DNA from: Bacteroidota bacterium
Lineage (GTDB): Bacteria > Bacteroidota > Bacteroidia > Bacteroidales > UBA12077
Assembly (NCBI GenBank): GCA_020444275.1
Contig: JAHLLG010000004.1
Span: 62,001 to 126,000 of the forward strand
DNA: 64,000 nucleotides
Reading direction: 5' to 3'
The notes under the pieces are model-generated. The model made no database searches and was not told the origin of the DNA. It saw only the letters and a list, made by a program, of their open reading frames with translations. A program made the translations under genes and the position numbers. Below, piece by piece: positions 1-64,000 of this stretch (within the stretch, counting starts at the first letter, position 1; every line of letters starts with the position of its first letter).

Positions 1-252
1 CAGAAACCCTTAGATACAAAATCATTTATTCGCGCTGTAGCTACAGAAACACAAACCAGGAAATCACGATTTGAGCGTTGGAAAAATGTAGAAAACATTT
101 TCAAAATAACCAGTACGGATTCATTAGAAGGTAAACATATTTTAATAGTAGATGATGTGGTTACCACCGGATCAACGTTAGAGGCTTGTGCCAATGTATT
201 ATTAGAGTTGGATGGAGTAAAAGTAAGTATAGCCACTTTGGCAGTAGCTTAA
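1..252 (+). CDS. ComF family phosphoribosyltransferase, C-terminal fragment
   Basis: This is the last 83 codons of a gene that begins before the window. The reading frame is open from base 1 to a TAA at 250-252. It contains a run of three hydrophobic residues followed by VDDVVTTGST, the PRPP-binding loop of type I phosphoribosyltransferases, and the preceding QTRKSRFERW stretch is typical of ComF/GntX proteins. ComF-family proteins are linked to DNA uptake in transformable bacteria, but many lineages keep the gene without known competence, so the role here is inferred. The N-terminal part, including any zinc ribbon, is outside the window. Confidence 0.85.
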   Translation, partial: QKPLDTKSFIRAVATETQTRKSRFERWKNVENIFKITSTDSLEGKHILIVDDVVTTGSTLEACANVLLELDGVKVSIATLAVA

Positions 253-291
253 TCGGGGAATTACTATTTCACAATTTCGCTAATTTACAAA

Positions 292-867
292 TTAAACCAT
301 ATGGTTTCCCCAACGTTTCGAATCTATTTTAAATCCGGCTAAATCTAACACACGATTAGTAACCGTTTGTATTACTTCATCTATGGTTTTTGGTTTTGAA
401 TAAAAAGAAGGAGTCGCCGGACAAATGATCCCACCTGTAAGGGTAACAGTTTCCATATTTTTAATATGAATTAAACTATAAGGGATTTCTCGTGGAACTA
501 AAATAAGTTTTTGTCTTTCTTTTAACATTACATCAGCTGCACGGGTAATTAAATCATCCGATGTGCCGCTGGCTATTCGCCCCAATGTTCCCATAGAGCA
601 AGGGCAAATAATCATGGTATCATACTGAGCTGATCCCGAAGCAAAAGGCGCATAAAAATCGTTTGGTTCATAAATCTTAAATGGATAATCTTGGTAAGAA
701 GTGTTTTCAAGCTCGTATTCCCAGATTTCTTTAGCGTTTTTTGAGAAAACCAGGCCAATATCAGCAATTTGATCTTCCAGTTTTACTAATTGATCTAGCA
801 ATTTTTTTGCATAAATTGAACCACTAGCACCAGTTATAGCTATAACTATTTTATGTTTTTTTGTCAT
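292..867 (-). CDS. ubiX: UbiX family flavin prenyltransferase
   Basis: A 191-residue flavoprotein of the UbiX/Pad1 family. These enzymes attach a dimethylallyl group to FMN to make prenylated FMN, the cofactor of UbiD-type decarboxylases. The N-terminal AITGASGSIYAKKLL is the flavin-binding motif. CPCSMGTLGRIASG followed by DDLITRAADV and LVPRE are the signature segments of the prenyl-transfer site. Length is normal. The start codon overlaps the stop of the upstream barrel gene by 4 nt (ATGA), so the two are probably co-transcribed. No UbiD partner is visible in this window. Confidence 0.9.
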   Translation of the reverse strand: MTKKHKIVIAITGASGSIYAKKLLDQLVKLEDQIADIGLVFSKNAKEIWEYELENTSYQDYPFKIYEPNDFYAPFASGSAQYDTMIICPCSMGTLGRIASGTSDDLITRAADVMLKERQKLILVPREIPYSLIHIKNMETVTLTGGIICPATPSFYSKPKTIDEVIQTVTNRVLDLAGFKIDSKRWGNHMV

Positions 868-1469
868 TTTCCAAAATTTGCAATTTGATAATAAACAGCA
901 AAAGTGAGTACATTGTTGTATTGTCCTCTATTTAGAAAAAATGTTTGATCTCCAGGGTGATCTCTTACTGGCAATATCGAGTAATTAAGTCGAACATTAA
1001 AATAGAAGTTTTTCCAAAACTCATATTCAACACCTGCTAATCCTGAAAATTCAAATTCATTAAAAGGAGGATCTGCCGGTTCATCACCTATTCCATCTTT
1101 ATTTTCTGTGGATTTCTGCAAATATCCCAGGGCCAAACCAATATTTGCACTAAATTTTTCTAAAAACCGGTATTTCAAGAAAAGAGGCATTTCAATGTAG
1201 TTTAGCTTGGAGTGATAAAAGGTTACATCGTTTTCTTCCCATTTGCTACCTTTTTGAACATACTTAAGTTCAAGCTGAGCATCAACAAATTTGGTTAAAT
1301 GCACATTGGTATAAATACCAAACGATACACCGGCTTTATTATATCCGCCTGATTTATCTCCGTCCAGCTGTGATGCCGATAGTCCCCCAAAAACACCACC
1401 ACCAAATGTTTGAGCATTGACAAAATTATAGCAAAATAGAATTAAAACTATTATAAAATATCTTTTCAT
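864..1469 (-). CDS. PorT-like outer membrane beta-barrel protein
   Basis: About 201 residues with an N-terminal signal peptide (MKRYFIIVLILF, cleavage near NAQT), then alternating aromatic and hydrophobic strands. GGLSASQLDGD near the N-terminus and FGIY, LELKYVQKGS resemble the 8-stranded PorT/OMP_b-brl_2 family of Bacteroidota. Such barrels sit in the outer membrane; PorT itself is a T9SS component, but most family members have no known function. I chose the start at 1469 because the upstream in-frame ATG at 1487 would put six extra residues before an otherwise ideal signal peptide. The stop overlaps the ubiX start. Confidence 0.7.
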   Translation of the reverse strand: MKRYFIIVLILFCYNFVNAQTFGGGVFGGLSASQLDGDKSGGYNKAGVSFGIYTNVHLTKFVDAQLELKYVQKGSKWEENDVTFYHSKLNYIEMPLFLKYRFLEKFSANIGLALGYLQKSTENKDGIGDEPADPPFNEFEFSGLAGVEYEFWKNFYFNVRLNYSILPVRDHPGDQTFFLNRGQYNNVLTFAVYYQIANFGK

Positions 1470-1591
1470 AATATGAAAATTTAGCATCGATTAAAAGTAC
1501 AGAAAATATTTAAACTAAATTAAAATTAGCCATTAGAACTTATATATAAATAAAGATAAAAAGATATAAAAATATAATACTATAAAAATCA

Positions 1592-1622
1592 TTGGATGTA
1601 TCTGTATTATGTCTTATATTCG
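1592..1622 (+). promoter_or_regulatory. Bacteroidota-type promoter for the 1652 gene
   Basis: TTG at 1592-1594, a 20-nt spacer, then TATATTCG at 1615-1622. This differs by one base from the Bacteroidota -7 consensus TAnnTTTG. The implied transcription start is about 1626, giving a leader of about 25 nt to the ATG at 1652. Confidence 0.45.
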
Positions 1623-1651
1623 GGGAGTTTTAATCTAAAATTTATTAACCT

Positions 1652-3415
1652 ATGAAAAAACTTTTACACCCCTTAATTTTTTTATTATTTTTTACTCCTG
1701 TAATTAGTTACAGTCAACTTGATGGTAGTGGAATAGCTCCAAATTTTACTCTTACAGATACAAGTGGCGTGTCTCATACATTATACGATTATTTGGATAA
1801 CGGTAAAGTTGTTGTTCTTGATTTTTTTGCAACTTGGTGTGGTCCTTGCAATAATAATGCAGATGAAGTTGAAAGGGTTTGGCAAGATTACGGCCCTGAT
1901 GGAGACAATACAATCATGATGTTTTTAATGGAATCTTCAAGTACTTCTAATTTCTCAGATTTACAAGGATTTATGTCTCAACACAACGTAACATGTCCAA
2001 CATTCGATCAGTGTGAAACAACAGATGTTCCTTCAGATTATGAGGTGGGTTATTTCCCTACGTATTACATTGTTTATTCTGACCGTTCATATCAGCAAGT
2101 TTCTGGAGGACCTGACGAAATATATCAAGTTATGGTTGATGCTATTGGAGAAAACCCCGGATTAAGTTCTACAACTCATGATGCAAAGGTATTGGAGTTT
2201 GATGATCCTATAGGTTCGTTCTGCTCTGATTCAATACGTCCAAAAGTGACATTACAAAATTATGGAACAGAAACCTTAACTTCTGTTGATATTAAATCAA
2301 TAATTGATGGAGATGTTAAAGATACATACAGTTGGACAGGTTCATTAGCTCAATATGAGATTGAAGAAATTGAGTTAGCCGATATTAAGAATATAGATGC
2401 AGGTGATCATACATTTACATTTGCTGTTGAAAGTCCAAATGGACAAGTAGATGATGAAAATTCTAATGATTCAAAAGATACACCATTTAAAATACTTAAC
2501 GACGGAGCTATTATAACTGTTGATATTAATACAGATAGTTATCCAACAGAAACCAGTTGGGAGTTATTGCATGATGATGAGGTTTTTACTTCAGGAGGAA
2601 AGTTTAGTAGTGCAAATACAAAATATACTGAGCAGGTATGTGTATATTCAGATAGCTGTTATACATTTACTATTTATGATTCATATGGTGATGGTAATAG
2701 TAGCCAACCTGTTGAAATTTCGCTAAATGGATATACACTTGGTTCTATCACTGGTTTTAGTACTGGATATTCAGCAAGTGTAGAATTTTGTGCTGTAATA
2801 CCAGCTCCGGTTGTTACCATTTCACCAGCTGATGGATCTACAGAAATCGTAAGAGATGATGACTTGACTCTTACATTTGATATGCCGGTAAGATTATTAA
2901 ATGATGACGAGATAACTGACCCCGCATCTATTATTATACTTAAAAAAAGTGATAGTTCAGGAGATGATGTTTCATTCACGGCAAGTATAAATAATGACAA
3001 TACTATAATAACAATTAATCCAGATGAAGTTTTAGATGCAAATCAAGATTATTATCTTGGTATTGAAGCCGTAGTTGAGAATGAATATGATATTCCGTTA
3101 GAACCTACTAGTTCAACCTTTACAACGGGTACTGTAACAGGAATTGAGTTTGATGCCTCAATTTACGAATTAAGTGTATATCCGAATCCTTTTAAAAATC
3201 AACTGAATATTTCTTTTACCACACAAGGTAGTTGTAATCCTGTTGTAGAAATATATAATCAAACAGGAATGCTCGTAAAAAAGATTCGTTTAGAAGACAA
3301 ACCAGGCAATAATGTATACAATATAAATACAGAAAATATGCCAAATGGTATTTATTTCATGAATCTCAATTTAGAGGGAAATAATATTTCTAAAAAAATT
3401 GTGCTAATAAGATAG
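1652..3415 (+). CDS. Secreted thioredoxin-fold protein with Ig-like and T9SS sorting domains
   Basis: 587 residues. The signal peptide is followed by a TlpA/redoxin domain (about residues 22-170) with the catalytic motif WCGPC, so the protein is a predicted disulfide reductase or isomerase. After a long beta-rich middle region comes a bacterial Ig-like (SbsA-type) domain near residues 380-490, recognisable by ISPADGSTE and the DANQDYYLGI strand. The last ~75 residues are a type A T9SS sorting domain (VYPNPFKNQLNI, then GIYFMNL and KKIVLIR). The protein is therefore expected to cross the outer membrane by T9SS and be surface-anchored or released. A catalytic thioredoxin fold exported by T9SS is unusual. 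A terminator separates it from the TlpA gene downstream. Confidence 0.85.
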   Translation: MKKLLHPLIFLLFFTPVISYSQLDGSGIAPNFTLTDTSGVSHTLYDYLDNGKVVVLDFFATWCGPCNNNADEVERVWQDYGPDGDNTIMMFLMESSSTSNFSDLQGFMSQHNVTCPTFDQCETTDVPSDYEVGYFPTYYIVYSDRSYQQVSGGPDEIYQVMVDAIGENPGLSSTTHDAKVLEFDDPIGSFCSDSIRPKVTLQNYGTETLTSVDIKSIIDGDVKDTYSWTGSLAQYEIEEIELADIKNIDAGDHTFTFAVESPNGQVDDENSNDSKDTPFKILNDGAIITVDINTDSYPTETSWELLHDDEVFTSGGKFSSANTKYTEQVCVYSDSCYTFTIYDSYGDGNSSQPVEISLNGYTLGSITGFSTGYSASVEFCAVIPAPVVTISPADGSTEIVRDDDLTLTFDMPVRLLNDDEITDPASIIILKKSDSSGDDVSFTASINNDNTIITINPDEVLDANQDYYLGIEAVVENEYDIPLEPTSSTFTTGTVTGIEFDASIYELSVYPNPFKNQLNISFTTQGSCNPVVEIYNQTGMLVKKIRLEDKPGNNVYNINTENMPNGIYFMNLNLEGNNISKKIVLIR

Positions 3416-3438
3416 CACTATTTGTTATTAGATATTAT

Positions 3439-3467
3439 ATGCACCGGAAAAGCCCGGTGCATTTTTA
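3439..3467 (+). terminator. Intrinsic terminator
   Basis: Inverted repeat ATGCACCGG (3439-3447) and CCGGTGCAT (3454-3462) with a 6-nt loop, followed by a T run. It lies between two co-directional genes and may terminate or attenuate. Confidence 0.8.
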
Positions 3468-3479
3468 AATTTAAAAATT

Positions 3480-3971
3480 ATGAAGAATTTAATATTAATA
3501 TTATTAGTAGTTACCTTAAATAACATAGCTTTTTCTCAAGTTATACCTTCTGTTCAGATCAAGACTTTGGATAATAAAATAGTTAATACACAAGAATTAT
3601 TTAATGAGGAAAACCTGATTATTTTAAGTTTTTGGGCTACCTGGTGTAAACCATGTATTAAGGAACTCGATGCATACAATGAGAATATTATTGATTGGGC
3701 CGACGAAACAGGAGTTAAGCTAATAGCCGTTTCAATAGATAATACAAGAAGTATGAGTCGCGTTGCCCCATTTGTTAACGGCCGAGGATGGGGCAATATT
3801 CAGTTTTATTTAGATCCCAACGAAGATTTTAAACGTGCCATGAATGTTGTAAATGTTCCACATACAATACTTCTAGATGGCGATGGAAATATATTATGGC
3901 AACATACTTCGTATTCAGAAGGCGACGAATATGAACTTTATGATGTAATTAGAGAAAAAAGCGCGAATTAG
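3480..3971 (+). CDS. TlpA-like periplasmic thioredoxin
   Basis: 163 residues with a signal peptide (MKNLILILLVVTLNNIAFS) and a single TlpA/AhpC-TSA thioredoxin domain. The active site is FWATWCKPCIKEL (CKPC) and the cis-proline is in VNVPHTILLD. It probably reduces or shuffles disulfides in the periplasm. It ends 2 nt before the DUF6029 barrel gene, and an Omp28 thioredoxin-fold lipoprotein follows that, so the three look like one functional unit. Confidence 0.85.
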   Translation: MKNLILILLVVTLNNIAFSQVIPSVQIKTLDNKIVNTQELFNEENLIILSFWATWCKPCIKELDAYNENIIDWADETGVKLIAVSIDNTRSMSRVAPFVNGRGWGNIQFYLDPNEDFKRAMNVVNVPHTILLDGDGNILWQHTSYSEGDEYELYDVIREKSAN

Positions 3972-3973
3972 TT

Positions 3974-5632
3974 ATGGAGCAGCATAATTTTTTTAAGAGA
4001 CTATTAATTTTAATTTTAGTAGTCTTTTTTGGTGTTCAGGTAAAATCTCAAAATAACGATGGGCAGTTTCATGGTAACTTCCAGGTCGATGCGCAGGTAT
4101 ATAGAGAGGATTCCGCGATTGGAGCACAGGTTCCTCCTGAGAAAATGGGATTAAATTCGTATGCCAATTTTACCTATACAAAAGGAAATTTTACAGCAGG
4201 TTTACGGTATGAGGGTTATATGAATACCTTGTTGGGATATGATGAAGAATACGATGGTGTTGGTGTACCTTACAGATATATAACATATAGAAACGACGAA
4301 TTAGAAGTTACGGTAGGTAATTTCTATGGGCAATTTGGTAATGGTTTAATTTTTAGAGCATATGAGGACAAATCATTAGGATATGATAATGTGCTGGATG
4401 GAATAAAAATAAAGTTTAATCCCTATAAAGGGGTTTACTTAAAAGGATTTACCGGAAAACAAAGATTGTATTTTGAAACTGGACCAGGTATTGTTAGAGG
4501 AGTGGATGGCGAGTTTTTTATTAATGATATTTTAAGTTCATTATCGGAAATAAAATCGCAATTTATCTTGGGTGGAAGTTTTGTAAGTAAGTATCAAAAA
4601 GATGATAATCCTATATATAATCTACCTGAGAATGTAGGTGCTTTTTCTGGTAGATTAACTTTTATAAATGGAGGGTTTAATTTAAGTGGAGAATATGCTT
4701 ATAAATACCCCGACCCTCATCCTGATGCAGTAGATATATATAATTACAATACAAAATATGGTGATGTAATTTTAATCAATGCATCATATTCTGCTTCAGG
4801 ATTAGGTGTCTACCTAAGTGCGAAACGTGTTGATAATATGAGTTTCAGATCTGATAGAAATGCTACATTAAATAACCTTAATATAAATTATATCCCTACT
4901 ATAACTAAAAATCACACCTATTCCTTAGCCTCTATGTATCCTTATGTTACTCAGTCAAATGGAGAAATTGGGGTGCAGGGAGAAATAATTTATAATTTCA
5001 AGAAAGGATCAAACATTGGTGGTAAGTATGGAACAAATCTAACAATTAACTTTTCACAGGTCAATAGTTTAAAGACAAAGAGAACAGCGACGTATGAAAA
5101 ATATGAAACAGAATATCTGGCCGTAGGTGATGAGATTTATTACAGAGATATAAATGTTAAGATTCATAAAAAGATAAGCAGGAAGTGGAAAACTGATATT
5201 AGTTATTTAAACTTAAAATTTAATAACCATGTTCTAAAATTAGTACAGGATGACTCGGGATCTTCAAGCTTTGGGATGCTAGATGCTCACGTTGCAATAG
5301 CTGATATTACGTATAAATTAAAGCCAAGGCATTCTCTACGCATGGAGCTACAAGGTTTATTTACAAAGCAGGATAGGGGAAATTGGACTATGGGATTACT
5401 TGAGTATTCAATAGCCCCAACGTGGTTTGTTGCCGTTGCTGATCAATATAATTATGGTAATGATGAAGTAAAGAATCATTATTTTAATGTTGCGTTAGGT
5501 TATAAGAAAAAGGCAAACCGAATTCAAATAGGATATGGAAGACAAAGAAAAGGGGTAGTGTGTATTGGAGGAGTATGCAGGAATGTTCCTGCATCCAGCG
5601 GATTTAATATTTCAATAACAAGTAGTTTTTAA
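3974..5632 (+). CDS. DUF6029 family outer membrane protein
   Basis: 552 residues with a signal peptide (cleavage near VKSQNN) and a long succession of amphipathic strands ending in a short aromatic C-terminal strand (FNISITSSF), as in outer-membrane barrels. I assign it from memory to DUF6029, a Bacteroidota family without a known function. The NFYGQFGNGLIFR and EDKSLGYDNVLDG segments look like the conserved part. It is tightly packed between a TlpA thioredoxin and an Omp28-related protein. A role as a porin or folding client of those redox proteins is inference. Confidence 0.7.
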   Translation: MEQHNFFKRLLILILVVFFGVQVKSQNNDGQFHGNFQVDAQVYREDSAIGAQVPPEKMGLNSYANFTYTKGNFTAGLRYEGYMNTLLGYDEEYDGVGVPYRYITYRNDELEVTVGNFYGQFGNGLIFRAYEDKSLGYDNVLDGIKIKFNPYKGVYLKGFTGKQRLYFETGPGIVRGVDGEFFINDILSSLSEIKSQFILGGSFVSKYQKDDNPIYNLPENVGAFSGRLTFINGGFNLSGEYAYKYPDPHPDAVDIYNYNTKYGDVILINASYSASGLGVYLSAKRVDNMSFRSDRNATLNNLNINYIPTITKNHTYSLASMYPYVTQSNGEIGVQGEIIYNFKKGSNIGGKYGTNLTINFSQVNSLKTKRTATYEKYETEYLAVGDEIYYRDINVKIHKKISRKWKTDISYLNLKFNNHVLKLVQDDSGSSSFGMLDAHVAIADITYKLKPRHSLRMELQGLFTKQDRGNWTMGLLEYSIAPTWFVAVADQYNYGNDEVKNHYFNVALGYKKKANRIQIGYGRQRKGVVCIGGVCRNVPASSGFNISITSSF

Positions 5633-5642
5633 GTAAAGATAT

Positions 5643-6494
5643 ATGATGAAAAAACTGAAAATAATAGTAATAATAAGCATGGTTTTCATCTTTAGTTGTG
5701 ATGATATAGAAGAACCTTTTATTGACGAGATGAAAACTGAATGTGGAGATGCAAGTCTTCCAACTCCAATAAAACAAATTTTAATTGAAGAATTTACCGG
5801 ACATAAATGTGGATATTGCCCAGATGGGGACAAATCCATTGAATTGTTAAAAGAATTATATTGTGACCATCTTATCCCGGTTTCAATTCATACGGGTGGA
5901 TTTGCAGAGATTAATTCTTCTGGTAAATATACTTATGATTATCGAGCTGAAGATGGCTTAACAATAAGTAATTACTATGAGCCAACAGGTTTCCCCAGTG
6001 CATTAATCAACCGAAAGGAATACGACGAAGGATTAATGCTAGATAATACGTATTGGTTAACTATCGTATCAGAATTATTGGAGCAGAAACCCGTCGCTGA
6101 TATACATATAAATTCAAATTATAGCTCAAGCGAAAGAGAACTGAAAGTTGAAGTTGATATTGTGTTTTTTAAATCTATAGATGAGAGATTAATGCTTTCA
6201 GTGTATTTTATTGAGGATTCAATTGTATCGTGGCAAAAGGATTATTCATTGGAAAGTGAAAACCAAGATGTGGAATTTTATCCTCATAATCATGTGTTTA
6301 GAGACGGAATCAATGGAGCATGGGGAGAAGAAATCTTGAATGGACAAGTTAATTCAAATGATGTGAAAAGCAAAACCTATATTTATACGGTTAATTCAGA
6401 ATGGAATGTTGAAAATTCAAGTTTAATCGCTTTTGTATATCAGAGTGAAACAAAGGAAGTTTTGCAAGCTGCACAAAGTAGTATAATTAATTAG
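5643..6494 (+). CDS. Omp28-related thioredoxin-fold lipoprotein
   Basis: 283 residues. A lipoprotein signal peptide ends at IFSC (Cys near residue 19). The EEFTGHKCGYCPDG segment is the CxxC-containing hallmark of Omp28 family proteins, which have a thioredoxin-like N-terminal domain and a beta-rich C-terminal domain. In Porphyromonas gingivalis Omp28 is a surface lipoprotein proposed as an adhesin. The CxxC suggests redox or metal binding instead. It follows the DUF6029 barrel gene by 10 nt and is followed by a strong terminator. Confidence 0.8.
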   Translation: MMKKLKIIVIISMVFIFSCDDIEEPFIDEMKTECGDASLPTPIKQILIEEFTGHKCGYCPDGDKSIELLKELYCDHLIPVSIHTGGFAEINSSGKYTYDYRAEDGLTISNYYEPTGFPSALINRKEYDEGLMLDNTYWLTIVSELLEQKPVADIHINSNYSSSERELKVEVDIVFFKSIDERLMLSVYFIEDSIVSWQKDYSLESENQDVEFYPHNHVFRDGINGAWGEEILNGQVNSNDVKSKTYIYTVNSEWNVENSSLIAFVYQSETKEVLQAAQSSIIN

Positions 6495-6543
6495 ATAACT
6501 GAAAACAATACTAAACTAAAATTAGTAATTTATTATCCAAATG

Positions 6544-6577
6544 AAAAACGGCTGCCTTAATGAAGCTGCCGTTTTTT
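6544..6577. terminator. Bidirectional intrinsic terminator
   Basis: AAAAACGGC (6544-6552) pairs with GCCGTTTTT (6568-6576). It lies between the convergent Omp28 gene and the T9SS-sorted gene, and is T-rich on both strands. Confidence 0.8.
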
Positions 6578-6579
6578 GG

Positions 6580-7302
6580 TTATTCTTTCATAAACTTTTC
6601 AGATTTAACTGGAATACCATCTACCTCAAATGACCAAATGTAAATTCCCGGTTTGAAATCCGAAACATCAATCTCTAAAGTATTATCATTATTACTTGTT
6701 TTTATACTTTTCACCTTTTTACCAACCAAATCATAAACCTCTAAACTGCAGTTGGATGCATTTATCCGATCATAGGTAATATGAAGAGTATTACGCACCG
6801 GATTTGGATAAGCTTTAATAGATTCTTTAATTGTTGATAATTCTTGAATGCTAGTTGTTAGAATATCATAAGTAATGGTTACAGATGCTGAATCTGAATC
6901 ATTTTTATTAATAAAGAAGGTATACATAATTTCTGTTATTCCTGTATTCCCATTAGGTGTAAGGGTACTATGAAAATCCTTGATCGTATCTCCTGCATTA
7001 ACTGTTAAATAATTTGTAGATTGACTAGTTGCGATATCAAAACAACTATTCCAGCAATATAAAGCTGAACTGCCTGTAGTAAATTGTTTTACATATAACT
7101 TTACAAAAACATCCTTGGTTACATCTGATATATTCTTTATGTATAAAGGAACTTCAATGTCTGATGTGTTATCCGAGGTAGCAATTAAAATGGTGTCATT
7201 TACAATTGCTGATCCGTCTGCTTTTTTTATTTCTAAACTTTGGGAATAGATATATGAATTGGTTAATACTCCAATTATTAATAATAGTAAAAAATTTTTC
7301 AT
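6580..7302 (-). CDS. T9SS type A sorting domain protein, unknown passenger
   Basis: 240 residues with a signal peptide (MKNFLLLLIIGVLTNSYIYS). The N-terminal ~150 residues look like a single beta-sandwich carrying a CWNSC dicysteine pair. The C-terminal ~75 residues are a sorting domain (AYPNPVRNTLHIT, SLEVYDLVGKKV, KPGIYIWSF). The passenger is not recognised; its strand pattern and the phrase NISDVTKDVFVKLYVK suggest a fibronectin- or CARDB-like fold. It should be surface-exposed or secreted. Confidence 0.75.
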   Translation of the reverse strand: MKNFLLLLIIGVLTNSYIYSQSLEIKKADGSAIVNDTILIATSDNTSDIEVPLYIKNISDVTKDVFVKLYVKQFTTGSSALYCWNSCFDIATSQSTNYLTVNAGDTIKDFHSTLTPNGNTGITEIMYTFFINKNDSDSASVTITYDILTTSIQELSTIKESIKAYPNPVRNTLHITYDRINASNCSLEVYDLVGKKVKSIKTSNNDNTLEIDVSDFKPGIYIWSFEVDGIPVKSEKFMKE

Positions 7303-7345
7303 AAATACGATTTTAAAAGTTAATCAATAGGGTGTTATTTCGTGT

Positions 7346-7353
7346 CAAAAATA
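7346..7353 (-). promoter_or_regulatory. Putative -7 element for the 6580-7302 gene
   Basis: On the minus strand it reads TATTTTTG, which fits TAnnTTTG. It is about 44 nt upstream of the start codon. No convincing -33 box was found 20 nt further upstream. Confidence 0.3.
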
Positions 7354-7500
7354 TAATTTATATTCTAAAAAACGACTTGTTTGTCTTTTTTATGTATGTG
7401 TAAATTAAGATTAATTAGCAAACTTTAACATTTTTACTGCGTATAGTAGGGTATAGTTTTTGTTATTTTGTATATTAGATAACAATAAAGCCCCTTGCGT

Positions 7501-7875
7501 ATGAAAAAATCTTTACTCACAATATTATATATCCTGTGTATAATACCACTTTTTGCATCTCAGCAAACGAATTCTCAAAATCCCTTTGATGGTGCATCTT
7601 CTGATTCAACAAATATTTATGAAATTCAGAAATTAAAGTTGTATCCAAATCCGGCAAATGATTATTTAACGGTAGAATATGATGTTTTATATATTAAAGA
7701 GGCAAAGTTTCAGATTTACAATTCTATAGGATCAGTTGTTTACACCAAAACATTGAAAGAAAAACAGGATAATCTAAGAATTCAGGTGAGTGAATACAAA
7801 AGTGGTTTATATTTTTGCTCATTGCAAATTGATGGAAAACTGTTAAATACACGAAAGATATTGATCAATCACTAA
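7501..7875 (+). CDS. Minimal T9SS sorting-domain protein with almost no passenger
   Basis: 124 residues: a signal peptide (MKKSLLTILYILCIIPLFAS), about 25 polar residues, then a complete type A sorting domain (KLYPNPANDYLTVEY, FQIYNSIGSVVY, SGLYFCSLQ, TRKILIN). There is no room for a folded passenger. I chose the ATG at 7501; the in-frame TTG at 7495 adds only two residues. It could be a degraded remnant, a small secreted effector, or a sorting decoy. Confidence 0.7.
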   Translation: MKKSLLTILYILCIIPLFASQQTNSQNPFDGASSDSTNIYEIQKLKLYPNPANDYLTVEYDVLYIKEAKFQIYNSIGSVVYTKTLKEKQDNLRIQVSEYKSGLYFCSLQIDGKLLNTRKILINH

Positions 7876-7894
7876 AATATAACCTTACCTCATT

Positions 7895-7923
7895 AAAAAA
7901 TCGGTTTATAGCCGATTTTTTTG
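7895..7923. terminator. Bidirectional intrinsic terminator
   Basis: AAAAAATCGG (7895-7904) pairs with CCGATTTTTT (7912-7921), loop TTTATAG. It serves the convergent 7501-7875 gene and the sirtuin gene. Confidence 0.85.
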
Positions 7924-7924
7924 T

Positions 7925-8614
7925 TTATAGATATTCATTTTTTAAAATAGTTATCAGTTTTTGAACTCCTGTACCGGCTTTTTCTTTAATAACTGTTAAT
8001 CTATTATTAGAAGAGTAAACATCATTTGGGTCAATCAAAAATATCGGAATTCCATTAGGAGCATAATCAACCAAGCCGGCAGCTGGATAAACATTCAACG
8101 ACGTTCCTATTACAACAAAAACATCAGCAGTTTCGCATATTAGCGCGGCATCATGAATTGCGTGAACCGCTTCTCCAAACCAAACAATGTGTGGCCTGAG
8201 TTGTGATCCTTTTTCACAGGTGTCGCCTAATTTAAGTTCCCAATGATCTAGTTCATAAATAAGATTTGGATTAGCTGTGCTACGGGCTTTTTTTAACTCA
8301 CCATGAAGATGCAGAACGCTTTTACTCCCAGCTCTTTCATGCAAGTCGTCAACATTTTGAGTAATAATCTGCACATCGAAGTATTTCTCAAGTTCAACTA
8401 ACCCTTGATGTCCTTGGTTGGGTTCTGCCTCAAATAATTTTTTGCGACGCTCATTATAAAAACGCAGGACCAACTCAGGGTTATTTTCCCAGGCTTGAGG
8501 ACTGGCAACTTCCATTACATCATATTCTTCCCATAATCCGCCCATTTCCCGAAATGTTCGAATACCACTTTCGGCACTCATTCCTGCTCCTGTAAGCACA
8601 ACTATTTTTTTCAT
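7925..8614 (-). CDS. Sir2-family NAD-dependent protein deacylase
   Basis: 229 residues. GAGMSAESGIRTFR binds NAD, TQNVDDLHERAG is the second NAD motif, and HLHGEL carries the catalytic histidine. FYNERRKK supplies the Tyr-x-x-Arg pair that marks class III (SIRT5/CobB-type) enzymes, which remove acetyl and acidic acyl groups from lysines. The small domain keeps only one cysteine (DTCEKGSQLRPHIVWFGE) where most family members have a four-cysteine zinc site, so it probably folds without zinc. It is transcribed away from dnaG. Confidence 0.9.
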   Translation of the reverse strand: MKKIVVLTGAGMSAESGIRTFREMGGLWEEYDVMEVASPQAWENNPELVLRFYNERRKKLFEAEPNQGHQGLVELEKYFDVQIITQNVDDLHERAGSKSVLHLHGELKKARSTANPNLIYELDHWELKLGDTCEKGSQLRPHIVWFGEAVHAIHDAALICETADVFVVIGTSLNVYPAAGLVDYAPNGIPIFLIDPNDVYSSNNRLTVIKEKAGTGVQKLITILKNEYL

Positions 8615-8766
8615 ATGCTAGTTTTGAATGTAAAATAGCAATTATACATCGGATTTAAAAGAAGTTTTTATTTTAATCGAATTATCAAAATATTGCCATG
8701 AATTTTTAGTATTTTAGCGAATGCTTTAGTAAACAACAAACCCCTGATTTACTGTTAAATAGAATT

Positions 8767-10716
8767 ATGATTGATTATAGTACCGTACAACGAATAATCG
8801 ATACTGCTGAAATTACCGAAGTAGTTCAGGATTTTGTTAATTTAAAAAAACGAGGGGTTAACTATTTAGGTTTATGCCCTTTTCATAACGAAAAAACACC
8901 TTCGTTTACAGTTTCTCCATCAAAAGGAATTTACAAATGTTTTGGATGTGGGAAAGGTGGAAATGCTGTAAACTTCATAATGGAACATGAGCATCTGAGC
9001 TACCCTGAAGCATTAAAATATCTTGCTAAAAAATATAACATTGAGGTTGTTGAGAAGGAATTAACACCTGAGGAGATTAAGGAACAAAATGAACGGGATA
9101 GTTTATTAGTTGTAACAAAATATGCTAATTCTTATTTTCAGGATAAACTTCATAATAATACAGACGGGAGGGCAATAGGTTTAAGCTATTTTAAAGAGCG
9201 TGGCTTTCGCGACGAAGTAATTAAAAAATTTGAGTTAGGGTACAGCCTTGATGTTCGGGATTCATTTACAATTGCTGCCAAGGAGAAAGGATATAAAATT
9301 GAGTTTCTCGAAAAAACAGGTCTTACCATTGTAAAGGATAATGGAGTTTATGATCGGTTCAGAGGACGTGTAATTTTCCCAATTCATAGTCTTTCGGGAA
9401 ATGTGATTGGTTTTGGAGGCCGAATACTAAAGAAAGATGCAAAAGCTGCAAAATATCTCAATTCGCCAGAATCGGATATTTATCATAAAAGCAGAGTGCT
9501 GTATGGAATGTATTTTGCCAAGAAATCGATAACCCAATTAGATAAGTGCTATTTGGTAGAGGGTTACACCGATGTTATTTCTATGCATCAGTCGGGAATA
9601 GAAAACGTGGTCGCATCGTCCGGCACATCATTAACAGTTGAGCAAATCAGGTTAATTAAACGGTTTACACCAAATGTTACCATAATTTATGATGGCGACC
9701 CCGCAGGAATAAAAGCTTCATTGAGAGGTATTGATTTGGTGTTGGAGCAAGGATTAAATGTTAAAGTTCTGTTGTTGCCTGAAGGTGAAGATCCCGATTC
9801 TTTTGCAAAAAGCCATAGCGCCTCAGAACTTGTTGAATTTATTGAAGAAAATGAACAAGATTTTATAACCTTTAAAACCCGCTTGCTTTTTAACGATGCA
9901 AAAAACGATCCTGTAAAACGGGCAAATCTAATTACAGATATTGTTCGCTCAATTGCAGTAATTCCTGAAACTATTGTAAGAACAGTCTACATTAAAGAGT
10001 GCAGCAGTATTCTTAATATTGACGAGAAAGTACTTTACGGTGAGATAAACAAAATTAGAAGAAGAAATTTTGAAAAGGAGTACAAGAGAAATATTTCACC
10101 GGATGAAAATTTTAAAACGGCCTCGCCAACAGTTCCTTCTTTCGTTGATGATGTTTATTCTGAGGCTCAGGAAAAAGAGATCATCCGATTACTGTTACAC
10201 TATGCAGAAAATGTACTGTATACCTATCAGGAGGATAAGTATGATGAGCCGAGAAATGTTAAAGTTTCGGAATACATTATTAGTGAAATACTAAATGATG
10301 ATTTGGAATTTAAAAATCTAATTTACAAGCAGATTTTTCAGGAGTATTTGGATGCACTTAACTCAGACAAAGCGTTAGATGATAAACATTTTATTTATCA
10401 CTCCGATCCCGAAATAAGTAAACTTGCCGCTGATTTGCTGAGTACATCATACACATTAAGTAAGATTTTCAAGAAGGGCGGTGTGCATATCGAGACCGAA
10501 GATATGAAACTAAAACAAATTGTTCCTGAAACCATTATTGCATATAAAAGAAAGATTCTTGAAATTGCACAGAGTCATGTTAAAGAGAAACTCAAGGAGG
10601 CACAAAGTAAAGATACTTCATCAGAAGAATTCAATAAGCTTCAAAAGGAATTTATGCAAATTACTTCAGTTATTAATGCCATTTCAAAAGACAGAGGCTG
10701 GGTTGCTTTTAAATAA
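8767..10716 (+). CDS. dnaG: DNA primase DnaG
   Basis: 649 residues, normal for Bacteroidota primases. The N-terminal CHC2 zinc finger is at about residues 37-65 (CPFHNEKTPSF, then YKCFGCGKGG). The catalytic core has RFRGRVIFPI and a Toprim domain (LVEGYTDVIS near residue 265, IIYDGDPAG near 315). The C-terminal ~200 residues are the DnaB-interacting domain. It synthesises RNA primers at replication forks. It stands alone, divergent from the sirtuin gene. Confidence 0.97.
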   Translation: MIDYSTVQRIIDTAEITEVVQDFVNLKKRGVNYLGLCPFHNEKTPSFTVSPSKGIYKCFGCGKGGNAVNFIMEHEHLSYPEALKYLAKKYNIEVVEKELTPEEIKEQNERDSLLVVTKYANSYFQDKLHNNTDGRAIGLSYFKERGFRDEVIKKFELGYSLDVRDSFTIAAKEKGYKIEFLEKTGLTIVKDNGVYDRFRGRVIFPIHSLSGNVIGFGGRILKKDAKAAKYLNSPESDIYHKSRVLYGMYFAKKSITQLDKCYLVEGYTDVISMHQSGIENVVASSGTSLTVEQIRLIKRFTPNVTIIYDGDPAGIKASLRGIDLVLEQGLNVKVLLLPEGEDPDSFAKSHSASELVEFIEENEQDFITFKTRLLFNDAKNDPVKRANLITDIVRSIAVIPETIVRTVYIKECSSILNIDEKVLYGEINKIRRRNFEKEYKRNISPDENFKTASPTVPSFVDDVYSEAQEKEIIRLLLHYAENVLYTYQEDKYDEPRNVKVSEYIISEILNDDLEFKNLIYKQIFQEYLDALNSDKALDDKHFIYHSDPEISKLAADLLSTSYTLSKIFKKGGVHIETEDMKLKQIVPETIIAYKRKILEIAQSHVKEKLKEAQSKDTSSEEFNKLQKEFMQITSVINAISKDRGWVAFK

Positions 10717-10748
10717 AAATCCGATTAAGCGAACTCAACCGGATCTTT
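10717..10748 (+). terminator. Weak terminator after dnaG
   Basis: AATCCG (10718-10723) can pair with CGGAT (10740-10744), followed by CTTT. The stem is short. Confidence 0.35.
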
Positions 10749-10806
10749 AAGAAAACCAAACTAACTAACCTGCTAATTATTAACTAACCATTATTTCTGT
10801 TTTTTA

Positions 10807-10894
10807 CTTGCTCGAAGTAGGACAGGCTGTGTTATCTTGTTTTTCGGATATGCTTTGAGGAAAGTAATGTTAGAAGAACCTGTCGCTACCCAAG
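10807..10894. ncRNA. Candidate structured RNA of unknown class
   Basis: This 88-nt stretch in the 269-nt gap after dnaG folds into a nested hairpin. CTTG (10807-10810) pairs with CAAG (10891-10894). GTAGGACAGG (10817-10826) pairs with CCTGTC (10879-10884) plus CTAC (10886-10889) with one bulged G. The apex is TGCTTT (10851-10856) with AAAGTA (10861-10866) around a GAGG loop. It is markedly more G+C-rich than its surroundings. It lacks the GGAAGG motif of SRP RNA. Strand is undecided and no promoter was seen. Confidence 0.35.
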
Positions 10895-10985
10895 CATAGT
10901 AATGTTAACTATATATTAATACTCAAAAATAAACAGAATATTGTTTACCAGTTAGTTAACGAAAGTTAAAAGGTGTTTAAATATA

Positions 10986-13900
10986 TTAAGAGGAGTGTCT
11001 TTTTAAAGTAAACTCAATGGTTGTGCCTTTGTTGGGTTCGCTGCTGATTCGTATTTTACCACCATTTCGCTCAACAAATTCTTTACAAAGTATTAGCCCT
11101 AGCCCAGAGCCTTTTTCATTTGATAAACCAGGCGTGGTGTGATGCGTTTCTATTTTGAATAGTTTCTTAAGGTCTTCTTTATTTATGCCAATTCCAGAAT
11201 CTTTTACCGAGTATTTCAAGAAATCACCATCTGTAGAACAGCTTATTATTATTTCCCCATTGTCAGGAGTAAATTTTACCGCATTGGAAAGTAAGTTTCG
11301 AATAATTGTTTTTACCATATTTTCATCGGCAAATACTTCGCATTGATCATTTATATTGTTAATTAAAGAAATATTTTTTGAATCGACTTTTCGTTTAATT
11401 AATTCGATGTTTTCCTTTGTTAGTGTGTCGAGATAAATTTGTTTAGGTTCGTATTTAATTTCGCCCATTTGACTTGAAGACCAGTCTAACAGATTTTCCA
11501 GTAAATTAAAAGTAGTTTGCGATAAACGGTTTAGTTCACCAATAAAATTCTTAGTTTGTTCTTTGTTATATTCTTCAAAATCATTAAAAATCAGATTTGT
11601 TGAACCTGCCAGAGTGCTAATTGGATTCCGGAGATCATGAGCAATAATTCTAAAAAATTTGTTTTTTGTTGCATTACTTTTGGCCAGCTCATCGCGATGC
11701 TTTTCAATTTCCTCTTTTTGTTTGCGTATTTCGTATTCTGCTTGCTTAAGTTTCGTAATATCAGAATCTATTGCTATTAAGTTTATGGTATTATCATCTT
11801 TGTCAACAACGTGTGTTAGTGTGGTTTGTGCCCATATTTCTTTCCCTTGTTTATTTGTGGTTTTGTATTCATATACAATCGATTGTTTGTTTTTCAGGCA
11901 CGATTTTATTGCTTCCTGGATATTTGGATTATCACTTCCTTCAAGAAGGTTAATGTTTTTTTCTTTTACATATTCATCATACGTATATCCGTAAAGCCGG
12001 GTAAAGCCATCATTAACCCACTCCATGTTTCCATCTTTATCGAATATAGCAATGGCATTATCGGTTTCACTGGCAACTTTCGAAAGTTTAATTAACTCAA
12101 CATTGGCCTTTTTCAGTTTTAGTGCCTGGTTGGTAATTTCCCATTTTTGTTTTTCTAATTCTTCGTTCTTTGCACTTATCCTTTCGTTCGCATCTTTTAA
12201 ATGTTCTGCTTGTACCAGAATTTCCTCTTTTTGCATTAATATTTCCTGGGTACGTTCAATTACAATTTTCTCAAGTTTATCTTTTTCTTTTATTAAACGA
12301 TAAGTATACAAACGAACAATAATAATAATTAGAATGATACCCAGAATTATATAACCTAATACTGCAGCAAACGTTCTGTACCATGGTGCAAGTATAGTAA
12401 ATCTGAATTCGGTTACCGGACTTTCAATTTGATATTGAGTTTTAGCTTTTACTTTAAAAATGTAATCTCCTTCGCGGAGGTTGGTGTATTCTTTTTTAGT
12501 TTCTTTAGTCCAGGGCGACCATGTTTCATCGTTTCCTTCAAGAAAAAAGCTGTATTCATTTTGATCTTCGTCGTCGTAATAAGGCAGTGTATAATGAAAT
12601 GTAAGAGAGTTGTCTTTAAACTCAAGTATATTATCCAAATCAATAATCTGATCGGTAATAATTTGATTCTTAAAAATAGAATGATTTGCATGTTCTGTTT
12701 TTAGATAATTTGTTCCACCAAAAATAAGCGAATCGCCTGAAAGTACTTTTCTAACCAGTGGTGGTTTTAAGTGAAAATAATCTTTTAAAAGTTTGGCAGA
12801 ATACCTGAAAATGCCTTTGCTGGTTCCAAACCATCGCATGCTATCGGCATATGTGGTAACATAAAATGGCGAAATACGTGTATCAGAAAATTTGTACCAG
12901 CATAAAGTATCTACATCTTGTATTGATGAATCTCCATTCTCTTCCTGGAAAATGAACAAGGCAAAGCTATCGGTTTCTGCGATATACTCATAATCTTCTG
13001 TATAGCTAGAGAAAAGTAATTTGTTATTATACTCTGATATGCTAACAATGTTTTCAGAAGGCAAACCATCCTGAGTATCAAAAAAAGTAATTTTGAAATC
13101 TTTACTTAATGGGTTTTCTATCTTATATATTCCTTTATAAATAGCATTGACCCATAAGTTACCCTCTGTGTCTTCAATAATCTCTTTTATTTTATCGGTA
13201 ATACCATAAGGCATTCCCATATCGGTCCATTGTTTGTTGTTATAATCTAAAAGAGCAATTCCGGTAGATAATGAAAGAAATAATTTTGTTGGATCTTTTT
13301 TATATTGGTAAATATCAAATATACCGCGATAATTGCTAATTTGTTTTGATCTGTTTTCTGTTATTTCATGTATTCCTGTGCTTGTTGATGTAAGAAGTTT
13401 AAGATGTTCAGATGATGGATGAAAATATTTATCACGATTATTTATTTTATGATATGTCTTCTCAAAGTTAACGTCTGGTTTGATGAAATATAAAAAGCCC
13501 CAAGATTGCTCAAATTTCCCTTCTACTTCTTTAAAGTTATTAACGGCATAGTATTCTTTACTTTTTTTCTTGTTCATGCAGTAAATACCCGAAAGCGTCG
13601 AGATATAGAAGTAATCATCTAGAGAAGCTACATCTGATATCGCTCCGTTTATTCCAATATTATCGTTCCAGAATCTGAAAGGAGATAATATATCAACCCT
13701 GCAAATCCCATTGGACAGAGCCATCCATAATGCCTGACCTTCTTCATAGTATAAATATTGAGCACTACTTACTATTCCTGTAGTTTTTTCATCTATTACA
13801 TCAACTACATTCCATTCTGAATTAACTAAAAGTACAGCTCCTTCAATTGAGCTGAATGCAAATAAATTTTTGTTAATCTTAATGCCATGATAAAATGTAT

Positions 13901-14618
13901 TCTGTAAAAAGTAATTGTTTAACCTCTTTGCATTTGCTGATAATTGGGAAAAAGGAGTAATTAAAGCATTATCTTTGTCATACAGAAATAAACCCTGTGT
14001 ACGTGTGCAAATCAATAGTGTGTTTCCCAGATCACATATGGAGTGGATTCTTTTATCTGCAAAAAAGTTGCCTCGCTCAATTAAAACAAGAGAATCTTCT
14101 ACAAGCTTTAACAAGCCATTGCCAATTTCCTGAACGTAGAATTCATTGTCCAGTTTAAAACTTAGATAAAACCGTTCATGTGTTTTCTCCCAGTAGTCGA
14201 ATTGCTTATCTTTAAAACGGAAAATGTAGTTGTCTGTTAAAAAATAGACATCGTCGTTGATAATATGGGATTCCCAAATATCTCCAAAGTTTCTGTAATT
14301 TGAATCAATTAAGTGAGTTAACGATTGATAAGCTAAAATGCCGGTGTCATTTGGCACAAGTATCCCAATCTCCTCGTAGGCTCCAATAAAAATCTGATTG
14401 CTGGAGTCAATACTAATTGCCCTTACTGCAGAATTATTTGGCACATTGATTTCTCGAAATTCATTGCCATCGTATTCTAACAGGCTGCCCGAGTTGCCAA
14501 AATAAAAGACACCACGATTATCTTTTGCTATAACCCAGTTTTGAAAAGCTGCATTGTATTGTTCAGGAGAGTAATATTGTGAAAAGAGTAATCCTTTCTC
14601 TTGCGACACTAATACCAA
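10986..14618 (-). CDS. Two-component propeller sensor histidine kinase with PAS domain
   Basis: 1210 residues from a TTG start. The N-terminal ~650 residues are two-component-regulator beta-propeller repeats (for example FYFGNSGSLLEYDG, LWVNAIYKGIYKI). A Y_Y_Y domain follows, then one transmembrane helix, a coiled coil, a PAS domain (IAIFDKDGNMEWVNDGF), HisKA (FRIIAHDLRNPI) and HATPase (NLLSNAVKFTP, DSGIGI, GSGLGL). There is no receiver or DNA-binding domain, so unlike classical hybrid systems it needs a separate regulator. The TTG start truncates the signal peptide: the frame stays open to about 14679 and encodes KHITLLILIVSNSLVLVS, but offers only CTG (14672) or ATC there. The true start is probably one of these. 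Confidence 0.85.
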   Translation of the reverse strand: MVLVSQEKGLLFSQYYSPEQYNAAFQNWVIAKDNRGVFYFGNSGSLLEYDGNEFREINVPNNSAVRAISIDSSNQIFIGAYEEIGILVPNDTGILAYQSLTHLIDSNYRNFGDIWESHIINDDVYFLTDNYIFRFKDKQFDYWEKTHERFYLSFKLDNEFYVQEIGNGLLKLVEDSLVLIERGNFFADKRIHSICDLGNTLLICTRTQGLFLYDKDNALITPFSQLSANAKRLNNYFLQNTFYHGIKINKNLFAFSSIEGAVLLVNSEWNVVDVIDEKTTGIVSSAQYLYYEEGQALWMALSNGICRVDILSPFRFWNDNIGINGAISDVASLDDYFYISTLSGIYCMNKKKSKEYYAVNNFKEVEGKFEQSWGFLYFIKPDVNFEKTYHKINNRDKYFHPSSEHLKLLTSTSTGIHEITENRSKQISNYRGIFDIYQYKKDPTKLFLSLSTGIALLDYNNKQWTDMGMPYGITDKIKEIIEDTEGNLWVNAIYKGIYKIENPLSKDFKITFFDTQDGLPSENIVSISEYNNKLLFSSYTEDYEYIAETDSFALFIFQEENGDSSIQDVDTLCWYKFSDTRISPFYVTTYADSMRWFGTSKGIFRYSAKLLKDYFHLKPPLVRKVLSGDSLIFGGTNYLKTEHANHSIFKNQIITDQIIDLDNILEFKDNSLTFHYTLPYYDDEDQNEYSFFLEGNDETWSPWTKETKKEYTNLREGDYIFKVKAKTQYQIESPVTEFRFTILAPWYRTFAAVLGYIILGIILIIIIVRLYTYRLIKEKDKLEKIVIERTQEILMQKEEILVQAEHLKDANERISAKNEELEKQKWEITNQALKLKKANVELIKLSKVASETDNAIAIFDKDGNMEWVNDGFTRLYGYTYDEYVKEKNINLLEGSDNPNIQEAIKSCLKNKQSIVYEYKTTNKQGKEIWAQTTLTHVVDKDDNTINLIAIDSDITKLKQAEYEIRKQKEEIEKHRDELAKSNATKNKFFRIIAHDLRNPISTLAGSTNLIFNDFEEYNKEQTKNFIGELNRLSQTTFNLLENLLDWSSSQMGEIKYEPKQIYLDTLTKENIELIKRKVDSKNISLINNINDQCEVFADENMVKTIIRNLLSNAVKFTPDNGEIIISCSTDGDFLKYSVKDSGIGINKEDLKKLFKIETHHTTPGLSNEKGSGLGLILCKEFVERNGGKIRISSEPNKGTTIEFTLKRHSS

Positions 14619-14674
14619 AGAGTTAGAAACAATTAATATCAGAAGCGTAATATGTTTAGTTACTGTTTTCAGGA

Positions 14675-15388
14675 TTAACTACTTTTTAAGTGATTTAGCT
14701 TTTCTAATTCTTCAATTACATCTTCTTTATACTTTCTTCCTATTGGTAATTCTGTATTTCCAATATCAATTCCGGATAAACTATAAGCATCAATTTTATC
14801 GGTTGAAACAATAAATGAGCGATGTATTCTTATAAATTTTTTATTTTCTAAAATGGTTTCGAAATAATTTAGTTGTTGTTTCGTAACAACTGTTTTGCAT
14901 GTTGTTACTACTTTTACGTAATCCTTTATACTCTCAATGTAAAGTATATTCTTAAAATATACTTTAACCATTTTTTTGTTTTCCTTTAAGTATAAATACT
15001 CATCTGATACTTTTTTACTATTTTCAGCTGGGTTAAGCTTTTCATACACACGATTAACCGACTTTAGCAGTCTTTCAAACGTTATAGGTTTTAAAATATA
15101 GTCTTCAACATTAAGATCAAAACCATCAATTGCATAATTTTTATTTGCTGTAGTAAATATAACAGAAGGAATTGCTGGTAAGCTTTTCAAAAAATCAACA
15201 CCCGAAATGTTAGGCATTTCAATGTCTAAGAATATAAGATCGACAGAGTTTTGCTTTAAAAATTCATACACAGGAATTGCACTATCGAATTTGCCAATGA
15301 TTTCGATATACGGAATCTTTTTCAAATAACCTTCTAGTATAGTTATAGCTAATGGTTCATCATCGACTATAACACATTTTAGGTTCAT
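14675..15388 (-). CDS. LytTR family response regulator
   Basis: 237 residues. The N-terminal receiver domain has acidic residues in VIVDDEPLA, the phosphorylated Asp in LIFLDIEMPN, and the Lys in YILKPITFERLL. The C-terminal LytTR DNA-binding domain (about residues 130-230) shows ILYIESIKDYVKV and FIRIHRSFIVS. LytTR regulators bind direct repeats upstream of targets. Its stop lies at the presumed start of the propeller kinase, so the two are likely translated together and form a pair. Confidence 0.9.
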   Translation of the reverse strand: MNLKCVIVDDEPLAITILEGYLKKIPYIEIIGKFDSAIPVYEFLKQNSVDLIFLDIEMPNISGVDFLKSLPAIPSVIFTTANKNYAIDGFDLNVEDYILKPITFERLLKSVNRVYEKLNPAENSKKVSDEYLYLKENKKMVKVYFKNILYIESIKDYVKVVTTCKTVVTKQQLNYFETILENKKFIRIHRSFIVSTDKIDAYSLSGIDIGNTELPIGRKYKEDVIEELEKLNHLKSS

Positions 15389-15536
15389 AAGGCATTAATA
15401 ATTAGACGGTTAGGTTAGTGTCCCAATTTGAATTAACGAGCAATTTATAAATTATTTTTAAAAAACAATAAACAAATGCAATAAAATTTTTGAATTATCT
15501 GAGCAAATTGCTTTTTAGGGGTAGAAACCAGCTATA

Positions 15537-15544
15537 TATCTTTG
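15537..15544 (+). promoter_or_regulatory. -7 element for the C1 protease gene
   Basis: TATCTTTG matches TAnnTTTG. It predicts a start of transcription near 15549 and a leader of about 58 nt. The -33 region about 20 nt upstream (TTTTTAG) matches poorly. Confidence 0.45.
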
Positions 15545-15606
15545 TTTAAAAAATATATAAGATAATTAAACTAACTTATTACGAATTAAACCTTAAATTA
15601 CATACT

Positions 15607-18600
15607 ATGAAAAAATTTACTCTAATTACTTTAATCTTAATGCTTTTGGTGAGCTTTGGTGTTTTAGCTCAGAAGGGTTATGTGAACCCCGCAGCCAAGT
15701 ATTGCGAAATGCTTGGCTATCGCTATGAGATTTCTTCTGCAAAGGCTGGTGGAGATGTCGGTATGGTGCATTTACCCGATGGTCGTATTGTTAATGCCTG
15801 GGATTTTTACAAAGGAAAAGTAGCAACAGAATATTCTTATGCTGCTCAACTTGGTTTTGATGTGGAAATAGAGGTCGTTAAAGAGAATGGATATACTGTT
15901 GAAAGACCTGTTTGTGTTCGTTCAAACAAAGGAATTGAAGAACGAATTCCTCTTTTAGAACTTATGAAATTAAATGGAGACGAACTTATTTCTGTAGTAA
16001 AAACTCCAGCTCCGGCGTACAGAGAAAATGCAACCGTAGAGCCTAGTTTTGAAACTGCAAAAAGTCTTCCTTCCGAGTTCGACTGGAGAAACTATAATGG
16101 ACACACCTATATAGGTGAAGCACGCGATCAGGGAAGTTGCGGATCATGTTATTCTTTTGGAGCAGCTGCTGCTGCAGAAGGTGCATATAATTTTGCAACA
16201 GGAAGTTATGATGGTAACGTGGCAGATTTTTCTGAAGCATATATCGCTTTTTGTATTAGCGAAGCTTCTCCATATAGTAGTCATTTCGACGGTTGTAATG
16301 GAGCCGACTATGAATACTACGAATTAGAAGCTTTAACTGATCCGGATTGGGGTGCTATTCCTGAATCATACTTTCCGTACACAGATGCAAACAACGTGTC
16401 TTGTCCTTCAACTACATTAAATGCTCCTAAAACAGTTTTTCAATCTTGGCATAGAGTTCCAAGTACCGATGTGGATGCCATAAAAACAGCTATTATGACC
16501 TACGGCGTGGTTGATGCTGCAGTTTATGTTACCAACGACTGGTACGATTATACCGGAGGTGTATATACAGCAAATACCGGCTCTTGTAGCAATGGTGCTT
16601 ACACCACAACAAACCATGCTATTTCATTGGTTGGATGGGGAACAGATGCAACATATGGTGATTACTGGATTTTGAGAAACTCCTGGGGAACAAGTTGGGG
16701 TGAAAATGGTTATATGAAAATAGCCGTTAATTCTGCAGCAGTTGACTGTGCTGTATGTTATATGGTTTATGAAAATATTCCTCAACCACCGGTTGCCGAC
16801 TTTAGTGCAGACGAAACTACCATTCTTGCAGGTGCTACAGTTAATTTTACAGATAACTCTGCAAATAATCCAACTTCATGGTCATGGACATTTGAAGGTG
16901 GAACACCTTCTGCCAGCACTGCACAGAACCCTTCTGTAACGTATAATTCATTAGGTACTTATAACGTTTCCTTAACTGCTACCAATGCTGAAGGAACAGA
17001 TACCGAAACAAAGACAGCTTATATTAACGTTGTTGATGAAATAATTAATTATTGTGAATCTGCCGGTAATGATTATTCGTATGAGTGGATTGCCGGAGTT
17101 CAGGTTGGTGATTTCTTAAATACTTCAGGCGCCTCGGGATATAGTGATTTTACAAATTTAACAGCAGACTTAACAGCTGGTGAAACATATAATATTACAT
17201 TAACCCCAGACTTTAGTGGATCAACCTATGATGAGTACTGGAAAATATGGATTGACCTTAACCGCGATGGCGATTTTGATGATGTTGGTGAAAATGTTTT
17301 TGATCAGGGAGGAATGAGTAAATCAACTGTAACAGGAACAATTACTATTCCTGCAGGAACAGCTTCAACAACAACTCGAATGAGAGTTACTATGAAATAT
17401 AATGGTGAACCTTCGGCTTGTGAAACTACATTCAGTTATGGCGAGGTTGAAGACTATATGGTTTATATTGGTGGAGGTGATAACGAAGCTCCTGCTGCTC
17501 CAGCAAATTTAATAGATGCTAATATTACCATGACATCAGTTGATTTGAGTTGGGATGCTGCAACCGACAATGTTGGTGTAACCGGGTATCAGGTTTACCA
17601 GAATGGTTCTTTAATTGCAACAACTTCAAACACATACTACAATGTAACCGGATTAAATTCTGGTACATCATATACATACTATGTTATTGCAGAGGATGCT
17701 GCTGGTAACGAATCTGCTCAAAGTAATACGATAAATATTACTACTTTGACTGATACGGAAGCACCAACTGCACCAACAGGAGTAGCAAGTTCAGGAATTG
17801 GTCAAACCGGTTTTACATTATCATGGAATGCTTCTTCAGATAATGTTGGTGTAGAAATATATAATGTTTATCAAGATGGAGCATATTTGAATAGTACATC
17901 AAGTACTTCATTGTTTATTTCGGGATTATATCCTGCAACTACTTATACATATTATGTAACTGCTGAAGATGCTGCTGGTAATGTTTCTGGTGCAAGCACA
18001 TCAATTGATGTTACGACAACTGATGAAGTTATCGTTATTGAATATTGTGATCTATACGGCAGTAGTGATAGATTTGAATGGATCGATGTATTTGGATTGA
18101 ATGATTTATACAATACTTCAGCTGGTGATGGTGGATATGGAGACTATACTCATTTATCCGCTAATGTTGCACAAGGTACAAGTTATACTGCTACCGTAAG
18201 TGCCGGGTACAAAAGAAGAACATATACTGAGTACTGGAATGTATGGATCGACTTCAATATCGATGGTGATTTTACAAGTGATGAAATCATACTGCAAGGT
18301 ACTGTTTCAGATGGTTCGATTTATACTTCTACAGTCGATATTCCATCAACTGCAATAATTGGTCAGACCAGAATGCGCGTAGCTATGTCGGATGGAGGTT
18401 ACCCTTCTTCCTGCGGTTCGTTTAGGTATGGTGAAGTTGAAGATTATTCCGTGAATATTTCAGCTAAATCTACTGTTGCAGAAAAAATGGTTACTGGTGG
18501 TAAGACATTAGGCAATGATACATTCGATAATATTAGAATTTATCCAAATCCTGTGAAAGATATCTTAACCATCGAAATTCCATTTGAACAAAGTACTATA

Positions 18601-18750
18601 AAAATTTACAGTGTTACTGGTGCAATGGTAAAACAAGTAGTATTAAATGGAGAAAAAATTATTGATGTTTCCGAATTATCGGACGGATTATACATTATTT
18701 CTGTTGAAGATGAAAAAGGTCCTATTACTGAAACATTTATAAAACAATAA
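15607..18750 (+). CDS. Secreted C1 (papain-like) cysteine protease, multidomain, T9SS-sorted
   Basis: 1047 residues. After a signal peptide (cleavage near VLAQ) comes a DUF333-like segment (NPAAKYCEMLG, HLPDGRIVNAW). The papain domain spans about residues 155-395 with GSCGSC (catalytic Cys181), NHAISLVGWG (His337) and RNSWGTSWG (Asn358). Then follow a PKD domain (~405-480), a GEVED domain (~485-620), two fibronectin type III domains (~635-810), a second GEVED domain (~820-955) and a T9SS sorting domain (IYPNPVKDILTI). It is a predicted extracellular protease. The accessory domains probably bind substrate or cell-surface material. Confidence 0.92.
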   Translation: MKKFTLITLILMLLVSFGVLAQKGYVNPAAKYCEMLGYRYEISSAKAGGDVGMVHLPDGRIVNAWDFYKGKVATEYSYAAQLGFDVEIEVVKENGYTVERPVCVRSNKGIEERIPLLELMKLNGDELISVVKTPAPAYRENATVEPSFETAKSLPSEFDWRNYNGHTYIGEARDQGSCGSCYSFGAAAAAEGAYNFATGSYDGNVADFSEAYIAFCISEASPYSSHFDGCNGADYEYYELEALTDPDWGAIPESYFPYTDANNVSCPSTTLNAPKTVFQSWHRVPSTDVDAIKTAIMTYGVVDAAVYVTNDWYDYTGGVYTANTGSCSNGAYTTTNHAISLVGWGTDATYGDYWILRNSWGTSWGENGYMKIAVNSAAVDCAVCYMVYENIPQPPVADFSADETTILAGATVNFTDNSANNPTSWSWTFEGGTPSASTAQNPSVTYNSLGTYNVSLTATNAEGTDTETKTAYINVVDEIINYCESAGNDYSYEWIAGVQVGDFLNTSGASGYSDFTNLTADLTAGETYNITLTPDFSGSTYDEYWKIWIDLNRDGDFDDVGENVFDQGGMSKSTVTGTITIPAGTASTTTRMRVTMKYNGEPSACETTFSYGEVEDYMVYIGGGDNEAPAAPANLIDANITMTSVDLSWDAATDNVGVTGYQVYQNGSLIATTSNTYYNVTGLNSGTSYTYYVIAEDAAGNESAQSNTINITTLTDTEAPTAPTGVASSGIGQTGFTLSWNASSDNVGVEIYNVYQDGAYLNSTSSTSLFISGLYPATTYTYYVTAEDAAGNVSGASTSIDVTTTDEVIVIEYCDLYGSSDRFEWIDVFGLNDLYNTSAGDGGYGDYTHLSANVAQGTSYTATVSAGYKRRTYTEYWNVWIDFNIDGDFTSDEIILQGTVSDGSIYTSTVDIPSTAIIGQTRMRVAMSDGGYPSSCGSFRYGEVEDYSVNISAKSTVAEKMVTGGKTLGNDTFDNIRIYPNPVKDILTIEIPFEQSTIKIYSVTGAMVKQVVLNGEKIIDVSELSDGLYIISVEDEKGPITETFIKQ

Positions 18751-18770
18751 AATATAAACTTTGTCAAACT

Positions 18771-18802
18771 AAAAAGAGTGTCTCGTTCGGACACTCTTTT
18801 TT
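18771..18802 (+). terminator. Intrinsic terminator after the C1 protease
   Basis: GAGTGTC (18776-18782) pairs with GACACTC (18790-18796), flanked by A5 and T6 runs. Confidence 0.9.
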
Positions 18803-18990
18803 AATTTTTCTTTAGTTTTTGCTTTTTGGAGGTAGATAATTGTCGTTTGTCTACAAAGAAAAAATAATCCAAACAGGTTTACTATTTTCGAATTGTTAAT
18901 TTCATGGTTGTTCAAAATATTGTATACGATAGGCCCCTTTGGTCTAACACTCAATTAAACCTAAACACTCTAATTTATTAGTTTTAACCC

Positions 18991-19015
18991 AAAAGAGCCA
19001 GCTGGCTCTTTTTTT
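18991..19015 (+). terminator. Orphan intrinsic terminator
   Basis: AAAAGAGCC (18991-18999) pairs with GGCTCTTTT across an AGCT loop, followed by more T residues. No gene lies between this and the previous terminator on the same strand. Transcription from the right can be ruled out as a source because the next gene is co-directional. Confidence 0.8.
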
Positions 19016-19069
19016 ATTTAACCTATTTTAATCTTTTTCGTATGAGGTATGTCTAACAAAACAAAAACC

Positions 19070-20449
19070 ATGAAAAAGATATTCTTACCACTTGTTTTAC
19101 TAATGAGTTTGTTGTCATGTAAGAATGATAATATACATAGGCTTTCTGATGAAGAAGTCTTAAATCTCATTTTTAATTCAGCTCAAAATAGTACGATAGC
19201 GTATGAAAATCTGGAGTATTTAACTGAAAATTTTCCCAAACGATTGGCTTGTTATCCACAAGGAATTGAAGCTGCAAAGTGGACAAAACAAATAATGGAG
19301 TCCATAAATCTGGATAAGGTGTATTTACAGGAAGCACAGGTAATGAACTGGAAACGTGGAAATGAAGAAGTAGGATCTATCCTGTTAAACGGAGAAAAAA
19401 TACCGGTTAATGTTTGTGCTTTGGGTCGAGGAATTTCTACACCTAAGAATGGATTAGAAGCGCAGGTTATAGAAGTTAATGGTTTAGAAGAACTGGAAAA
19501 GTTAACAAAAGATCAGGTAAAGGGTAAAATAGTATTTTTTAACCAGGCAATGAATCCAACTTATAAAAATCCATTCAGAGCTTATAGTGAAACAGCCGGA
19601 CAGCGGTTTATTGGGCCAATAAAAGCAGCAGAATATGGTGCAGTTGGCGCAGTAATTCGATCTTTAACTACACGGATTGATGAATTTCCTCATACGGGAA
19701 CAACCCGGAAAGCGTCGGAAAATGAAACTGTCCCGGCAGTTTGTATTGCAACAAAGCATGCTAATTTATTAAGCCAAACATTAGCCGTTAATCCGAACCT
19801 GAAGTTTTATTTTAAAACAAGTTGTAAAAATTTACCCGACACTATTTCGTATAATGCTGTTGGTGAAATTACCGGAGCAGAATTTCCAAATGAATTTATT
19901 ACCGTTGGAGGTCATTTAGATTCGTGGGATAACAGTCCGGGAGCACACGACGATGGTGGAGGTTGCATGCAAGCCATTGAGGTTTTAAGAATATTTAAAG
20001 AAATAGGATATCAACCTAAACATTCTATTCGTGCTGTAATGTTTATGGATGAAGAAATTTCACAAGGTGGTGGAAGAGCATATGCTGAAGAAGCAAAACA
20101 AAATGGAGAGAAACATATTTTGGCCATTGAAAGCGATCGCGGCGTAACAGCACCAAGAGGATTTACCATGGATGCCAGCGATGAGGTTATCAGAAAGCTT
20201 GCTTCGTACAGAGCATTATTTCAACCGTATGATATTACCGTATTTGAAAAAGGATATGGAGGAGTTGATATAGCACCCCTTAAAGATATTGGAACACCTC
20301 TTTTAGGTTTAGATGTAGATGCAACGCATTATTTTGATTGGCATCATAGCGCAAATGATACTTTTAACCAGGTAAAAAGAGAAGAAATGCAAAAGGGAGC
20401 AGCAACCATGGCTGCCTTGATTTACTTAGTCGATAAATATGGAATTTAA
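19070..20449 (+). CDS. M28 family zinc peptidase, lipoprotein
   Basis: 459 residues from the ATG at 19070, chosen because MKKIFLPLVLLMSLLSC is then an ideal lipoprotein signal; the upstream ATG at 19049 adds seven polar residues. The PA insert domain lies at about residues 120-250. The peptidase core has GGHLDSWDN (His282, Asp), AHDDGGGC, FMDEEISQGG and HSANDTFNQV, which supply the two-zinc site. It resembles carboxypeptidase Q-type aminopeptidases and should act in the periplasm or on the outer membrane. Confidence 0.9.
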   Translation: MKKIFLPLVLLMSLLSCKNDNIHRLSDEEVLNLIFNSAQNSTIAYENLEYLTENFPKRLACYPQGIEAAKWTKQIMESINLDKVYLQEAQVMNWKRGNEEVGSILLNGEKIPVNVCALGRGISTPKNGLEAQVIEVNGLEELEKLTKDQVKGKIVFFNQAMNPTYKNPFRAYSETAGQRFIGPIKAAEYGAVGAVIRSLTTRIDEFPHTGTTRKASENETVPAVCIATKHANLLSQTLAVNPNLKFYFKTSCKNLPDTISYNAVGEITGAEFPNEFITVGGHLDSWDNSPGAHDDGGGCMQAIEVLRIFKEIGYQPKHSIRAVMFMDEEISQGGGRAYAEEAKQNGEKHILAIESDRGVTAPRGFTMDASDEVIRKLASYRALFQPYDITVFEKGYGGVDIAPLKDIGTPLLGLDVDATHYFDWHHSANDTFNQVKREEMQKGAATMAALIYLVDKYGI

Positions 20450-20571
20450 TATACTTTCTTAGCAATTATATTTAATGGTATATTGATATAAGTTAAACAG
20501 AAGTTTTTATTTTCTGTTTAACTTTTGTTATGCTATTTGTCTTTATACTTAATTTAATCGGTATAAATGTT

Positions 20572-20579
20572 TAAATTTG
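20572..20579 (+). promoter_or_regulatory. -7 element for the AsmA-like gene
   Basis: TAAATTTG matches TAnnTTTG, 29 nt upstream of the ATG at 20609. The -33 region is weak. Confidence 0.35.
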
Positions 20580-20608
20580 AAAATAAGAGGACCTAATAAA
20601 TTGCTCTC

Positions 20609-23600
20609 ATGAAAAAGATATTCAAACTATTTACCTGGCTGGTTGTCATATTTATTACGCTGATAATAGTTTTGTTGGTTACAGCAAAACTTGCCGAAAA
20701 TAAAATTGCAGATATTGCTTTAAAAAAAGTAAGTGAAAATATTGAAGCTCCCGTTAGCATCGATGAAGTGTCCTTTAATTTATTGCGGAAGTTTCCGTAT
20801 GCAACCATTGAATTGTATGGTGTAACGATCGATTCTCCAAAGAAAAATGTATTGCAAGATTCTTTCGGAAATGAGTCAAAGAGTATTCTGAGGCTGGAAA
20901 AGCTATATGTTTCTGTTAAATCGAAACCATTGCTAAAAAGCAAGTTCGAAATAATGAAAATCGATGTTAAAGGTGCTCAGTTAAACTACAAAGTTGATAC
21001 AGCTGGTAGAACAAACATTGACTTTTTGTTGGCAACCGAAGAAGATACTACTGCAGTTGATACAATACCTTCCGATCCGTTAAGTGTAATTTTGGACGAT
21101 TTGTCGGCCTGGGATATTGAGGTTAACTACAACGATGAATCACTAAAAACAAAAGCAAAGGTTAAAATTCCGGAACTTAAGGTAAATGCCGAAATTCAGG
21201 GAGATGCAATCCTTGCTTCTGTTGTTGGTAAAATCAACTTAACAAACTGTAGTTTTAACGAAACTAATTTGTACTTAATGGAAAATACAGATGTTCAGTT
21301 TGATATCGATTATGAAACAGATTCGGTTTGTATAAAACAACTTAGTGTAGATACCGATGGTGCCGGTTTTAGTATGTTTGGTAGTGTGATTTTAGGCGAT
21401 GAAATAAGAACCAATTTGCAATTCGCGGGTACAGAACTTGATTTGGATGAATTGATAAAATATGCACCTAAGGAAATTTTAACAGAATATGGAATCGACA
21501 GGGTAAAAGGTAAGGTTAACCTCAATGCAACAGCAAAAGGTACCTATTCAGAAGCTGAGTTACCACAGGTTAATTTGAATATTGATTTTAAGGATGGAAA
21601 TATCAAAACAAAAGATTATCCCGAATTAAAGAACATTTCATTTACAGGAAAAGCTACCAATGGTCTTTTGCGTAGCAATCAATCAACACAGGCTGATTTT
21701 AGTACGCTCCACTTCGAAACCGAAAAGAGCAAATTCGACATCTCTTTCTCTATATTAGATATTGACAAACCAAAGTATGTTATCAATACCTTATTGGATA
21801 TTGATGTTGGAGAATTTAAACATTTTATTCCCGACACATTACTTACGAATATTGATGGTAAAATTCGGGCTGAATTGTCAACCAAAGGTGAACTACCTGA
21901 TTCCATTGGCGACAATTTTATAGATCAGGTGATGGCTAATAGTTCGGCAAATCTAACATTATCGGATTTTGATATAGATGTAGATAAAACGCTAAAAATT
22001 GAAAACTTTTCAACGAACATTATTTATAAGCCCAACATATTAATTGTAAAGGACTTTAATGTGGAAGTGCCAGCATACGATCTTGAACTTAAAAATACTT
22101 CTATTAATTCAAGTTTCAGAGGAAGTATAAATAACACAAGCAATATGCAAGTGGATCTGAAATCTTATCATCTTGAAACTAAAGGAGCTGTAGTTACAGG
22201 TAATGCTAAAGTTAAAAACCTGGATAATCCTAACTATGAGTTTGAAAGTAAAATTGTTACAGATCTAAAGCAGGCTAAAGTTATGCTTCCCGACTCCTTA
22301 TTGAAAACATTAGATGGTAATATTGTTTTAAATGTAAAGTCGAAAGCAACGTTATATATGGATTCGTTGAGCACACAATATCTCGATATTGTTTTCAAAA
22401 ATAGCGAGTTTAATATGATCCTCGAAGATATATCGGCTGAATACTTTGATGAGCCATTATACACCATTGAAAGATTTAACGGTATAATTAATATGACTCC
22501 TGATGGTGTTACCATTCAAAAAATGAGAGGTGTTGCAGCAGGTGTGGATTTTGCAATTGATTCAACTGAAATTTGGAATACATATGAAGCGTTGGTGTTG
22601 GGAAGAGAGAATGAAAAAGTTACGGTTCAAACCAATATTGCGTTAGGCGAAATTACCAATGAATTATTAAGTGCTTTTATGACCACCGATACTGATGAGA
22701 AAGAAGAAAGTGGTGTTAGCCAGCAATCAGGTGCAAGAACCAGAGAAGAGGTAGCTGAGAAAAAGTCGGAAATGCAAGACACAACAGTTGTTCCACTTTT
22801 ACCAAATTTGCAAGAGTATGGTGTTCCTCATTTTCTGGTTCGTGGTAAACTAAGTGTCGATAAAATCGAGTATGAAAAGAATATTTTAGATGATATTTCG
22901 CTAAAGTTCCGCTTTGCTGATAGCTTATATGTAATTGATGAGTTTAAATTAAAAACATGCGGAGGTGAAATCAATACTTCTGTTTTATTAAATGCACGAG
23001 GCCGGTTCTGGGAAAAACCAACCATCGATATCAGAAACTTTATAACAGCTCTGGATGTAAAAGAGTTGTTAATGCGTAACGATAACTTTGGCGATACATC
23101 ATTAACATACGAAAAGGTGAATGGTATTCTTACCAGCGAAATGCATCTAAGAGTTTTCTATGAAAATGGAGATTGGCCTACGGATAGAATGAGAGCAGAA
23201 GGTCATTTTACACTCGAAGACGGTCATATATATGATTACGAACCACTTGTTGATATGTCGAAAAGTGTAGGTTCTATCGTAGCAGGAGGATTAAAGGAAT
23301 TGGATAAACTCGACTTTAACACGTTACAAACCAGTTTGTTTATGTACAAGGATAAGATTTATGTGCCAAAAACAGATGTGGTTACTTCATCGATGGATTT
23401 TTCGGCTTTTGCCATGCATGGTTTAGATGGTGAGTATGAGTATCACTTAAAATTGCACTTAGGCGATGTGTTAACAGGTAAGTCGGAAAAACTGATGAAA
23501 GAGCAGGCTAAGCAAAACAAAAAAGATGGAGGTACCGTTGAACGAAATGGAATTAAGCTGGTTTCTATGAAAAACGATGGTAAGAAAAAGAATGGTTTTG

Positions 23601-23767
23601 ACAATGAAAAACTGGAAAAACAATTCTTAAAAGATTTAAATAAACAACAGGGTTGGTTAAGACTTTTATTTAATCCTCTATTGGTAAACTTTAGCACAGA
23701 TCTTGATAGAACAAAAAGGAACCAGGAAATTATTGAGAAGTATGGTACTAAAAATACAGAAGAATAG
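20609..23767 (+). CDS. AsmA family protein
   Basis: 1052 residues. An N-terminal membrane anchor (FTWLVVIFITLIIVLLV) is followed by a very long beta-rich region of AsmA/DUF748-type repeats. AsmA-like proteins (with TamB, YhdP) form bridge-like grooves thought to carry phospholipids between inner and outer membranes. The LRKFPYATIELYGV segment near residue 60 is typical of the N-terminal AsmA domain in Bacteroidota. A charged, low-complexity insert occurs near residues 695-725 and the C-terminus is lysine-rich. The DsbA-like gene overlaps its 3-prime end. Confidence 0.85.
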   Translation: MKKIFKLFTWLVVIFITLIIVLLVTAKLAENKIADIALKKVSENIEAPVSIDEVSFNLLRKFPYATIELYGVTIDSPKKNVLQDSFGNESKSILRLEKLYVSVKSKPLLKSKFEIMKIDVKGAQLNYKVDTAGRTNIDFLLATEEDTTAVDTIPSDPLSVILDDLSAWDIEVNYNDESLKTKAKVKIPELKVNAEIQGDAILASVVGKINLTNCSFNETNLYLMENTDVQFDIDYETDSVCIKQLSVDTDGAGFSMFGSVILGDEIRTNLQFAGTELDLDELIKYAPKEILTEYGIDRVKGKVNLNATAKGTYSEAELPQVNLNIDFKDGNIKTKDYPELKNISFTGKATNGLLRSNQSTQADFSTLHFETEKSKFDISFSILDIDKPKYVINTLLDIDVGEFKHFIPDTLLTNIDGKIRAELSTKGELPDSIGDNFIDQVMANSSANLTLSDFDIDVDKTLKIENFSTNIIYKPNILIVKDFNVEVPAYDLELKNTSINSSFRGSINNTSNMQVDLKSYHLETKGAVVTGNAKVKNLDNPNYEFESKIVTDLKQAKVMLPDSLLKTLDGNIVLNVKSKATLYMDSLSTQYLDIVFKNSEFNMILEDISAEYFDEPLYTIERFNGIINMTPDGVTIQKMRGVAAGVDFAIDSTEIWNTYEALVLGRENEKVTVQTNIALGEITNELLSAFMTTDTDEKEESGVSQQSGARTREEVAEKKSEMQDTTVVPLLPNLQEYGVPHFLVRGKLSVDKIEYEKNILDDISLKFRFADSLYVIDEFKLKTCGGEINTSVLLNARGRFWEKPTIDIRNFITALDVKELLMRNDNFGDTSLTYEKVNGILTSEMHLRVFYENGDWPTDRMRAEGHFTLEDGHIYDYEPLVDMSKSVGSIVAGGLKELDKLDFNTLQTSLFMYKDKIYVPKTDVVTSSMDFSAFAMHGLDGEYEYHLKLHLGDVLTGKSEKLMKEQAKQNKKDGGTVERNGIKLVSMKNDGKKKNGFDNEKLEKQFLKDLNKQQGWLRLLFNPLLVNFSTDLDRTKRNQEIIEKYGTKNTEE

Positions 23768-24395
23768 GCGATTATGGATATTTATTGTTAGTACGATTAT
23801 TTTTATAGGAGCTGTAGTTCTTTTTCTGATGCCTGAAGAGTCGGATGAACGAAAACCTGAAAATATACTTTTTGAAAATGAGTTGGATATAGTTTACGGG
23901 AAAGATTCAACAGATATTACAGTTTTTATGTTTTCAAGCTACAATTGTTTATTCTGCCGAAAATTTTTCAGAGATGTTTTTCCTGATGTGGATAAAGAAT
24001 ATATACAAACAGGCAAGGTTAAGTTGGTGGTTAAACCTGTTGCTATTGAAAAGAGTGGACCTGTAGTAAACTCAATAAAGCTAGCTGTATGTATTAACCG
24101 ATTTGGCGATTTTACCAAGCTATACGAATTGTTGCTAACCGAACCGAAGGTAGTTTATACCGATAAGTTTGAGAGTGTAACCAACGAATTGATACAAAAA
24201 AATGAGTTTGTTGCTGAGTGCATGCTAACAGATATGGCGGAAAAATATATTATGCGAAATTATATCGATTTTAATCGATTAAAGTGCACCGGTACACCTA
24301 CATTTGTAATCAACAACAAAATTTATAAAGGGTATAAGACATATGATGAGTTTCAAAAAATAATTGAAAAAGAACGAATATATGCTTTACATTAA
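23742..24395 (+). CDS. Membrane-anchored DsbA-like thioredoxin
   Basis: 217 residues. I use the ATG at 23742, which overlaps the AsmA-like gene by 26 nt; an earlier TTG at 23703 would add a charged stretch before the membrane anchor. RRLWIFIVSTIIFIGAVVLFL anchors the protein, and the thioredoxin_4/DsbA domain follows with NCLFCRKF (CLFC) and the cis-proline in TGTPTFVINN. The predicted role is disulfide exchange in the periplasm. Two downstream cysteines (VCINRF, AECML) may be structural. Confidence 0.8.
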   Translation: MVLKIQKNRRLWIFIVSTIIFIGAVVLFLMPEESDERKPENILFENELDIVYGKDSTDITVFMFSSYNCLFCRKFFRDVFPDVDKEYIQTGKVKLVVKPVAIEKSGPVVNSIKLAVCINRFGDFTKLYELLLTEPKVVYTDKFESVTNELIQKNEFVAECMLTDMAEKYIMRNYIDFNRLKCTGTPTFVINNKIYKGYKTYDEFQKIIEKERIYALH

Positions 24396-24460
24396 AACTA
24401 TTATTGATTAATTTGCGTTATATCAGAAAATCGATTTTTATAATTTTTAAAATAAGAGCA

Positions 24461-24844
24461 ATGAAGACAAAGAATTTTTTTATTTGGGTAATGATGATTC
24501 TTGCTGTAGCAGTTATTTCATGTGATAAAGATGAAGATGAGGAAAGTTGCGACAGTGAAGATTTGGCAGCAGACTTTAATTGTCCTGTCGATGTGGATGC
24601 GATAGCTACTTTTTGTACCGATGGCGTAAATAATTCTTATTATACATACGCAGGAACAGATTATATGTGCACAGGAGTAGATGCTTCTACTTGCGATGAA
24701 GCATTAAATGAGATTGGAGCCGCACTGCTTGAAGCTGGTTGTGGAGCAAAAAAATCAGGAAGTGTTGATGCAGCAAAGATTAAGCTCTCAACAATGGCAG
24801 AAAATCTGCTCGAAGAGGTACGAACAAAGTCTATTTATGAATAA
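24461..24844 (+). CDS. Small cysteine-rich lipoprotein, unknown function
   Basis: 127 residues from the ATG at 24461; an earlier TTG at 24404 gives an unlikely basic N-terminus. MKTKNFFIWVMMILAVAVISC is a lipoprotein signal. The mature part is acidic (DKDEDEESCDSED) and carries about seven more cysteines spaced through ~80 residues, suggesting several disulfides. It follows the DsbA-like gene, a plausible partner for those disulfides. I do not recognise the family. Confidence 0.7.
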   Translation: MKTKNFFIWVMMILAVAVISCDKDEDEESCDSEDLAADFNCPVDVDAIATFCTDGVNNSYYTYAGTDYMCTGVDASTCDEALNEIGAALLEAGCGAKKSGSVDAAKIKLSTMAENLLEEVRTKSIYE

Positions 24845-24866
24845 CATGATCTAAAAGTTTAAAAGA

Positions 24867-24900
24867 AAAGCCGGTAATTAAAACTACCGGCTTTATTTTT
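24867..24900. terminator. Bidirectional intrinsic terminator
   Basis: AAAGCCGGTA (24867-24876) pairs with TACCGGCTTT (24885-24894) around an 8-nt loop, T-rich on the right side. It lies between convergent genes. Confidence 0.85.
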
Positions 24901-24918
24901 GTGTTTATTCTTTATTAA

Positions 24919-25452
24919 TCAATCTTTTGAAGAAAAAAAGAACTTTTTTTTTCGCTGTTTCTTTAAAGCCGACTCAAGATCATCACCACGTAAATTGATA
25001 CCTACAATAATTCCATCGCCATCAATTAAAAAGCTGGCCGGAATACTTTTTACATTATAGGTTTGTGCAGCCTCGTTTCTCCAACCTTTTGAGTCGCTCA
25101 CATGATAAGACCATTCCAGATTATCAGCTTTTATGGCTTTTTTCCAGGCATCTTTTTTAAAATCTAACGAAACACTTAATACTGTAAAACCTTCGCCATT
25201 TTTAAATGTTTCGTCTTTATACTTTTTATATACCTCAACAATATTTGGGTTTTCCTTTCTGCAAGGTTTACACCACGAAGCCCAAAAATCAACAAGTACC
25301 ATTTTCCCTTTTAATTCAGATAAATGAAACTCTTCGCCAGTTATCATTTTTTGCACTATTTCGGGTGCTTTATCACCAACTTTAAGCTCCTGTCCAAATG
25401 TTTGCAATGATATAATTATTGCAGCAATTAATGTAATAGCTTTAAAATTCAT
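24919..25452 (-). CDS. TlpA-like periplasmic thioredoxin
   Basis: 177 residues with a signal peptide (cleavage near TFGQ). The active site is FWASWCKPCRKEN (CKPC) and the cis-proline is in VKSIPASFLIDGDG. The family reduces cytochrome or protein disulfides outside the cytoplasm. The C-terminus is very basic and lysine-rich (LKKQRKKKFFFSS). This is one of five thioredoxin-fold proteins in the first 26 kb. Confidence 0.88.
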   Translation of the reverse strand: MNFKAITLIAAIIISLQTFGQELKVGDKAPEIVQKMITGEEFHLSELKGKMVLVDFWASWCKPCRKENPNIVEVYKKYKDETFKNGEGFTVLSVSLDFKKDAWKKAIKADNLEWSYHVSDSKGWRNEAAQTYNVKSIPASFLIDGDGIIVGINLRGDDLESALKKQRKKKFFFSSKD

Positions 25453-25609
25453 AATAAATTATATTAATGATTTATTATTTTGCTAATATACATAATTATT
25501 AACACAAACTTTTCCGATTGTTTTGATCTGTTTATGCATATTAAGTTATACATCTGGTTTTTACGAGAATGCCGATGGTTTGGTAATATGTCAGGTTTAA
25601 CGATGTGGA

Positions 25610-25655
25610 ATATAAAAGTAAAAACCCTACGAGAATTACTAATTCTCGTAGGGTT
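25610..25655 (-). terminator. Strong intrinsic terminator of the M49 gene
   Basis: A perfect 15-bp inverted repeat: 25623-25637 pairs with 25641-25655 around a 3-nt loop. On the minus strand it is followed by a T-rich tail (TTTTTACTTTTAT). Confidence 0.88.
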
Positions 25656-25684
25656 AGATCAGTTATAAAATAAAGTTAAACTTT

Positions 25685-27733
25685 TTAGTTATATGTTGGA
25701 AGAAAAGAATACTCTTTACCATACTTAAGCATTTGTTTGGTATAATCATCCGGGTACTCCACTTTAACATCAATAATTTCGTTATTTTCCATAACCGGAA
25801 TCAGTTCAGGATTTACAAATCCACCAAAAACTGCACGATTTAACTTTTCATATCTCTCTAAAAGTTCTTTGTGTAAATCGTAATCAATTTTTACACCAAA
25901 ATCTTCAACTAATGCTTCACCGGCAGCATAATCCCCTTCTGATTTCAGGCGTTGAATTTCTGCTAATAATTCTCCAAAAATGTCGCGAAGCTTTTCGTAA
26001 TCGTTAATTCTGATGTATGTCTTATCATTGTTTTTGTACATCTCGATTACGTTATCGGCTTTACCTTTTTCGTAAGCCCATTTCGAAATTAATTGACGGC
26101 CACGCATATGCGCTTGTTCTATGTTTTTACCAAGCTTTATTCTTGCAAGTTGTCCTATTAATCCATTTAAAATGTATGAATCATATTGTGCTTTATAAGC
26201 TTCAGCATTTGGCAGTAGACCTAATTCTACTAACTTAGCATCTGGCAAATAATACAGTCCAAATAAGTCTGCACGAGCTTCTTCTAATGGTGATTGATAT
26301 CCTTTCAAAGCTCCCGCATCGGTTCCTGGCAACAACTGACCACTACCGTGACCAACTACTTCATGAAGATCTGTGTGAAGCATTCCTGTTTTGTTGCCAT
26401 ATTTTTTAATGCGCTCTTTTACTTCTTCATCCTCAATAAACTCATCTAAATAGCCTGATCTACCAACCTGATCGTATGCAAAGCCAATGTTTTTTAAAGT
26501 AACCGATTTTGATCCATGTTCTTTACGAATCCAGTCGGCATTGGGTAGATTAATTCCTAATGGAGAAGTTGGATAACAAGCTCCGCCTAATTGAACCACA
26601 TCAATAACTTTTGCGGTAACTCCGGTTACATTTTCCTTTTTAAATTTCTTGTCTACAGGCGAGTTATCTTCGAACCATTGTGCGTTTTCTGCAATAAGTT
26701 TGGTTAGCTGCGTGGCTTTTTCGTTTTTTACATTTACGGTTGCTTCCCAGGTTGCTTTCATAGCTAACGGATCATCATAAACTTCAATAAAGCCATTTAC
26801 ATAATCAACCATAACATCGGTATTGCTGGCCCAAAGCACGTTGTATTCATCCCAGGTTTCTAAGTCGCCGGTTTTGTAATAATCAATTAAAAGCTCGAAT
26901 TCTTTGGCTTGCTTTTCGTTTTCAGCAACCATTTTTGCTTTTTCCAACCAATAAATAATTTTAGAGAGTGCTTCTCCATACATGCCGTCTGCGGTATATG
27001 GTATTTCTTTTACCTCTCCGTTTTCTTTAACCACTTTAGTGTTTAAACCATAGCTTATTGGTGTTTCATCGGTAGGATCTATCTGTTTTTTATAGTAATC
27101 ATTAACTTCTTGCATAGTAACTCCTTCATAAAAATTGGTAGCGGAGTTAGCAATAAGGTCTGTTCCTTTTTCAGAAGCTACTTTTTTAGCATATAGGTTT
27201 GGATCAAAGATAATTGGAGTAACTTTTTCAATGAGTTGCTCCACAGTTTGGTTATCCTTTAGAGGTAGTGCTGATGCATCGGAGTTTAAAACTAAACTCT
27301 TGAAAAACTCTTCGCTAAAATCAGGAATAAACTTATCGGTTGAGTAGTGATGATGAATACCGTTGGCAAACCAAACTTTCTTTGTATACACCATAAAATT
27401 TTCAAATTCTTCAGTCGATTTATCTCCTGAATAGGTTGTAACAACAGCATCAAGAATTCTTCTGATTAAAAGATTGTGTTTGAAATTCTGATCAAATGTA
27501 ATGTCTCTACCACATTTTGCTGCTTCGCTCAGGTAGTAAACTAACTTTTTCTGTCGTAAACTTAAGTTTTCAAAATCAGGAATTTGATAGCGTAAAACCT
27601 GGTTTTCACCAAAACGATCAATCTGATATTTAAACGCTTCTGTTTGTTCTTCCGGCTTTTCGTTACAGCCAGTAAATAGTAGGTTTATCATTAAAAATAA
27701 AATTAAAGAAATACTTGTTACATATTTTTTCAT
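25685..27733 (-). CDS. Dipeptidyl-peptidase III-like M49 metallopeptidase, lipoprotein
   Basis: 682 residues with a lipoprotein signal ending at FTGC. The zinc site is HEVVGH (near residue 455) with the second-ligand motif EEARADLFG, both diagnostic of peptidase family M49. These enzymes release dipeptides from peptide N-termini; in Bacteroidota many are extracytoplasmic. Length and motif order fit the family well. Transcribed alone with its own terminator. Confidence 0.93.
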   Translation of the reverse strand: MKKYVTSISLILFLMINLLFTGCNEKPEEQTEAFKYQIDRFGENQVLRYQIPDFENLSLRQKKLVYYLSEAAKCGRDITFDQNFKHNLLIRRILDAVVTTYSGDKSTEEFENFMVYTKKVWFANGIHHHYSTDKFIPDFSEEFFKSLVLNSDASALPLKDNQTVEQLIEKVTPIIFDPNLYAKKVASEKGTDLIANSATNFYEGVTMQEVNDYYKKQIDPTDETPISYGLNTKVVKENGEVKEIPYTADGMYGEALSKIIYWLEKAKMVAENEKQAKEFELLIDYYKTGDLETWDEYNVLWASNTDVMVDYVNGFIEVYDDPLAMKATWEATVNVKNEKATQLTKLIAENAQWFEDNSPVDKKFKKENVTGVTAKVIDVVQLGGACYPTSPLGINLPNADWIRKEHGSKSVTLKNIGFAYDQVGRSGYLDEFIEDEEVKERIKKYGNKTGMLHTDLHEVVGHGSGQLLPGTDAGALKGYQSPLEEARADLFGLYYLPDAKLVELGLLPNAEAYKAQYDSYILNGLIGQLARIKLGKNIEQAHMRGRQLISKWAYEKGKADNVIEMYKNNDKTYIRINDYEKLRDIFGELLAEIQRLKSEGDYAAGEALVEDFGVKIDYDLHKELLERYEKLNRAVFGGFVNPELIPVMENNEIIDVKVEYPDDYTKQMLKYGKEYSFLPTYN

Positions 27734-27790
27734 GTTAGTAAGATTTTAAAAAGTAAATTGTTCAATAATATTGTCTTTAAAATGCTTAGA

Positions 27791-27798
27791 CAAATTTA
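27791..27798 (-). promoter_or_regulatory. -7 element for the M49 peptidase gene
   Basis: The minus strand reads TAAATTTG, matching TAnnTTTG, 58 nt upstream of the start codon. The -33 box is weak. Confidence 0.4.
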
Positions 27799-27926
27799 AT
27801 GGAATAAGTTTAAAATTGATAATCTTAAAAAAATGATCGTAAGGAAGTTTACATTGTAAAGATGTGTGCAAAGAAAGATTCTTTTAAAAAATTATCTGAT
27901 CAATATTAAAAGGGCAATAGGAAATA

Positions 27927-27960
27927 AAAAAGAGATTAGCCTTTAAGGAATAATCTCTTT
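27927..27960 (-). terminator. Intrinsic terminator of the GntR/SPFH operon
   Basis: AAAGAGATTA (27929-27938) pairs with TAATCTCTTT (27951-27960). The minus-strand tail is TTTTTATTT. Confidence 0.8.
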
Positions 27961-27981
27961 AATTTAAATACGTGTTAATTA

Positions 27982-28368
27982 TTAAGCACGGATCTTATTT
28001 CTGAAAACAAACCAAATAAAGAACGAGACAAGAAACAGAAAAAAAGCATACAAAGGTGCAATAAAGGAAATTCTTAATCCGCCCATAATAAGTTTAGGAG
28101 AAATGTCTTGCGCCTGTTCTATGGCCGATAAAGCACCATAAAATCCTACGTGTTGGAAGAAAATGGCTAAAAGTAATCCAAATCCACCAATAAATAGGAT
28201 GGTAGAGTTATACTTACTAAGCTTTTTGGAATCCTTGTTTTCTAAACGATAGTTTCTTAAAAACTTAACAACATATAATATTACAAGAATCCACATGATG
28301 TAATGAAGAAGCATAAAAAAAGGTCCTCCTTCAAAAAAATGTTGTTTTAATAATTCTGCTATAGACAT
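27982..28368 (-). CDS. Small MotA/TolQ/ExbB-like membrane protein
   Basis: 128 residues with three predicted membrane helices. FFEGGPFFMLLHYIMWI at the N-terminus and the two C-terminal helices (IGGFGLLLAIFFQHVGFYGAL; PLYAFFLFLVSFFIWFVF) resemble the core of TolQ/ExbB proton-channel proteins, but the usual length is over 200 residues and no ExbD/TolR gene is nearby. A paralogue of almost the same layout is at 47135-47509. It lies downstream of the SPFH gene. Function unknown. Confidence 0.6.
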   Translation of the reverse strand: MSIAELLKQHFFEGGPFFMLLHYIMWILVILYVVKFLRNYRLENKDSKKLSKYNSTILFIGGFGLLLAIFFQHVGFYGALSAIEQAQDISPKLIMGGLRISFIAPLYAFFLFLVSFFIWFVFRNKIRA

Positions 28369-28384
28369 AATTTTTGATTTTTAT

Positions 28385-28427
28385 GTCTGCTAACCTGCCT
28401 GATTAAGGCAGGCTTGCAGACGGGTTA
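28385..28427. repeat. REP-like nested palindrome
   Basis: Outer arms GTCTGC (28385-28390) and GCAGAC (28416-28421); inner arms CCTGCCT (28394-28400) and AGGCAGG (28406-28412). It is GC-rich in an AT-rich intergenic gap. A related palindrome sits at 55204-55224. Confidence 0.55.
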
Positions 28428-28454
28428 ATAATAAGGTAATCGAATTCTTTATAA

Positions 28455-29339
28455 TTATTTTACTTCATTTGTTTTACCTAATGATACTAAACCTCCCATG
28501 GCGCCCAGGTTCATCGAATCAAGTGCCGAACTTGGAACAATAACCATGGATCCTTTTTCCTTTAGACCTTCGAAAAGCATATTCATACCACGCAAGTGAA
28601 GAGCTACCGGATTATCTTTGTATTGTTCGCTGGCTTTTGCAAATTTCAAAGCTATTTCGGTTTCTGCCGTTCCCAGGATTACTCGCGCACGTCGCTCTCT
28701 TTCTGCCTGAGCTTCTTTACTCATGGCATCGGCTAAACCTTGCGGAATTACAATGTCTTTTATACCTACAGTTTGGCAAGTTATTCCCCAGGGATTGGTG
28801 TTGTTGTCAAGTATTTTTTGTAAATCTTCGGCAATTTTATCACGCTCCTGAAGCAGATCAGCTAATTCGTGCTTTCCAATAATATCTCGTAATCCGGTTT
28901 GAGCAATGTAAGCAATTGCTCTTTCGTACTCTTGAACTTCAAGCGCAGCTTTTTCAACATCCCAAACGGTCCAATATACAACAGCATCAACATTTACTGG
29001 CACCGTATCTTTTGTTAGGGTTTGTTCTGCTTTAAAATCAGTTACCCGAATGCGTTGATCGATGTAGTTATCAACCTGATCAACAATCGGGATAATAAAG
29101 AATATTCCCGGGCCTCTTAATCCCTGGTATTTTCCCATCCTTAAAACAACAGCTTTTTCCCATTGATCGGCAATGTTTATTGATGTAGCAATAAAAATGG
29201 AAAGCAATAGAGCAGGAATTAATAGGGAAATCCCAATTAATTCTAATAGAAATAACCCAATAGAAACAGCTAAAAGAACCATAAGTACTGTTAACGAGAT
29301 TGGATTAAAAAAGCTTTTTTTAATAGGTTTCATTTTCAT
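28455..29339 (-). CDS. SPFH/band 7 domain protein (slipin family)
   Basis: 294 residues. Two adjacent N-terminal membrane segments are followed by the SPFH domain (EKAVVLRMGKYQGLRGPG, DQRIRVTDFKAE, VDAVVYWTVWDVEKA), and a C-terminal helical region (KEAQAERERRARVI). Slipins form membrane microdomain scaffolds. It starts inside the stop of the GntR gene (TAATG), so the two are translationally coupled. No NfeD partner gene is adjacent, unlike many slipin operons. Confidence 0.92.
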   Translation of the reverse strand: MKMKPIKKSFFNPISLTVLMVLLAVSIGLFLLELIGISLLIPALLLSIFIATSINIADQWEKAVVLRMGKYQGLRGPGIFFIIPIVDQVDNYIDQRIRVTDFKAEQTLTKDTVPVNVDAVVYWTVWDVEKAALEVQEYERAIAYIAQTGLRDIIGKHELADLLQERDKIAEDLQKILDNNTNPWGITCQTVGIKDIVIPQGLADAMSKEAQAERERRARVILGTAETEIALKFAKASEQYKDNPVALHLRGMNMLFEGLKEKGSMVIVPSSALDSMNLGAMGGLVSLGKTNEVK

Positions 29340-29707
29340 TATTTCTGAGTTTTAAGTTGGTTAATAATATCATCTACTGAAAAACCATAACTAAAGGCAA
29401 TGGTACTAAACTCGTTACATATTTCCTGGAGCTTAGATTTCTTCTCTTTGTCAGATATTTGCACGTCAATTTCGCTTATGAATGTTCCAGATCCCTGATG
29501 TGTTTCTAACACATTTTGGATTTCTAATTCTCTATAAGCTTTGGCAACTGTGTTCAAATTAACTTTTAAATCAACAGCTAATGATCTTACTGTTGGAAGT
29601 TGTTCTCCAATCTTTAGATTACCGGTGGCAATACCAAACTTTATTTGATCAATAATTTGGCGATAAAACGGAGTGCCTGTTTTCGGATCTAATTTGAATT
29701 TAATCAT
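29339..29707 (-). CDS. GntR family regulator, YtrA type
   Basis: 122 residues. An N-terminal winged helix (PFYRQIIDQIKFGIATG, EQLPTVRSLAVDLKVNLNTVAKAYRELE) is followed by a short ~45-residue dimerisation tail. This compact form is the YtrA subfamily, whose members normally repress ABC-transporter or membrane-protein operons, often including their own gene. Operator-like inverted repeats overlap its own -7 box. Confidence 0.92.
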   Translation of the reverse strand: MIKFKLDPKTGTPFYRQIIDQIKFGIATGNLKIGEQLPTVRSLAVDLKVNLNTVAKAYRELEIQNVLETHQGSGTFISEIDVQISDKEKKSKLQEICNEFSTIAFSYGFSVDDIINQLKTQK

Positions 29708-29709
29708 TG

Positions 29710-29773
29710 TAGTATTATATTAATGTAATATACATATAGTACAAATGTACAATGAGATTTTCAAAATGTCAAG
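29710..29773 (-). promoter_or_regulatory. Promoter and probable GntR operator
   Basis: On the minus strand: -33 box CTTG (29773-29770), 20-nt spacer, -7 box TACATTTG (29749-29742). The inverted repeat GTACA-AA-TGTAC (29739-29750) covers the -7 box. A second near-palindrome (29711-29731, arms TATTATATTA and TAATATA) lies downstream of the start of transcription. The TGTA/TACA arms resemble YtrA-type operators. Confidence 0.5.
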
Positions 29774-29820
29774 TTTTTTATGATAAATTTTATATTAGGT
29801 GGTAAACCGGATGCTTAAAA

Positions 29821-31017
29821 TCACGGTTTTTGCTTTGTTGAATGTTTTTTTGCCAAGTATTTAAAGCTAATACATGCCAAAAAGTAATAAAAAATCATTT
29901 GAATTGTTAAAAAAATAAATTCAAATCTTATATCTGAAATATCTACCCCCATTGTTCTTAATCGCAGGTAAGCCGGTACCATATTTGTGCTCGGAAAAAC
30001 ATAAGCAACTTTGTGCAGTATCCCTGGAAGTGAAATGACCGGCCACGATAAACCAGTAAGAAATAATATGATAGGAGAAAGAAAAACAAGGAATATGATT
30101 GAGTTTTCTCTTTTCTTAAATAGTAATGATATAGCTAAACCAAGAAAAATTGATGAAAACAGAAACGGGATCATTAAAATTATAACATTAAATAATGATC
30201 CTTTAAAAGGGAAATCAAACCATTCATAAAGCCATACAAGTGTAAAAACTGAATTTACAACATAAATACTAAAAAAAGCGAATGCTTTACCTAAAATAAC
30301 AGAAAAGGCACCATTTTTAAGTATTATCCCAGGTGCAATTATTTGATTGTTGTTTTTTTCACGACCTGCACCACCAACCATTCCTATCCCTACCAATAAG
30401 GTTTGTTGCAATATAATAATAATTAATCCTGGCATAACGAACGATCCATAAGCTCCAGAGGGGTTGTACAGGTTAAAGAATTTAATATCCAAAGGGTGCT
30501 GTTTTTCAATGGCCTGGTTAAAGGAGTCGCCTGAAGCTATATAGCGTTTAATTTCTACTCCGGCAGAAAAGGTGCCTGTAGCTTTTAACGCCGCATTAAG
30601 GGTTTCTTTATATTTTAAGAAATAACTAGCATCACAAAACAATTGAATAGCTCCTTGTTGTCCTTTAATAATATTTTTTTCCAGGTCGTTAGGTATTACG
30701 ATAATTCCATGAACGGTTTGATCCCAAAATTGTTGTTTCGCTTGGTTAAGGCAGCCGGGTTTGGTTATTACCTTCACCTCCCTGGTATCGTTGATCATTC
30801 GGGTCAGTGTTCGGCTCGCCTGAGTTTGGTCCATATCGACTACAGCAACTGGCATTTCTGATATCACATTTGTTTTATAACCTATAGAATAAACCAGGGG
30901 ATAGGCTAATGCAGCAAATATCAAAATTAACATAACACCACCATCCTTAAATATATCTCTGAGCTGATTCTGAAAAGATGTAGTAAAAATTTTTAAACCT
31001 ATTTTGAAATTGTTCAT
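29821..31017 (-). CDS. ABC-2 type transporter permease (YhhJ/YbhR-like)
   Basis: 398 residues: one N-terminal membrane helix, a ~150-residue extracytoplasmic domain (AVVDMDQTQASRTLTRMI, GIIVIPNDLEKNI) and five C-terminal helices. This is the ABC2_membrane_3 layout of drug and antimicrobial exporters. It is the last gene of a four-gene operon reading TolC, HlyD, permease, permease. Confidence 0.9.
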   Translation of the reverse strand: MNNFKIGLKIFTTSFQNQLRDIFKDGGVMLILIFAALAYPLVYSIGYKTNVISEMPVAVVDMDQTQASRTLTRMINDTREVKVITKPGCLNQAKQQFWDQTVHGIIVIPNDLEKNIIKGQQGAIQLFCDASYFLKYKETLNAALKATGTFSAGVEIKRYIASGDSFNQAIEKQHPLDIKFFNLYNPSGAYGSFVMPGLIIIILQQTLLVGIGMVGGAGREKNNNQIIAPGIILKNGAFSVILGKAFAFFSIYVVNSVFTLVWLYEWFDFPFKGSLFNVIILMIPFLFSSIFLGLAISLLFKKRENSIIFLVFLSPIILFLTGLSWPVISLPGILHKVAYVFPSTNMVPAYLRLRTMGVDISDIRFEFIFLTIQMIFYYFLACISFKYLAKKHSTKQKP

Positions 31018-31030
31018 AGTCTTTACTTAT

Positions 31031-32215
31031 TTATTCTTTACCCCAGTATTTACTATCTGAAAATTTTCTTTTCATGCCTTTAAAAGATATTATTCCAGAA
31101 ATTATGAATAGTAACAAAACAATTAAATAGGGGATAGTTTCTCGTAATGGTTCATTTCTTAAAGTTTGGCCTAAAAATATTTTCAACCAAAAGGTATAAG
31201 GAAATATCCAGGAGAAAATTTTTGCTATTAATGGCATGGCTAGTGAAGGAAATGTTAACCCTGAAAATGTTAATGCCATCATGGTATAAGCACTTCCCAG
31301 CGATAGAGAAAGTCTCATATTGGAGGTTAAGTTTAGAAACAGCACTGCTAATAATTGATACCCTATAATTAGCAATAATTCTGATAAGAGTACCGAAAAA
31401 AGATTTCCTTTTAGAGGTGTTCCTAATATTTTAAATAAAATAATATTCATAAACATGATGTTTACAAAAAACAAAAATGTATAGGGAATTAATTTACCAG
31501 TGATTGCTACTGTAATGCTGTCTTCAGATGACTTAAGTAATGCTCCGGCAGTTCCTTCTTTAAGTTCTATTCCAATAGTGTAAACCGAACCTAAAAAAAC
31601 AAAAACAATTGCAAGTAATGGCAACAAACCTAATGTTAAGAAATAAGAATAATTTGTATACGGATTAAACAATAAATGTACATCCATTTTTACTGGAAGA
31701 GTTCTTGCAATGGCTTGTTCTTCTGTATATCCTTTTTTCATGTTCTTTTGAACTTTGATGCCCGCTGAGATAGTTGATAATGTCTTGTATATTCCTGATT
31801 TTACGACTCCTCCTTTAACAATATTGGTATTGTTTATATATACAGCCAGGGTGGAACTTTCACCTGAAAGTATTTTTCTTTCGACATCCTGAGGTATAAC
31901 TACAATGGCATCAATAGTTCCTTTGTCCATTAAAATTTTTGCCTCTTCAACCGAATTAATGTCCTTAATAACATGGGTTGATGGATTTGCATCTAATTGC
32001 CTGCTTATGTTTCGAGAAAAAGTTGTGTTATCCAAATCAACAACTGATGTAGGAACATTTCTAATGACACCATCAGAGAACATCCACATCACTGTAAGGT
32101 ATGCGAATATGGGTGCAATGAGTGTAATGAAAATTAAAATCCAATTACGTGAAATTCTTTTTAATTCTCTTTTTATAACACCAAAGAGTGCAGAGTGATA
32201 AATTTTCTCAAGCAT
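31031..32215 (-). CDS. ABC-2 type transporter permease
   Basis: 394 residues with the same layout as the neighbouring permease: N-terminal helix, periplasmic domain (SVVDLDNTTFSRNISRQL, AIVVIPQDVERKI), then a block of helices. The two are paralogues 13 nt apart and probably form a heterodimer. No ATP-binding subunit is encoded in the operon. Confidence 0.9.
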   Translation of the reverse strand: MLEKIYHSALFGVIKRELKRISRNWILIFITLIAPIFAYLTVMWMFSDGVIRNVPTSVVDLDNTTFSRNISRQLDANPSTHVIKDINSVEEAKILMDKGTIDAIVVIPQDVERKILSGESSTLAVYINNTNIVKGGVVKSGIYKTLSTISAGIKVQKNMKKGYTEEQAIARTLPVKMDVHLLFNPYTNYSYFLTLGLLPLLAIVFVFLGSVYTIGIELKEGTAGALLKSSEDSITVAITGKLIPYTFLFFVNIMFMNIILFKILGTPLKGNLFSVLLSELLLIIGYQLLAVLFLNLTSNMRLSLSLGSAYTMMALTFSGLTFPSLAMPLIAKIFSWIFPYTFWLKIFLGQTLRNEPLRETIPYLIVLLLFIISGIISFKGMKRKFSDSKYWGKE

Positions 32216-32234
32216 TTACAAGCGTGTTTTAGTA

Positions 32235-33221
32235 TTATATTTTATCCCAATTAACAAGGGCTGTCATTCCAGGTCTTAATCCTTCTACCTGTTCAACGGG
32301 TACTGCATGTACTTCAAATGTTTTCATATCGAAATCACCAGAAGTTTTTGTGGCTGTTTTTGTTGCATAATCTCCCAGCGCATTTATATAAGAAACTTTA
32401 AGGTTAATCTCTTTCATATCTAAAGCTGGAAAACGCGCCGGAATTTGATCACCCTTTTTTATTGCAGATAATAAATCTTCTGTTAAATTGAATACAACCC
32501 AAACATCGTTCAAATCTACAATAGTTACAATTGGATATCCGGAAGGAATTAATTCGCCTCTTTCAGCAAGAATATTACTTATTTCACCGCTAATAGGAGC
32601 AGAAATGCGGGTTTCTTCCAAGTATGAATTTATTTCTGTTAAAGCTCCTTCTGCTTGCTTAACGATAGCATTTGCAGCTTCTTTATCTTCATTTCGAGAT
32701 CCCTTCAATGCTTTTTCATATATGTTCTTAGCTGCTTTTGCGGTTTCAATGGCAGCTTTCATGTGCATTTCGGTTTCGTCCTTTTTTTGTTCGGCTACTA
32801 CACCTTCTTGAAAAAGATTTTCGATACGTTGATAAGTTTTTTCTGCGTATTCTGCTGCAGCTTTAGCTTTTTGCCAGGTATTATAGGCAGCCTGAATATC
32901 TTCTTCTCGTGCTCCATTTTTAGCTTTTTGTTGTTGTGCCTCAGCAGCTTCTTTTACAGCTGATGCCTGCATTTTTTTTGCTTTAAGCTCAGGACTATTA
33001 ATTAAAAATAGTAAATCTCCTTTATTAACATCATCTCCTTTATGAATAGCAAGGCTATCAACCCTGCCAACGATTTTTGAGGCAACCTTAATTTGAGTAG
33101 CATCCACTTCGCCTTGAATCTCAAGTGGAACAGGCTTGCTTAAAATCCAAATTGTATATCCAATAAAAAATACGAATGCAACAATTACACTTACAATAAT
33201 ATAATTTTTTGATTTCTTCAT
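32235..33221 (-). CDS. HlyD family membrane fusion protein
   Basis: 328 residues. One N-terminal membrane anchor (YIIVSVIVAFVFFIGYTIWIL), a biotinyl-lipoyl-like half (VDSLAIHKGDDVNKGDLLFLI), a long alpha-helical hairpin rich in Ala/Lys/Glu, the second lipoyl half (ISAPISGEISNI) and a beta-barrel. It would link the inner-membrane permeases to the TolC channel encoded upstream. Confidence 0.93.
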   Translation of the reverse strand: MKKSKNYIIVSVIVAFVFFIGYTIWILSKPVPLEIQGEVDATQIKVASKIVGRVDSLAIHKGDDVNKGDLLFLINSPELKAKKMQASAVKEAAEAQQQKAKNGAREEDIQAAYNTWQKAKAAAEYAEKTYQRIENLFQEGVVAEQKKDETEMHMKAAIETAKAAKNIYEKALKGSRNEDKEAANAIVKQAEGALTEINSYLEETRISAPISGEISNILAERGELIPSGYPIVTIVDLNDVWVVFNLTEDLLSAIKKGDQIPARFPALDMKEINLKVSYINALGDYATKTATKTSGDFDMKTFEVHAVPVEQVEGLRPGMTALVNWDKI

Positions 33222-33250
33222 TTTCTTATTTTTTTGATTTTTAACAAATG

Positions 33251-34774
33251 TTATAATGATTCAAAAACGGATTGATCACTCAGTGTGTATTGAATAAATT
33301 CATCGGTTATTCCAGAGTAATAAAGTAGTTTCGATAATGCTACATCATAATCGTATAATACTCTTAAGCGTTCTATTTTTACTTTGGCAACAGCTAAATT
33401 AGCATCAGATACTTCTGTTGTTGTAGCCATTCCTTCTTTAAACGCTTGTTCTCTTACTCGTGCATATTCCAATGCAAATTCTAAAGCAGAACTTAGCTCT
33501 TTCAACTGTTCAAGGTTCATATGTAACTCTTGATAGTATTTGGTAATAGCGGTTTTTATATCTTGCTCAGTTTTCCCGTAAAAAAGTTGGGCTTGATTTT
33601 CCTTATGTTTCGCTGCTTTTAGCTTATTGTATCGTTCGTTGCCAGTAAATAGGTTTAGTTTCATTCCAATTCCAACAGCATAATCGGGTATATAAGGAGA
33701 CAGGTCTTGATTGTAAAGATTATATGTTCCCATTGCTGCAACTGTTGGGAAGAATTCTGCTTTTTCAAGTTTATAAGCCTGACGAGATAATTCTTTCTTC
33801 TTTTCAATCTTATTTAAGATTTGGTTATTCTCTAATGCCTTTTCCCAGAAATAATCTAAAGGTTTTAAATTATCGATGTAAAAAAGATTTGACACAGGAA
33901 TAATAGAAGTTTCTTCATTTAGGGCTAATGTATTTAATAGCGCATCATTAAGGATTACAGCCTTACGATTAATTTTTTTTAGTTCTCTAAGTGCATCAGA
34001 ATGATAAACCTTGGCATGTAGAAATTCTGCTTTTGGAATTACACCTTCTTTCATCATTTTATCAGCATCTGTTAAATGAGAGTACATTGTTTTTTCAACT
34101 TCTTCTCGTATTTTTTGTGCTTGTTTAACCAAAACCAGACCATAATATCTTTCTATTAACTCGCAAGATAGTTGATCCAATTTTAGTTTTCGTTCAATGT
34201 TCGCTTCTTCTGTTTTAATCGAAGCAGCCTTATTTGCTGTTTGAATTTTTCCTCCGGTATATATAGGTAAAGTAAAACCAGCACTTATAGTACCAAACTG
34301 TTTCTTTTGTATTGTCTTATTCCAGTCTTGCGATTCGATTTGATTTAAACCATCCAAGAATTGCTGACGAACAATATCCGTTGATACATCATCTGGAAGG
34401 TAGGGCATACTGCCGGAAGTTGTAGGGTCGGGATTAGGTACTCCACTAAAATCGCCGTAATTGCCTAATGCTTCATATACCGGAGTAATAGCATCTTTAA
34501 CGGGATTTAGATCTAAATCAATGTCATCGGACATAAATACATATGAAGCATTTACAGATATTTTTGGAAAGTACAATCCTTTGGCTGCTTTCTTTTCTCT
34601 TTCCATTTGCTTTGTTTTTTCATCAGCTTGTTTCATCAACAAATTATTTTTCTTCGTGATTACCAAAGCATCTTCAAATGTTAACGTTTTTTGACCGTTT
34701 GTATCCTGTCCGAATATTATTGATGGGAAGCATAGTATAAAACTATAGACTGCTACGCATATAACTTTTTTCAT
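33251..34774 (-). CDS. TolC family outer membrane efflux channel
   Basis: 507 residues with a signal peptide (cleavage near IFGQ) and two OEP repeats made of long coiled-coil helices and short strands. It is the first gene of the exporter operon and is 30 nt from the HlyD gene. With HlyD and the permeases it forms a tripartite efflux system of unknown substrate. Confidence 0.93.
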   Translation of the reverse strand: MKKVICVAVYSFILCFPSIIFGQDTNGQKTLTFEDALVITKKNNLLMKQADEKTKQMEREKKAAKGLYFPKISVNASYVFMSDDIDLDLNPVKDAITPVYEALGNYGDFSGVPNPDPTTSGSMPYLPDDVSTDIVRQQFLDGLNQIESQDWNKTIQKKQFGTISAGFTLPIYTGGKIQTANKAASIKTEEANIERKLKLDQLSCELIERYYGLVLVKQAQKIREEVEKTMYSHLTDADKMMKEGVIPKAEFLHAKVYHSDALRELKKINRKAVILNDALLNTLALNEETSIIPVSNLFYIDNLKPLDYFWEKALENNQILNKIEKKKELSRQAYKLEKAEFFPTVAAMGTYNLYNQDLSPYIPDYAVGIGMKLNLFTGNERYNKLKAAKHKENQAQLFYGKTEQDIKTAITKYYQELHMNLEQLKELSSALEFALEYARVREQAFKEGMATTTEVSDANLAVAKVKIERLRVLYDYDVALSKLLYYSGITDEFIQYTLSDQSVFESL

Positions 34775-35191
34775 TTTTTATTAGATTTTAAGCATTCATT
34801 CAAATATTTCTTAATTGGTTATCAATCAAACGATACACACTATTTACTATTCATCTATAATTAAACAATTAGATTCTATGCCAATTTTATTATTCTCTTT
34901 GCTAGTTGGTTATCTTCTGTATGTGTTATTATTGTTGTATTATAAGTCATTCATCAGCTATAAAAATGTGCAAATATAAATAAACATTGTTTCAAAAAAC
35001 AAAAAATTAGAACAAAAAAGTAAAATATTCTAAAAACGAACGAGCAATAATCCGGAGATTTAAGTAACTCTCAAGAAATTATTAAAGAAACCGTAGCCAC
35101 ATTAAAAGAAACTACAGCAACTTATGCATCAAAAAAATTGAATTAATAATGAGATTTCTTAATACGTTTAAAATGCTTTAAGAACTATTTA
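34775..35191. other. Intergenic region upstream of the exporter operon
   Basis: 417 nt holding the exporter promoter (34971-35003) and a long leader. On the plus strand 35061-35145 is open and would encode a lysine/threonine-rich tail (ETVATLKETTATYASKKLN then stop) without a visible start, possibly a gene remnant. Nothing else was seen. Confidence 0.4.
34971..35003 (-). promoter_or_regulatory. Promoter of the TolC-HlyD-permease operon
   Basis: On the minus strand: TTTG (35003-35000), 21-nt spacer, TATATTTG (34978-34971), an exact Bacteroidota consensus. It implies a leader of about 190 nt before the TolC start codon. Confidence 0.55.
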
Positions 35192-36127
35192 TTATACATT
35201 TTCTTTAACAACCCGTTTATAAGCATTAGTTTCGACATAGATTTCGTCTTTTAATGGATTTATATGTTTACGACGTATCAGGTAAAATTGATAAACTGCA
35301 AGAGCGATATTCGAAAGTAGCGCTAACAGACTAACCATAAAAAATGCTTTAGGATTATGTGTTGTAGGTACCGGCGCTATGCGATCTGCAAACTGTGGGA
35401 CAGTCATAACAAACATAATCCACAACGCAAGTGTTGATGCCCGGTGCTGCAACCATGCACCTTTTTTTATAAAGAAGGCTGGTATCGTACAGGCAAGAAG
35501 CAGAGCTACTCCACAATAGAAAGAGTGATCGGCTATGCAGTTATAGGTATAGGCAAAATTCCACAGATCATAAGCGATGATCCAGGCCCATATCATATCT
35601 GGCCATATCATATCTTTTGTTTTATCGTTAGAAATAAATATTCCAACCCAACCACAAATTGTTACAATATTTAGTAAACCGGCAATACCATTCATTATGT
35701 TCCAAGGACCTGACATTACCCAAAGGTTATCAATAACAGCGCCATCCCATGCTCCATATGTATATACTTGAAAGTCGCGTATAACAGCTTCAAATATATT
35801 AATACCTAGTATAAGCGGAGGAAACAATAACACCCATTTCTTTTTGGTTAATCCCGGTATAAAACGGATGGCCATAAAGCCCAACACACCGGCAAGGGCT
35901 GAATAAGTTTTAACCCAGTTAAACCAGGTTCCCGTGCCATATTCATTGCCAGGGGCGGCAGTTTTTGGCCAAACAAATATAGTAAGAACAATAGGTACAA
36001 TTAGAAAGAGTAAAATTCCACCCCATTTCGTGGTGCGGCCAAATTCATTAAACGCAATTAACGCAAAAAGAACGATGGTAAATATTACCCAGCCTGAGGT
36101 ATCAGGCACATTATAAAGTAAACCCAT
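35192..36127 (-). CDS. Polytopic membrane protein, DUF5692-like (copy 1)
   Basis: 311 residues with about nine to ten predicted membrane helices. I assign it from memory to DUF5692, an uncharacterised family. Conserved polar and aromatic segments include IMNGIAGLLNI, WAWIIAYDLWNFAYTYN, DHSFYCGVALLL and KKGAWLQHRA, which may form a substrate or ion site within the membrane. It is closely similar along its length to the next gene upstream. No catalytic motif is recognised. Confidence 0.65.
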   Translation of the reverse strand: MGLLYNVPDTSGWVIFTIVLFALIAFNEFGRTTKWGGILLFLIVPIVLTIFVWPKTAAPGNEYGTGTWFNWVKTYSALAGVLGFMAIRFIPGLTKKKWVLLFPPLILGINIFEAVIRDFQVYTYGAWDGAVIDNLWVMSGPWNIMNGIAGLLNIVTICGWVGIFISNDKTKDMIWPDMIWAWIIAYDLWNFAYTYNCIADHSFYCGVALLLACTIPAFFIKKGAWLQHRASTLALWIMFVMTVPQFADRIAPVPTTHNPKAFFMVSLLALLSNIALAVYQFYLIRRKHINPLKDEIYVETNAYKRVVKENV

Positions 36128-36196
36128 AATTATATGTATTTAAGTTATCTATTATCTTAGCACTTTGCTCAAAACAAAAGAAAATTAAAAGCATAC

Positions 36197-36236
36197 TTAA
36201 ACGCCTGTTTTATAGTCTTATAAAACAGACGTTTAA
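36197..36236 (-). terminator. Long hairpin between the two paralogues
   Basis: TTAAACG (36197-36203) pairs with CGTTTAA (36230-36236) and CTGTTTTATA (36205-36214) with TATAAAACAG (36219-36228), with one C/A mismatch and a GTCT loop. The minus-strand tail is only weakly T-rich, so it could be a terminator or an RNA-processing/stability element in an operon. Confidence 0.6.
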
Positions 36237-36246
36237 AGATAATAAT

Positions 36247-37164
36247 TTATTTATTTTCTTCAATAATTGATTGGTAACTTTTTAAGTTCGTATAAATTTC
36301 TTCTTTCAATGGATTACGTTTCAATTTCACAATTTTATACACATGATAAATGATAAGTGCAATGTTTGCTGACAAAGCGATGGCACTAACCATAAATAGG
36401 GCAGTAGTATTCTGTGATGCTTTAACAGCATACTTTGATGTATCGATAAATGCAGGGAATGTCATAGCAAACATAACCCAAACAGCCAAGGTTTGTGCAC
36501 GATGCTGCAACCAGGCTCCTTTTTTGATAAAAAATGCAGGTATGGTACAAGAAAGCAATAAAACCAAGCCAGCATAAAACGCATGATCGCCTAGTGCGTT
36601 ATACACATAAGCAAAATTCCATAAATCATATGCAATAATCCAAAACCAAAGCTGGTCGGGCCATATCATATCTTTTTTCTTGCCTTTACTGATAAAAATA
36701 CCGGCCCATCCAGAAATAGCAAGAATATTTAGAATTCCGGCAATGCCATTCATTATATTCCAGGAGCCTCCGGTAATAACAACGCCATCAACAAAACCGT
36801 TTAGATTGTAGCACTGAAAATCGCGCACAACGGCTTCCAGTATATTGATTGCAAGCAAAAGAGCCGGAAAGGCCAACATGTATTTATTATCGGCCCAACC
36901 TTTAATATATCTTATGCCCATAATACCCAGGGTAATTATTAACACAGAATATACTTTTGCATAATGAAACCATGTTCCAACGCTGGTTTCGGGGCCAGCA
37001 GTATTTGGCCAAACAAAGAATGTGAGATAAATTGGCAACACTAAGAACATTCCTAGTCCTATCCATTTGTTAGCGCGTGCTAACTCATTGGTAAGCATTA
37101 GGCTTGCTAAAACAGCAAAACCCATTAGTATCGTATGTAAAGGTAATGATTCGAATAAAAACAT
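36247..37164 (-). CDS. Polytopic membrane protein, DUF5692-like (copy 2)
   Basis: 305 residues, a paralogue of the 35192-36127 product with the same helix layout and the same conserved segments (IMNGIAGILNI, WIIAYDLWNFAYVYN, DHAFYAGLVLLL, KKGAWLQHRA). It is the promoter-proximal copy and lies directly downstream of a Crp/Fnr regulator gene. A promoter with a 20-bp palindrome precedes it, so its expression is probably activated by that regulator. Function unknown. Confidence 0.65.
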   Translation of the reverse strand: MFLFESLPLHTILMGFAVLASLMLTNELARANKWIGLGMFLVLPIYLTFFVWPNTAGPETSVGTWFHYAKVYSVLIITLGIMGIRYIKGWADNKYMLAFPALLLAINILEAVVRDFQCYNLNGFVDGVVITGGSWNIMNGIAGILNILAISGWAGIFISKGKKKDMIWPDQLWFWIIAYDLWNFAYVYNALGDHAFYAGLVLLLSCTIPAFFIKKGAWLQHRAQTLAVWVMFAMTFPAFIDTSKYAVKASQNTTALFMVSAIALSANIALIIYHVYKIVKLKRNPLKEEIYTNLKSYQSIIEENK

Positions 37165-37194
37165 AATTTTTAATATTTAAATGAAACAATGGAA

Positions 37195-37241
37195 CAAAAG
37201 TATAGGATAGGGAAATAAAAAAAGTTGAACTAGTTCAACTT
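37195..37241 (-). promoter_or_regulatory. Activator-type promoter with FNR-like 20-bp palindrome
   Basis: The minus strand has a -7 box TACTTTTG (37202-37195). A perfect 20-bp palindrome AAGTTGAACTAGTTCAACTT (37222-37241) replaces the -33 box; its centre is about 41 bp upstream of the expected start of transcription. The half-sites TTGA...TCAA match Crp/Fnr-family sites. Confidence 0.7.
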
Positions 37242-37281
37242 CGTAACGAGGTAATTATAAAAGGAATATCTTAGGGTGGTA

Positions 37282-37872
37282 TTAAATGTTACTTTTAAAT
37301 ACTTTTCTTTTCAGTTTACTTAACCATTCCTTACTTACACCCATAAATTGAGCAATGTATTTATCGGGTATTCTCTGCATATAAATCGGATGTTGATTGT
37401 ATAAAAATTGTAGAAAATCTTCAGCATTTAATGAAAGGCGCATGGCGCTGAACATATATAAATTTTGATAACTGCTCGCCGTAATTTTATGAAAAAAAAC
37501 AGAAAATTCCTGGAAATTATTTATCAGATAATCTAATTGTGTTTTTGAAAATTCTATCAACTCGCAATTTTCAATAGCCTTTATCTCAAAATCTGATACC
37601 TGTTCAGAGAAGTATCCGCTTGCTTCCGAAAGAAAGGCGTAAACTTCATCCACATAAAAACCCTGGACGATTTCCTTTCCATACTGATTTAAAAATGTTT
37701 TTACCAGACTTCCACTATTAATAAAGTATCCATATTGACAGATCTGTCCTGCTCTTAGCAAATACTCATTCTTTTTAAGGTGCCTGATTTTTCCGAACTC
37801 CTGAAGTTGTTTCCAAAGTTTTGGACTCAACTCGATATCTTTTTCTAATGCAAGTTTAAACTTTGAAAACAT
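37282..37872 (-). CDS. Crp/Fnr family transcriptional regulator
   Basis: 196 residues. The N-terminal cyclic-nucleotide-binding-like beta-roll (LRAGQICQYGYFINSGSLVK) is followed by the dimer helix and a short winged helix (IPDKYIAQFMGVSKEWLSKLKRK). It lacks the N-terminal cysteine cluster of FNR, so it would not carry an Fe-S cluster in that way, and it lacks the arginine/serine cAMP pocket motif of CRP. The signal is unknown. It is upstream of, and co-directional with, the DUF5692-like genes and probably their activator. Confidence 0.88.
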   Translation of the reverse strand: MFSKFKLALEKDIELSPKLWKQLQEFGKIRHLKKNEYLLRAGQICQYGYFINSGSLVKTFLNQYGKEIVQGFYVDEVYAFLSEASGYFSEQVSDFEIKAIENCELIEFSKTQLDYLINNFQEFSVFFHKITASSYQNLYMFSAMRLSLNAEDFLQFLYNQHPIYMQRIPDKYIAQFMGVSKEWLSKLKRKVFKSNI

Positions 37873-38105
37873 TAATAAGACTTTTAAGCAATAAATATAG
37901 CTTATTTAAATCGATCTAAGCATAGTAATATTTGTATTTTTTATTTAAGACACATAGTGTGATTATAATTATTATAACATTCCAAGAGATGGTGCATATG
38001 TCTGGCAATTCATTTAACCATAAGGTTCAATAACCGAGAAAGCGTTTTTTTAGTGCTTCTAAATTATTTGATCTTAATCGGATATTTTTAATTCTAAAAT
38101 TAGAT

Positions 38106-38498
38106 TTAATTATCTAATAACAATCGAATAGGGTTGTTATTTACATCAACAGCTGCGAAATAGAAGTTTCCTTCAACAGCTAATTCTCTGTTTTCAGAAT
38201 ATTTCTGTTCAATAAAGATTTTTACATTAATTCCCAATTTTACAGATCCTATATTCTTGACAGTACCTACTAGTTCTGCGATAGTTCCATAAGGTATTGG
38301 CTTTTGAAAATTTATTTTTCCTGTTGATATAGTAACAACTTTCTTTCTGCAAAACCGGGTAGCTGTTATATATGCTACCTCGTCCATCCATTGTAATGCA
38401 ATGCCTCCAAATAAAGTGTTATGATCGTTAATTAAGTTTTTGAAAACAACCTTCACTTGTCGTGTTTCTGATTTCTTTTTTAGTGCTTCGATATCCAT
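38106..38498 (-). CDS. Hotdog-fold acyl-CoA thioesterase
   Basis: 130 residues. The HNTLFGGIALQWMDEVAYITA segment is the hotdog helix of YciA/BFIT-type thioesterases, with the catalytic acidic residue in MDEVA, and KINFQKPIPYG follows as the conserved strand. They hydrolyse acyl-CoA in the cytoplasm. I chose the ATG at 38498: the frame extends to 38525, but the -7 box at 38514-38521 lies between the two. Confidence 0.85.
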   Translation of the reverse strand: MDIEALKKKSETRQVKVVFKNLINDHNTLFGGIALQWMDEVAYITATRFCRKKVVTISTGKINFQKPIPYGTIAELVGTVKNIGSVKLGINVKIFIEQKYSENRELAVEGNFYFAAVDVNNNPIRLLLDN

Positions 38499-38513
38499 AT
38501 TCAAAAATTTTGT

Positions 38514-38521
38514 CAAATATA
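38514..38521 (-). promoter_or_regulatory. -7 element for the thioesterase gene
   Basis: The minus strand reads TATATTTG. The region 20 nt upstream, where -33 should be, overlaps the 38541-38554 palindrome, so both divergent promoters could share one operator. Confidence 0.45.
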
Positions 38522-38531
38522 TCAAAAACTA

Positions 38532-38563
38532 TTTGCATTATGAACATATGTTCAATATATTTG
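38532..38563 (+). promoter_or_regulatory. Promoter and operator of the ORP-like cluster
   Basis: TTTG (38532-38535), 20-nt spacer, TATATTTG (38556-38563): an exact Bacteroidota promoter. The spacer contains the perfect 14-bp palindrome TGAACATATGTTCA (38541-38554). The ATG of the DUF134 gene is 19 nt downstream of the -7 box. A protein bound at the palindrome would block or remodel RNA polymerase. Confidence 0.7.
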
Positions 38564-38582
38564 TATCGAAAAATTATTTGAT

Positions 38583-39053
38583 ATGCCAAGACCACAAAGT
38601 AACAGAATTGTATATGAGCCACCTGTTTTTACAGATTTTAAGCCTGTTGGAGTAAAAGGCCTTGCATTAGAACAGGTGTTATTAACCATTGATGAATTTG
38701 AAGCCTTTCGATTAGCTGATCATGTTGGTTTATCGCACGAAGAAGCAGCTGAAGAAATGGAAATTTCAAGACCAACTTTTACACGATTGATTGAACAGGC
38801 CAGAAAAAAAATTGCAGATTTTATTATCAATGGCAAAGTGTTAACAATTGATGGTGGCAATATTCATTTTAGAAATAATATTATTAAATGTCAGAGTTGT
38901 GGACAAACGTTCAAAACTAAATTTAGCGAACAAATAACTGAGTGTCCGTCCTGTCATTCAAAAAACATTTTGAATTTGGCGGGAGGTTTTGGACACGGGA
39001 AATGTTGTGGTAACCGAAATAAACATAAAGGAGGTAAATATGCCAGGAGGTGA
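38583..39053 (+). CDS. DUF134 family DNA-binding protein
   Basis: 156 residues. The N-terminal PRPQSNRIVYEPPVFTDFKP is the DUF134 signature, followed by a sigma-region-4-like helix-turn-helix (LSHEEAAEEMEISRPTFTRLIEQARKKI). The C-terminal half has two CxxC pairs (CQSC, CPSC) and a further Cys/His tail (GHGKCCGN), indicating a zinc or Fe-S site. DUF134 genes commonly accompany NifX/MinD-type ATPase clusters in anaerobes. It is the first gene of the cluster and probably its regulator. Confidence 0.85.
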   Translation: MPRPQSNRIVYEPPVFTDFKPVGVKGLALEQVLLTIDEFEAFRLADHVGLSHEEAAEEMEISRPTFTRLIEQARKKIADFIINGKVLTIDGGNIHFRNNIIKCQSCGQTFKTKFSEQITECPSCHSKNILNLAGGFGHGKCCGNRNKHKGGKYARR

Positions 39054-39312
39054 CAGAACAGGGCCTAATGGTCAGGGACCATTGACAGGCCGAAGAATGG
39101 GGTATTGTACAGCGAACCCCGATTTCCCTGCCAATTTCAGAGGATTGGGTATGGGAAGAGGTATGAGAGCAGGTTTTGGAAGAGGATTTCGACATGGATT
39201 TACTCCCGCCGAAACCGAGAACTACTCACAAAAAGCTAATCTTAAAGCAGAGTTAGAGAAATTGAAAGCTCAGATGGAATTTCTGGAAAATGAATTAAAG
39301 AAGCTTGATTAG
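39040..39312 (+). CDS. DUF5320-like glycine/arginine-rich protein
   Basis: 90 residues. The N-terminus MPGGDRTGPNGQGPLTGR(R)MGYC is the hallmark of DUF5320 and related small anaerobe proteins, followed by a Gly/Arg/Phe-rich segment and a C-terminal coiled coil (LKAELEKLKAQMEFLENELKKL). A strong ribosome site (AAGGAGG) precedes the ATG at 39040, which overlaps the end of the DUF134 gene by 14 nt. The function is unknown; the coiled coil suggests assembly with other cluster products. Confidence 0.75.
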   Translation: MPGGDRTGPNGQGPLTGRRMGYCTANPDFPANFRGLGMGRGMRAGFGRGFRHGFTPAETENYSQKANLKAELEKLKAQMEFLENELKKLD

Positions 39313-39408
39313 TGTTTGTAATAAACCATTAGTTGGTTTAATATTTTCGTGATGGTTTGTAAAATCGCTAATGGTTTATTTTTCTTATGAATTTTAAAAA
39401 TATGAGTT

Positions 39409-39606
39409 ATGAATATCGGAAAAGGCTTAGGAAAAGGAGGAGGCCGTGGCAGAAATAAAGGTGGTGGCTTCGGAGTAGGTGGATATTGTATTTGTGCAAA
39501 ATGTGGCGAAAAAGTGCCACATCAGCAAGGTGTTAAATGCACAACAGTTAAATGTCCAGCATGTGGACATACAATGATTAGAGAAGAGTTATTAAATAAA
39601 AAATAA
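39409..39606 (+). CDS. Small glycine-rich zinc-ribbon protein
   Basis: 65 residues: a glycine-rich leader (GKGLGKGGGRGRNKGGG) and a four-cysteine ribbon (CICAKCGEKVPHQQG, then CPACGHTM). It could bind zinc or an Fe-S cluster. It lies between the DUF5320-like gene and the first orange-protein-like gene. Similar small proteins occur in MTH1175/NifX clusters. Confidence 0.65.
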   Translation: MNIGKGLGKGGGRGRNKGGGFGVGGYCICAKCGEKVPHQQGVKCTTVKCPACGHTMIREELLNKK

Positions 39607-39616
39607 AAATAGAAAT

Positions 39617-39955
39617 ATGAAAAAGAAATTTGCGATACCAACTTTAGGCGGTGAATTAACAGCACATTTTGGGCACTGCGAGAAATTTGCAATTGTTGAT
39701 GTTGAAGAAAATAAGGTAATAAACCAAGAATTTGTTACTCCGCCGGTTCATCAGCCTGGAGTATATCCAAAATTTTTGGCTGACCAGGGAGTACATGTTA
39801 TCATAGCAGGTGGAATGGGACAAAAAGCTCAGGATCTTTTTGCAATGAATAATATTGAAGTGCATATGGGAGTGCAAAACGGATCACCTAAGGAGTTAGT
39901 AGAGCACTACTTGAACGATCAGTTAAAAACAGGTCAAAATCTTTGTGATCATTAA
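39617..39955 (+). CDS. MTH1175/NifX-type (orange-protein-like) protein, copy 1
   Basis: 112 residues of the dinitrogenase iron-molybdenum cofactor biosynthesis fold (IPTLGGELTAHFGHCEKF, then VHVIIAGGMGQKAQDLF). The C-terminus ends in LCDH. In nitrogen fixers NifX/NifY carry FeMo-co precursors. In Desulfovibrio the same fold is the orange protein (ORP), which holds a Mo-Cu cluster. No nitrogenase genes are present, so an ORP- or Fe-S-carrier role is favoured. It directly precedes the two ATPases. Confidence 0.85.
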   Translation: MKKKFAIPTLGGELTAHFGHCEKFAIVDVEENKVINQEFVTPPVHQPGVYPKFLADQGVHVIIAGGMGQKAQDLFAMNNIEVHMGVQNGSPKELVEHYLNDQLKTGQNLCDH

Positions 39956-39967
39956 GAACTTAAAAGG

Positions 39968-40834
39968 ATGAAAATTGCCATTGCTAGCGGAAAAGGGGGC
40001 ACAGGAAAAACAACATTATCAACAAATCTTTCAGTTTTGCTTAGCGAAACTGAACGTGTTGTTTTAACAGATCTTGATGTGGAAGAACCCAATTCCGGAT
40101 TATTCATAAAAGGAGATCTGAAATCAGAAGAAATAAAGTATAAAATGATTCCTGAATGGAAAGAAGATACATGTACTTTATGTGGTGAGTGCCAGAAGAA
40201 CTGTAATTTTCATGCTGTAATACAATTGGGTCCTCAGATAATGGTTTTCCCGGAGTTGTGTCATAGTTGTTTTGCTTGTTCAGAGTTGTGTCCAACAAAT
40301 TCTTTACCTATGCAGGCCCAACGAATGGGTACGATCAAAGAGTATCAATATCGGCAGATGGCCTTCGTTGAGAGTTGTTTGGATATTGGACAAGAACAGG
40401 CTGTGCCTTTAATTGGTCAAACAAACGAATATGTAAATCAAAAATTTGATGAAGACTATATCATGATTTTTGATGCACCTCCCGGAACTTCGTGTCCTGT
40501 AATCGAGGCAACCAAAGATGTTGATTACGTAATTTTAGTAACCGAGCCTACTCCTTTTGGCTTACACGATCTTAAGTTGGCTGTTGAAACTATGAAAGAA
40601 CTAAAAAAAGATTATGGTGTTGTGATTAATCGATATGGTTTAGGTAATGATGATGTAATAGATTATTGTAAGGAAGAAAATGTTACCGTTTTAGCTAAAA
40701 TACCCAATAGCAGGAAGGTTGCTGAAATTTACTCTAAAGGAAAGCTTATTTATAATGAGATTCCTGAAATCAAAGAACAGTTCCTGAAATTAAAGGAGTT
40801 CATTTTAACACGTAAAAAGGAGTTTGTTCAATGA
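39968..40834 (+). CDS. MinD/ParA-type P-loop ATPase with inserted ferredoxin domain, 1
   Basis: 288 residues. The deviant Walker A GKGGTGKTTLS is at the N-terminus. A two-cluster ferredoxin insert lies at about residues 60-115 (CTLCGECQKNC and CHSCFACSELCP), and the ATPase continues with DAPPGTSCPVIEA and LVTEPTPFGLHDL. This is the MinD/Mrp-related ATPase pair of the Desulfovibrio ORP complex. A nucleotide-driven Fe-S or metal-cluster loading role is inferred. Its TGA overlaps the ATG of the next gene (ATGA). Confidence 0.92.
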   Translation: MKIAIASGKGGTGKTTLSTNLSVLLSETERVVLTDLDVEEPNSGLFIKGDLKSEEIKYKMIPEWKEDTCTLCGECQKNCNFHAVIQLGPQIMVFPELCHSCFACSELCPTNSLPMQAQRMGTIKEYQYRQMAFVESCLDIGQEQAVPLIGQTNEYVNQKFDEDYIMIFDAPPGTSCPVIEATKDVDYVILVTEPTPFGLHDLKLAVETMKELKKDYGVVINRYGLGNDDVIDYCKEENVTVLAKIPNSRKVAEIYSKGKLIYNEIPEIKEQFLKLKEFILTRKKEFVQ

Positions 40835-41709
40835 AAGAGATTGTAATTATTTCAGGAAAAGGAGGAACAGGAAAAACTTCCTATACAGCTTCTATCTCTG
40901 TTTTAGCAGGAAAGGATGCAATAGTTGCAGATTGCGATGTGGATGCAGCAGATATGCATTTGTTAATGAAACCTGTGGTGGAAAAATCTGAAAATTTTTA
41001 CAGCGGTGTTGTTGCTGAGATCGACCCTGATAAATGTACCAATTGTGGCATTTGTACGGAAAAGTGCAGGTTTAATGCAATTCCGGTTATAAATGATCAA
41101 CATATTATAAGTTCTTTGAATTGTGAAGGTTGCGGATACTGCGAAAAAGTTTGCCCGGTTGAAGCAATTCAAATGAACGAAATGAATGTAGGTGATTGGT
41201 ATATATCAAATACAAAAGTTGACAATACCATGGTACATGCTCGCTTAGGAATTGGAGCTGAAAACTCCGGCAAATTGGTGGCTAAGGTTAAAAATGAAGC
41301 AAAACAATTAGCTGAAGAAACCAACAAACATTACATCATAGTTGATGGTTCTCCGGGAATTGGGTGTCCGGTGGTATCTTCCTTATCAGGAGCAAACTAT
41401 GTTGTTTTGGTTACAGAACCTTCTGTTTCGGGGTTACACGATTTAAAGAGGGTATACGAATTGGTTGATAAGTTTAACCTAAAAGCAGGTTGTATTATCA
41501 ATAAATCGGATATAAATCCGGAAGTTACAAATGAAATTTTGGATTTTTTAAAAAAGGAATCAATAGAGCATATTGTAAGTTTGCCGTATAACGAAAACTT
41601 TACCAAAGCCATGACTAATGGACAAACCATAGTTGAATATGATCAGGGAGAGTTGCGTGATGCGATAGTTCAAAGTTGGGAGAAAGTTAAAGAGCTGGTG
41701 GAAGAATAG
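40831..41709 (+). CDS. MinD/ParA-type P-loop ATPase with inserted ferredoxin domain, 2
   Basis: 292 residues, a paralogue of the previous gene and coupled to it by a 4-nt overlap. Walker A is GKGGTGKTSYT; the insert has CTNCGICTEKC and CEGCGYCEKVCP; the switch region is DGSPGIGCPVVSS. The pair probably forms a heterodimer. Overall layout is as for DVU2103/2104-type proteins of the ORP complex. Confidence 0.92.
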   Translation: MKEIVIISGKGGTGKTSYTASISVLAGKDAIVADCDVDAADMHLLMKPVVEKSENFYSGVVAEIDPDKCTNCGICTEKCRFNAIPVINDQHIISSLNCEGCGYCEKVCPVEAIQMNEMNVGDWYISNTKVDNTMVHARLGIGAENSGKLVAKVKNEAKQLAEETNKHYIIVDGSPGIGCPVVSSLSGANYVVLVTEPSVSGLHDLKRVYELVDKFNLKAGCIINKSDINPEVTNEILDFLKKESIEHIVSLPYNENFTKAMTNGQTIVEYDQGELRDAIVQSWEKVKELVEE

Positions 41710-41743
41710 AATAGAGAGTTGTGAATTAGTAAAAAAGTAAGAT

Positions 41744-41793
41744 GGTTTCTAGTTACTTGTTTCTTGTTAACCTGAAACTTGAAACCTGGAACA
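41744..41793. repeat. Low-complexity imperfect inverted repeat
   Basis: Alternating GTTTCT/CTTGTTTC and CTGAAACTTGAAACC words form a long imperfect hairpin with GGTTTC (41744-41749) and GAAACC (41781-41786) as outer arms. It lies in the 156-nt gap inside the cluster. Similar word patterns recur in Bacteroidota intergenic DNA, so it may be a dispersed repeat. Confidence 0.4.
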
Positions 41794-41865
41794 GTTTAAA
41801 CATAGAATTTTAGTAAAAGATAAGGAAAATACTAAATAGATATTGAAGACTTAAAATTTGAAACA

Positions 41866-42204
41866 ATGAAAATAGCATTTACAGCAAAAGGAACAGATTG
41901 GGATTCGCAGATGGATCCGCGATTTGGAAGAACTGAATATATTCTGGTTTACGATGATGAAAAAGAAACGTTTGAATCATTCGACAACAGAGATATTGAA
42001 AATGAAGCACATGGCGCAGGGCCTAAAACGTCGCAAAAATTATTTGAATTAGGCGCACAGGTTTTAATTACAGGAAATGGCCCGGGCGGAAATGCAGCAA
42101 CTGTATTACAGAAAGCAGGTGTTAAGTCATTCATTGGGGCAGGCGGAATGAACGTGAAAGAAGCTTATAAAGCCTATAAAAATAACGAATTAAAAGAGTT
42201 TTAA
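41866..42204 (+). CDS. MTH1175/NifX-type (orange-protein-like) protein, copy 2
   Basis: 112 residues of the same fold as copy 1 but divergent in sequence (MKIAFTAKGTDWDSQMDPRFGR, then LITGNGPGGNAATVL and GAGGMNVKEAYKAY). It contains no cysteine, so any metal cluster would be held by other side chains, as in Desulfovibrio ORP. It is 5 nt from the flavoprotein gene. Confidence 0.85.
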   Translation: MKIAFTAKGTDWDSQMDPRFGRTEYILVYDDEKETFESFDNRDIENEAHGAGPKTSQKLFELGAQVLITGNGPGGNAATVLQKAGVKSFIGAGGMNVKEAYKAYKNNELKEF

Positions 42205-42208
42205 GATC

Positions 42209-43567
42209 ATGGAAAAATACAATGTAATTATTATAGGAGCAGGACCCGCAGGTATTATTACCGGAGTAACGGCTAAAAAGCAATTCCCTGAGAAATCGAT
42301 GCTAATGTTTAAAGAAGAAGATAAAGGACTAGTTCCTTGTGGAATACCTTATGTTTTTCATAAACTCGGTGGAGTAGATAAAAATATAATGGGGCCTAAA
42401 CCATTTGTGGATTTAGGAGGTGAAGTAATTACTGAAAAAATTGAGCATGTTGATTTTGACAACAAAACAGTAAAGTCATCTTCAGGTAGAGAATTCTCTT
42501 ATGATAAACTGGTTTTTGCTACAGGTTCAAAAGTAGTAGTTCCGAAGTTTATCCCTGGCTACGATCTGAATAATGTTTTTTATATCAAAAAAAGTTTTAA
42601 TTATATTCAACAGGTTTACGAGGAATTAAAAACCAAACAAAACATTGTAGTTGTTGGTGGAGGGTTTATTGGAGCCGAAGTAGCAGAACAGCTTGCTCTG
42701 CATGAGGATAAAAAAGTAACTTTAGTAGAGAGTGAATCATGTTGTTTTTCTAAAGCTTTTTCAAAGGATTTGTGTAAAATAGCAACACAGACCATGAAAG
42801 AAACAGCTATTCGTGTTAGAACGGCAACCAAGGTTGAAAAAATTGAAGGAAAAGACGGAAAGGTAAATTCAGTTTTACTATCAACAGGAGAGGAACTTAA
42901 AGCGGATGCTGTAATTATGGCTATTGGGTATAAACCAAATACTGAACTAGCGCAAAAAGCAGGTTTGGAGGTAAATGAAATGGGAGCTATCATGGTAGAT
43001 AATTACGAACGCACAAAAATAAAAGATGTATGTGCAGTGGGAGACTGCTCTCAAACCATTGGTTTCTTGACCGGACGCACTGACAATATTATGTTAGCTT
43101 CAACTGCAACTGCAGAAGCTCGAGTGCTTGGACATAATTTGTTTGGAATACGAATAAAGAAAAATTTCAATGGAACTCTGGCTGTTTTCTCAACAGAAAT
43201 AAATGGTGTGTCTATGGCATCGGCAGGCGTTAACGATACCAATGCTATTGAAGCCAATATTGAATATGTTTCAGCTACTTTTAGCGATGTGGACACACAT
43301 CCTGGCACTTTTGAAGAAACCAAACCTTTATCGGTTAAACTTTACGCATCTCCATTAGATGGCGCTATTTTAGGTGGTGAAGTTTGGGGAGGAAAATCAG
43401 CGGGTGAAATGATCAATACCATTAGTTTAGCCATTCAGAAAGGTGTAACAGTGTATGAACTGGTTTCATTTCAAATAGGTTCACACCCATTACTTACAAG
43501 TGCTCCAACGAAAACGATTATAATTAAAGCAGCTGAGATGATTATAAATCAGATTGCTAAAAAATAA
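42209..43567 (+). CDS. FAD-dependent oxidoreductase, CoA-disulfide reductase/NADH oxidase-like
   Basis: 452 residues. GAGPAGIITG binds FAD; VVVGGGFIGAEVAEQLA binds NAD(P)H; AVGDCSQT is the second FAD motif; a C-terminal dimerisation domain follows. The active-site cysteine sits in LVPCGIPYVF (near residue 44), as in CoA-disulfide reductase and NADH oxidase/peroxidase enzymes. Within this cluster it could supply electrons to the ferredoxin-ATPases or reduce thiols or persulfides; this is inference. Confidence 0.88.
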   Translation: MEKYNVIIIGAGPAGIITGVTAKKQFPEKSMLMFKEEDKGLVPCGIPYVFHKLGGVDKNIMGPKPFVDLGGEVITEKIEHVDFDNKTVKSSSGREFSYDKLVFATGSKVVVPKFIPGYDLNNVFYIKKSFNYIQQVYEELKTKQNIVVVGGGFIGAEVAEQLALHEDKKVTLVESESCCFSKAFSKDLCKIATQTMKETAIRVRTATKVEKIEGKDGKVNSVLLSTGEELKADAVIMAIGYKPNTELAQKAGLEVNEMGAIMVDNYERTKIKDVCAVGDCSQTIGFLTGRTDNIMLASTATAEARVLGHNLFGIRIKKNFNGTLAVFSTEINGVSMASAGVNDTNAIEANIEYVSATFSDVDTHPGTFEETKPLSVKLYASPLDGAILGGEVWGGKSAGEMINTISLAIQKGVTVYELVSFQIGSHPLLTSAPTKTIIIKAAEMIINQIAKK

Positions 43568-43574
43568 ATTAAAT

Positions 43575-44351
43575 ATGAAGCTTTATGTTTTAACAGAAAA
43601 TACAGCTTCAGGTAAATTCTTTGCAGAACATGGCCTGTCGTACTATATCGAATACGATAGCCATATTTTATTTGATACAGGCCACTCTTCTGTTTTTGCG
43701 CAAAATGCAAAAAAACTGAATCTTAATCTCGATGATATAAAAACTGTGGTTTTAAGTCATGGGCATTGGGACCACGGCAACGGGTTAAAATTTTTAAACG
43801 ATAAAGAGTTAGTATGTCATCCGGATGTTTTTCAAAAAAGATATAGCAAAAACGGAAAAGATAACATTGGTCTGGAGCTATCGTTTAGTGAGCTAAACGA
43901 AAAATTTGATATTACCTATACCAGAATACCTTTTCCCGTTAGCAGTAAGATTATTTTTTTAGGTGAAATTCCTCGAATCAATTCATTCGAAGCTCAAACC
44001 ACGACTTTTGAATTCTCTGATGGGAAAGAGGATTATTTACTCGATGATTCTGGCTTGGTTGTGAAGTTGGAAAATGAAATTATTGTTATTTCAGGCTGCG
44101 CCCATTCCGGAATTTGCAATATAATTGAGTATGCTAAGAAAATGACTGGAATTTCAAAAATCCGCGCTGTAATTGGAGGATTTCATCTAAAACAGAATAA
44201 TAAACAAACACAAGAAACCATAAACTATCTAAAGGCGCAAGATATTCAAGAAATATATCCTTCACACTGTACCGAATTACCTGCTCTTGCTGCTTTTCAT
44301 AGCGAGTTCAATACAAAACAACTAAAAGCGGGAATGGTATTAAGTTTTTAA
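43575..44351 (+). CDS. Metallo-beta-lactamase-fold hydrolase (COG1237 type)
   Basis: 258 residues. SHGHWDHGNG provides the HxHxDH metal site (His62, His64, Asp66, His67). SGCAHSGICNII and IGGFHLKQN are later metal-ligand segments. COG1237 proteins are often annotated as dihydropterin (methanopterin-pathway-like) synthases, but the function is generally unproven. I used the ATG at 43575, which leaves a 7-nt gap after the flavoprotein gene; the frame extends to 43554. Confidence 0.85.
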   Translation: MKLYVLTENTASGKFFAEHGLSYYIEYDSHILFDTGHSSVFAQNAKKLNLNLDDIKTVVLSHGHWDHGNGLKFLNDKELVCHPDVFQKRYSKNGKDNIGLELSFSELNEKFDITYTRIPFPVSSKIIFLGEIPRINSFEAQTTTFEFSDGKEDYLLDDSGLVVKLENEIIVISGCAHSGICNIIEYAKKMTGISKIRAVIGGFHLKQNNKQTQETINYLKAQDIQEIYPSHCTELPALAAFHSEFNTKQLKAGMVLSF

Positions 44352-44354
44352 TAT

Positions 44355-45200
44355 ATGAAAACCTATTTACAATGTATACCCTGTTTTATGCAACAGGCTT
44401 ACCGAACAGCTAAGTTAGCTACAAATGATCAGCATAAAATAAAAACTGTTCTCGATTCGGTTGGGGATATGATTAAGACAGTTTCGATGGAAAATACACC
44501 CCCTGCAACCGGGAATCTTATTTACCACAAAATAAGAGAAGTAACAAAAAACGATGATCCTTATAAGGAAATAAAACGCAAAAACATAAATGAAGCCCTG
44601 CATTTATATCCTGATTTGAAAGAAACAGTTAGAAACTCTGATGATCCTTTATTAACCGCTATCCGTATAGCTATTGCCGGTAATGTAATTGATCTTGGAG
44701 TAAATAAAAAGTTTAATATTAAAGATGATATTCAAACCATTTTAAAACAGGAATTTGCTGTTTTTGATTATGAAGCTTTTAAAGATCAACTGAATAAAGC
44801 AAAAACGATTTTATACATTGGCGATAATGCCGGAGAGAGTGTTTTCGATCGTATTTTAATAGAGCAAATGAATAGACCTGCAACCTATGTTGTACGAGAA
44901 ATTCCAGTTATAAACGATTGTATTATTGACGATGCTGTAGCGTCAGGTTTACAAGAGGTAGCCGAAATCATTTCATCAGGAAGCACGGCTCCTGCAACAA
45001 TTCTGAGTTTATGTAACAAGGAATTTCTGGACCGATTTAAAAATGCTGATTTGGTTATTAGCAAAGGACAGGGAAATTACGAAGGATTATCTGAAGTAAA
45101 CCGGTCTGTATTCTTTATGCTTAAAGCAAAGTGCAAAGTGATTGCAAACGACTTGGAAGTGCAAGAAAATGATATTGTACTTAAAGGAATAAACGTTTAA
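44355..45200 (+). CDS. DUF89 (ARMT1-like) metal-dependent phosphatase family protein
   Basis: 281 residues. The N-terminal CIPC (Cys7, Cys10) is typical of the archaeal/bacterial AF1104-type branch. The core has GDNAGESVFDRI, REIPVINDCIIDDA and SKGQGNYEGL, the metal and phosphate site. Family members are metal-dependent phosphatases proposed to act on damaged phosphometabolites. It lies 3 nt from the metallo-hydrolase gene. Confidence 0.88.
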   Translation: MKTYLQCIPCFMQQAYRTAKLATNDQHKIKTVLDSVGDMIKTVSMENTPPATGNLIYHKIREVTKNDDPYKEIKRKNINEALHLYPDLKETVRNSDDPLLTAIRIAIAGNVIDLGVNKKFNIKDDIQTILKQEFAVFDYEAFKDQLNKAKTILYIGDNAGESVFDRILIEQMNRPATYVVREIPVINDCIIDDAVASGLQEVAEIISSGSTAPATILSLCNKEFLDRFKNADLVISKGQGNYEGLSEVNRSVFFMLKAKCKVIANDLEVQENDIVLKGINV

Positions 45201-45218
45201 TACTAAAATTCATAATCT

Positions 45219-45980
45219 ATGAAAGGCAAAATCAACTTTATTATTGATGTGATCATGTTTGTACTAATGGCATTGCTTGCAGGTATTGGCCTATTAATTA
45301 AATATATACTGCTTTCAGGAGAAAATCGCTGGATAAAATATGGTCGTAATGTTGATTTGAATTTTTGGGGATTAGACCGTCATGAATGGGGAACCATCCA
45401 TTTATGGGTTGCAATTGCTTTGGTTGTAATGCTTATTTTGCATATCATTCTTCACTGGAATATGATTATTTGTCTGTATAAGAAGTTAATAGGAAATAAA
45501 ACAGGTAGAGTTATTTGTGGAAGCGCTCTATCCGTAATTACATTATTATTTGTTGTTTTTCCTTTTTTTATTAAAGTTGATATGGCTGAAATTGCTCCCG
45601 GACGAGAACGATTTGGATCAATTGACAAACATGAAAAACAAAGATTTATTGAAAATGATTCTCATCATGCAATTTCTGATAATAATGTAAAGATGTCTGA
45701 GCAAACAAATATTCAAAGTACAATAAAAGAAAAACAAGAAAATGTTAAAGAAGAACATAACGATGAACATCAAGAAATAGATCCGGCAATTGAAGTAAAA
45801 GGATATAATACATTAAATGAAGTAAGCCAGTTGTATAATATACCAGTTATTGTGATTACAGAAAAACTTAACATTCCGGAATCAACCTCGGGTTCATTAA
45901 AGTTAGGCCATTTAAGAAAGCAGTATGGTTTTACTATGAGCGACATAGAATTGATAATACACAATTATAAAAACCAATAG
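45219..45980 (+). CDS. DUF4405 membrane protein
   Basis: 253 residues with three membrane helices. Histidines on helix faces (HEWGTIHLW, LHIILHW) are typical of DUF4405, a cytochrome-b-like family found in membrane electron-transfer modules. A charged linker with many His/Glu residues (HNDEHQEIDP) connects to a C-terminal ~60-residue domain (NEVSQLYNIP, KLNIPESTSG, LRKQYGFTMSDIE) of the type fused to NapH/RnfB-like ferredoxins. A heme-mediated link between quinones and the cluster enzymes is inferred. Confidence 0.75.
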   Translation: MKGKINFIIDVIMFVLMALLAGIGLLIKYILLSGENRWIKYGRNVDLNFWGLDRHEWGTIHLWVAIALVVMLILHIILHWNMIICLYKKLIGNKTGRVICGSALSVITLLFVVFPFFIKVDMAEIAPGRERFGSIDKHEKQRFIENDSHHAISDNNVKMSEQTNIQSTIKEKQENVKEEHNDEHQEIDPAIEVKGYNTLNEVSQLYNIPVIVITEKLNIPESTSGSLKLGHLRKQYGFTMSDIELIIHNYKNQ

Positions 45981-45982
45981 CC

Positions 45983-46432
45983 ATGAAGAAAACAACAAAG
46001 ATTGGAATTATTATCTGCGATCGCTATCGAGATTGCGCTGGCGGGAAATGTTTCAGAGCCATGAAAAACCGTGATGGTGCATTCAGTATTTACGATAAGG
46101 ATGAACACCTGGAAATTGTGGGTTATACAACGTGCCGTGGATGTCCGGGTGGAAATATTGAGTATGTGCCCGAAGAAATGGTGAAAAATGGAGTAGATGT
46201 TATTCACTTAGCAACAGGATTTGTGGTTGGATATCCACCTTGTCCTTATATTGATCATTTCAGGCGTTTTATTCAGAAAAAATACGATACCAAAGTAGTG
46301 GTTGGAACACATCCAATTCCTGAAAAATATTATAAAACCCATTCATCGTTGGGAACCTGGGATTCAAATGAGTGGAAAGAAATTATCGAACCAACATTAG
46401 CAACAGAAGAAGTGCGAATAGAATACAATTAA
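45983..46432 (+). CDS. CGGC domain protein
   Basis: 149 residues. Cysteine motifs CDRYRDCAGGKCFRA and CRGCPGGN are the CGGC-domain pattern, and GYPPCPYIDHF and VGTHPIP follow. The domain is predicted to bind metal; its function is unknown. It is common near ORP-like and corrinoid genes in anaerobes. It is 4 nt from the adenosyltransferase gene. Confidence 0.8.
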   Translation: MKKTTKIGIIICDRYRDCAGGKCFRAMKNRDGAFSIYDKDEHLEIVGYTTCRGCPGGNIEYVPEEMVKNGVDVIHLATGFVVGYPPCPYIDHFRRFIQKKYDTKVVVGTHPIPEKYYKTHSSLGTWDSNEWKEIIEPTLATEEVRIEYN

Positions 46433-46436
46433 TTCG

Positions 46437-46955
46437 ATGAGCAAAGGTTATATTCAAGTGTATACCGGAAATGGTAAAGGAAAAACGACGGCTGCCCTGG
46501 GACTTGCAATTAGAGCCATTGGAGCAGGCAAAAAGGCTTTTATTGGTCAGTTTGTTAAGGGAATGCATTATAGCGAGTTAGATGCGATAAAAACTCATTT
46601 AAACAATATCGAAATCAAACAATATGGCTTGGATTGTTTTATTGTAAACAAACCTGAAGAAAAAGATATCATTGCAGCAAAAAAAGGTTTGGATGAAATG
46701 AAAAACATTATTTTATCCGGAAAATTCGATGTAATTATTATGGATGAGTTAAATATAGCGTTGTATTATAAATTATTTGATGTTAAAGAAGTGTTGGATA
46801 TTTTGAAGAGAAAACCTGCTCATGTTGAAATTGTAATTACCGGAAGATATGCCCCAGAGCCAATAATTGATATTGCTGATCTGGTTACAGAAATGAAAGA
46901 GATTAAACACTATTATCAGCAAGGAGTTCAAGCACGGAAAGGTATCGAATTATAG
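46437..46955 (+). CDS. Cob(I)yrinic acid a,c-diamide adenosyltransferase (CobO/BtuR)
   Basis: 172 residues. YTGNGKGKTTAALGLAIRA holds the P-loop of the CobA/CobO/BtuR family, and IIMDELNIALYY is the second conserved block. The enzyme moves the adenosyl group of ATP onto the cobalt of corrinoids. No other cobalamin genes are in the window, so this gene may be a stand-alone salvage enzyme or may serve another role in the cluster. It is the last gene of the operon. Confidence 0.9.
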   Translation: MSKGYIQVYTGNGKGKTTAALGLAIRAIGAGKKAFIGQFVKGMHYSELDAIKTHLNNIEIKQYGLDCFIVNKPEEKDIIAAKKGLDEMKNIILSGKFDVIIMDELNIALYYKLFDVKEVLDILKRKPAHVEIVITGRYAPEPIIDIADLVTEMKEIKHYYQQGVQARKGIEL

Positions 46956-46978
46956 GGTGAGTTTATGAAGTAAAAAAA

Positions 46979-47117
46979 AGCTGTCCGGTAAAATTTATCA
47001 TTTCAGTACGTAAGCATAGTGGATTGTTTTTTGTGAAATTATTTTTAAAGATTCGCTTATTCACATTCATACTCTCCATACAAAATACCTAATGATTACT
47101 TAATCCTTTGGACAGCT
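46979..47117 (-). repeat. Widely spaced inverted repeat with minus-strand poly-U tail
   Basis: AGCTGTCC (46979-46986) and GGACAGCT (47110-47117) form 8-bp arms 123 nt apart in the gap between two convergent genes. On the minus strand the second arm is followed by eight T residues. It may be a small RNA or 3-prime UTR, or a short transposon-like remnant. Confidence 0.35.
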
Positions 47118-47134
47118 CATTCTAAAGGTATTAT

Positions 47135-47509
47135 TTACTTTTTATTCGCAAGCAGGTTTTTAAATATAAACCAAATAACGGCCGAACTAAGAAGTAATCC
47201 AAATCCATACAAAGCAGTTATCATAGATACTTTTAATCCACCGGCAATTAAAGCTGGAGCAACACCACCGGCAGCTTCAATAGCTGATAAAGCCATAAAA
47301 ATGCCTATGGTCTGACCAAAAATACCTATTAGAAAAGTTAAACTACCGAAAAACAAAATAGCATCGTTTGTTCTTTTTAGTTTTATACTTTGGTTGTCGT
47401 TAAAATAGAGGATAAGAAACCGAATGGTTAAAACGATTACTGCAATCCACATCATATAAATCACAGACATAAATAAAGGTCCGCCTTCGATGAAATGTTT
47501 AAAGATCAT
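47135..47509 (-). CDS. Small MotA/TolQ/ExbB-like membrane protein, paralogue
   Basis: 124 residues with three membrane helices. FIEGGPLFMSVIYMMWI parallels the N-terminus of the 27982 product (FEGGPFFM..Y.MWI), and GGLKVSMITALYGFGLLL matches its C-terminal part. Like that protein it is much shorter than TolQ/ExbB and has no ExbD/TolR partner. It is divergent from a LytS-type sensor kinase gene. Confidence 0.6.
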   Translation of the reverse strand: MIFKHFIEGGPLFMSVIYMMWIAVIVLTIRFLILYFNDNQSIKLKRTNDAILFFGSLTFLIGIFGQTIGIFMALSAIEAAGGVAPALIAGGLKVSMITALYGFGLLLSSAVIWFIFKNLLANKK

Positions 47510-47706
47510 AATTTTTACGTTTTTGATGAATACTGATTCAATATTAAGGAAGCCATCGCAAACAAAAAAAGTAATTATGCCAAGGTAAACTTTTATATGC
47601 TAAACAGCAAGATAAAATCTCTTAACAGGAAATGGTTATTCAGGGTTTAAAACATGTTGTTCACATAAAATATAGTTGTGTAACGATCTCAATACGTTAA
47701 TAATAC

Positions 47707-47714
47707 TATCTTTG
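47707..47714 (+). promoter_or_regulatory. -7-like element immediately upstream of the kinase start
   Basis: TATCTTTG ends only 4 nt before the ATG at 47719. If used, the transcript would be leaderless or start inside the gene. No -33 box is at the right distance. Confidence 0.25.
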
Positions 47715-47718
47715 AACT

Positions 47719-48807
47719 ATGGATAACCTTAAGGTACAACATATCTTTTCGATAAAAAGCAAATGGTATCTGCATGTGCTTTACTGGTTGTTTGCTACAG
47801 CACTCATGTTTTTCGTTTTTAGCAACAGAAGTTACGATCTTCAAATAAGAATTGTTTTAGTATGTTTTTTAATTGCAGTGAGTGTATTGGTTACACGTTT
47901 TATAAATAGTTATTTAATACCCAAATATTTGTTTACCGGAAGGCTGTTTATCTTTCTCTATGCTTCGTTTGCTTTGTTTATAATTACCCTCTGGTTAATT
48001 ATGTTTTCCATTATGCTAATTGTTACATATAGTGCCTACTATCTTCCGAATCTAATTATTCCTAATCAAAATGATATTATTATTTTACTTACAGGTAATT
48101 ATTTGGTGATTATTATGGCTGCCGTAATTCATTTTGTGAGAGAATCATACCGCAGATTGATTGAAAAAAATTCCATAGAAAAACAAAAGCAATTAACGGA
48201 GGTTAAATTAAAAGAAGCAAACCTTAAATTATTGCAAGGGCAAATTCATCCGCATTTTCTATTTAATATGTTGAACAATTTGTATGGATTAGTAAATGAT
48301 GATGTGAATACCTCAAGAGAAGTAATTGTGAAGTTATCCGACTTATTGGATTACATGTTATATGAATGCGATAAGCCCGATGTTAGTTTGCTGCGCGAAA
48401 TCCAATTTATTGAAAATTATATTGAGCTGGAGCGCATACGCCACGACGAAAATTTTAATGTTCGCTTGAGTTATCCCGAAATTGATCAGGAAGTTACAAT
48501 TGCCCCTTTGATACTCTTCCCTATTGTGGAAAATGCGTTTAAACACGGATTTAACGATCCGGTAAACAATTATATTGATATCAAAGTTAACTTGTCGGGA
48601 GATAACCTTACATTCGAAGTCACCAACAGTGTTTCGGAGCAAAAGAACGATAAATATCTGAAACAGGAAGGCAAAGGAATTGGGTTAAAAAACATAAACG
48701 AAAGATTAAATTTAATCTATAAAGAAAGATGTGATTTAAAGATTGCTGAAAGCAGCGAACAATATAAAGTAACATTGAATTTGAAATTACATGAATCGGC
48801 AAAATAA
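47719..48807 (+). CDS. LytS-type sensor histidine kinase
   Basis: 362 residues. Four membrane helices occupy the first ~150 residues. The His_kinase domain has GQIHPHFLFNMLNN (His177 phosphoacceptor) and the HATPase part has PIVENAFKHGFND and GKGIGLKNINERL. There is no obvious ligand domain. It overlaps the LytTR regulator gene by 17 nt, so they form a two-component pair. Confidence 0.93.
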   Translation: MDNLKVQHIFSIKSKWYLHVLYWLFATALMFFVFSNRSYDLQIRIVLVCFLIAVSVLVTRFINSYLIPKYLFTGRLFIFLYASFALFIITLWLIMFSIMLIVTYSAYYLPNLIIPNQNDIIILLTGNYLVIIMAAVIHFVRESYRRLIEKNSIEKQKQLTEVKLKEANLKLLQGQIHPHFLFNMLNNLYGLVNDDVNTSREVIVKLSDLLDYMLYECDKPDVSLLREIQFIENYIELERIRHDENFNVRLSYPEIDQEVTIAPLILFPIVENAFKHGFNDPVNNYIDIKVNLSGDNLTFEVTNSVSEQKNDKYLKQEGKGIGLKNINERLNLIYKERCDLKIAESSEQYKVTLNLKLHESAK

Positions 48808-49501
48808 ATATTCTTGTATTATTATCGACGATGAACCCATTGCCATTAAAGTAATAAAAGAACATCTCGAAAAAATCGACGGCTTGCAATGTGTAGACAG
48901 TTTTACCAAAGCTTTACAAGCAATTGAACTACTAAATAAAGAAACTGTTGATTTAATCTTTTTGGATATTAATATGCCGGGGATTTCCGGAATTGAATTT
49001 TTAAAATCATTACCCAATCCTCCGAAAGTTATTTTTACAACGGCCTACCGCAATTTTGCTGTCGATGCTTTTGAGCTGGATGCTATCGATTACCTGGTTA
49101 AACCGATATCGTTTGAACGATTCCTGAAATCGACCAATAAATTTTTATCTGCTGTAACGGCAAAAGACTCTGCGAATCAACCAAAAGAAATGGTTAAAGA
49201 TTACATCATTTTAAAGTCAGATAAAAAGAACTATAAAATGAGGTTTGCAGATATTTTATATATTGAAAGCCTCGATAATTATATTAAGGTGCATACTTCC
49301 GATAACGCAATTATATGTTACGAAAGTTTGTCACACATATTAGAAGAGCTATCAAATGATTTTATAAGAATTCATCGATCATATATTGTAAACATAAAAA
49401 AAGTAGATGTTTTTACAACTGCTTACCTCGAGATTGAAGGTACACAACTAACCATTGGACGGAATTACAGAGAGAAAGTATCACAAATTATGAAAAGCTG
49501 A
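48791..49501 (+). CDS. LytTR family response regulator
   Basis: 236 residues. The receiver domain has IIIDDEPIA, LIFLDINMPG (Asp59) and YLVKPISFERFL. The LytTR domain has ILYIESLDNYIKV and FIRIHRSYIVN. It is closely similar in layout to the 14675-15388 regulator. It is co-translated with the upstream kinase. Confidence 0.93.
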   Translation: MNRQNKYSCIIIDDEPIAIKVIKEHLEKIDGLQCVDSFTKALQAIELLNKETVDLIFLDINMPGISGIEFLKSLPNPPKVIFTTAYRNFAVDAFELDAIDYLVKPISFERFLKSTNKFLSAVTAKDSANQPKEMVKDYIILKSDKKNYKMRFADILYIESLDNYIKVHTSDNAIICYESLSHILEELSNDFIRIHRSYIVNIKKVDVFTTAYLEIEGTQLTIGRNYREKVSQIMKS

Positions 49502-49663
49502 GATATCCCGGCATCTCTTCACGATATTTTGGGGCACTAAAAAATGAATGGTTTTTTATTACAATAATTCGTACGTTTGTTGAAACAGAGAATAATATTC
49601 AGTTTGTAAGATTTGGATTAAAAAAGGTTCCATAAATTTACAACCTTTAATATTTCACGAAGT

Positions 49664-52528
49664 ATGCGCATACTAATTACTTTATTAGGTTTTGTTTCGT
49701 TCCTAAATTGTGCACTAGCCAATAACGAAGGAATGCCAATTATAAAAAATTTTAAAGCCGTTGATTATAAAGGCGGCAGCAGAATTTATTCCGTTGTTAC
49801 AACCAGCGATGGACTATTATATGCCGGAGATAAGACCGGAGTGCTTGAATTTGATGGTGAAAACTGGACAAAAATAGAATGTGGGTTTACCGTAAACTCA
49901 CTGGCTGTTGATTCAAATAATGTGGTGTACGTAGCGGGAAGCAGAGGTATAGGAAGATTAGAGTCGGATTCAACTTTCAACACCAACTATGTATCAATGA
50001 ATCATCTTATTGGCAGTGAAAAAAGCTTAAGGAAATTCAGAAACTCTAAAGTTTTTAACATTAACCAGCGCATTATTTATGTTTTAGGAAATGAGATTGT
50101 GATTAATACCGCCGAAAGTATACGTATTATTGAATCGCCATATCACTTTACCTATTATCAAAGCCTTGATAATGAATTATATTTTTATTCAGAAGAAGAA
50201 GGATTTTACCAGCTGGTAGGAAATAAGCTCAGATTGCTTAACAATAGCGATAACATAAAACATAAGCGAGTAGTTGGTTTCTTAAACTACAAGAAACAAG
50301 TTCATGCTCTAATTGCCAATTTTGGATTGTATAATCTTAACAAAAATGAGGTTGGAGAGTTAAAAAATCTGATGTCTGAAATTAATGTCAATAAAATTCA
50401 GGGAGTAGATCAAATTGATGACAGCACGTATGCCTTAAAAACCTTTTATAATGGTGTTATCTTATTCAATTCAAAAGGACAGGTGATTAAAAAATATCAT
50501 TATGATGAGGGCTTGGTGAATAATACCGTTTTTAGTGTGTTTAAAGATTACTGGGAGAACCTTTGGATTGGAACTGCATCCGGAATTTCAGCAATACGAT
50601 TAAATTTTCCTTTTTACAAGTACAATAATCATCATGGAATAGGAACCGGTTATGCGTCTGTTTTATATAAAAATGATCTCTATTTTGCAACAAGCCAGGG
50701 GTTGTATTATTCAGAAAGAGATGATCAGAATCACTTAATATTTAAAAAGTTATTTGACGGGCACGTTTGGGGGCTGTTTATTATCGACGATATACTTTAT
50801 TTTGGCAGTCCTGCAGGAATTTACGCTTGGAATGGAAAACAAATTAACAGATCGAGTTATTATCCGGGAGGGTGGAATATAACCCAATTGGCATCGAACA
50901 AAGATTTTTATGTTACCGGATCACCTGTCGGTGTGGTTTTATTAAAAAAAGGTAAGAATAAAATTCTACAGCATGTGCGAATCATAAAAGGTTTAGAAAC
51001 TAATATTAGAAATATTGAAATTGATAACGAGAATACACTTTGGGCAGAGTTTGATAATGGTTTGTATCGATTCAATCTGGATCAAGAATTGCAAGAGGTT
51101 GAGAATTTAAGAAGTTTCGATAGAATTGAAGCTAACAATAAATTGAAGAGGATTATTAAATATGAAGACCAAATCTACTTTCTGGCCGACAGTGGTATAT
51201 ATTTACACCATAATGAAAAGGGATTTTATAAGGATACTGTAGCCTTTAAATCAATTAACAACACGAATGTAATCCCTTCTAATATTATAATAGACGATTT
51301 TAACAGATGGTGGACATTTAGTAATGGAGACCTTTCGTGTTATGCTTTTGCCGATAATCAGCTTAAAAAGTTACACCTTAGTTTATCTGATTATGGAAGT
51401 GAAACATATCCGATTGATTTTGAAAATGTATTCAGTCTCGATAGTAATTATGTAATTATTGGTCAGGAGGAAGGTTTTCTGGGGTATAAGCTAATTCAGG
51501 ATTTTCATGGAACTTACTCGGCAAATAGAGTGCGCAAAATTATACTTACCACAAGAAAAGGAAAAGTAACAAGAGTAAAAGGTGAGGAGAAAATTGTAAA
51601 CTGGACCCAGTATGGTAAAATAACAAAGAAATTACCGTATGGCAGCTCCATTAAATTTTATTACTCTGCAGGTTGTAGTAATTATAATTTGGTAAAATAT
51701 GCTACTTTTTTATTCGGTTTTGATGAAAAATGGCCCGAATGGAATAATGAAACGATTAAAGAGTATACCAATTTGCCGCAGGGGAAATATAAATTTATTG
51801 TTCGATCTATTAATAAATCAAACGAAGAGAGTACACTTGCAATCTATGAATTTGAAGTTTCTCCTCCATGGTATTTTACGTGGATTGCGAAAGTTGCTTA
51901 TGGTATTTTGATCATCATCGTAATAGTTATTGTAAAAATTACAGTTACTAAACGTACTCAAAAATTCAAAAGCAAAATTCAGAAAGAACAAGAAGAAATT
52001 TCTTTTAGAAAGCAACAAGCTCAAATACAGGAAAATCTAAAAAAACAACAGGAAATTATAAAACTTAGAAATGAAAAGCTTCGAATAGACAATTTGTATA
52101 AATCAAAAGAGTTGGCAAACTCTACCATGAGCGTGATCAAAAAAAATCAATTTCTGACTGAGTTGAAAGAAGAACTGCAAACCATTAAAACTTATGCAGA
52201 TAATAATAAATTGGTTTCAGGTGATATTAAAAATGTAATTCGCAAGATTAACAGAGATATTGACAATGAAGAAAACTGGAAAGTTTTCGAAGATTATTTT
52301 GATCGGGTGCACGAAAAGTTTTTAAATAGGTTAAAAACAAAATATCCGATTTTAACGGCTAAGGATTTAAGGCTAGGTGCCTATTTAAGAATGAACTTAA
52401 CTACAAAAGAGATTGCACCGTTAATGAATATCAGTGTTCGAGGGGTAGAAATTAGCCGTTATCGTTTGCGACGAAAACTGGAACTGGACAGAAATGATAA
52501 CTTAAATGATTTCTTATTGAAATTTTAA
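49664..52528 (+). CDS. Propeller/Y_Y_Y membrane regulator with C-terminal HTH
   Basis: 954 residues. A signal peptide, a beta-propeller sensor region (about 40-600; LWIGTASGISAIRLN), a Y_Y_Y domain, one membrane helix (IAKVAYGILIIIVIVIVKITV), a long coiled coil and a C-terminal LuxR-like helix-turn-helix (LTAKDLRLGAYLRMNLTTKEIAPLMN). There is no kinase or receiver domain: it senses outside the cytoplasm and binds DNA directly, as one-component regulators of this type do in Bacteroidota. A separate gene follows the LytTR gene with a 162-nt gap. Confidence 0.88.
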   Translation: MRILITLLGFVSFLNCALANNEGMPIIKNFKAVDYKGGSRIYSVVTTSDGLLYAGDKTGVLEFDGENWTKIECGFTVNSLAVDSNNVVYVAGSRGIGRLESDSTFNTNYVSMNHLIGSEKSLRKFRNSKVFNINQRIIYVLGNEIVINTAESIRIIESPYHFTYYQSLDNELYFYSEEEGFYQLVGNKLRLLNNSDNIKHKRVVGFLNYKKQVHALIANFGLYNLNKNEVGELKNLMSEINVNKIQGVDQIDDSTYALKTFYNGVILFNSKGQVIKKYHYDEGLVNNTVFSVFKDYWENLWIGTASGISAIRLNFPFYKYNNHHGIGTGYASVLYKNDLYFATSQGLYYSERDDQNHLIFKKLFDGHVWGLFIIDDILYFGSPAGIYAWNGKQINRSSYYPGGWNITQLASNKDFYVTGSPVGVVLLKKGKNKILQHVRIIKGLETNIRNIEIDNENTLWAEFDNGLYRFNLDQELQEVENLRSFDRIEANNKLKRIIKYEDQIYFLADSGIYLHHNEKGFYKDTVAFKSINNTNVIPSNIIIDDFNRWWTFSNGDLSCYAFADNQLKKLHLSLSDYGSETYPIDFENVFSLDSNYVIIGQEEGFLGYKLIQDFHGTYSANRVRKIILTTRKGKVTRVKGEEKIVNWTQYGKITKKLPYGSSIKFYYSAGCSNYNLVKYATFLFGFDEKWPEWNNETIKEYTNLPQGKYKFIVRSINKSNEESTLAIYEFEVSPPWYFTWIAKVAYGILIIIVIVIVKITVTKRTQKFKSKIQKEQEEISFRKQQAQIQENLKKQQEIIKLRNEKLRIDNLYKSKELANSTMSVIKKNQFLTELKEELQTIKTYADNNKLVSGDIKNVIRKINRDIDNEENWKVFEDYFDRVHEKFLNRLKTKYPILTAKDLRLGAYLRMNLTTKEIAPLMNISVRGVEISRYRLRRKLELDRNDNLNDFLLKF

Positions 52529-52558
52529 AAGGCCGTCTCCATTGGAAACAGCCTTTTA
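52527..52558. terminator. Intrinsic terminator between convergent genes
   Basis: AAAAGGC..GT.TCC and GGA.AC.GCCTTTT arms with an ATT loop and two interruptions, starting in the stop codon of the propeller gene. Confidence 0.7.
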
Positions 52559-52578
52559 TAGATAACCTAAAACTAATA

Positions 52579-54708
52579 CTATTTGTACATGATATCTGTT
52601 TTGGGAAAGCTAAACTTACTCCAATCTATCGTTTTCTTATCGTTAATAATATAATTTAGTGGAGATTTTAATACCGGGAAGCTTCCCTTTAAAATATTCG
52701 TAAAGCCATCACTTTCAAACCCAAAATAGCTGAAGTTGCTATAGTGCATTAATTTCATATTTAACCTTCCTAAAACAGAGGGCTTGTTTCCATTTATATA
52801 TCCGATGGTTTCCGACTTATTATCAGGATTGTACATGGTAAAAACAAGGAGCTCATTTTTATCCGTATGATCAATTTTATCTAATGTTTCGGCAGATAAT
52901 GTTTCATTATATGTATTGCGCAGATTCATACGATTTGCAAATTTATTTTCGGCACCTAATATCCATACAGAGCCATTTGTTGGCAGCTCATTGAGTTTAC
53001 TGTCGTTTACCATTTCTATATTAATACCTCTTTCAGAATACATTCTTTTCCACGATATGGCCAGGTTTTTATAGTAAAAATAATCCTTACTTGATTTTGG
53101 TAAAATAATAGTCCATTGATCAGAGCCCATAATTTGTGATAATGTTGGTGGAACTTCTTGTACATTTAACCTTCGCATGACATCAAACATTGGGTCAATA
53201 TCAATTCTAACCGGCTCTTCTGAAAAATTAAGTGTATACGATTGTTTACGATTGTTTAAATTTAAAACTTTACGCACAACCGTTTTGCTATTATTTAAAT
53301 ATATAAAAACCGGAATGTTTAACTGAAATGGATTGGATGTTCCGGATTGTGATAAATCAAGCCGTAAATTGTACGCACCTTTTTTCTTTTTTACTTTAAC
53401 TTTTTCGAGTGTAATAGAAGGTGCTCCGGTAGAATAAACCCATTGTTTAAAAAATACATCCAGCTGATCGCCAGTAATTTTTTCAAAACTTTGCTGAATA
53501 TCATCGAACGATGACATTTTAAATTGATGGGTACGATAAAAATCTGCATATGCTTTCAAGAAAACTTCTGTTCCGTATTTAATGCGCAACATATGATTTA
53601 TCATTAAAACTTTACTATAACCAATTGCTTCGCTTGTGGCATCATGTTTTGAAGTAAATTCACTCACCGGGAAATCATTTTCGGTATGAACATAATCGGT
53701 ATATTTCTTGAGCTGTGATCTGCGAAATACATCACCATCACCATCTTTTTCTTTTAAGAGATGATCGGCCATATAGGTTGTTATTCCTTCGCACCAATTA
53801 CCTTTTTCGTAGTCGACATAAACACTGTTGCCCCAATAATTATGCAGCAGTTCATGCGGATATGATGTGTTTAAAATCCATGGAAAACGCATAACTCTTT
53901 TGCCTAATAAAGTGAACGATGGCATACCATATCCGGTTTCCCAGAAATTCTCTATAACGTCGAACTTAGGATATGGAAATTCGCCAATTAAGTTATAATA
54001 CAGTCTGATATAGTCGCTGGTAGCGTTTAAATATTTTGCGGCCAGGGTTTCATCAGGATTTATTAAATATACATTAATGTCGACATGATCAATTGTTTTT
54101 GTGTATTTTGTCCACTTATTACCAATTAAACACACCTGGTTTGTTGGCTGGGTCATATCAAAAATATAACTTTTAATACTATCGGTTTGCTGTTCAGCTA
54201 TTATTTTTCCTTGTGATGTTAACATCCAGTCATTATGAATGTTAACATGAATTGAGAATGTTTTAAGATTAGCATTTGTAAAATCAGCAACCCAGTATGT
54301 TTCTCCTGATAAATAAATCCCTTTTTCAAAAATAATTCCGGTAGTACTTTCAAACATGGTTTGATGCGTAATATGCTCTATACCTTCTTTATTATTTGCA
54401 ATTATGCCGCTGTATTTTAACACAACCTTGTTGGTTTTATCCGATCTAATCAGTTTGTATTTGGTATAATTTTTTCCGGACTCAATTTTAGTAACTTCGC
54501 AGCTTGATTCGTAAATATTCAGATTAGGATTTAAGTAAAAAGTATCTGCTTCTTGCTTAGAAAGTGTAATAGTATCTGTAATGTTTATTTGCGATGCGGC
54601 AATATCTAAATCAACAAATAAGTTGTGATGATTAAATTTTGATTGTGCAAAGGAGTTAATGACCATAGCACATATCAGAAAAAGAGATAAAAATAATTTT
54701 TGTTTCAT
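52579..54708 (-). CDS. M1 family aminopeptidase-like metallopeptidase
   Basis: 709 residues with a signal peptide (MKQKLFLSLFLICAMVINSFAQ). The zinc site is HELLHNYWGN (His285, Glu, His289) with the third ligand in GNWCEGITTYMAD. The GAMEN exopeptidase motif is not obvious, so substrate use may be unusual. The C-terminal region ends with a GATase-like or unrelated alpha/beta segment. I use the ATG at 54708: the frame extends to 54768, but a good promoter at 54738-54769 lies in between. Confidence 0.88.
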   Translation of the reverse strand: MKQKLFLSLFLICAMVINSFAQSKFNHHNLFVDLDIAASQINITDTITLSKQEADTFYLNPNLNIYESSCEVTKIESGKNYTKYKLIRSDKTNKVVLKYSGIIANNKEGIEHITHQTMFESTTGIIFEKGIYLSGETYWVADFTNANLKTFSIHVNIHNDWMLTSQGKIIAEQQTDSIKSYIFDMTQPTNQVCLIGNKWTKYTKTIDHVDINVYLINPDETLAAKYLNATSDYIRLYYNLIGEFPYPKFDVIENFWETGYGMPSFTLLGKRVMRFPWILNTSYPHELLHNYWGNSVYVDYEKGNWCEGITTYMADHLLKEKDGDGDVFRRSQLKKYTDYVHTENDFPVSEFTSKHDATSEAIGYSKVLMINHMLRIKYGTEVFLKAYADFYRTHQFKMSSFDDIQQSFEKITGDQLDVFFKQWVYSTGAPSITLEKVKVKKKKGAYNLRLDLSQSGTSNPFQLNIPVFIYLNNSKTVVRKVLNLNNRKQSYTLNFSEEPVRIDIDPMFDVMRRLNVQEVPPTLSQIMGSDQWTIILPKSSKDYFYYKNLAISWKRMYSERGINIEMVNDSKLNELPTNGSVWILGAENKFANRMNLRNTYNETLSAETLDKIDHTDKNELLVFTMYNPDNKSETIGYINGNKPSVLGRLNMKLMHYSNFSYFGFESDGFTNILKGSFPVLKSPLNYIINDKKTIDWSKFSFPKTDIMYK

Positions 54709-54737
54709 AACATAAATATTAATGTAAATTATCATAT

Positions 54738-54769
54738 CAAAGCTAAAACAGTGTCGTATAAGCAACAAG
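54738..54769 (-). promoter_or_regulatory. Promoter of the M1 peptidase gene
   Basis: On the minus strand: CTTG (54769-54766), 20-nt spacer, TAGCTTTG (54745-54738). It predicts a transcription start near 54734 and a 26-nt leader to the ATG at 54708. Confidence 0.55.
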
Positions 54770-55088
54770 ATGATATTTTACTTAATGATGTAATGAATGG
54801 TTTGTTCTTTGTTACAACAGGTTAATATACAGAGAAAAGTGAACGAAATATTGAGAAAATAATTTTTAAATCAAGATGTAGTATTTATGTAATTGCGAAC
54901 ACAGAGAAATGATAATTTGTTAGAAAATATCATTTTTCATGCTAACTGATGAGGGTAAATTAAAATACAGCATGATTACAGCATATAAAAAAAACACTTT
55001 CTCAAATAAAAATATGTAAACAACAGAAAATGAATACAAAACAAAAATTGAGGAATAAAAAAATACATCAAGACGAATTCAACAGCTA

Positions 55089-55119
55089 TTGTGAAAGTTT
55101 GGTTAGTACTATAGATTTG
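55089..55119 (+). promoter_or_regulatory. Promoter of the TonB receptor operon
   Basis: TTG (55089-55091), 20-nt spacer, TAGATTTG (55112-55119). It implies a leader of about 130 nt before the ATG at 55256. Confidence 0.55.
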
Positions 55120-55203
55120 ACAGAAAATTAATGAAAATGAAACAAGCATGATTAAAATAATTATTAAACACACACGATAATGATTATTTTAATTATGCGG
55201 TTC

Positions 55204-55224
55204 CCTGTCTGCAGACAGGCAGGC
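55204..55224. repeat. REP-like palindrome in the receptor leader
   Basis: Perfect 16-bp palindrome CCTGTCTG|CAGACAGG (55204-55219) followed by CAGGC. It shares TGCAGAC and CAGGCAGG words with the element at 28385-28427. It lies about 35 nt before the start codon, in the mRNA leader. Confidence 0.55.
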
Positions 55225-55255
55225 ATCTGAACTTAAAAAAACAAAAAATAAACAG

Positions 55256-57886
55256 ATGAAAAGTTACAAATATTTACTCTTATTATTTCTAGCAATTATC
55301 ATATTTGGTAATTCATATGCGCAGAAATATAAATATAGTGGAAAGATATTTGATTCAAATAAAAACCCTTTATATTATGCTGCAGTTAATTTGAAAGGTA
55401 CAGCCATTTATGATTTAACAGACGAGGATGGTCAGTATACTTTAAAAGATATCGTTCCCGGAAAGTATACCTTATATGTAACAATTCTTGGATACCAAAA
55501 CATTGAAAAGGAAATTGAGATTACCAAGGATTATGTAGAGCAAAATTTTTATTTACAAGAATCTACCTTAGCCTTAGATGAGGTTGTTGTTACCGCTAAA
55601 GTATCACAAAGTAAAGAAGGTAGTACTACATATAAAATAGGTACAGATGCTATTCAACAAATACAACCAATAAGTGTAAGCGATATACTCCAGTTAGTGC
55701 CAGGTAACCAGGTGAGTTCTTCTAACTTGAACGGAATGGCGCAAGCTGACTTGAGAAATGCCGGAGATTATACAGATATAAATTCATTTGGAACAGCTGT
55801 TATTGTTGATGGGAATCAACTTAGTAACGATGGCAATATGCAAACCGAAGGGTTTGTTGAAACCGCAAATAAGGGGATTGATTTACGTGAAATTTCTGCG
55901 GCCAATATCGAATCGGTAGAGGTAGTTTCTGGTGTACCTAGTGCAAAATATGGTAATATTACATCTGGTGCCATTATTATAAAACGAAAAGCAGGGTATA
56001 CACCTTATCATTTTAGCTTTAACAGCACACCGAATTCTTATCAGTTAGGCGTAAACAAAGGATTCAAACTTAAAAATGGCGGATTCTTAAATGCTGATGG
56101 AGACTATACCTATTCTAATAGTCAGGCAACTTCGAGAAAAAGATATTATCAACGAATTAACGCGGGGCTTCGATGGACTAAAGAACTTTCGGAAGATTTG
56201 GAGTGGAATAATAATGTTTACGTTAGATATGGATTAAGTTTTGACGGACAACGAAAAGATCCCGATGAAATAGTTGTAAATACCGAAATGGAGAACGAAA
56301 GTCACAACTTTACTTTTTCAACCAATGGTAGTTTAAATCTTTTTGGTACTACAAGTTATTCAGTAAATGCTAATTATTCTAACCAGTATTCATACAGAAT
56401 GTCAACAGAGGCAGGTCCGATTCCTATTATTGAGTCATTGGAAGAAGGTACATATGTAACAAACTTTTCGCCAATTACTTTTCAGCAAAGAACAGAAACT
56501 TATGGTGAACCAGTGAACATCAATGGTAATATCGATGCAAATCAAACTTTTAAAACATATGGTTTCAGACATAATACAAGTATAGGTCTTTCGTATACTT
56601 ACAATAAAAATTTCGGAAAAGGTCGTGTAATGGACGATGAAAATAATGCAGCAACTGCAATGGCAGGTGCACGTGATATGAATTTTTATAATGTTCCGGC
56701 ATCGGTTGTTTACTCTGCATATTTTCAAGATGATATTTGTCTGGATAAAGAAAATTCAAACCACCTGATAAAAGTTGGATTGCGTTACGACAACATGTTG
56801 GAGAAGTATAATTTATTATCTCCTCGTTTGTCTTTTTCAGGACGATATTTTGAAAAATACCGGGTTCGATTGGCTTATGGTATTTCGTATCGAACACCAT
56901 CGATGCTTCAGTTATATCCGGGTCCAAAATATTTTGATGTAATTAATTTAAATCATTACTCAGAAGAAGATATACGTTCATTAGCTGTAGTAACCACCTA
57001 TATTTATCAACCTACTTACGAAAATTTAAAACCATCAAAAGGTACCACATTAGAAGGTGGGTTCGATTTTGAGAATAATGGATTAAGTGTTCGATTAACT
57101 GGATTTTATAAGGAAATTAAAGATGGTATAGCAACGAACGATCAATTGTTAACGTTTGATAAAGTAGTATGGGAAGCTGTTGATGAAACTCCGGGAACTG
57201 TTCCTGTGGTGCAACCAACAGATAGTATTGTAAGAGTATCTTCTAACTTCAATACGTTTGCCAATACAATTACCACAAGAACAAGAGGTTTAGAGCTTTC
57301 TGCCAATTTCCCCAAAATTAAGGCCACAAATACAACCATCAATTTTTCAGGAAGTTATTTGAAAACAACATCCGAGAATGATGACCTAAAATTGCGTTCA
57401 TCTGCATCTTTAACTGGTGCATCAGAAAACAGGTATGGCGTATATGAGCAGGCTGCTTATACAACCTATACATGTAGATCGAATTTAACCATTGCTCAAC
57501 ATATTCCGCAAATAAAATTAATGATTACGCTTATAACAGAAGTTAACTGGTTATATAAAAGAGAAGTTGAGGATTATCCGAGTCCTTATCCGGTAGGATA
57601 TTATAGTATTGATGGTTCATATAACGATATTCCTGAAAGTGAAAGAACAAATGAAGCGTATGCGGATTTGTATTACTCAAGAGAATTTCTTGAAAGAACT
57701 CCAACACCAACGTATTTTAATTTTCATATTCAGGTAAGAAAAGAAACTAAACAAGGACATAGTTTTTCGTTCTACGCAAACAACTTTTTATGGTATAATC
57801 CCACCTATGAGGATGATTTAAACAATTCTATAGTTGAACTTAACTCTAGAGTAACATTCGGAATAGGTTTCAATTTTAAAATATAA
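55256..57886 (+). CDS. TonB-dependent receptor with carboxypeptidase-regulatory-like domain
   Basis: 876 residues. Signal peptide (cleavage near SYAQ), CarboxypepD_reg-like domain (about 23-110), plug domain (about 120-215; LQLVPGNQVSSS, ISAANIESVEVVSGVPSAKYGNITSGAIIIK) and a 22-stranded barrel ending in an aromatic strand. It imports a TonB-energised ligand across the outer membrane. There is no SusD gene next to it, so it is not a typical glycan PUL receptor. The genes that follow point to iron or heme. Confidence 0.93.
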   Translation: MKSYKYLLLLFLAIIIFGNSYAQKYKYSGKIFDSNKNPLYYAAVNLKGTAIYDLTDEDGQYTLKDIVPGKYTLYVTILGYQNIEKEIEITKDYVEQNFYLQESTLALDEVVVTAKVSQSKEGSTTYKIGTDAIQQIQPISVSDILQLVPGNQVSSSNLNGMAQADLRNAGDYTDINSFGTAVIVDGNQLSNDGNMQTEGFVETANKGIDLREISAANIESVEVVSGVPSAKYGNITSGAIIIKRKAGYTPYHFSFNSTPNSYQLGVNKGFKLKNGGFLNADGDYTYSNSQATSRKRYYQRINAGLRWTKELSEDLEWNNNVYVRYGLSFDGQRKDPDEIVVNTEMENESHNFTFSTNGSLNLFGTTSYSVNANYSNQYSYRMSTEAGPIPIIESLEEGTYVTNFSPITFQQRTETYGEPVNINGNIDANQTFKTYGFRHNTSIGLSYTYNKNFGKGRVMDDENNAATAMAGARDMNFYNVPASVVYSAYFQDDICLDKENSNHLIKVGLRYDNMLEKYNLLSPRLSFSGRYFEKYRVRLAYGISYRTPSMLQLYPGPKYFDVINLNHYSEEDIRSLAVVTTYIYQPTYENLKPSKGTTLEGGFDFENNGLSVRLTGFYKEIKDGIATNDQLLTFDKVVWEAVDETPGTVPVVQPTDSIVRVSSNFNTFANTITTRTRGLELSANFPKIKATNTTINFSGSYLKTTSENDDLKLRSSASLTGASENRYGVYEQAAYTTYTCRSNLTIAQHIPQIKLMITLITEVNWLYKREVEDYPSPYPVGYYSIDGSYNDIPESERTNEAYADLYYSREFLERTPTPTYFNFHIQVRKETKQGHSFSFYANNFLWYNPTYEDDLNNSIVELNSRVTFGIGFNFKI

Positions 57887-57922
57887 ATCAATTAAATAAT
57901 TTTTTAACTAAACCTAATTACT

Positions 57923-59176
57923 ATGAAAAACAAATTAAAAGTATTATTAAGTGCAACATTGATGTCAATTATCGCACTGGCTTTTGTGGCTTGCGACGAC
58001 GATGAAGTAGAATTAGCAAGTCTTTATGTAACAGTAGATGTGGCAGATTCGTTCTCAGGACTATCAGTATCTGACATGTATGTTTACGTAACCAATACAG
58101 TTGATGGAGGTGTTGATTCGGCTTTAACTGATGCTTCGGGTATTGCTACTTTTCTTGATATGGCACCGGGCACCTACAATGTTTCTGCTACAATGGAATT
58201 AACTGCAGAAGAAGCAGGTGCAGCGTCTGGATACTACGAAGAAATGACATTAAATGCTGTTGAAAACAATGTTGAATTGTTAGGAGGTTTTGAGCAAGAA
58301 ACAACAATTACGCTTGACGGTGAAGCTTCAAGTAGCCTGGTAATTAAAGAGTTTTATTACAGTGGAGCAAACGATCCAACATATTCAATCTTATTTAAAG
58401 ATCAGTTTGTTGAAATTTACAATAATTCCGACGAAGTTGTTTATGCTGATGGTCTATATATAGCAAATTTAGCTCCTTCTACTTCAGGCAGCGATGCTAA
58501 TGATGTGCCTTTAGGATTAGACTTAACAGAGTATGTGTATGCACAAAAAATATTAAGAGTACCTGGAAGCGGAACAGAAAATCCAATTCAACCAGGGGAA
58601 AGTATTGTAATCTGTTTAAATGCTGTTGATTATACAAACGGAGGCGCAAACGCTGATATCTCTGTTGATTTAAGCGATGCGGATTTTGAAACTTATGCAG
58701 TTGATTGGTTAGAGTCTTTAGGAAGAACAGGAAATGCTTATTTCGATCTTGACAACGTTGATGTTCCTAATATGGAATGTATTTATCTAAATATTGAGAA
58801 CTATGGCTGGTTCAACTTTACTACAGAAGGTGCTAGTGTGGCAATTTTCAGAAACGATAACTTTACTGTTGAAACAGTAGTAGATCCAAGGGTTGAAACT
58901 CCGGTTTATTCCAATTATATGGTAAAAATTGCTGTTGATGATATTATTGACGGTATTGATATGATGGTTAATGCGGAAACAGGTGATTTCAAACGATTAC
59001 CTTCAAGTGTTGACGCCGGATTTAACTATGTTGAAGGAACTGCTTATACAAGTCAGAGTGTAAGAAGAAAAGTGGCTAAAGAAGTTGATGGCCGTAAAAT
59101 TCTACAAGATACAAACAACAGTACGAACGATTTTGAAGTAATCGATTTAGCTACACCAGGTAGCTTCGGAAATTAA
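57923..59176 (+). CDS. DUF4876 lipoprotein
   Basis: 417 residues. A lipoprotein signal (LSATLMSIIALAFVAC) followed by a Cna-B-like/CarboxypepD-type sandwich (about 30-120) and a lamin-tail-like region (about 140-290; SSLVIKEFYYSG, FVEIYNNSDEVVYADGLYI). I recall it as DUF4876, a family commonly found directly after TonB receptors of this type. It is probably an outer-membrane-associated ligand-binding partner. Confidence 0.8.
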   Translation: MKNKLKVLLSATLMSIIALAFVACDDDEVELASLYVTVDVADSFSGLSVSDMYVYVTNTVDGGVDSALTDASGIATFLDMAPGTYNVSATMELTAEEAGAASGYYEEMTLNAVENNVELLGGFEQETTITLDGEASSSLVIKEFYYSGANDPTYSILFKDQFVEIYNNSDEVVYADGLYIANLAPSTSGSDANDVPLGLDLTEYVYAQKILRVPGSGTENPIQPGESIVICLNAVDYTNGGANADISVDLSDADFETYAVDWLESLGRTGNAYFDLDNVDVPNMECIYLNIENYGWFNFTTEGASVAIFRNDNFTVETVVDPRVETPVYSNYMVKIAVDDIIDGIDMMVNAETGDFKRLPSSVDAGFNYVEGTAYTSQSVRRKVAKEVDGRKILQDTNNSTNDFEVIDLATPGSFGN

Positions 59177-59184
59177 TAATATTA

Positions 59185-59214
59185 AAGGTTGTCCTGTAAA
59201 AGGGACAACCTTAA
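59185..59214 (+). terminator. Intergenic hairpin inside the operon
   Basis: AAGGTTGTCC (59185-59194) pairs with GGACAACCTT (59203-59212). The T tail is poor, so attenuation or mRNA stability is as likely as termination. Confidence 0.6.
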
Positions 59215-59229
59215 TTCAAATTTCTTAAT

Positions 59230-60777
59230 ATGAAAAAATTATTGCTCATTTTATTCATTCAGTTTTTTGGTACAGCTCTTATGGCAGCTGATACTACTCA
59301 GGTTGAAAATAATTTGATCTCAAATACAAATCGAAGATTTTATTTAGATGAACAACTTGAGGTATATAAATATTTACCTTCTAACTTGTGGTTATGGGAT
59401 AATGGAGATTTCTCCTCAATATCTTTTAAAGGATTACTTGATGAAGGTAACTTTAAAACTGTTGATGATTTTGATAAAAACGAGCAGTTCTCTTTTAAAA
59501 GCGAATCGGTTCAATCATTTAACAAAACCGGATGGCGATTTTATGGAAACTTTACGTTGAACTTATCTAACCATGATAATGCAGACTGGAACCTGGGATA
59601 TGAGAAATCAGAAATTGGCAATCCGTACCGTTTGATTACTCAGCGAAATGGAGATTTTAATGTGAAACATTACGGTTTGCAGGGTATTATGAATAAGAAC
59701 TTAGGTGATAAATTTTCAGTGGGCTTTGGAATTAAATATCATGGAGATCTGTATTTTAGATTAAGCGATACACGTAACGAATTTTATAATCTAACCATGG
59801 AGGTAACCGGAGCTGTAAATTATCTGATGAAAGAAAATAAGTATATTTCGTTAGGTGTTTCATATTATTATCGTAAGGCGTCGCCGCAATATATAAATCA
59901 GTATAAAACGAACGGGCCCGAATACTATTTATACATTAACGAAGGGTTAGGAGATTTTAATCAGGTTGAGATGAGTGAGAATATGTATAAGAAAAATCAA
60001 AATCCTAAATACTATCTTAGTTATTTTTCAGGTGAAAAGAATAAATTTTCTATCGCATATTCTGCTTATATAGGAAATGAACATTGGGATTATAAAATTA
60101 CATCAACTCTTACCGAAACAGACCAGGAATTATATAAATACGAATATTTTAGTAACGAATTAATTACTTCTTATTTAGTAAATAAAGAAAATTATAAAAA
60201 CTTTAACCTGATAGAGGCAAAGTATATTGATGGTACAGGTTTTAAGAACAGAGGAATTTTTCAAAAAACATTCACTTATAGTGGGCTAAACCTGAAGGGA
60301 ACTTCAAAATTGATACAACCTAAATCAAATCTTTTTTATTTAAGCGTTATATCTGTCGATTTCGAAAATATAAGTAAAAAAGATATGGTTTATGCACAGC
60401 AAATAGCTTATACTAATGTGAATACAAATATTAAAACAGGTTATTTATTACAAGTAAACACAAAAAACAGAATAGCTTTTGATATTGAAGGAAGCTACAA
60501 GTACAATTTATCTTATACTCATGATGTGGTATCGGCAGGATCTAAAATGTACACCTTAAACTTAGCATATAACGAAATTGCATATCATTCTGCAAATTAC
60601 TATACAATTGGAGGGCAGGTAAAATGGTTTAAACAAATGCCAAAACTTGGAACAGAGTTTTTGGTTAAATACTATTACTTAACTCCAACAGATGTGAAAT
60701 TTTCAAATGAATATTCACTGATAACTGATAAGAAGTACAGATACTTCTGGGAAGCAAGTCTAAACTTTTACTTTTAA
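59230..60777 (+). CDS. DUF6850-type outer membrane beta-barrel protein
   Basis: 515 residues with a signal peptide (cleavage near ALMAAD) and a barrel of aromatic amphipathic strands ending in ASLNFYF. I assign it from memory to the DUF6850 barrel family, seen beside DUF4876 genes. It may assist ligand uptake or form a second outer-membrane channel. 12 nt before the ChaN-like gene. Confidence 0.7.
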   Translation: MKKLLLILFIQFFGTALMAADTTQVENNLISNTNRRFYLDEQLEVYKYLPSNLWLWDNGDFSSISFKGLLDEGNFKTVDDFDKNEQFSFKSESVQSFNKTGWRFYGNFTLNLSNHDNADWNLGYEKSEIGNPYRLITQRNGDFNVKHYGLQGIMNKNLGDKFSVGFGIKYHGDLYFRLSDTRNEFYNLTMEVTGAVNYLMKENKYISLGVSYYYRKASPQYINQYKTNGPEYYLYINEGLGDFNQVEMSENMYKKNQNPKYYLSYFSGEKNKFSIAYSAYIGNEHWDYKITSTLTETDQELYKYEYFSNELITSYLVNKENYKNFNLIEAKYIDGTGFKNRGIFQKTFTYSGLNLKGTSKLIQPKSNLFYLSVISVDFENISKKDMVYAQQIAYTNVNTNIKTGYLLQVNTKNRIAFDIEGSYKYNLSYTHDVVSAGSKMYTLNLAYNEIAYHSANYYTIGGQVKWFKQMPKLGTEFLVKYYYLTPTDVKFSNEYSLITDKKYRYFWEASLNFYF

Positions 60778-60789
60778 AAATTATATACA

Positions 60790-61746
60790 ATGAAAAAATT
60801 AACAAGTATTATATTAATATCCATAGTATTACTAAATACATCTTTTGCTAAAAAGGATAAAGATAAAAACACAGAAAAAACATACACGTCAGATTTACCA
60901 GCTTATGTAATATATAATTCAGAAGGAGAAAAGGTAACTTTTTCTGAAATGATGCAGGAGCTTTATAAGCACGACATCTGCTTATTTGGAGAAATGCATG
61001 ATGATCCTATTACACATTGGTTGGAAAAAATGGTAACCGAGGCAATGGTGCAGGAAAAAGGAAAGAACCTTGTTTTAGGTGGTGAAATGTGGGAAGCCGA
61101 TCAACAGTTATTAATGGATGAATTTATGATTCACGACCTGGTTGATAAAAAAGGGTATGTAGAAAGTGCTAAAAACTGGCCTAACTTCAGAGATTATAAA
61201 CCTTTGTTAGGTATTGCATTACGAAACGACCTTAAATTTGTGTGCACAAATATTCCACGTCGTTATGCAAAAGTAGTTTATAAAAAAGGAATAGAATATT
61301 TAGATAGCCTTCCGGAACAGGCATATCAGTATTTACCTCCAATGCCAATACATTTTGATTTAACGCAACCAGCCTATGCAAATATGATGAGCGTATTTGG
61401 TCCTGATGATAATCATCAAAAAGCATCAGCCGGAGCACCTCAAGCTATGATGGCTTATAAAGGGGCAAACTTGGTAAAAGCACAAGCCATTAAAGATGCA
61501 ACTATGGCATATAGAATTCTTGAAAATTGGGAAAAAGGGCAATATTTTTTGCATTATAATGGAACATATCACTCAAAATTTTACGATAGTATTTACTACT
61601 ATTTAAAATATTATAATCCTGAAGTTAATATTGTAACTATTCATACCTGGAGAATAGAAAACAATATGCAGTTACCGGAACAGGAAAACGCCGCAGATTT
61701 TAATATTATGATTCCAAACTCGATGCCCAAAACATACGATCAGTAG
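60790..61746 (+). CDS. ChaN-like (Tiki superfamily) heme/iron-binding protein
   Basis: 318 residues with a signal peptide (MKKLTSIILISIVLLNTSFA). The ChaN family (heme-binding uptake, EreA/ChaN-like fold) is recognised by FGEMHDDPITHWLEKMV, GGEMWEADQQLLMD and a C-terminal HYNGTYHSKFYDS. Family members bind heme or iron in the periplasm and Tiki-like relatives are metalloproteases. It is encoded between the uptake proteins and the M16 pair, supporting an iron or heme role. Confidence 0.85.
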   Translation: MKKLTSIILISIVLLNTSFAKKDKDKNTEKTYTSDLPAYVIYNSEGEKVTFSEMMQELYKHDICLFGEMHDDPITHWLEKMVTEAMVQEKGKNLVLGGEMWEADQQLLMDEFMIHDLVDKKGYVESAKNWPNFRDYKPLLGIALRNDLKFVCTNIPRRYAKVVYKKGIEYLDSLPEQAYQYLPPMPIHFDLTQPAYANMMSVFGPDDNHQKASAGAPQAMMAYKGANLVKAQAIKDATMAYRILENWEKGQYFLHYNGTYHSKFYDSIYYYLKYYNPEVNIVTIHTWRIENNMQLPEQENAADFNIMIPNSMPKTYDQ

Positions 61747-61836
61747 AGTTATAATAAACTGATAATCTTAAGTTAACAAATAAAATTTAAGTAAAAAAAT
61801 TACTTAAACTGGCGATAGCTTTAAAAAAAATAAAAT

Positions 61837-63156
61837 ATGAAGAAAATAATTGTAATTGCACTATTAATACTTCCATCTGTTCTTTTTGCTAAAAAGCAAC
61901 CTATGGCAGAATTTTTAGAGTATGATTTAGAGAATGGCTTACATGTGATTATTTATCACGATGTTAATGAGCCAAACGTGGTTGTGGGAACCAAATATCA
62001 TGTGGGAGCAAAAAATGAAGAGGCAGACAGAACGGGTTTCGCACACTTCTTTGAACACTTACTTTTTCATGGAACAAAAAATATTCCTCAAGGAGAATTT
62101 GAAAATACAGTTATGAATGCAGGTGGTTATTGTAATGCATATACTAGTTACGATGTAACCTATTATTATCAACTACTGCCTGCTCACGAATATAAACTTG
62201 GGTTATGGGTCGAGTCAGAAAGAATGCTGCACCCAATAATTACAGAAGAAGGAATTAATCGTGAACGAGAGATCGTAAAAGAAGAAAAACGTATGCGTTA
62301 TGAAGGGAAACCTCTGGGAAATTCATACTACGATATGATGGGCGCAATGTTTACCTACGAAACCTACGGTCACAATATGATAGGCTCAATGGATGACCTT
62401 GATGCATCATCGATAAAAGACTTTAAAGGCTTTTTTGAAAAATATTATGTTCCGAATAACGCTTGCCTCGTAGTAGCGGGTAATGTAGATATATTGGAAA
62501 CAAAAAAGTGGATTGAATATTACTTTAAGGATATTCCTAAAGGGAAAGAGGTGAAAAGACCTAAAGATTTTGGTGGTCCTTCAGGGAAAGAAAAAATTAT
62601 TGAAAAAACAGAAAAAGGGCTCAAAAAGACAGCTGTGTCGTTAAATTATTATGCTGTGCCTGAAACACATAGCGATGCACCGATAATGAACGTAATTGCG
62701 GCGATTTTATCGGGCGATAATACGTACTCATACTTTGATAAGGATATATTAGTGGATAGTGATACAATAATTCAGCACGTATCGGCAACAACAGAGCTTT
62801 GGGAAAAAGTTGGTGTTTTCAGAATAAAAGGGAAACTAAAAGTAGAAGGTCAGGAGCAACATTTAATATCAAAAGTTGAAGAGCAACTCGAGAGACTAAA
62901 AAATGAACCGGTTGACGACTACGTTTTACAGCAGGTAATTAATAGTTTCGAAGTAGGTTATACCGATTTTTACTTTCATGCCGAATCGCTGGCAGATATG
63001 ATTACAAATTACCACCATTTCTGGGGCGATGCAAACGAATTTAATAACGTGATTGAAAAATATACTAGTATAACAGCTAAAGACATTCAGAGAGTTGCCA
63101 AAAAATACTTTAATAAAGATAATCGGGTATCGATTATTTATCATCCTGAAAAATAA
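61837..63156 (+). CDS. M16 family zinc peptidase, catalytic subunit
   Basis: 439 residues with a signal peptide. The inverted zinc motif HFFEH (His70, Glu73, His74) and the third ligand region REREIVKEEKRMR are complete. M16B enzymes work as dimers with a partner that often lacks the motif. Here that partner is the next gene, 7 nt downstream. M16 peptidases degrade short or unfolded peptides. FusC in Pectobacterium does this to imported ferredoxin. Confidence 0.93.
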   Translation: MKKIIVIALLILPSVLFAKKQPMAEFLEYDLENGLHVIIYHDVNEPNVVVGTKYHVGAKNEEADRTGFAHFFEHLLFHGTKNIPQGEFENTVMNAGGYCNAYTSYDVTYYYQLLPAHEYKLGLWVESERMLHPIITEEGINREREIVKEEKRMRYEGKPLGNSYYDMMGAMFTYETYGHNMIGSMDDLDASSIKDFKGFFEKYYVPNNACLVVAGNVDILETKKWIEYYFKDIPKGKEVKRPKDFGGPSGKEKIIEKTEKGLKKTAVSLNYYAVPETHSDAPIMNVIAAILSGDNTYSYFDKDILVDSDTIIQHVSATTELWEKVGVFRIKGKLKVEGQEQHLISKVEEQLERLKNEPVDDYVLQQVINSFEVGYTDFYFHAESLADMITNYHHFWGDANEFNNVIEKYTSITAKDIQRVAKKYFNKDNRVSIIYHPEK

Positions 63157-63162
63157 ATTGTC

Positions 63163-64000
63163 ATGAGAAATATATTAATAACATTCGTTATATTATTCAC
63201 TGCTTTTTCAGTAAAAGCACAGATAGACAGGACACATGCACCAAATCCTGACAGCCCTAAAAAATTAGATGTTGGGGTTTTGATTCCAATCGAAATGGAT
63301 AACGGACTGCAAGTTTATTTGGCTCCTATTAAAAACTATCCAAAATTTACGCTTTCGGTTAATATTGAACAACCAAATATTTACGATGACGAAAGACAAG
63401 AGGAAAGTGGCATTTTAACAAAAGCATATTATAAAAAATTATCAGAGAAATATCCGAACGGGCAAATAGATTCTCTGGTAAGATTAAAAGGAGCAATGCT
63501 TTCGGCAACTACTCGTGGAGGAACTATTAAGGGAATGAATCGCGATATTGATGTTTTACTTGATCTATATACTGATTTATTATTCAATCCGCTAATTAAG
63601 GAAGAATACATTGAGGATAAGAAAGAACAATATAAGAAATCTCAGGAAAATAAAACTGAGCAAAGTTCTGTATTTAGTGATAAGCAGTTTGTTTTAGAAA
63701 GATTGGTTGACTCTTTACTTCATGGTGAGGCTAAGGAAGAGGAAAAAAAGAAAGAAATAATTCAAAATTACGACAATATTACCATTGAAGTTATAGAAGA
63801 TTTTATACAGAAAAGGATTGTTGCGAATAACTCGGTTATTGTTCTTATTGGAGATTTCTCTGAAAAGAATACGGCGAAATTAATGAAGAAATATTTCGGG
63901 AAATGGCAACAGGGAGAGCCTATTGAAAAAGAAATAGAACTTAAATCTTCCAAATCGGCAATAGAAAAAAGAAGGATAGTTGTTCTGGATAAACCGAATG
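63163..64000 (+). CDS. M16 family protein, non-catalytic subunit (partial)
   Basis: At least 279 residues, cut by the window edge. Signal peptide (cleavage near VKAQ). Where M16 enzymes have HxxEH after the EESGI-type loop, this protein reads EESGILTKAYYKKLSEKYP, so the zinc site is missing. It is likely the scaffolding half of a heterodimer with the upstream product. The start at 63163 gives an ideal signal peptide. Confidence 0.85.
   Translation, partial: MRNILITFVILFTAFSVKAQIDRTHAPNPDSPKKLDVGVLIPIEMDNGLQVYLAPIKNYPKFTLSVNIEQPNIYDDERQEESGILTKAYYKKLSEKYPNGQIDSLVRLKGAMLSATTRGGTIKGMNRDIDVLLDLYTDLLFNPLIKEEYIEDKKEQYKKSQENKTEQSSVFSDKQFVLERLVDSLLHGEAKEEEKKKEIIQNYDNITIEVIEDFIQKRIVANNSVIVLIGDFSEKNTAKLMKKYFGKWQQGEPIEKEIELKSSKSAIEKRRIVVLDKPN

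Follow-up and report, generated by a model that had tools for sequence, protein, structure and literature searches.

An ORP-type gene core with a modular extension of putative sulfur- and metal-related genes in a Bacteroidota genome

In the window (the whole stretch of DNA that was analysed, 64,000 nucleotides long), an ORP-type core of seven genes is followed by six extra genes; these 13 genes, all on the + strand, form an operon-like run (Table 1). It is slightly more probable than not that this locus is an operon for the assembly and transfer of an ORP-type metal-sulfur cluster, joined to a sulfur-redox and metal-handling module. The gaps between the genes range from -14 to 18 nt, apart from two wider ones, of 96 nt upstream of the CxxC protein and of 156 nt upstream of MTHb. 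A preliminary description of the locus had counted 12 genes, one too few; the genes that it named were all found in place. The domains of the core (DUF134, DUF5320, Nitro_FeMo-Co (PF02579) twice, and CbiA plus Fer4 in both ATPases) and of the extension (Pyr_redox_2, Lactamase_B, ARMT1-like (DUF89), DUF4405, CGGC and CobA_CobO_BtuR) score above the Pfam cut-offs, and, as had been stated, the cluster contains no nitrogenase structural genes. The supposed zinc ribbon (39409-39606) has a conserved cysteine pattern, but no Pfam match above cut-off. Genes were called in scripts as simple ORFs, and each neighbour family takes its name from the Pfam match of one representative.

Table 1. Features of the locus, in window positions
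Feature	Position	Strand	Evidence and remarks
Bacteroidota-type promoter, TTTG-N20-TATATTTG	38532..38563	+	Position; conservation in relatives
Predicted operator, perfect palindrome TGAACATATGTTCA within promoter spacer	38541..38554	.	Conservation upstream of DUF134
DUF134, candidate regulator	38583..39053	+	Pfam PF02001, E 1e-23; sigma-region-4-like HTH, C-terminal Cys motifs (conservation alignment)
DUF5320, Gly-rich small protein	39040..39312	+	Pfam PF17253, E 8e-22
Small CxxC-type protein ('zinc ribbon')	39409..39606	+	Cys pattern kept in 27 rows
MTHa, resembles MrpORP C-terminal domain	39617..39955	+	NF041136 positions 264-365, E 7e-37
ATPa, MinD-type ATPase with ferredoxin insert	39968..40834	+	CbiA, ParA, Fer4
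ATPb, MinD-type ATPase with ferredoxin insert	40831..41709	+	Fer4, CbiA
MTHb, orange-protein-like	41866..42204	+	PF02579; PDB 1rdu, 2wfb (ORP), 1eo1
FAD, pyridine-nucleotide-disulfide-oxidoreductase-like flavoprotein with PCGIPY	42209..43567	+	Pyr_redox_2, E 2e-55
MBL-fold metallo-hydrolase, 2p4z/TM1679 kind	43575..44351	+	Lactamase_B (Pfam), PDB match
DUF89 / ARMT1-like phosphatase	44355..45200	+	PF01937, E 4e-71; PDB 2g8l, E 1e-46
DUF4405 membrane protein	45219..45980	+	PF14358; hydropathy
CGGC protein	45983..46432	+	PF08821, E 8e-30
CobO/BtuR-like adenosyltransferase, QYG-x2-CFI motif	46437..46955	+	PF02572, E 4e-65

Homology of the core to the ORP complex, as proposed earlier, is supported by the match of MTHb to the orange protein of Desulfovibrio (2WFB, E 1.6e-12), by that of MTHa to the MrpORP model in its C-terminal part (E 7e-37), and by a gene-by-gene alignment with the annotated DUF134/NifX/ATPase/ATPase/MrpORP run of Peptoclostridium acidaminophilum (NZ_CP007453). 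The latter shares DUF134, a NifX-like protein, both ATPases and the MrpORP domain with the locus, the four proteins compared being 34-43% identical (ATPa 34% and ATPb 40% to their respective partners, MTHa 43% to MrpORP 291-400). In Desulfovibrio vulgaris the ORP complex corresponds to the operons DVU2105-2103 and DVU2107-2109, which have in common with the locus, judged by gene families, two ferredoxin-bearing MinD ATPases (Orp3/Orp4), a homologue of the orange protein (Orp8) and a protein like the C-terminal domain of MrpORP; the small CxxC-type protein may or may not be a counterpart of Orp5, a small [2Fe-2S] protein. However, MrpORP of D. vulgaris (Orp9) unites an Mrp ATPase and a Di-Nase domain in one protein, and that of P. 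acidaminophilum is fused as well, whereas here MrpORP appears, from its sequence, to be split, with only the second (Di-Nase) domain (MTHa) within the operon. At other loci of the order, Mrp-type ATPases are found repeatedly as proteins of their own. The locus also has six genes beyond the D. vulgaris complex, of which CGGC, CobO and DUF4405 are annotated in neither of the two P. acidaminophilum stretches examined, the second of these carrying radical SAM, DUF134, MBL, Fur, DUF89, Mrp and peroxiredoxin genes.

Both cell division and Fe-S carriage have been proposed as the role of the ORP complex. MrpORP transfers Fe-S to Orp3, Orp4 and Orp8 according to excerpts of PMC6345978; elsewhere the complex is named in a reference only (PMC3949148, PMC10084766) or in one table row and a reference (PMC4641369). 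That this locus encodes a factor for cell division or the cell pole, which was the first proposal for the Desulfovibrio complex, is very improbable: excerpts of PMC6345978 and PMC3897727 place Orp proteins putatively in cell division and MrpORP at the pole, but the partner genes are of redox and metal type and a scan of 17 neighbour proteins revealed no cell-division protein.

In the cluster-assembly reading, MTHb and MTHa (112 residues each) would be loaded with a metal-sulfide cluster, or have it moved, by ATPa and ATPb at the expense of ATP and with the help of their ferredoxin inserts, and conserved Cys and His residues of MTHb and MTHa could hold it; in MTHa the motifs HFGHC, PPxHxPG and N-x-C-x-H are conserved in an alignment of 45 rows. 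The Mo-Cu cluster bound in the Desulfovibrio complex would be hypothetical here, as would any other. It is also possible, though rather unlikely, that the locus serves the homeostasis of iron and sulfide, with MTH1175-like proteins that store or buffer Fe-S and with the flavoprotein and other extras handling excess sulfur, and with no target-specific cofactor being made. IssA, which like other MTH1175 proteins shares the PF02579 domain with MTHa and MTHb, stores thioferrate (PMC5524996, in part), and a dinitrogenase/CbiA/4Fe-4S/dinitrogenase run of D. desulfuricans is repressed together with FeoA and FeoB on nitrate versus sulfate (PMC5701242, in part), a finding that speaks for the cluster-assembly reading too. 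Furthermore, SipA and Nsr are up on sulfur in three Thermococcales, and Mrp/NBP35 in the two of these for which it was determined (PMC6981617, in part). On the other hand, the two ATPases and a stand-alone carrier domain suggest energy-driven transfer, and MTHa and MTHb lack the long cationic Gly-rich tail of IssA and are linked to ATPases.

Upstream of DUF134, a palindrome conserved in relatives lies within what we take to be a Bacteroidota promoter consensus. This consensus has two exact matches in the window versus 4.3 expected, i.e. chance level; what speaks for the promoter is where it lies and that relatives conserve it. The palindrome (≤1 mismatch) is likewise at chance level in the window alone (two found versus 2.6 expected). 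In the order, TGAAC-N4-GTTCA (at least 9 of 10 positions) is found in 40 of 59 regions upstream of DUF134, the window included, where dinucleotide shuffles predict 0.42, and together with the variant TGAGA-N4-TCTCA in 51 of the 59. The strict composite pattern gave 17 matches in 16 of 80 genomes, compared to three for the reversed pattern. Sixteen of these precede core or partner genes (12 the core, and four the FAD gene at L289, a second DUF134 set at L292, MTHa at L299 and a radical SAM gene at L302), while one lies inside an unrelated gene; the sites before core or partner genes include those of an unlinked flavoprotein, MTH1175-like and radical-SAM gene. Of ten distinct perfect TGAAC-N4-GTTCA sites in 447 kb, eight are no more than 220 nt from a core or partner gene, and at the other two (L327, L339) no ORF is listed; the majority of 9/10 matches in the same 447 kb have no core or partner gene nearby. 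Where a stretch lacks the ATPases, most extras also lack the operator: a match of 9/10 or better precedes one of 16 CGGC, one of 13 CobO, none of 21 DUF89, two of four FAD and one of three MBL genes, as well as 5 of 275 other genes, some being partner genes such as radical SAM (a count in which three loci present twice were each taken once, and which left out the CGGC stretches L306, L307, L320, L323 and L325 and the DUF89 stretch L342 as under the score cuts). Single-strand folding of the promoter gave no signal (z -0.05).

The conserved palindrome in the promoter before DUF134 is new here and looks like an operator; since it overlaps the promoter core, it most likely binds a repressor, and the run is probably transcribed from this one operator-controlled promoter. 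In D. vulgaris, a sigma-54 promoter with its cognate activator takes this place, whereas no such activator gene is present in the cluster, so that in this respect the two systems differ in regulation (here DUF134 and a palindromic operator in a Bacteroidota-type promoter), not in composition. DUF134 is the leading candidate for the regulator that binds the operator; in excerpts of the Bacteroidetes iron-stimulon paper it is named once, with no link to ORP. The TGAAC (44 rows) and TGAGA (11 rows) types are separated by a single change in the DUF134 tree (100/99; nine rows are typeless), a split that linked inheritance explains equally well, and DUF134 was not retained as the sole binder on this basis. 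The simple form of that idea is also argued against by G102 and G145, where the core DUF134 is preceded by the TGAGA type, but FAD or MTHa at another locus by the TGAAC type; with both types in one genome, a single DUF134 regulator offers no explanation. A wider reading, unlikely in our judgement, would make TGAAC-N4-GTTCA the box of a dedicated anaerobe regulon that forms and delivers a metal-sulfide cofactor from sulfane sulfur, comprising the ORP core, a polysulfide- or persulfide-reducing flavoprotein, radical SAM, CGGC and a CobO repurposed away from ordinary B12 activation, with DUF134 as a repressor sensing cluster or metal through its C-terminal cysteines. If true, this would be a cluster-assembly route distinct from the known ISC, SUF and NIF routes.

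Linkage of the last six genes to the core, on which the preliminary description had staked its extended unit, was recovered in relatives for DUF89, CGGC and CobO, which also co-occur with the core. CGGC is present in 35 of 79 core-positive versus 4 of 80 core-negative genomes of the order (Fisher 3e-9), DUF89 in 39 versus 6 (2e-9) and CobO in 31 versus 6 (2e-6), statistics that ignore kinship (most genomes represent different families) and rest on 79 of 89 core-positive genomes and on 80 of 158 core-negative ones, the latter being those of lowest handle number plus G198 and not a random set. Among carriers other than the source genome, 17/34 CGGC, 24/38 DUF89 and 12/30 CobO lie within 10 kb of the core, where less than 0.25 would be expected for each if copies were placed at random in 3.7 Mb. 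FAD, MBL and DUF4405 were found at 15, 12 and 5 of the 80 core loci, respectively. Linkage is undercounted because contig ends cut loci. On contig C109 of G027, DUF134-MTHb-DUF5320-MTHa-DUF89 stand with a partial ATPase; a core that was scored as unlinked probably has its other half here.

A chance cluster was rejected, because co-occurrence and linkage both exceed chance, and it is supported by these sequence comparisons that several extras are co-inherited with the core, while a few unlinked ones share the operator sequence. The extension is, however, modular and not one fixed unit as had been suggested: it recurs beside the core, but gene orders are shuffled, and at 39 of 80 core loci no extra lies within 10 kb on the same strand as the core. 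Some of the co-occurrence may stem from a common anaerobic lifestyle. That this accounts for everything, i.e. that genes of strict anaerobes cluster loosely through shared habitats without a single function, is quite unlikely: the shuffled orders, the many cores without extras and the absence of the core from both other searched genomes of the genus are in line with it, but the genes are tightly spaced in the window, accessory genes stay together on contigs without the core (for instance DUF89-CobO-CGGC in the fragmented assembly G052), and a common operator precedes unlinked FAD, radical SAM and MTHa genes. No description of the extension as a unit was among the open-licence literature matches listed. 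With recurrent partners, a conserved operator and a short gene list, ORP function becomes testable in a cultured anaerobe, the partner and operator-bearing genes pointing toward sulfur and metal chemistry; leads are also gained on DUF134, DUF5320, CGGC and members of the MBL and DUF89 families. A plasmid-borne unit was discarded as well, since among 72,556 plasmids the ATPase matches three records, CGGC none and DUF89 nine. Of three inspected among these nine, two are cyanobacterial and show no ORP genes in their stretch, and one, from Clostridium, carries ORP partner families.

Forty core loci from the Dethiosulfatibacter class (Clostridia) include MBL at nine (one at the 100-bit cut), DUF89 at four and FAD at two (254 and 307 bits, much lower than within the subfamily), while CGGC, CobO and DUF4405 are at none. 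A family with a Fur representative lies near 8 of these 40 cores and one with a FeoB representative near 3, which is in favour of the homeostasis alternative.

For the cluster-assembly reading, the flavoprotein would supply sulfide by reducing polysulfide or persulfide with NAD(P)H, using the one redox Cys in PCGIPY (C44, invariant in 13/13 rows of alignment A1). Its best PDB matches are NoxA-3 and CoA disulfide reductase, and it has the fold and the single conserved Cys near the N-terminus in common with CoA-disulfide reductase, NADH oxidase and polysulfide reductase; it forms its own subfamily. The family likeness to CoA-disulfide reductase noted earlier thus holds, but no more than likeness, because the scores are below the curated cut-offs (226 versus 458 and 217 versus 579 bits). 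Among the best 80 of at least 564 confirmed relatives, 17 are core-linked and 63 have at most one core family within 8 kb, with only 27 of the 80 having 8 kb on both sides. Families at four or more of these 80 loci are radical SAM (11, of which 6 core-linked), a methyltransferase (7, of which 4 core-linked) and a J-domain-like protein (5), and no other unassigned family reaches four. With so few recurrent neighbours across the best 80 of at least 564 loci, a fixed partner role of FAD was dismissed.

MBL and DUF89 would be supporting metal-dependent hydrolases. The DUF4405 protein has three to four hydrophobic segments and a soluble C-terminal part by hydropathy, and H61, H75 and H79 are invariant in six rows; these histidines could bind haem b, and the protein could link the system to the membrane, and the membrane-linked character proposed earlier would depend on this one gene. 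CGGC, in which six Cys are unchanged across 17 rows from the order, may be a Cys-rich metal or redox partner. Its AlphaFold2 model is confident (pLDDT 93), but a known fold was not assigned and no function could be read from it, because no PDB match had E <0.001.

CobO scores above the curated NCBIfam cobA cut-off (183.6 versus 167.75 bits) and resembles CobA/CobO/BtuR (1g5r, 4hut) in its P-loop and overall sequence (E 1e-28). Its stretch GLDCFI (G-x2-CFI) aligns where Salmonella CobA has GFTW; in the latter, two aromatic residues, Phe91 and Trp93, together displace the lower corrinoid ligand. The Cys-Phe-Ile (CFI) motif is present in 13/13 core-linked CobO and not in Salmonella CobA, and a PduO-type enzyme is also found in 28 of the 31 CobO-carrying genomes; the genome of this locus has one as well. 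CobO could be a second adenosyltransferase with a possibly changed substrate and a candidate for a new reaction. These same observations, together with the co-occurrence of CobO with the core and the cobalamin genes near the Peptoclostridium ORP run, would fit a unit that makes or repairs a corrinoid or adenosylated metal cofactor with the CobO-like enzyme as a member. We regard this as distinctly unlikely, given that CobO is absent from 48 of 79 core genomes and from all 40 cores of the Dethiosulfatibacter class. Moreover, no PduO-type gene was found in G095, G153 and G180 (completeness 79, 94 and 84%), where CobO may therefore be the ordinary enzyme, and the CFI type occurs in two further named genomes (L220, L224).

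The extended ORP locus of the window is real and modular, is a variant of a known complex and is probably co-regulated; the most useful new facts are a predicted operator (TGAAC-N4-GTTCA, or its variant TGAGA-N4-TCTCA) and the finding that CGGC, DUF89 and a second CobO are inherited together with the ORP core. This core comprises DUF134, DUF5320, a CxxC protein, MTHa, ATPa, ATPb and MTHb (ATPa and ATPb being MinD-type ATPases with a ferredoxin insert, MTHa and MTHb PF02579 proteins), while the extras are FAD (a flavoprotein), MBL, DUF89, DUF4405, CGGC and CobO. An ORF check of the window returned exactly the limits given in the preliminary description, which was also right in calling the genes co-directional, although their number is thirteen instead of twelve. 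Pfam assigns 12 of the 13 ORFs to families above the cut-offs, and the remaining one has conserved cysteines as its sole feature. The intergenic gaps are mostly -14 to 18 nt, with wider ones 5' of the CxxC protein (96 nt) and from ATPb to MTHb (156 nt, 41710-41865). Terminator-like hairpins are no commoner in the region than in shuffles (4 vs 5.3).

Features of the gene run and its surroundings (window positions)
Feature	Position	Strand	Remarks
Extended ORP run	38583-46955		thirteen ORFs, all on one strand
13th ORF	39409		65-residue protein
Terminator-like hairpin	47105		
DUF5692 proteins, two in tandem	35192-36127, 36247-37164	-	E below 1e-130; family of unknown function
Crp/Fnr-like protein	37282-37872	-	
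Short membrane protein	47135-47509	-	matches MotA/TolQ/ExbB
Short membrane protein	27985-28368	-	resembles, by eye, the one at 47135-47509

The ORP-like nature of the core, as proposed in the preliminary description, is corroborated by three comparisons: the structure of the Desulfovibrio orange protein (2WFB, E 1.6e-12) and MTH1175 are both matched by MTHb, MTHa aligns to positions 264-365 of the NCBI model of MrpORP (the Fe-S carrier of the ORP complex), and the Peptoclostridium acidaminophilum run DUF134-NifX-ATPase-ATPase-MrpORP mirrors the core of the window. To the annotated MrpORP of the latter organism MTHa is 43% identical over residues 291-400. Since MTHa thus resembles the C-terminal stretch of MrpORP, the second MrpORP domain is a stand-alone protein in the window; separate Mrp-type ATPases are recurrent at related loci (one representative checked). 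The MTHa motifs HFGHC, PPxHxPG and a C-terminal N-x-C-x-H are kept over 45 alignment rows and are plausible cluster ligands, and a cluster on the MrpORP domain that corresponds to MTHa is reported in PMC6345978.

The sequence upstream of DUF134 reads TTTG-N5-TGAACATATGTTCA-A-TATATTTG, i.e. a perfect 14-base palindrome lies within the spacer of a Bacteroidota-type promoter, whose predicted transcription start is directly behind it. Neither promoter nor palindrome is above chance in the window taken alone; the case for an operator comes from conservation in relatives. Within the order of the window (Bacteroidales), TGAAC-N4-GTTCA (at least 9 of 10 matches) is found in 40 of 59 DUF134 upstream regions, versus 0.42 in dinucleotide shuffles, and the TGAGA variant in 11 (0.32 expected), so that 51 of the 59 carry one type or the other; TGA-N8-TCA-N1-TAnnTTTG is found in 38 (0.02 expected). 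The overlap of the site with the promoter core would suggest repression.

A strict scan of 80 genomes (79 core-positive, plus G097 from the window's genus) for TTTG-N5-TGAAC-N4-GTTCA gave 17 matches in 16 genomes, compared to 3 for the reversed pattern, and the one match in the window's own genome is the DUF134 promoter of the window. Twelve of the 17 sites are located 5' of the core. Of the other five, one falls within an unrelated gene (locus L304), and four stand in front of an FAD (L289) and an MTHa (L299), both unlinked, of a radical SAM gene (L302), and of a second DUF134-MTHb-DUF5320 set that shares its contig with the core (L292). In the stretches fetched for the extras, 8 of the 10 distinct perfect sites lie 5' of core or partner genes (including one CGGC and several DUF5320); 9-of-10 sites are found in front of a further FAD, of an MBL and of a cupin-like gene, but most of them have no gene behind them, and copies of CGGC, CobO and DUF89 on ATPase-free stretches are mostly without a site. 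One stretch of genome G102 (L346:8221-9838) carries two perfect copies, 5' of DUF5320 plus a CxxC gene and 5' of FAD; a gene resembling MoeA by eye runs divergently from the first copy, and DUF134 was not found within 19.5 kb of sequence.

DUF134 is itself a candidate for the operator-binding protein, which fits its tree, where the operator types separate with one change (100/99), this split being one single event. In G102 and G145 both operator types occur, each in front of a different gene. A Crp/Fnr-like protein with a cNMP-binding domain, encoded 0.7 kb from the operator, could be an alternative candidate for this role.

ATPb is present in 89 of the 247 genomes of the order that were searched. 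The search covered two further genomes of the window's genus (G097 and G198); core, CGGC, DUF89 and CobO are all absent from both, consistent with the block having been gained or lost as a whole. Around 80 core loci (from 78 genomes), extras within 10 kb on either strand are DUF89 (21), CGGC (16), FAD (15), CobO (12), MBL (12) and DUF4405 (5); nine loci have at least three, and gene order is shuffled among loci. Conservation of the six downstream genes with the core, which the preliminary description proposed to check, is partial: CGGC, DUF89 and CobO are linked to it and co-occur with it, while 39 of the 80 loci have none of the six on the core strand within 10 kb. In whole-genome searches, CGGC occurs in 35 of 79 core-positive versus 4 of 80 core-negative genomes, DUF89 in 39 versus 6 and CobO in 31 versus 6 (one more weak match excluded). 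With the window's own genome excluded, CGGC is located no more than 10 kb from ATPb in 17/34 carriers, DUF89 in 24/38 and CobO in 12/30 (below 0.25 expected by chance for each). In fragmented assemblies, DUF89-CobO-CGGC (G052) and DUF89-CGGC (G098, G099, G104) are grouped on contigs without the core. Prolixibacter denitrificans, a cultured relative, carries part of a cluster of this type (L183), the stretch covered being without the ATPases. Other recurrent neighbours include radical SAM, Cys/Met lyase, TrmO-like, peroxiredoxin, Fer4_8 and DUF1847 proteins and a third PF02579 protein.

A PduO-type enzyme (PF01923) accompanies CobO in 28 of the 31 core-positive CobO genomes, the window's among them, and was not found in G095, G153 and G180. 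All 13 core-linked CobO proteins have QYG or QFG-x2-CFI, whereas Salmonella CobA has GFTW in the aligned stretch. Among 14 unlinked copies examined from core-positive genomes, CFI is present in nine; those of G052, G180, G007 and G042 lack it, as does G029 in its second copy. The core-linked proteins belong to one supported clade (37 rows; 98/87); some of its other members come from core-negative genomes or represent other phyla.

The nearest PDB structures of FAD are NoxA-3 and CoA disulfide reductase, and PCGIPY is kept in 13 of 13 alignment rows. Support for a link of the ORP-type core to sulfur and iron is indirect. According to PMC5701242, a dinitrogenase/CbiA/4Fe-4S/dinitrogenase run of D. 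desulfuricans (Ddes_1864-1867) is 12- to 40-fold lower on nitrate than on sulfate, as is FeoA (likewise lower); judged by gene names and order alone this run may be an ORP-like cluster, and it seems to be the repressed 'nitrogen-fixation gene cluster' of that text. In Thermococcales, SipA and Nsr go up with sulfur in three species and Mrp in two (PMC6981617).

In a scan with the FAD alignment, relatives came from a wide range of phyla, both bacterial and archaeal. Among the best 80 (8 kb being available on both flanks in only 27), 17 have two or more core families no further than 8 kb away, and another extra is present at 11 of these 17. In the class of Dethiosulfatibacter aminovorans, ATPb is present in 47 of 196 genomes, and the 40 core loci fetched (from 39 genomes) have MBL at nine (one at the 100-bit cut), DUF89 at four, FAD at two (low score) and CGGC, CobO or DUF4405 at none. 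By these counts MBL and DUF89 are the partners with the broader distribution, and CGGC, CobO and DUF4405 seem to have been added in particular lineages, although CGGC also stands beside core or FAD in single contigs of WOR-3, KSB1 and Saganbacteria. A stretch of a Peptoclostridium plasmid (L248, 350922-359746) brings ORP partner families together without the two ferredoxin ATPases: radical SAM, SDR, DUF134, MBL, Fur and DUF89, with Mrp and peroxiredoxin on the opposite strand. Neighbour families at the 40 Dethiosulfatibacter-class loci, each named after its representative and counted by loci, include Fur (8), ArsR (5), an ArsP-type permease (4) and FeoB (3).
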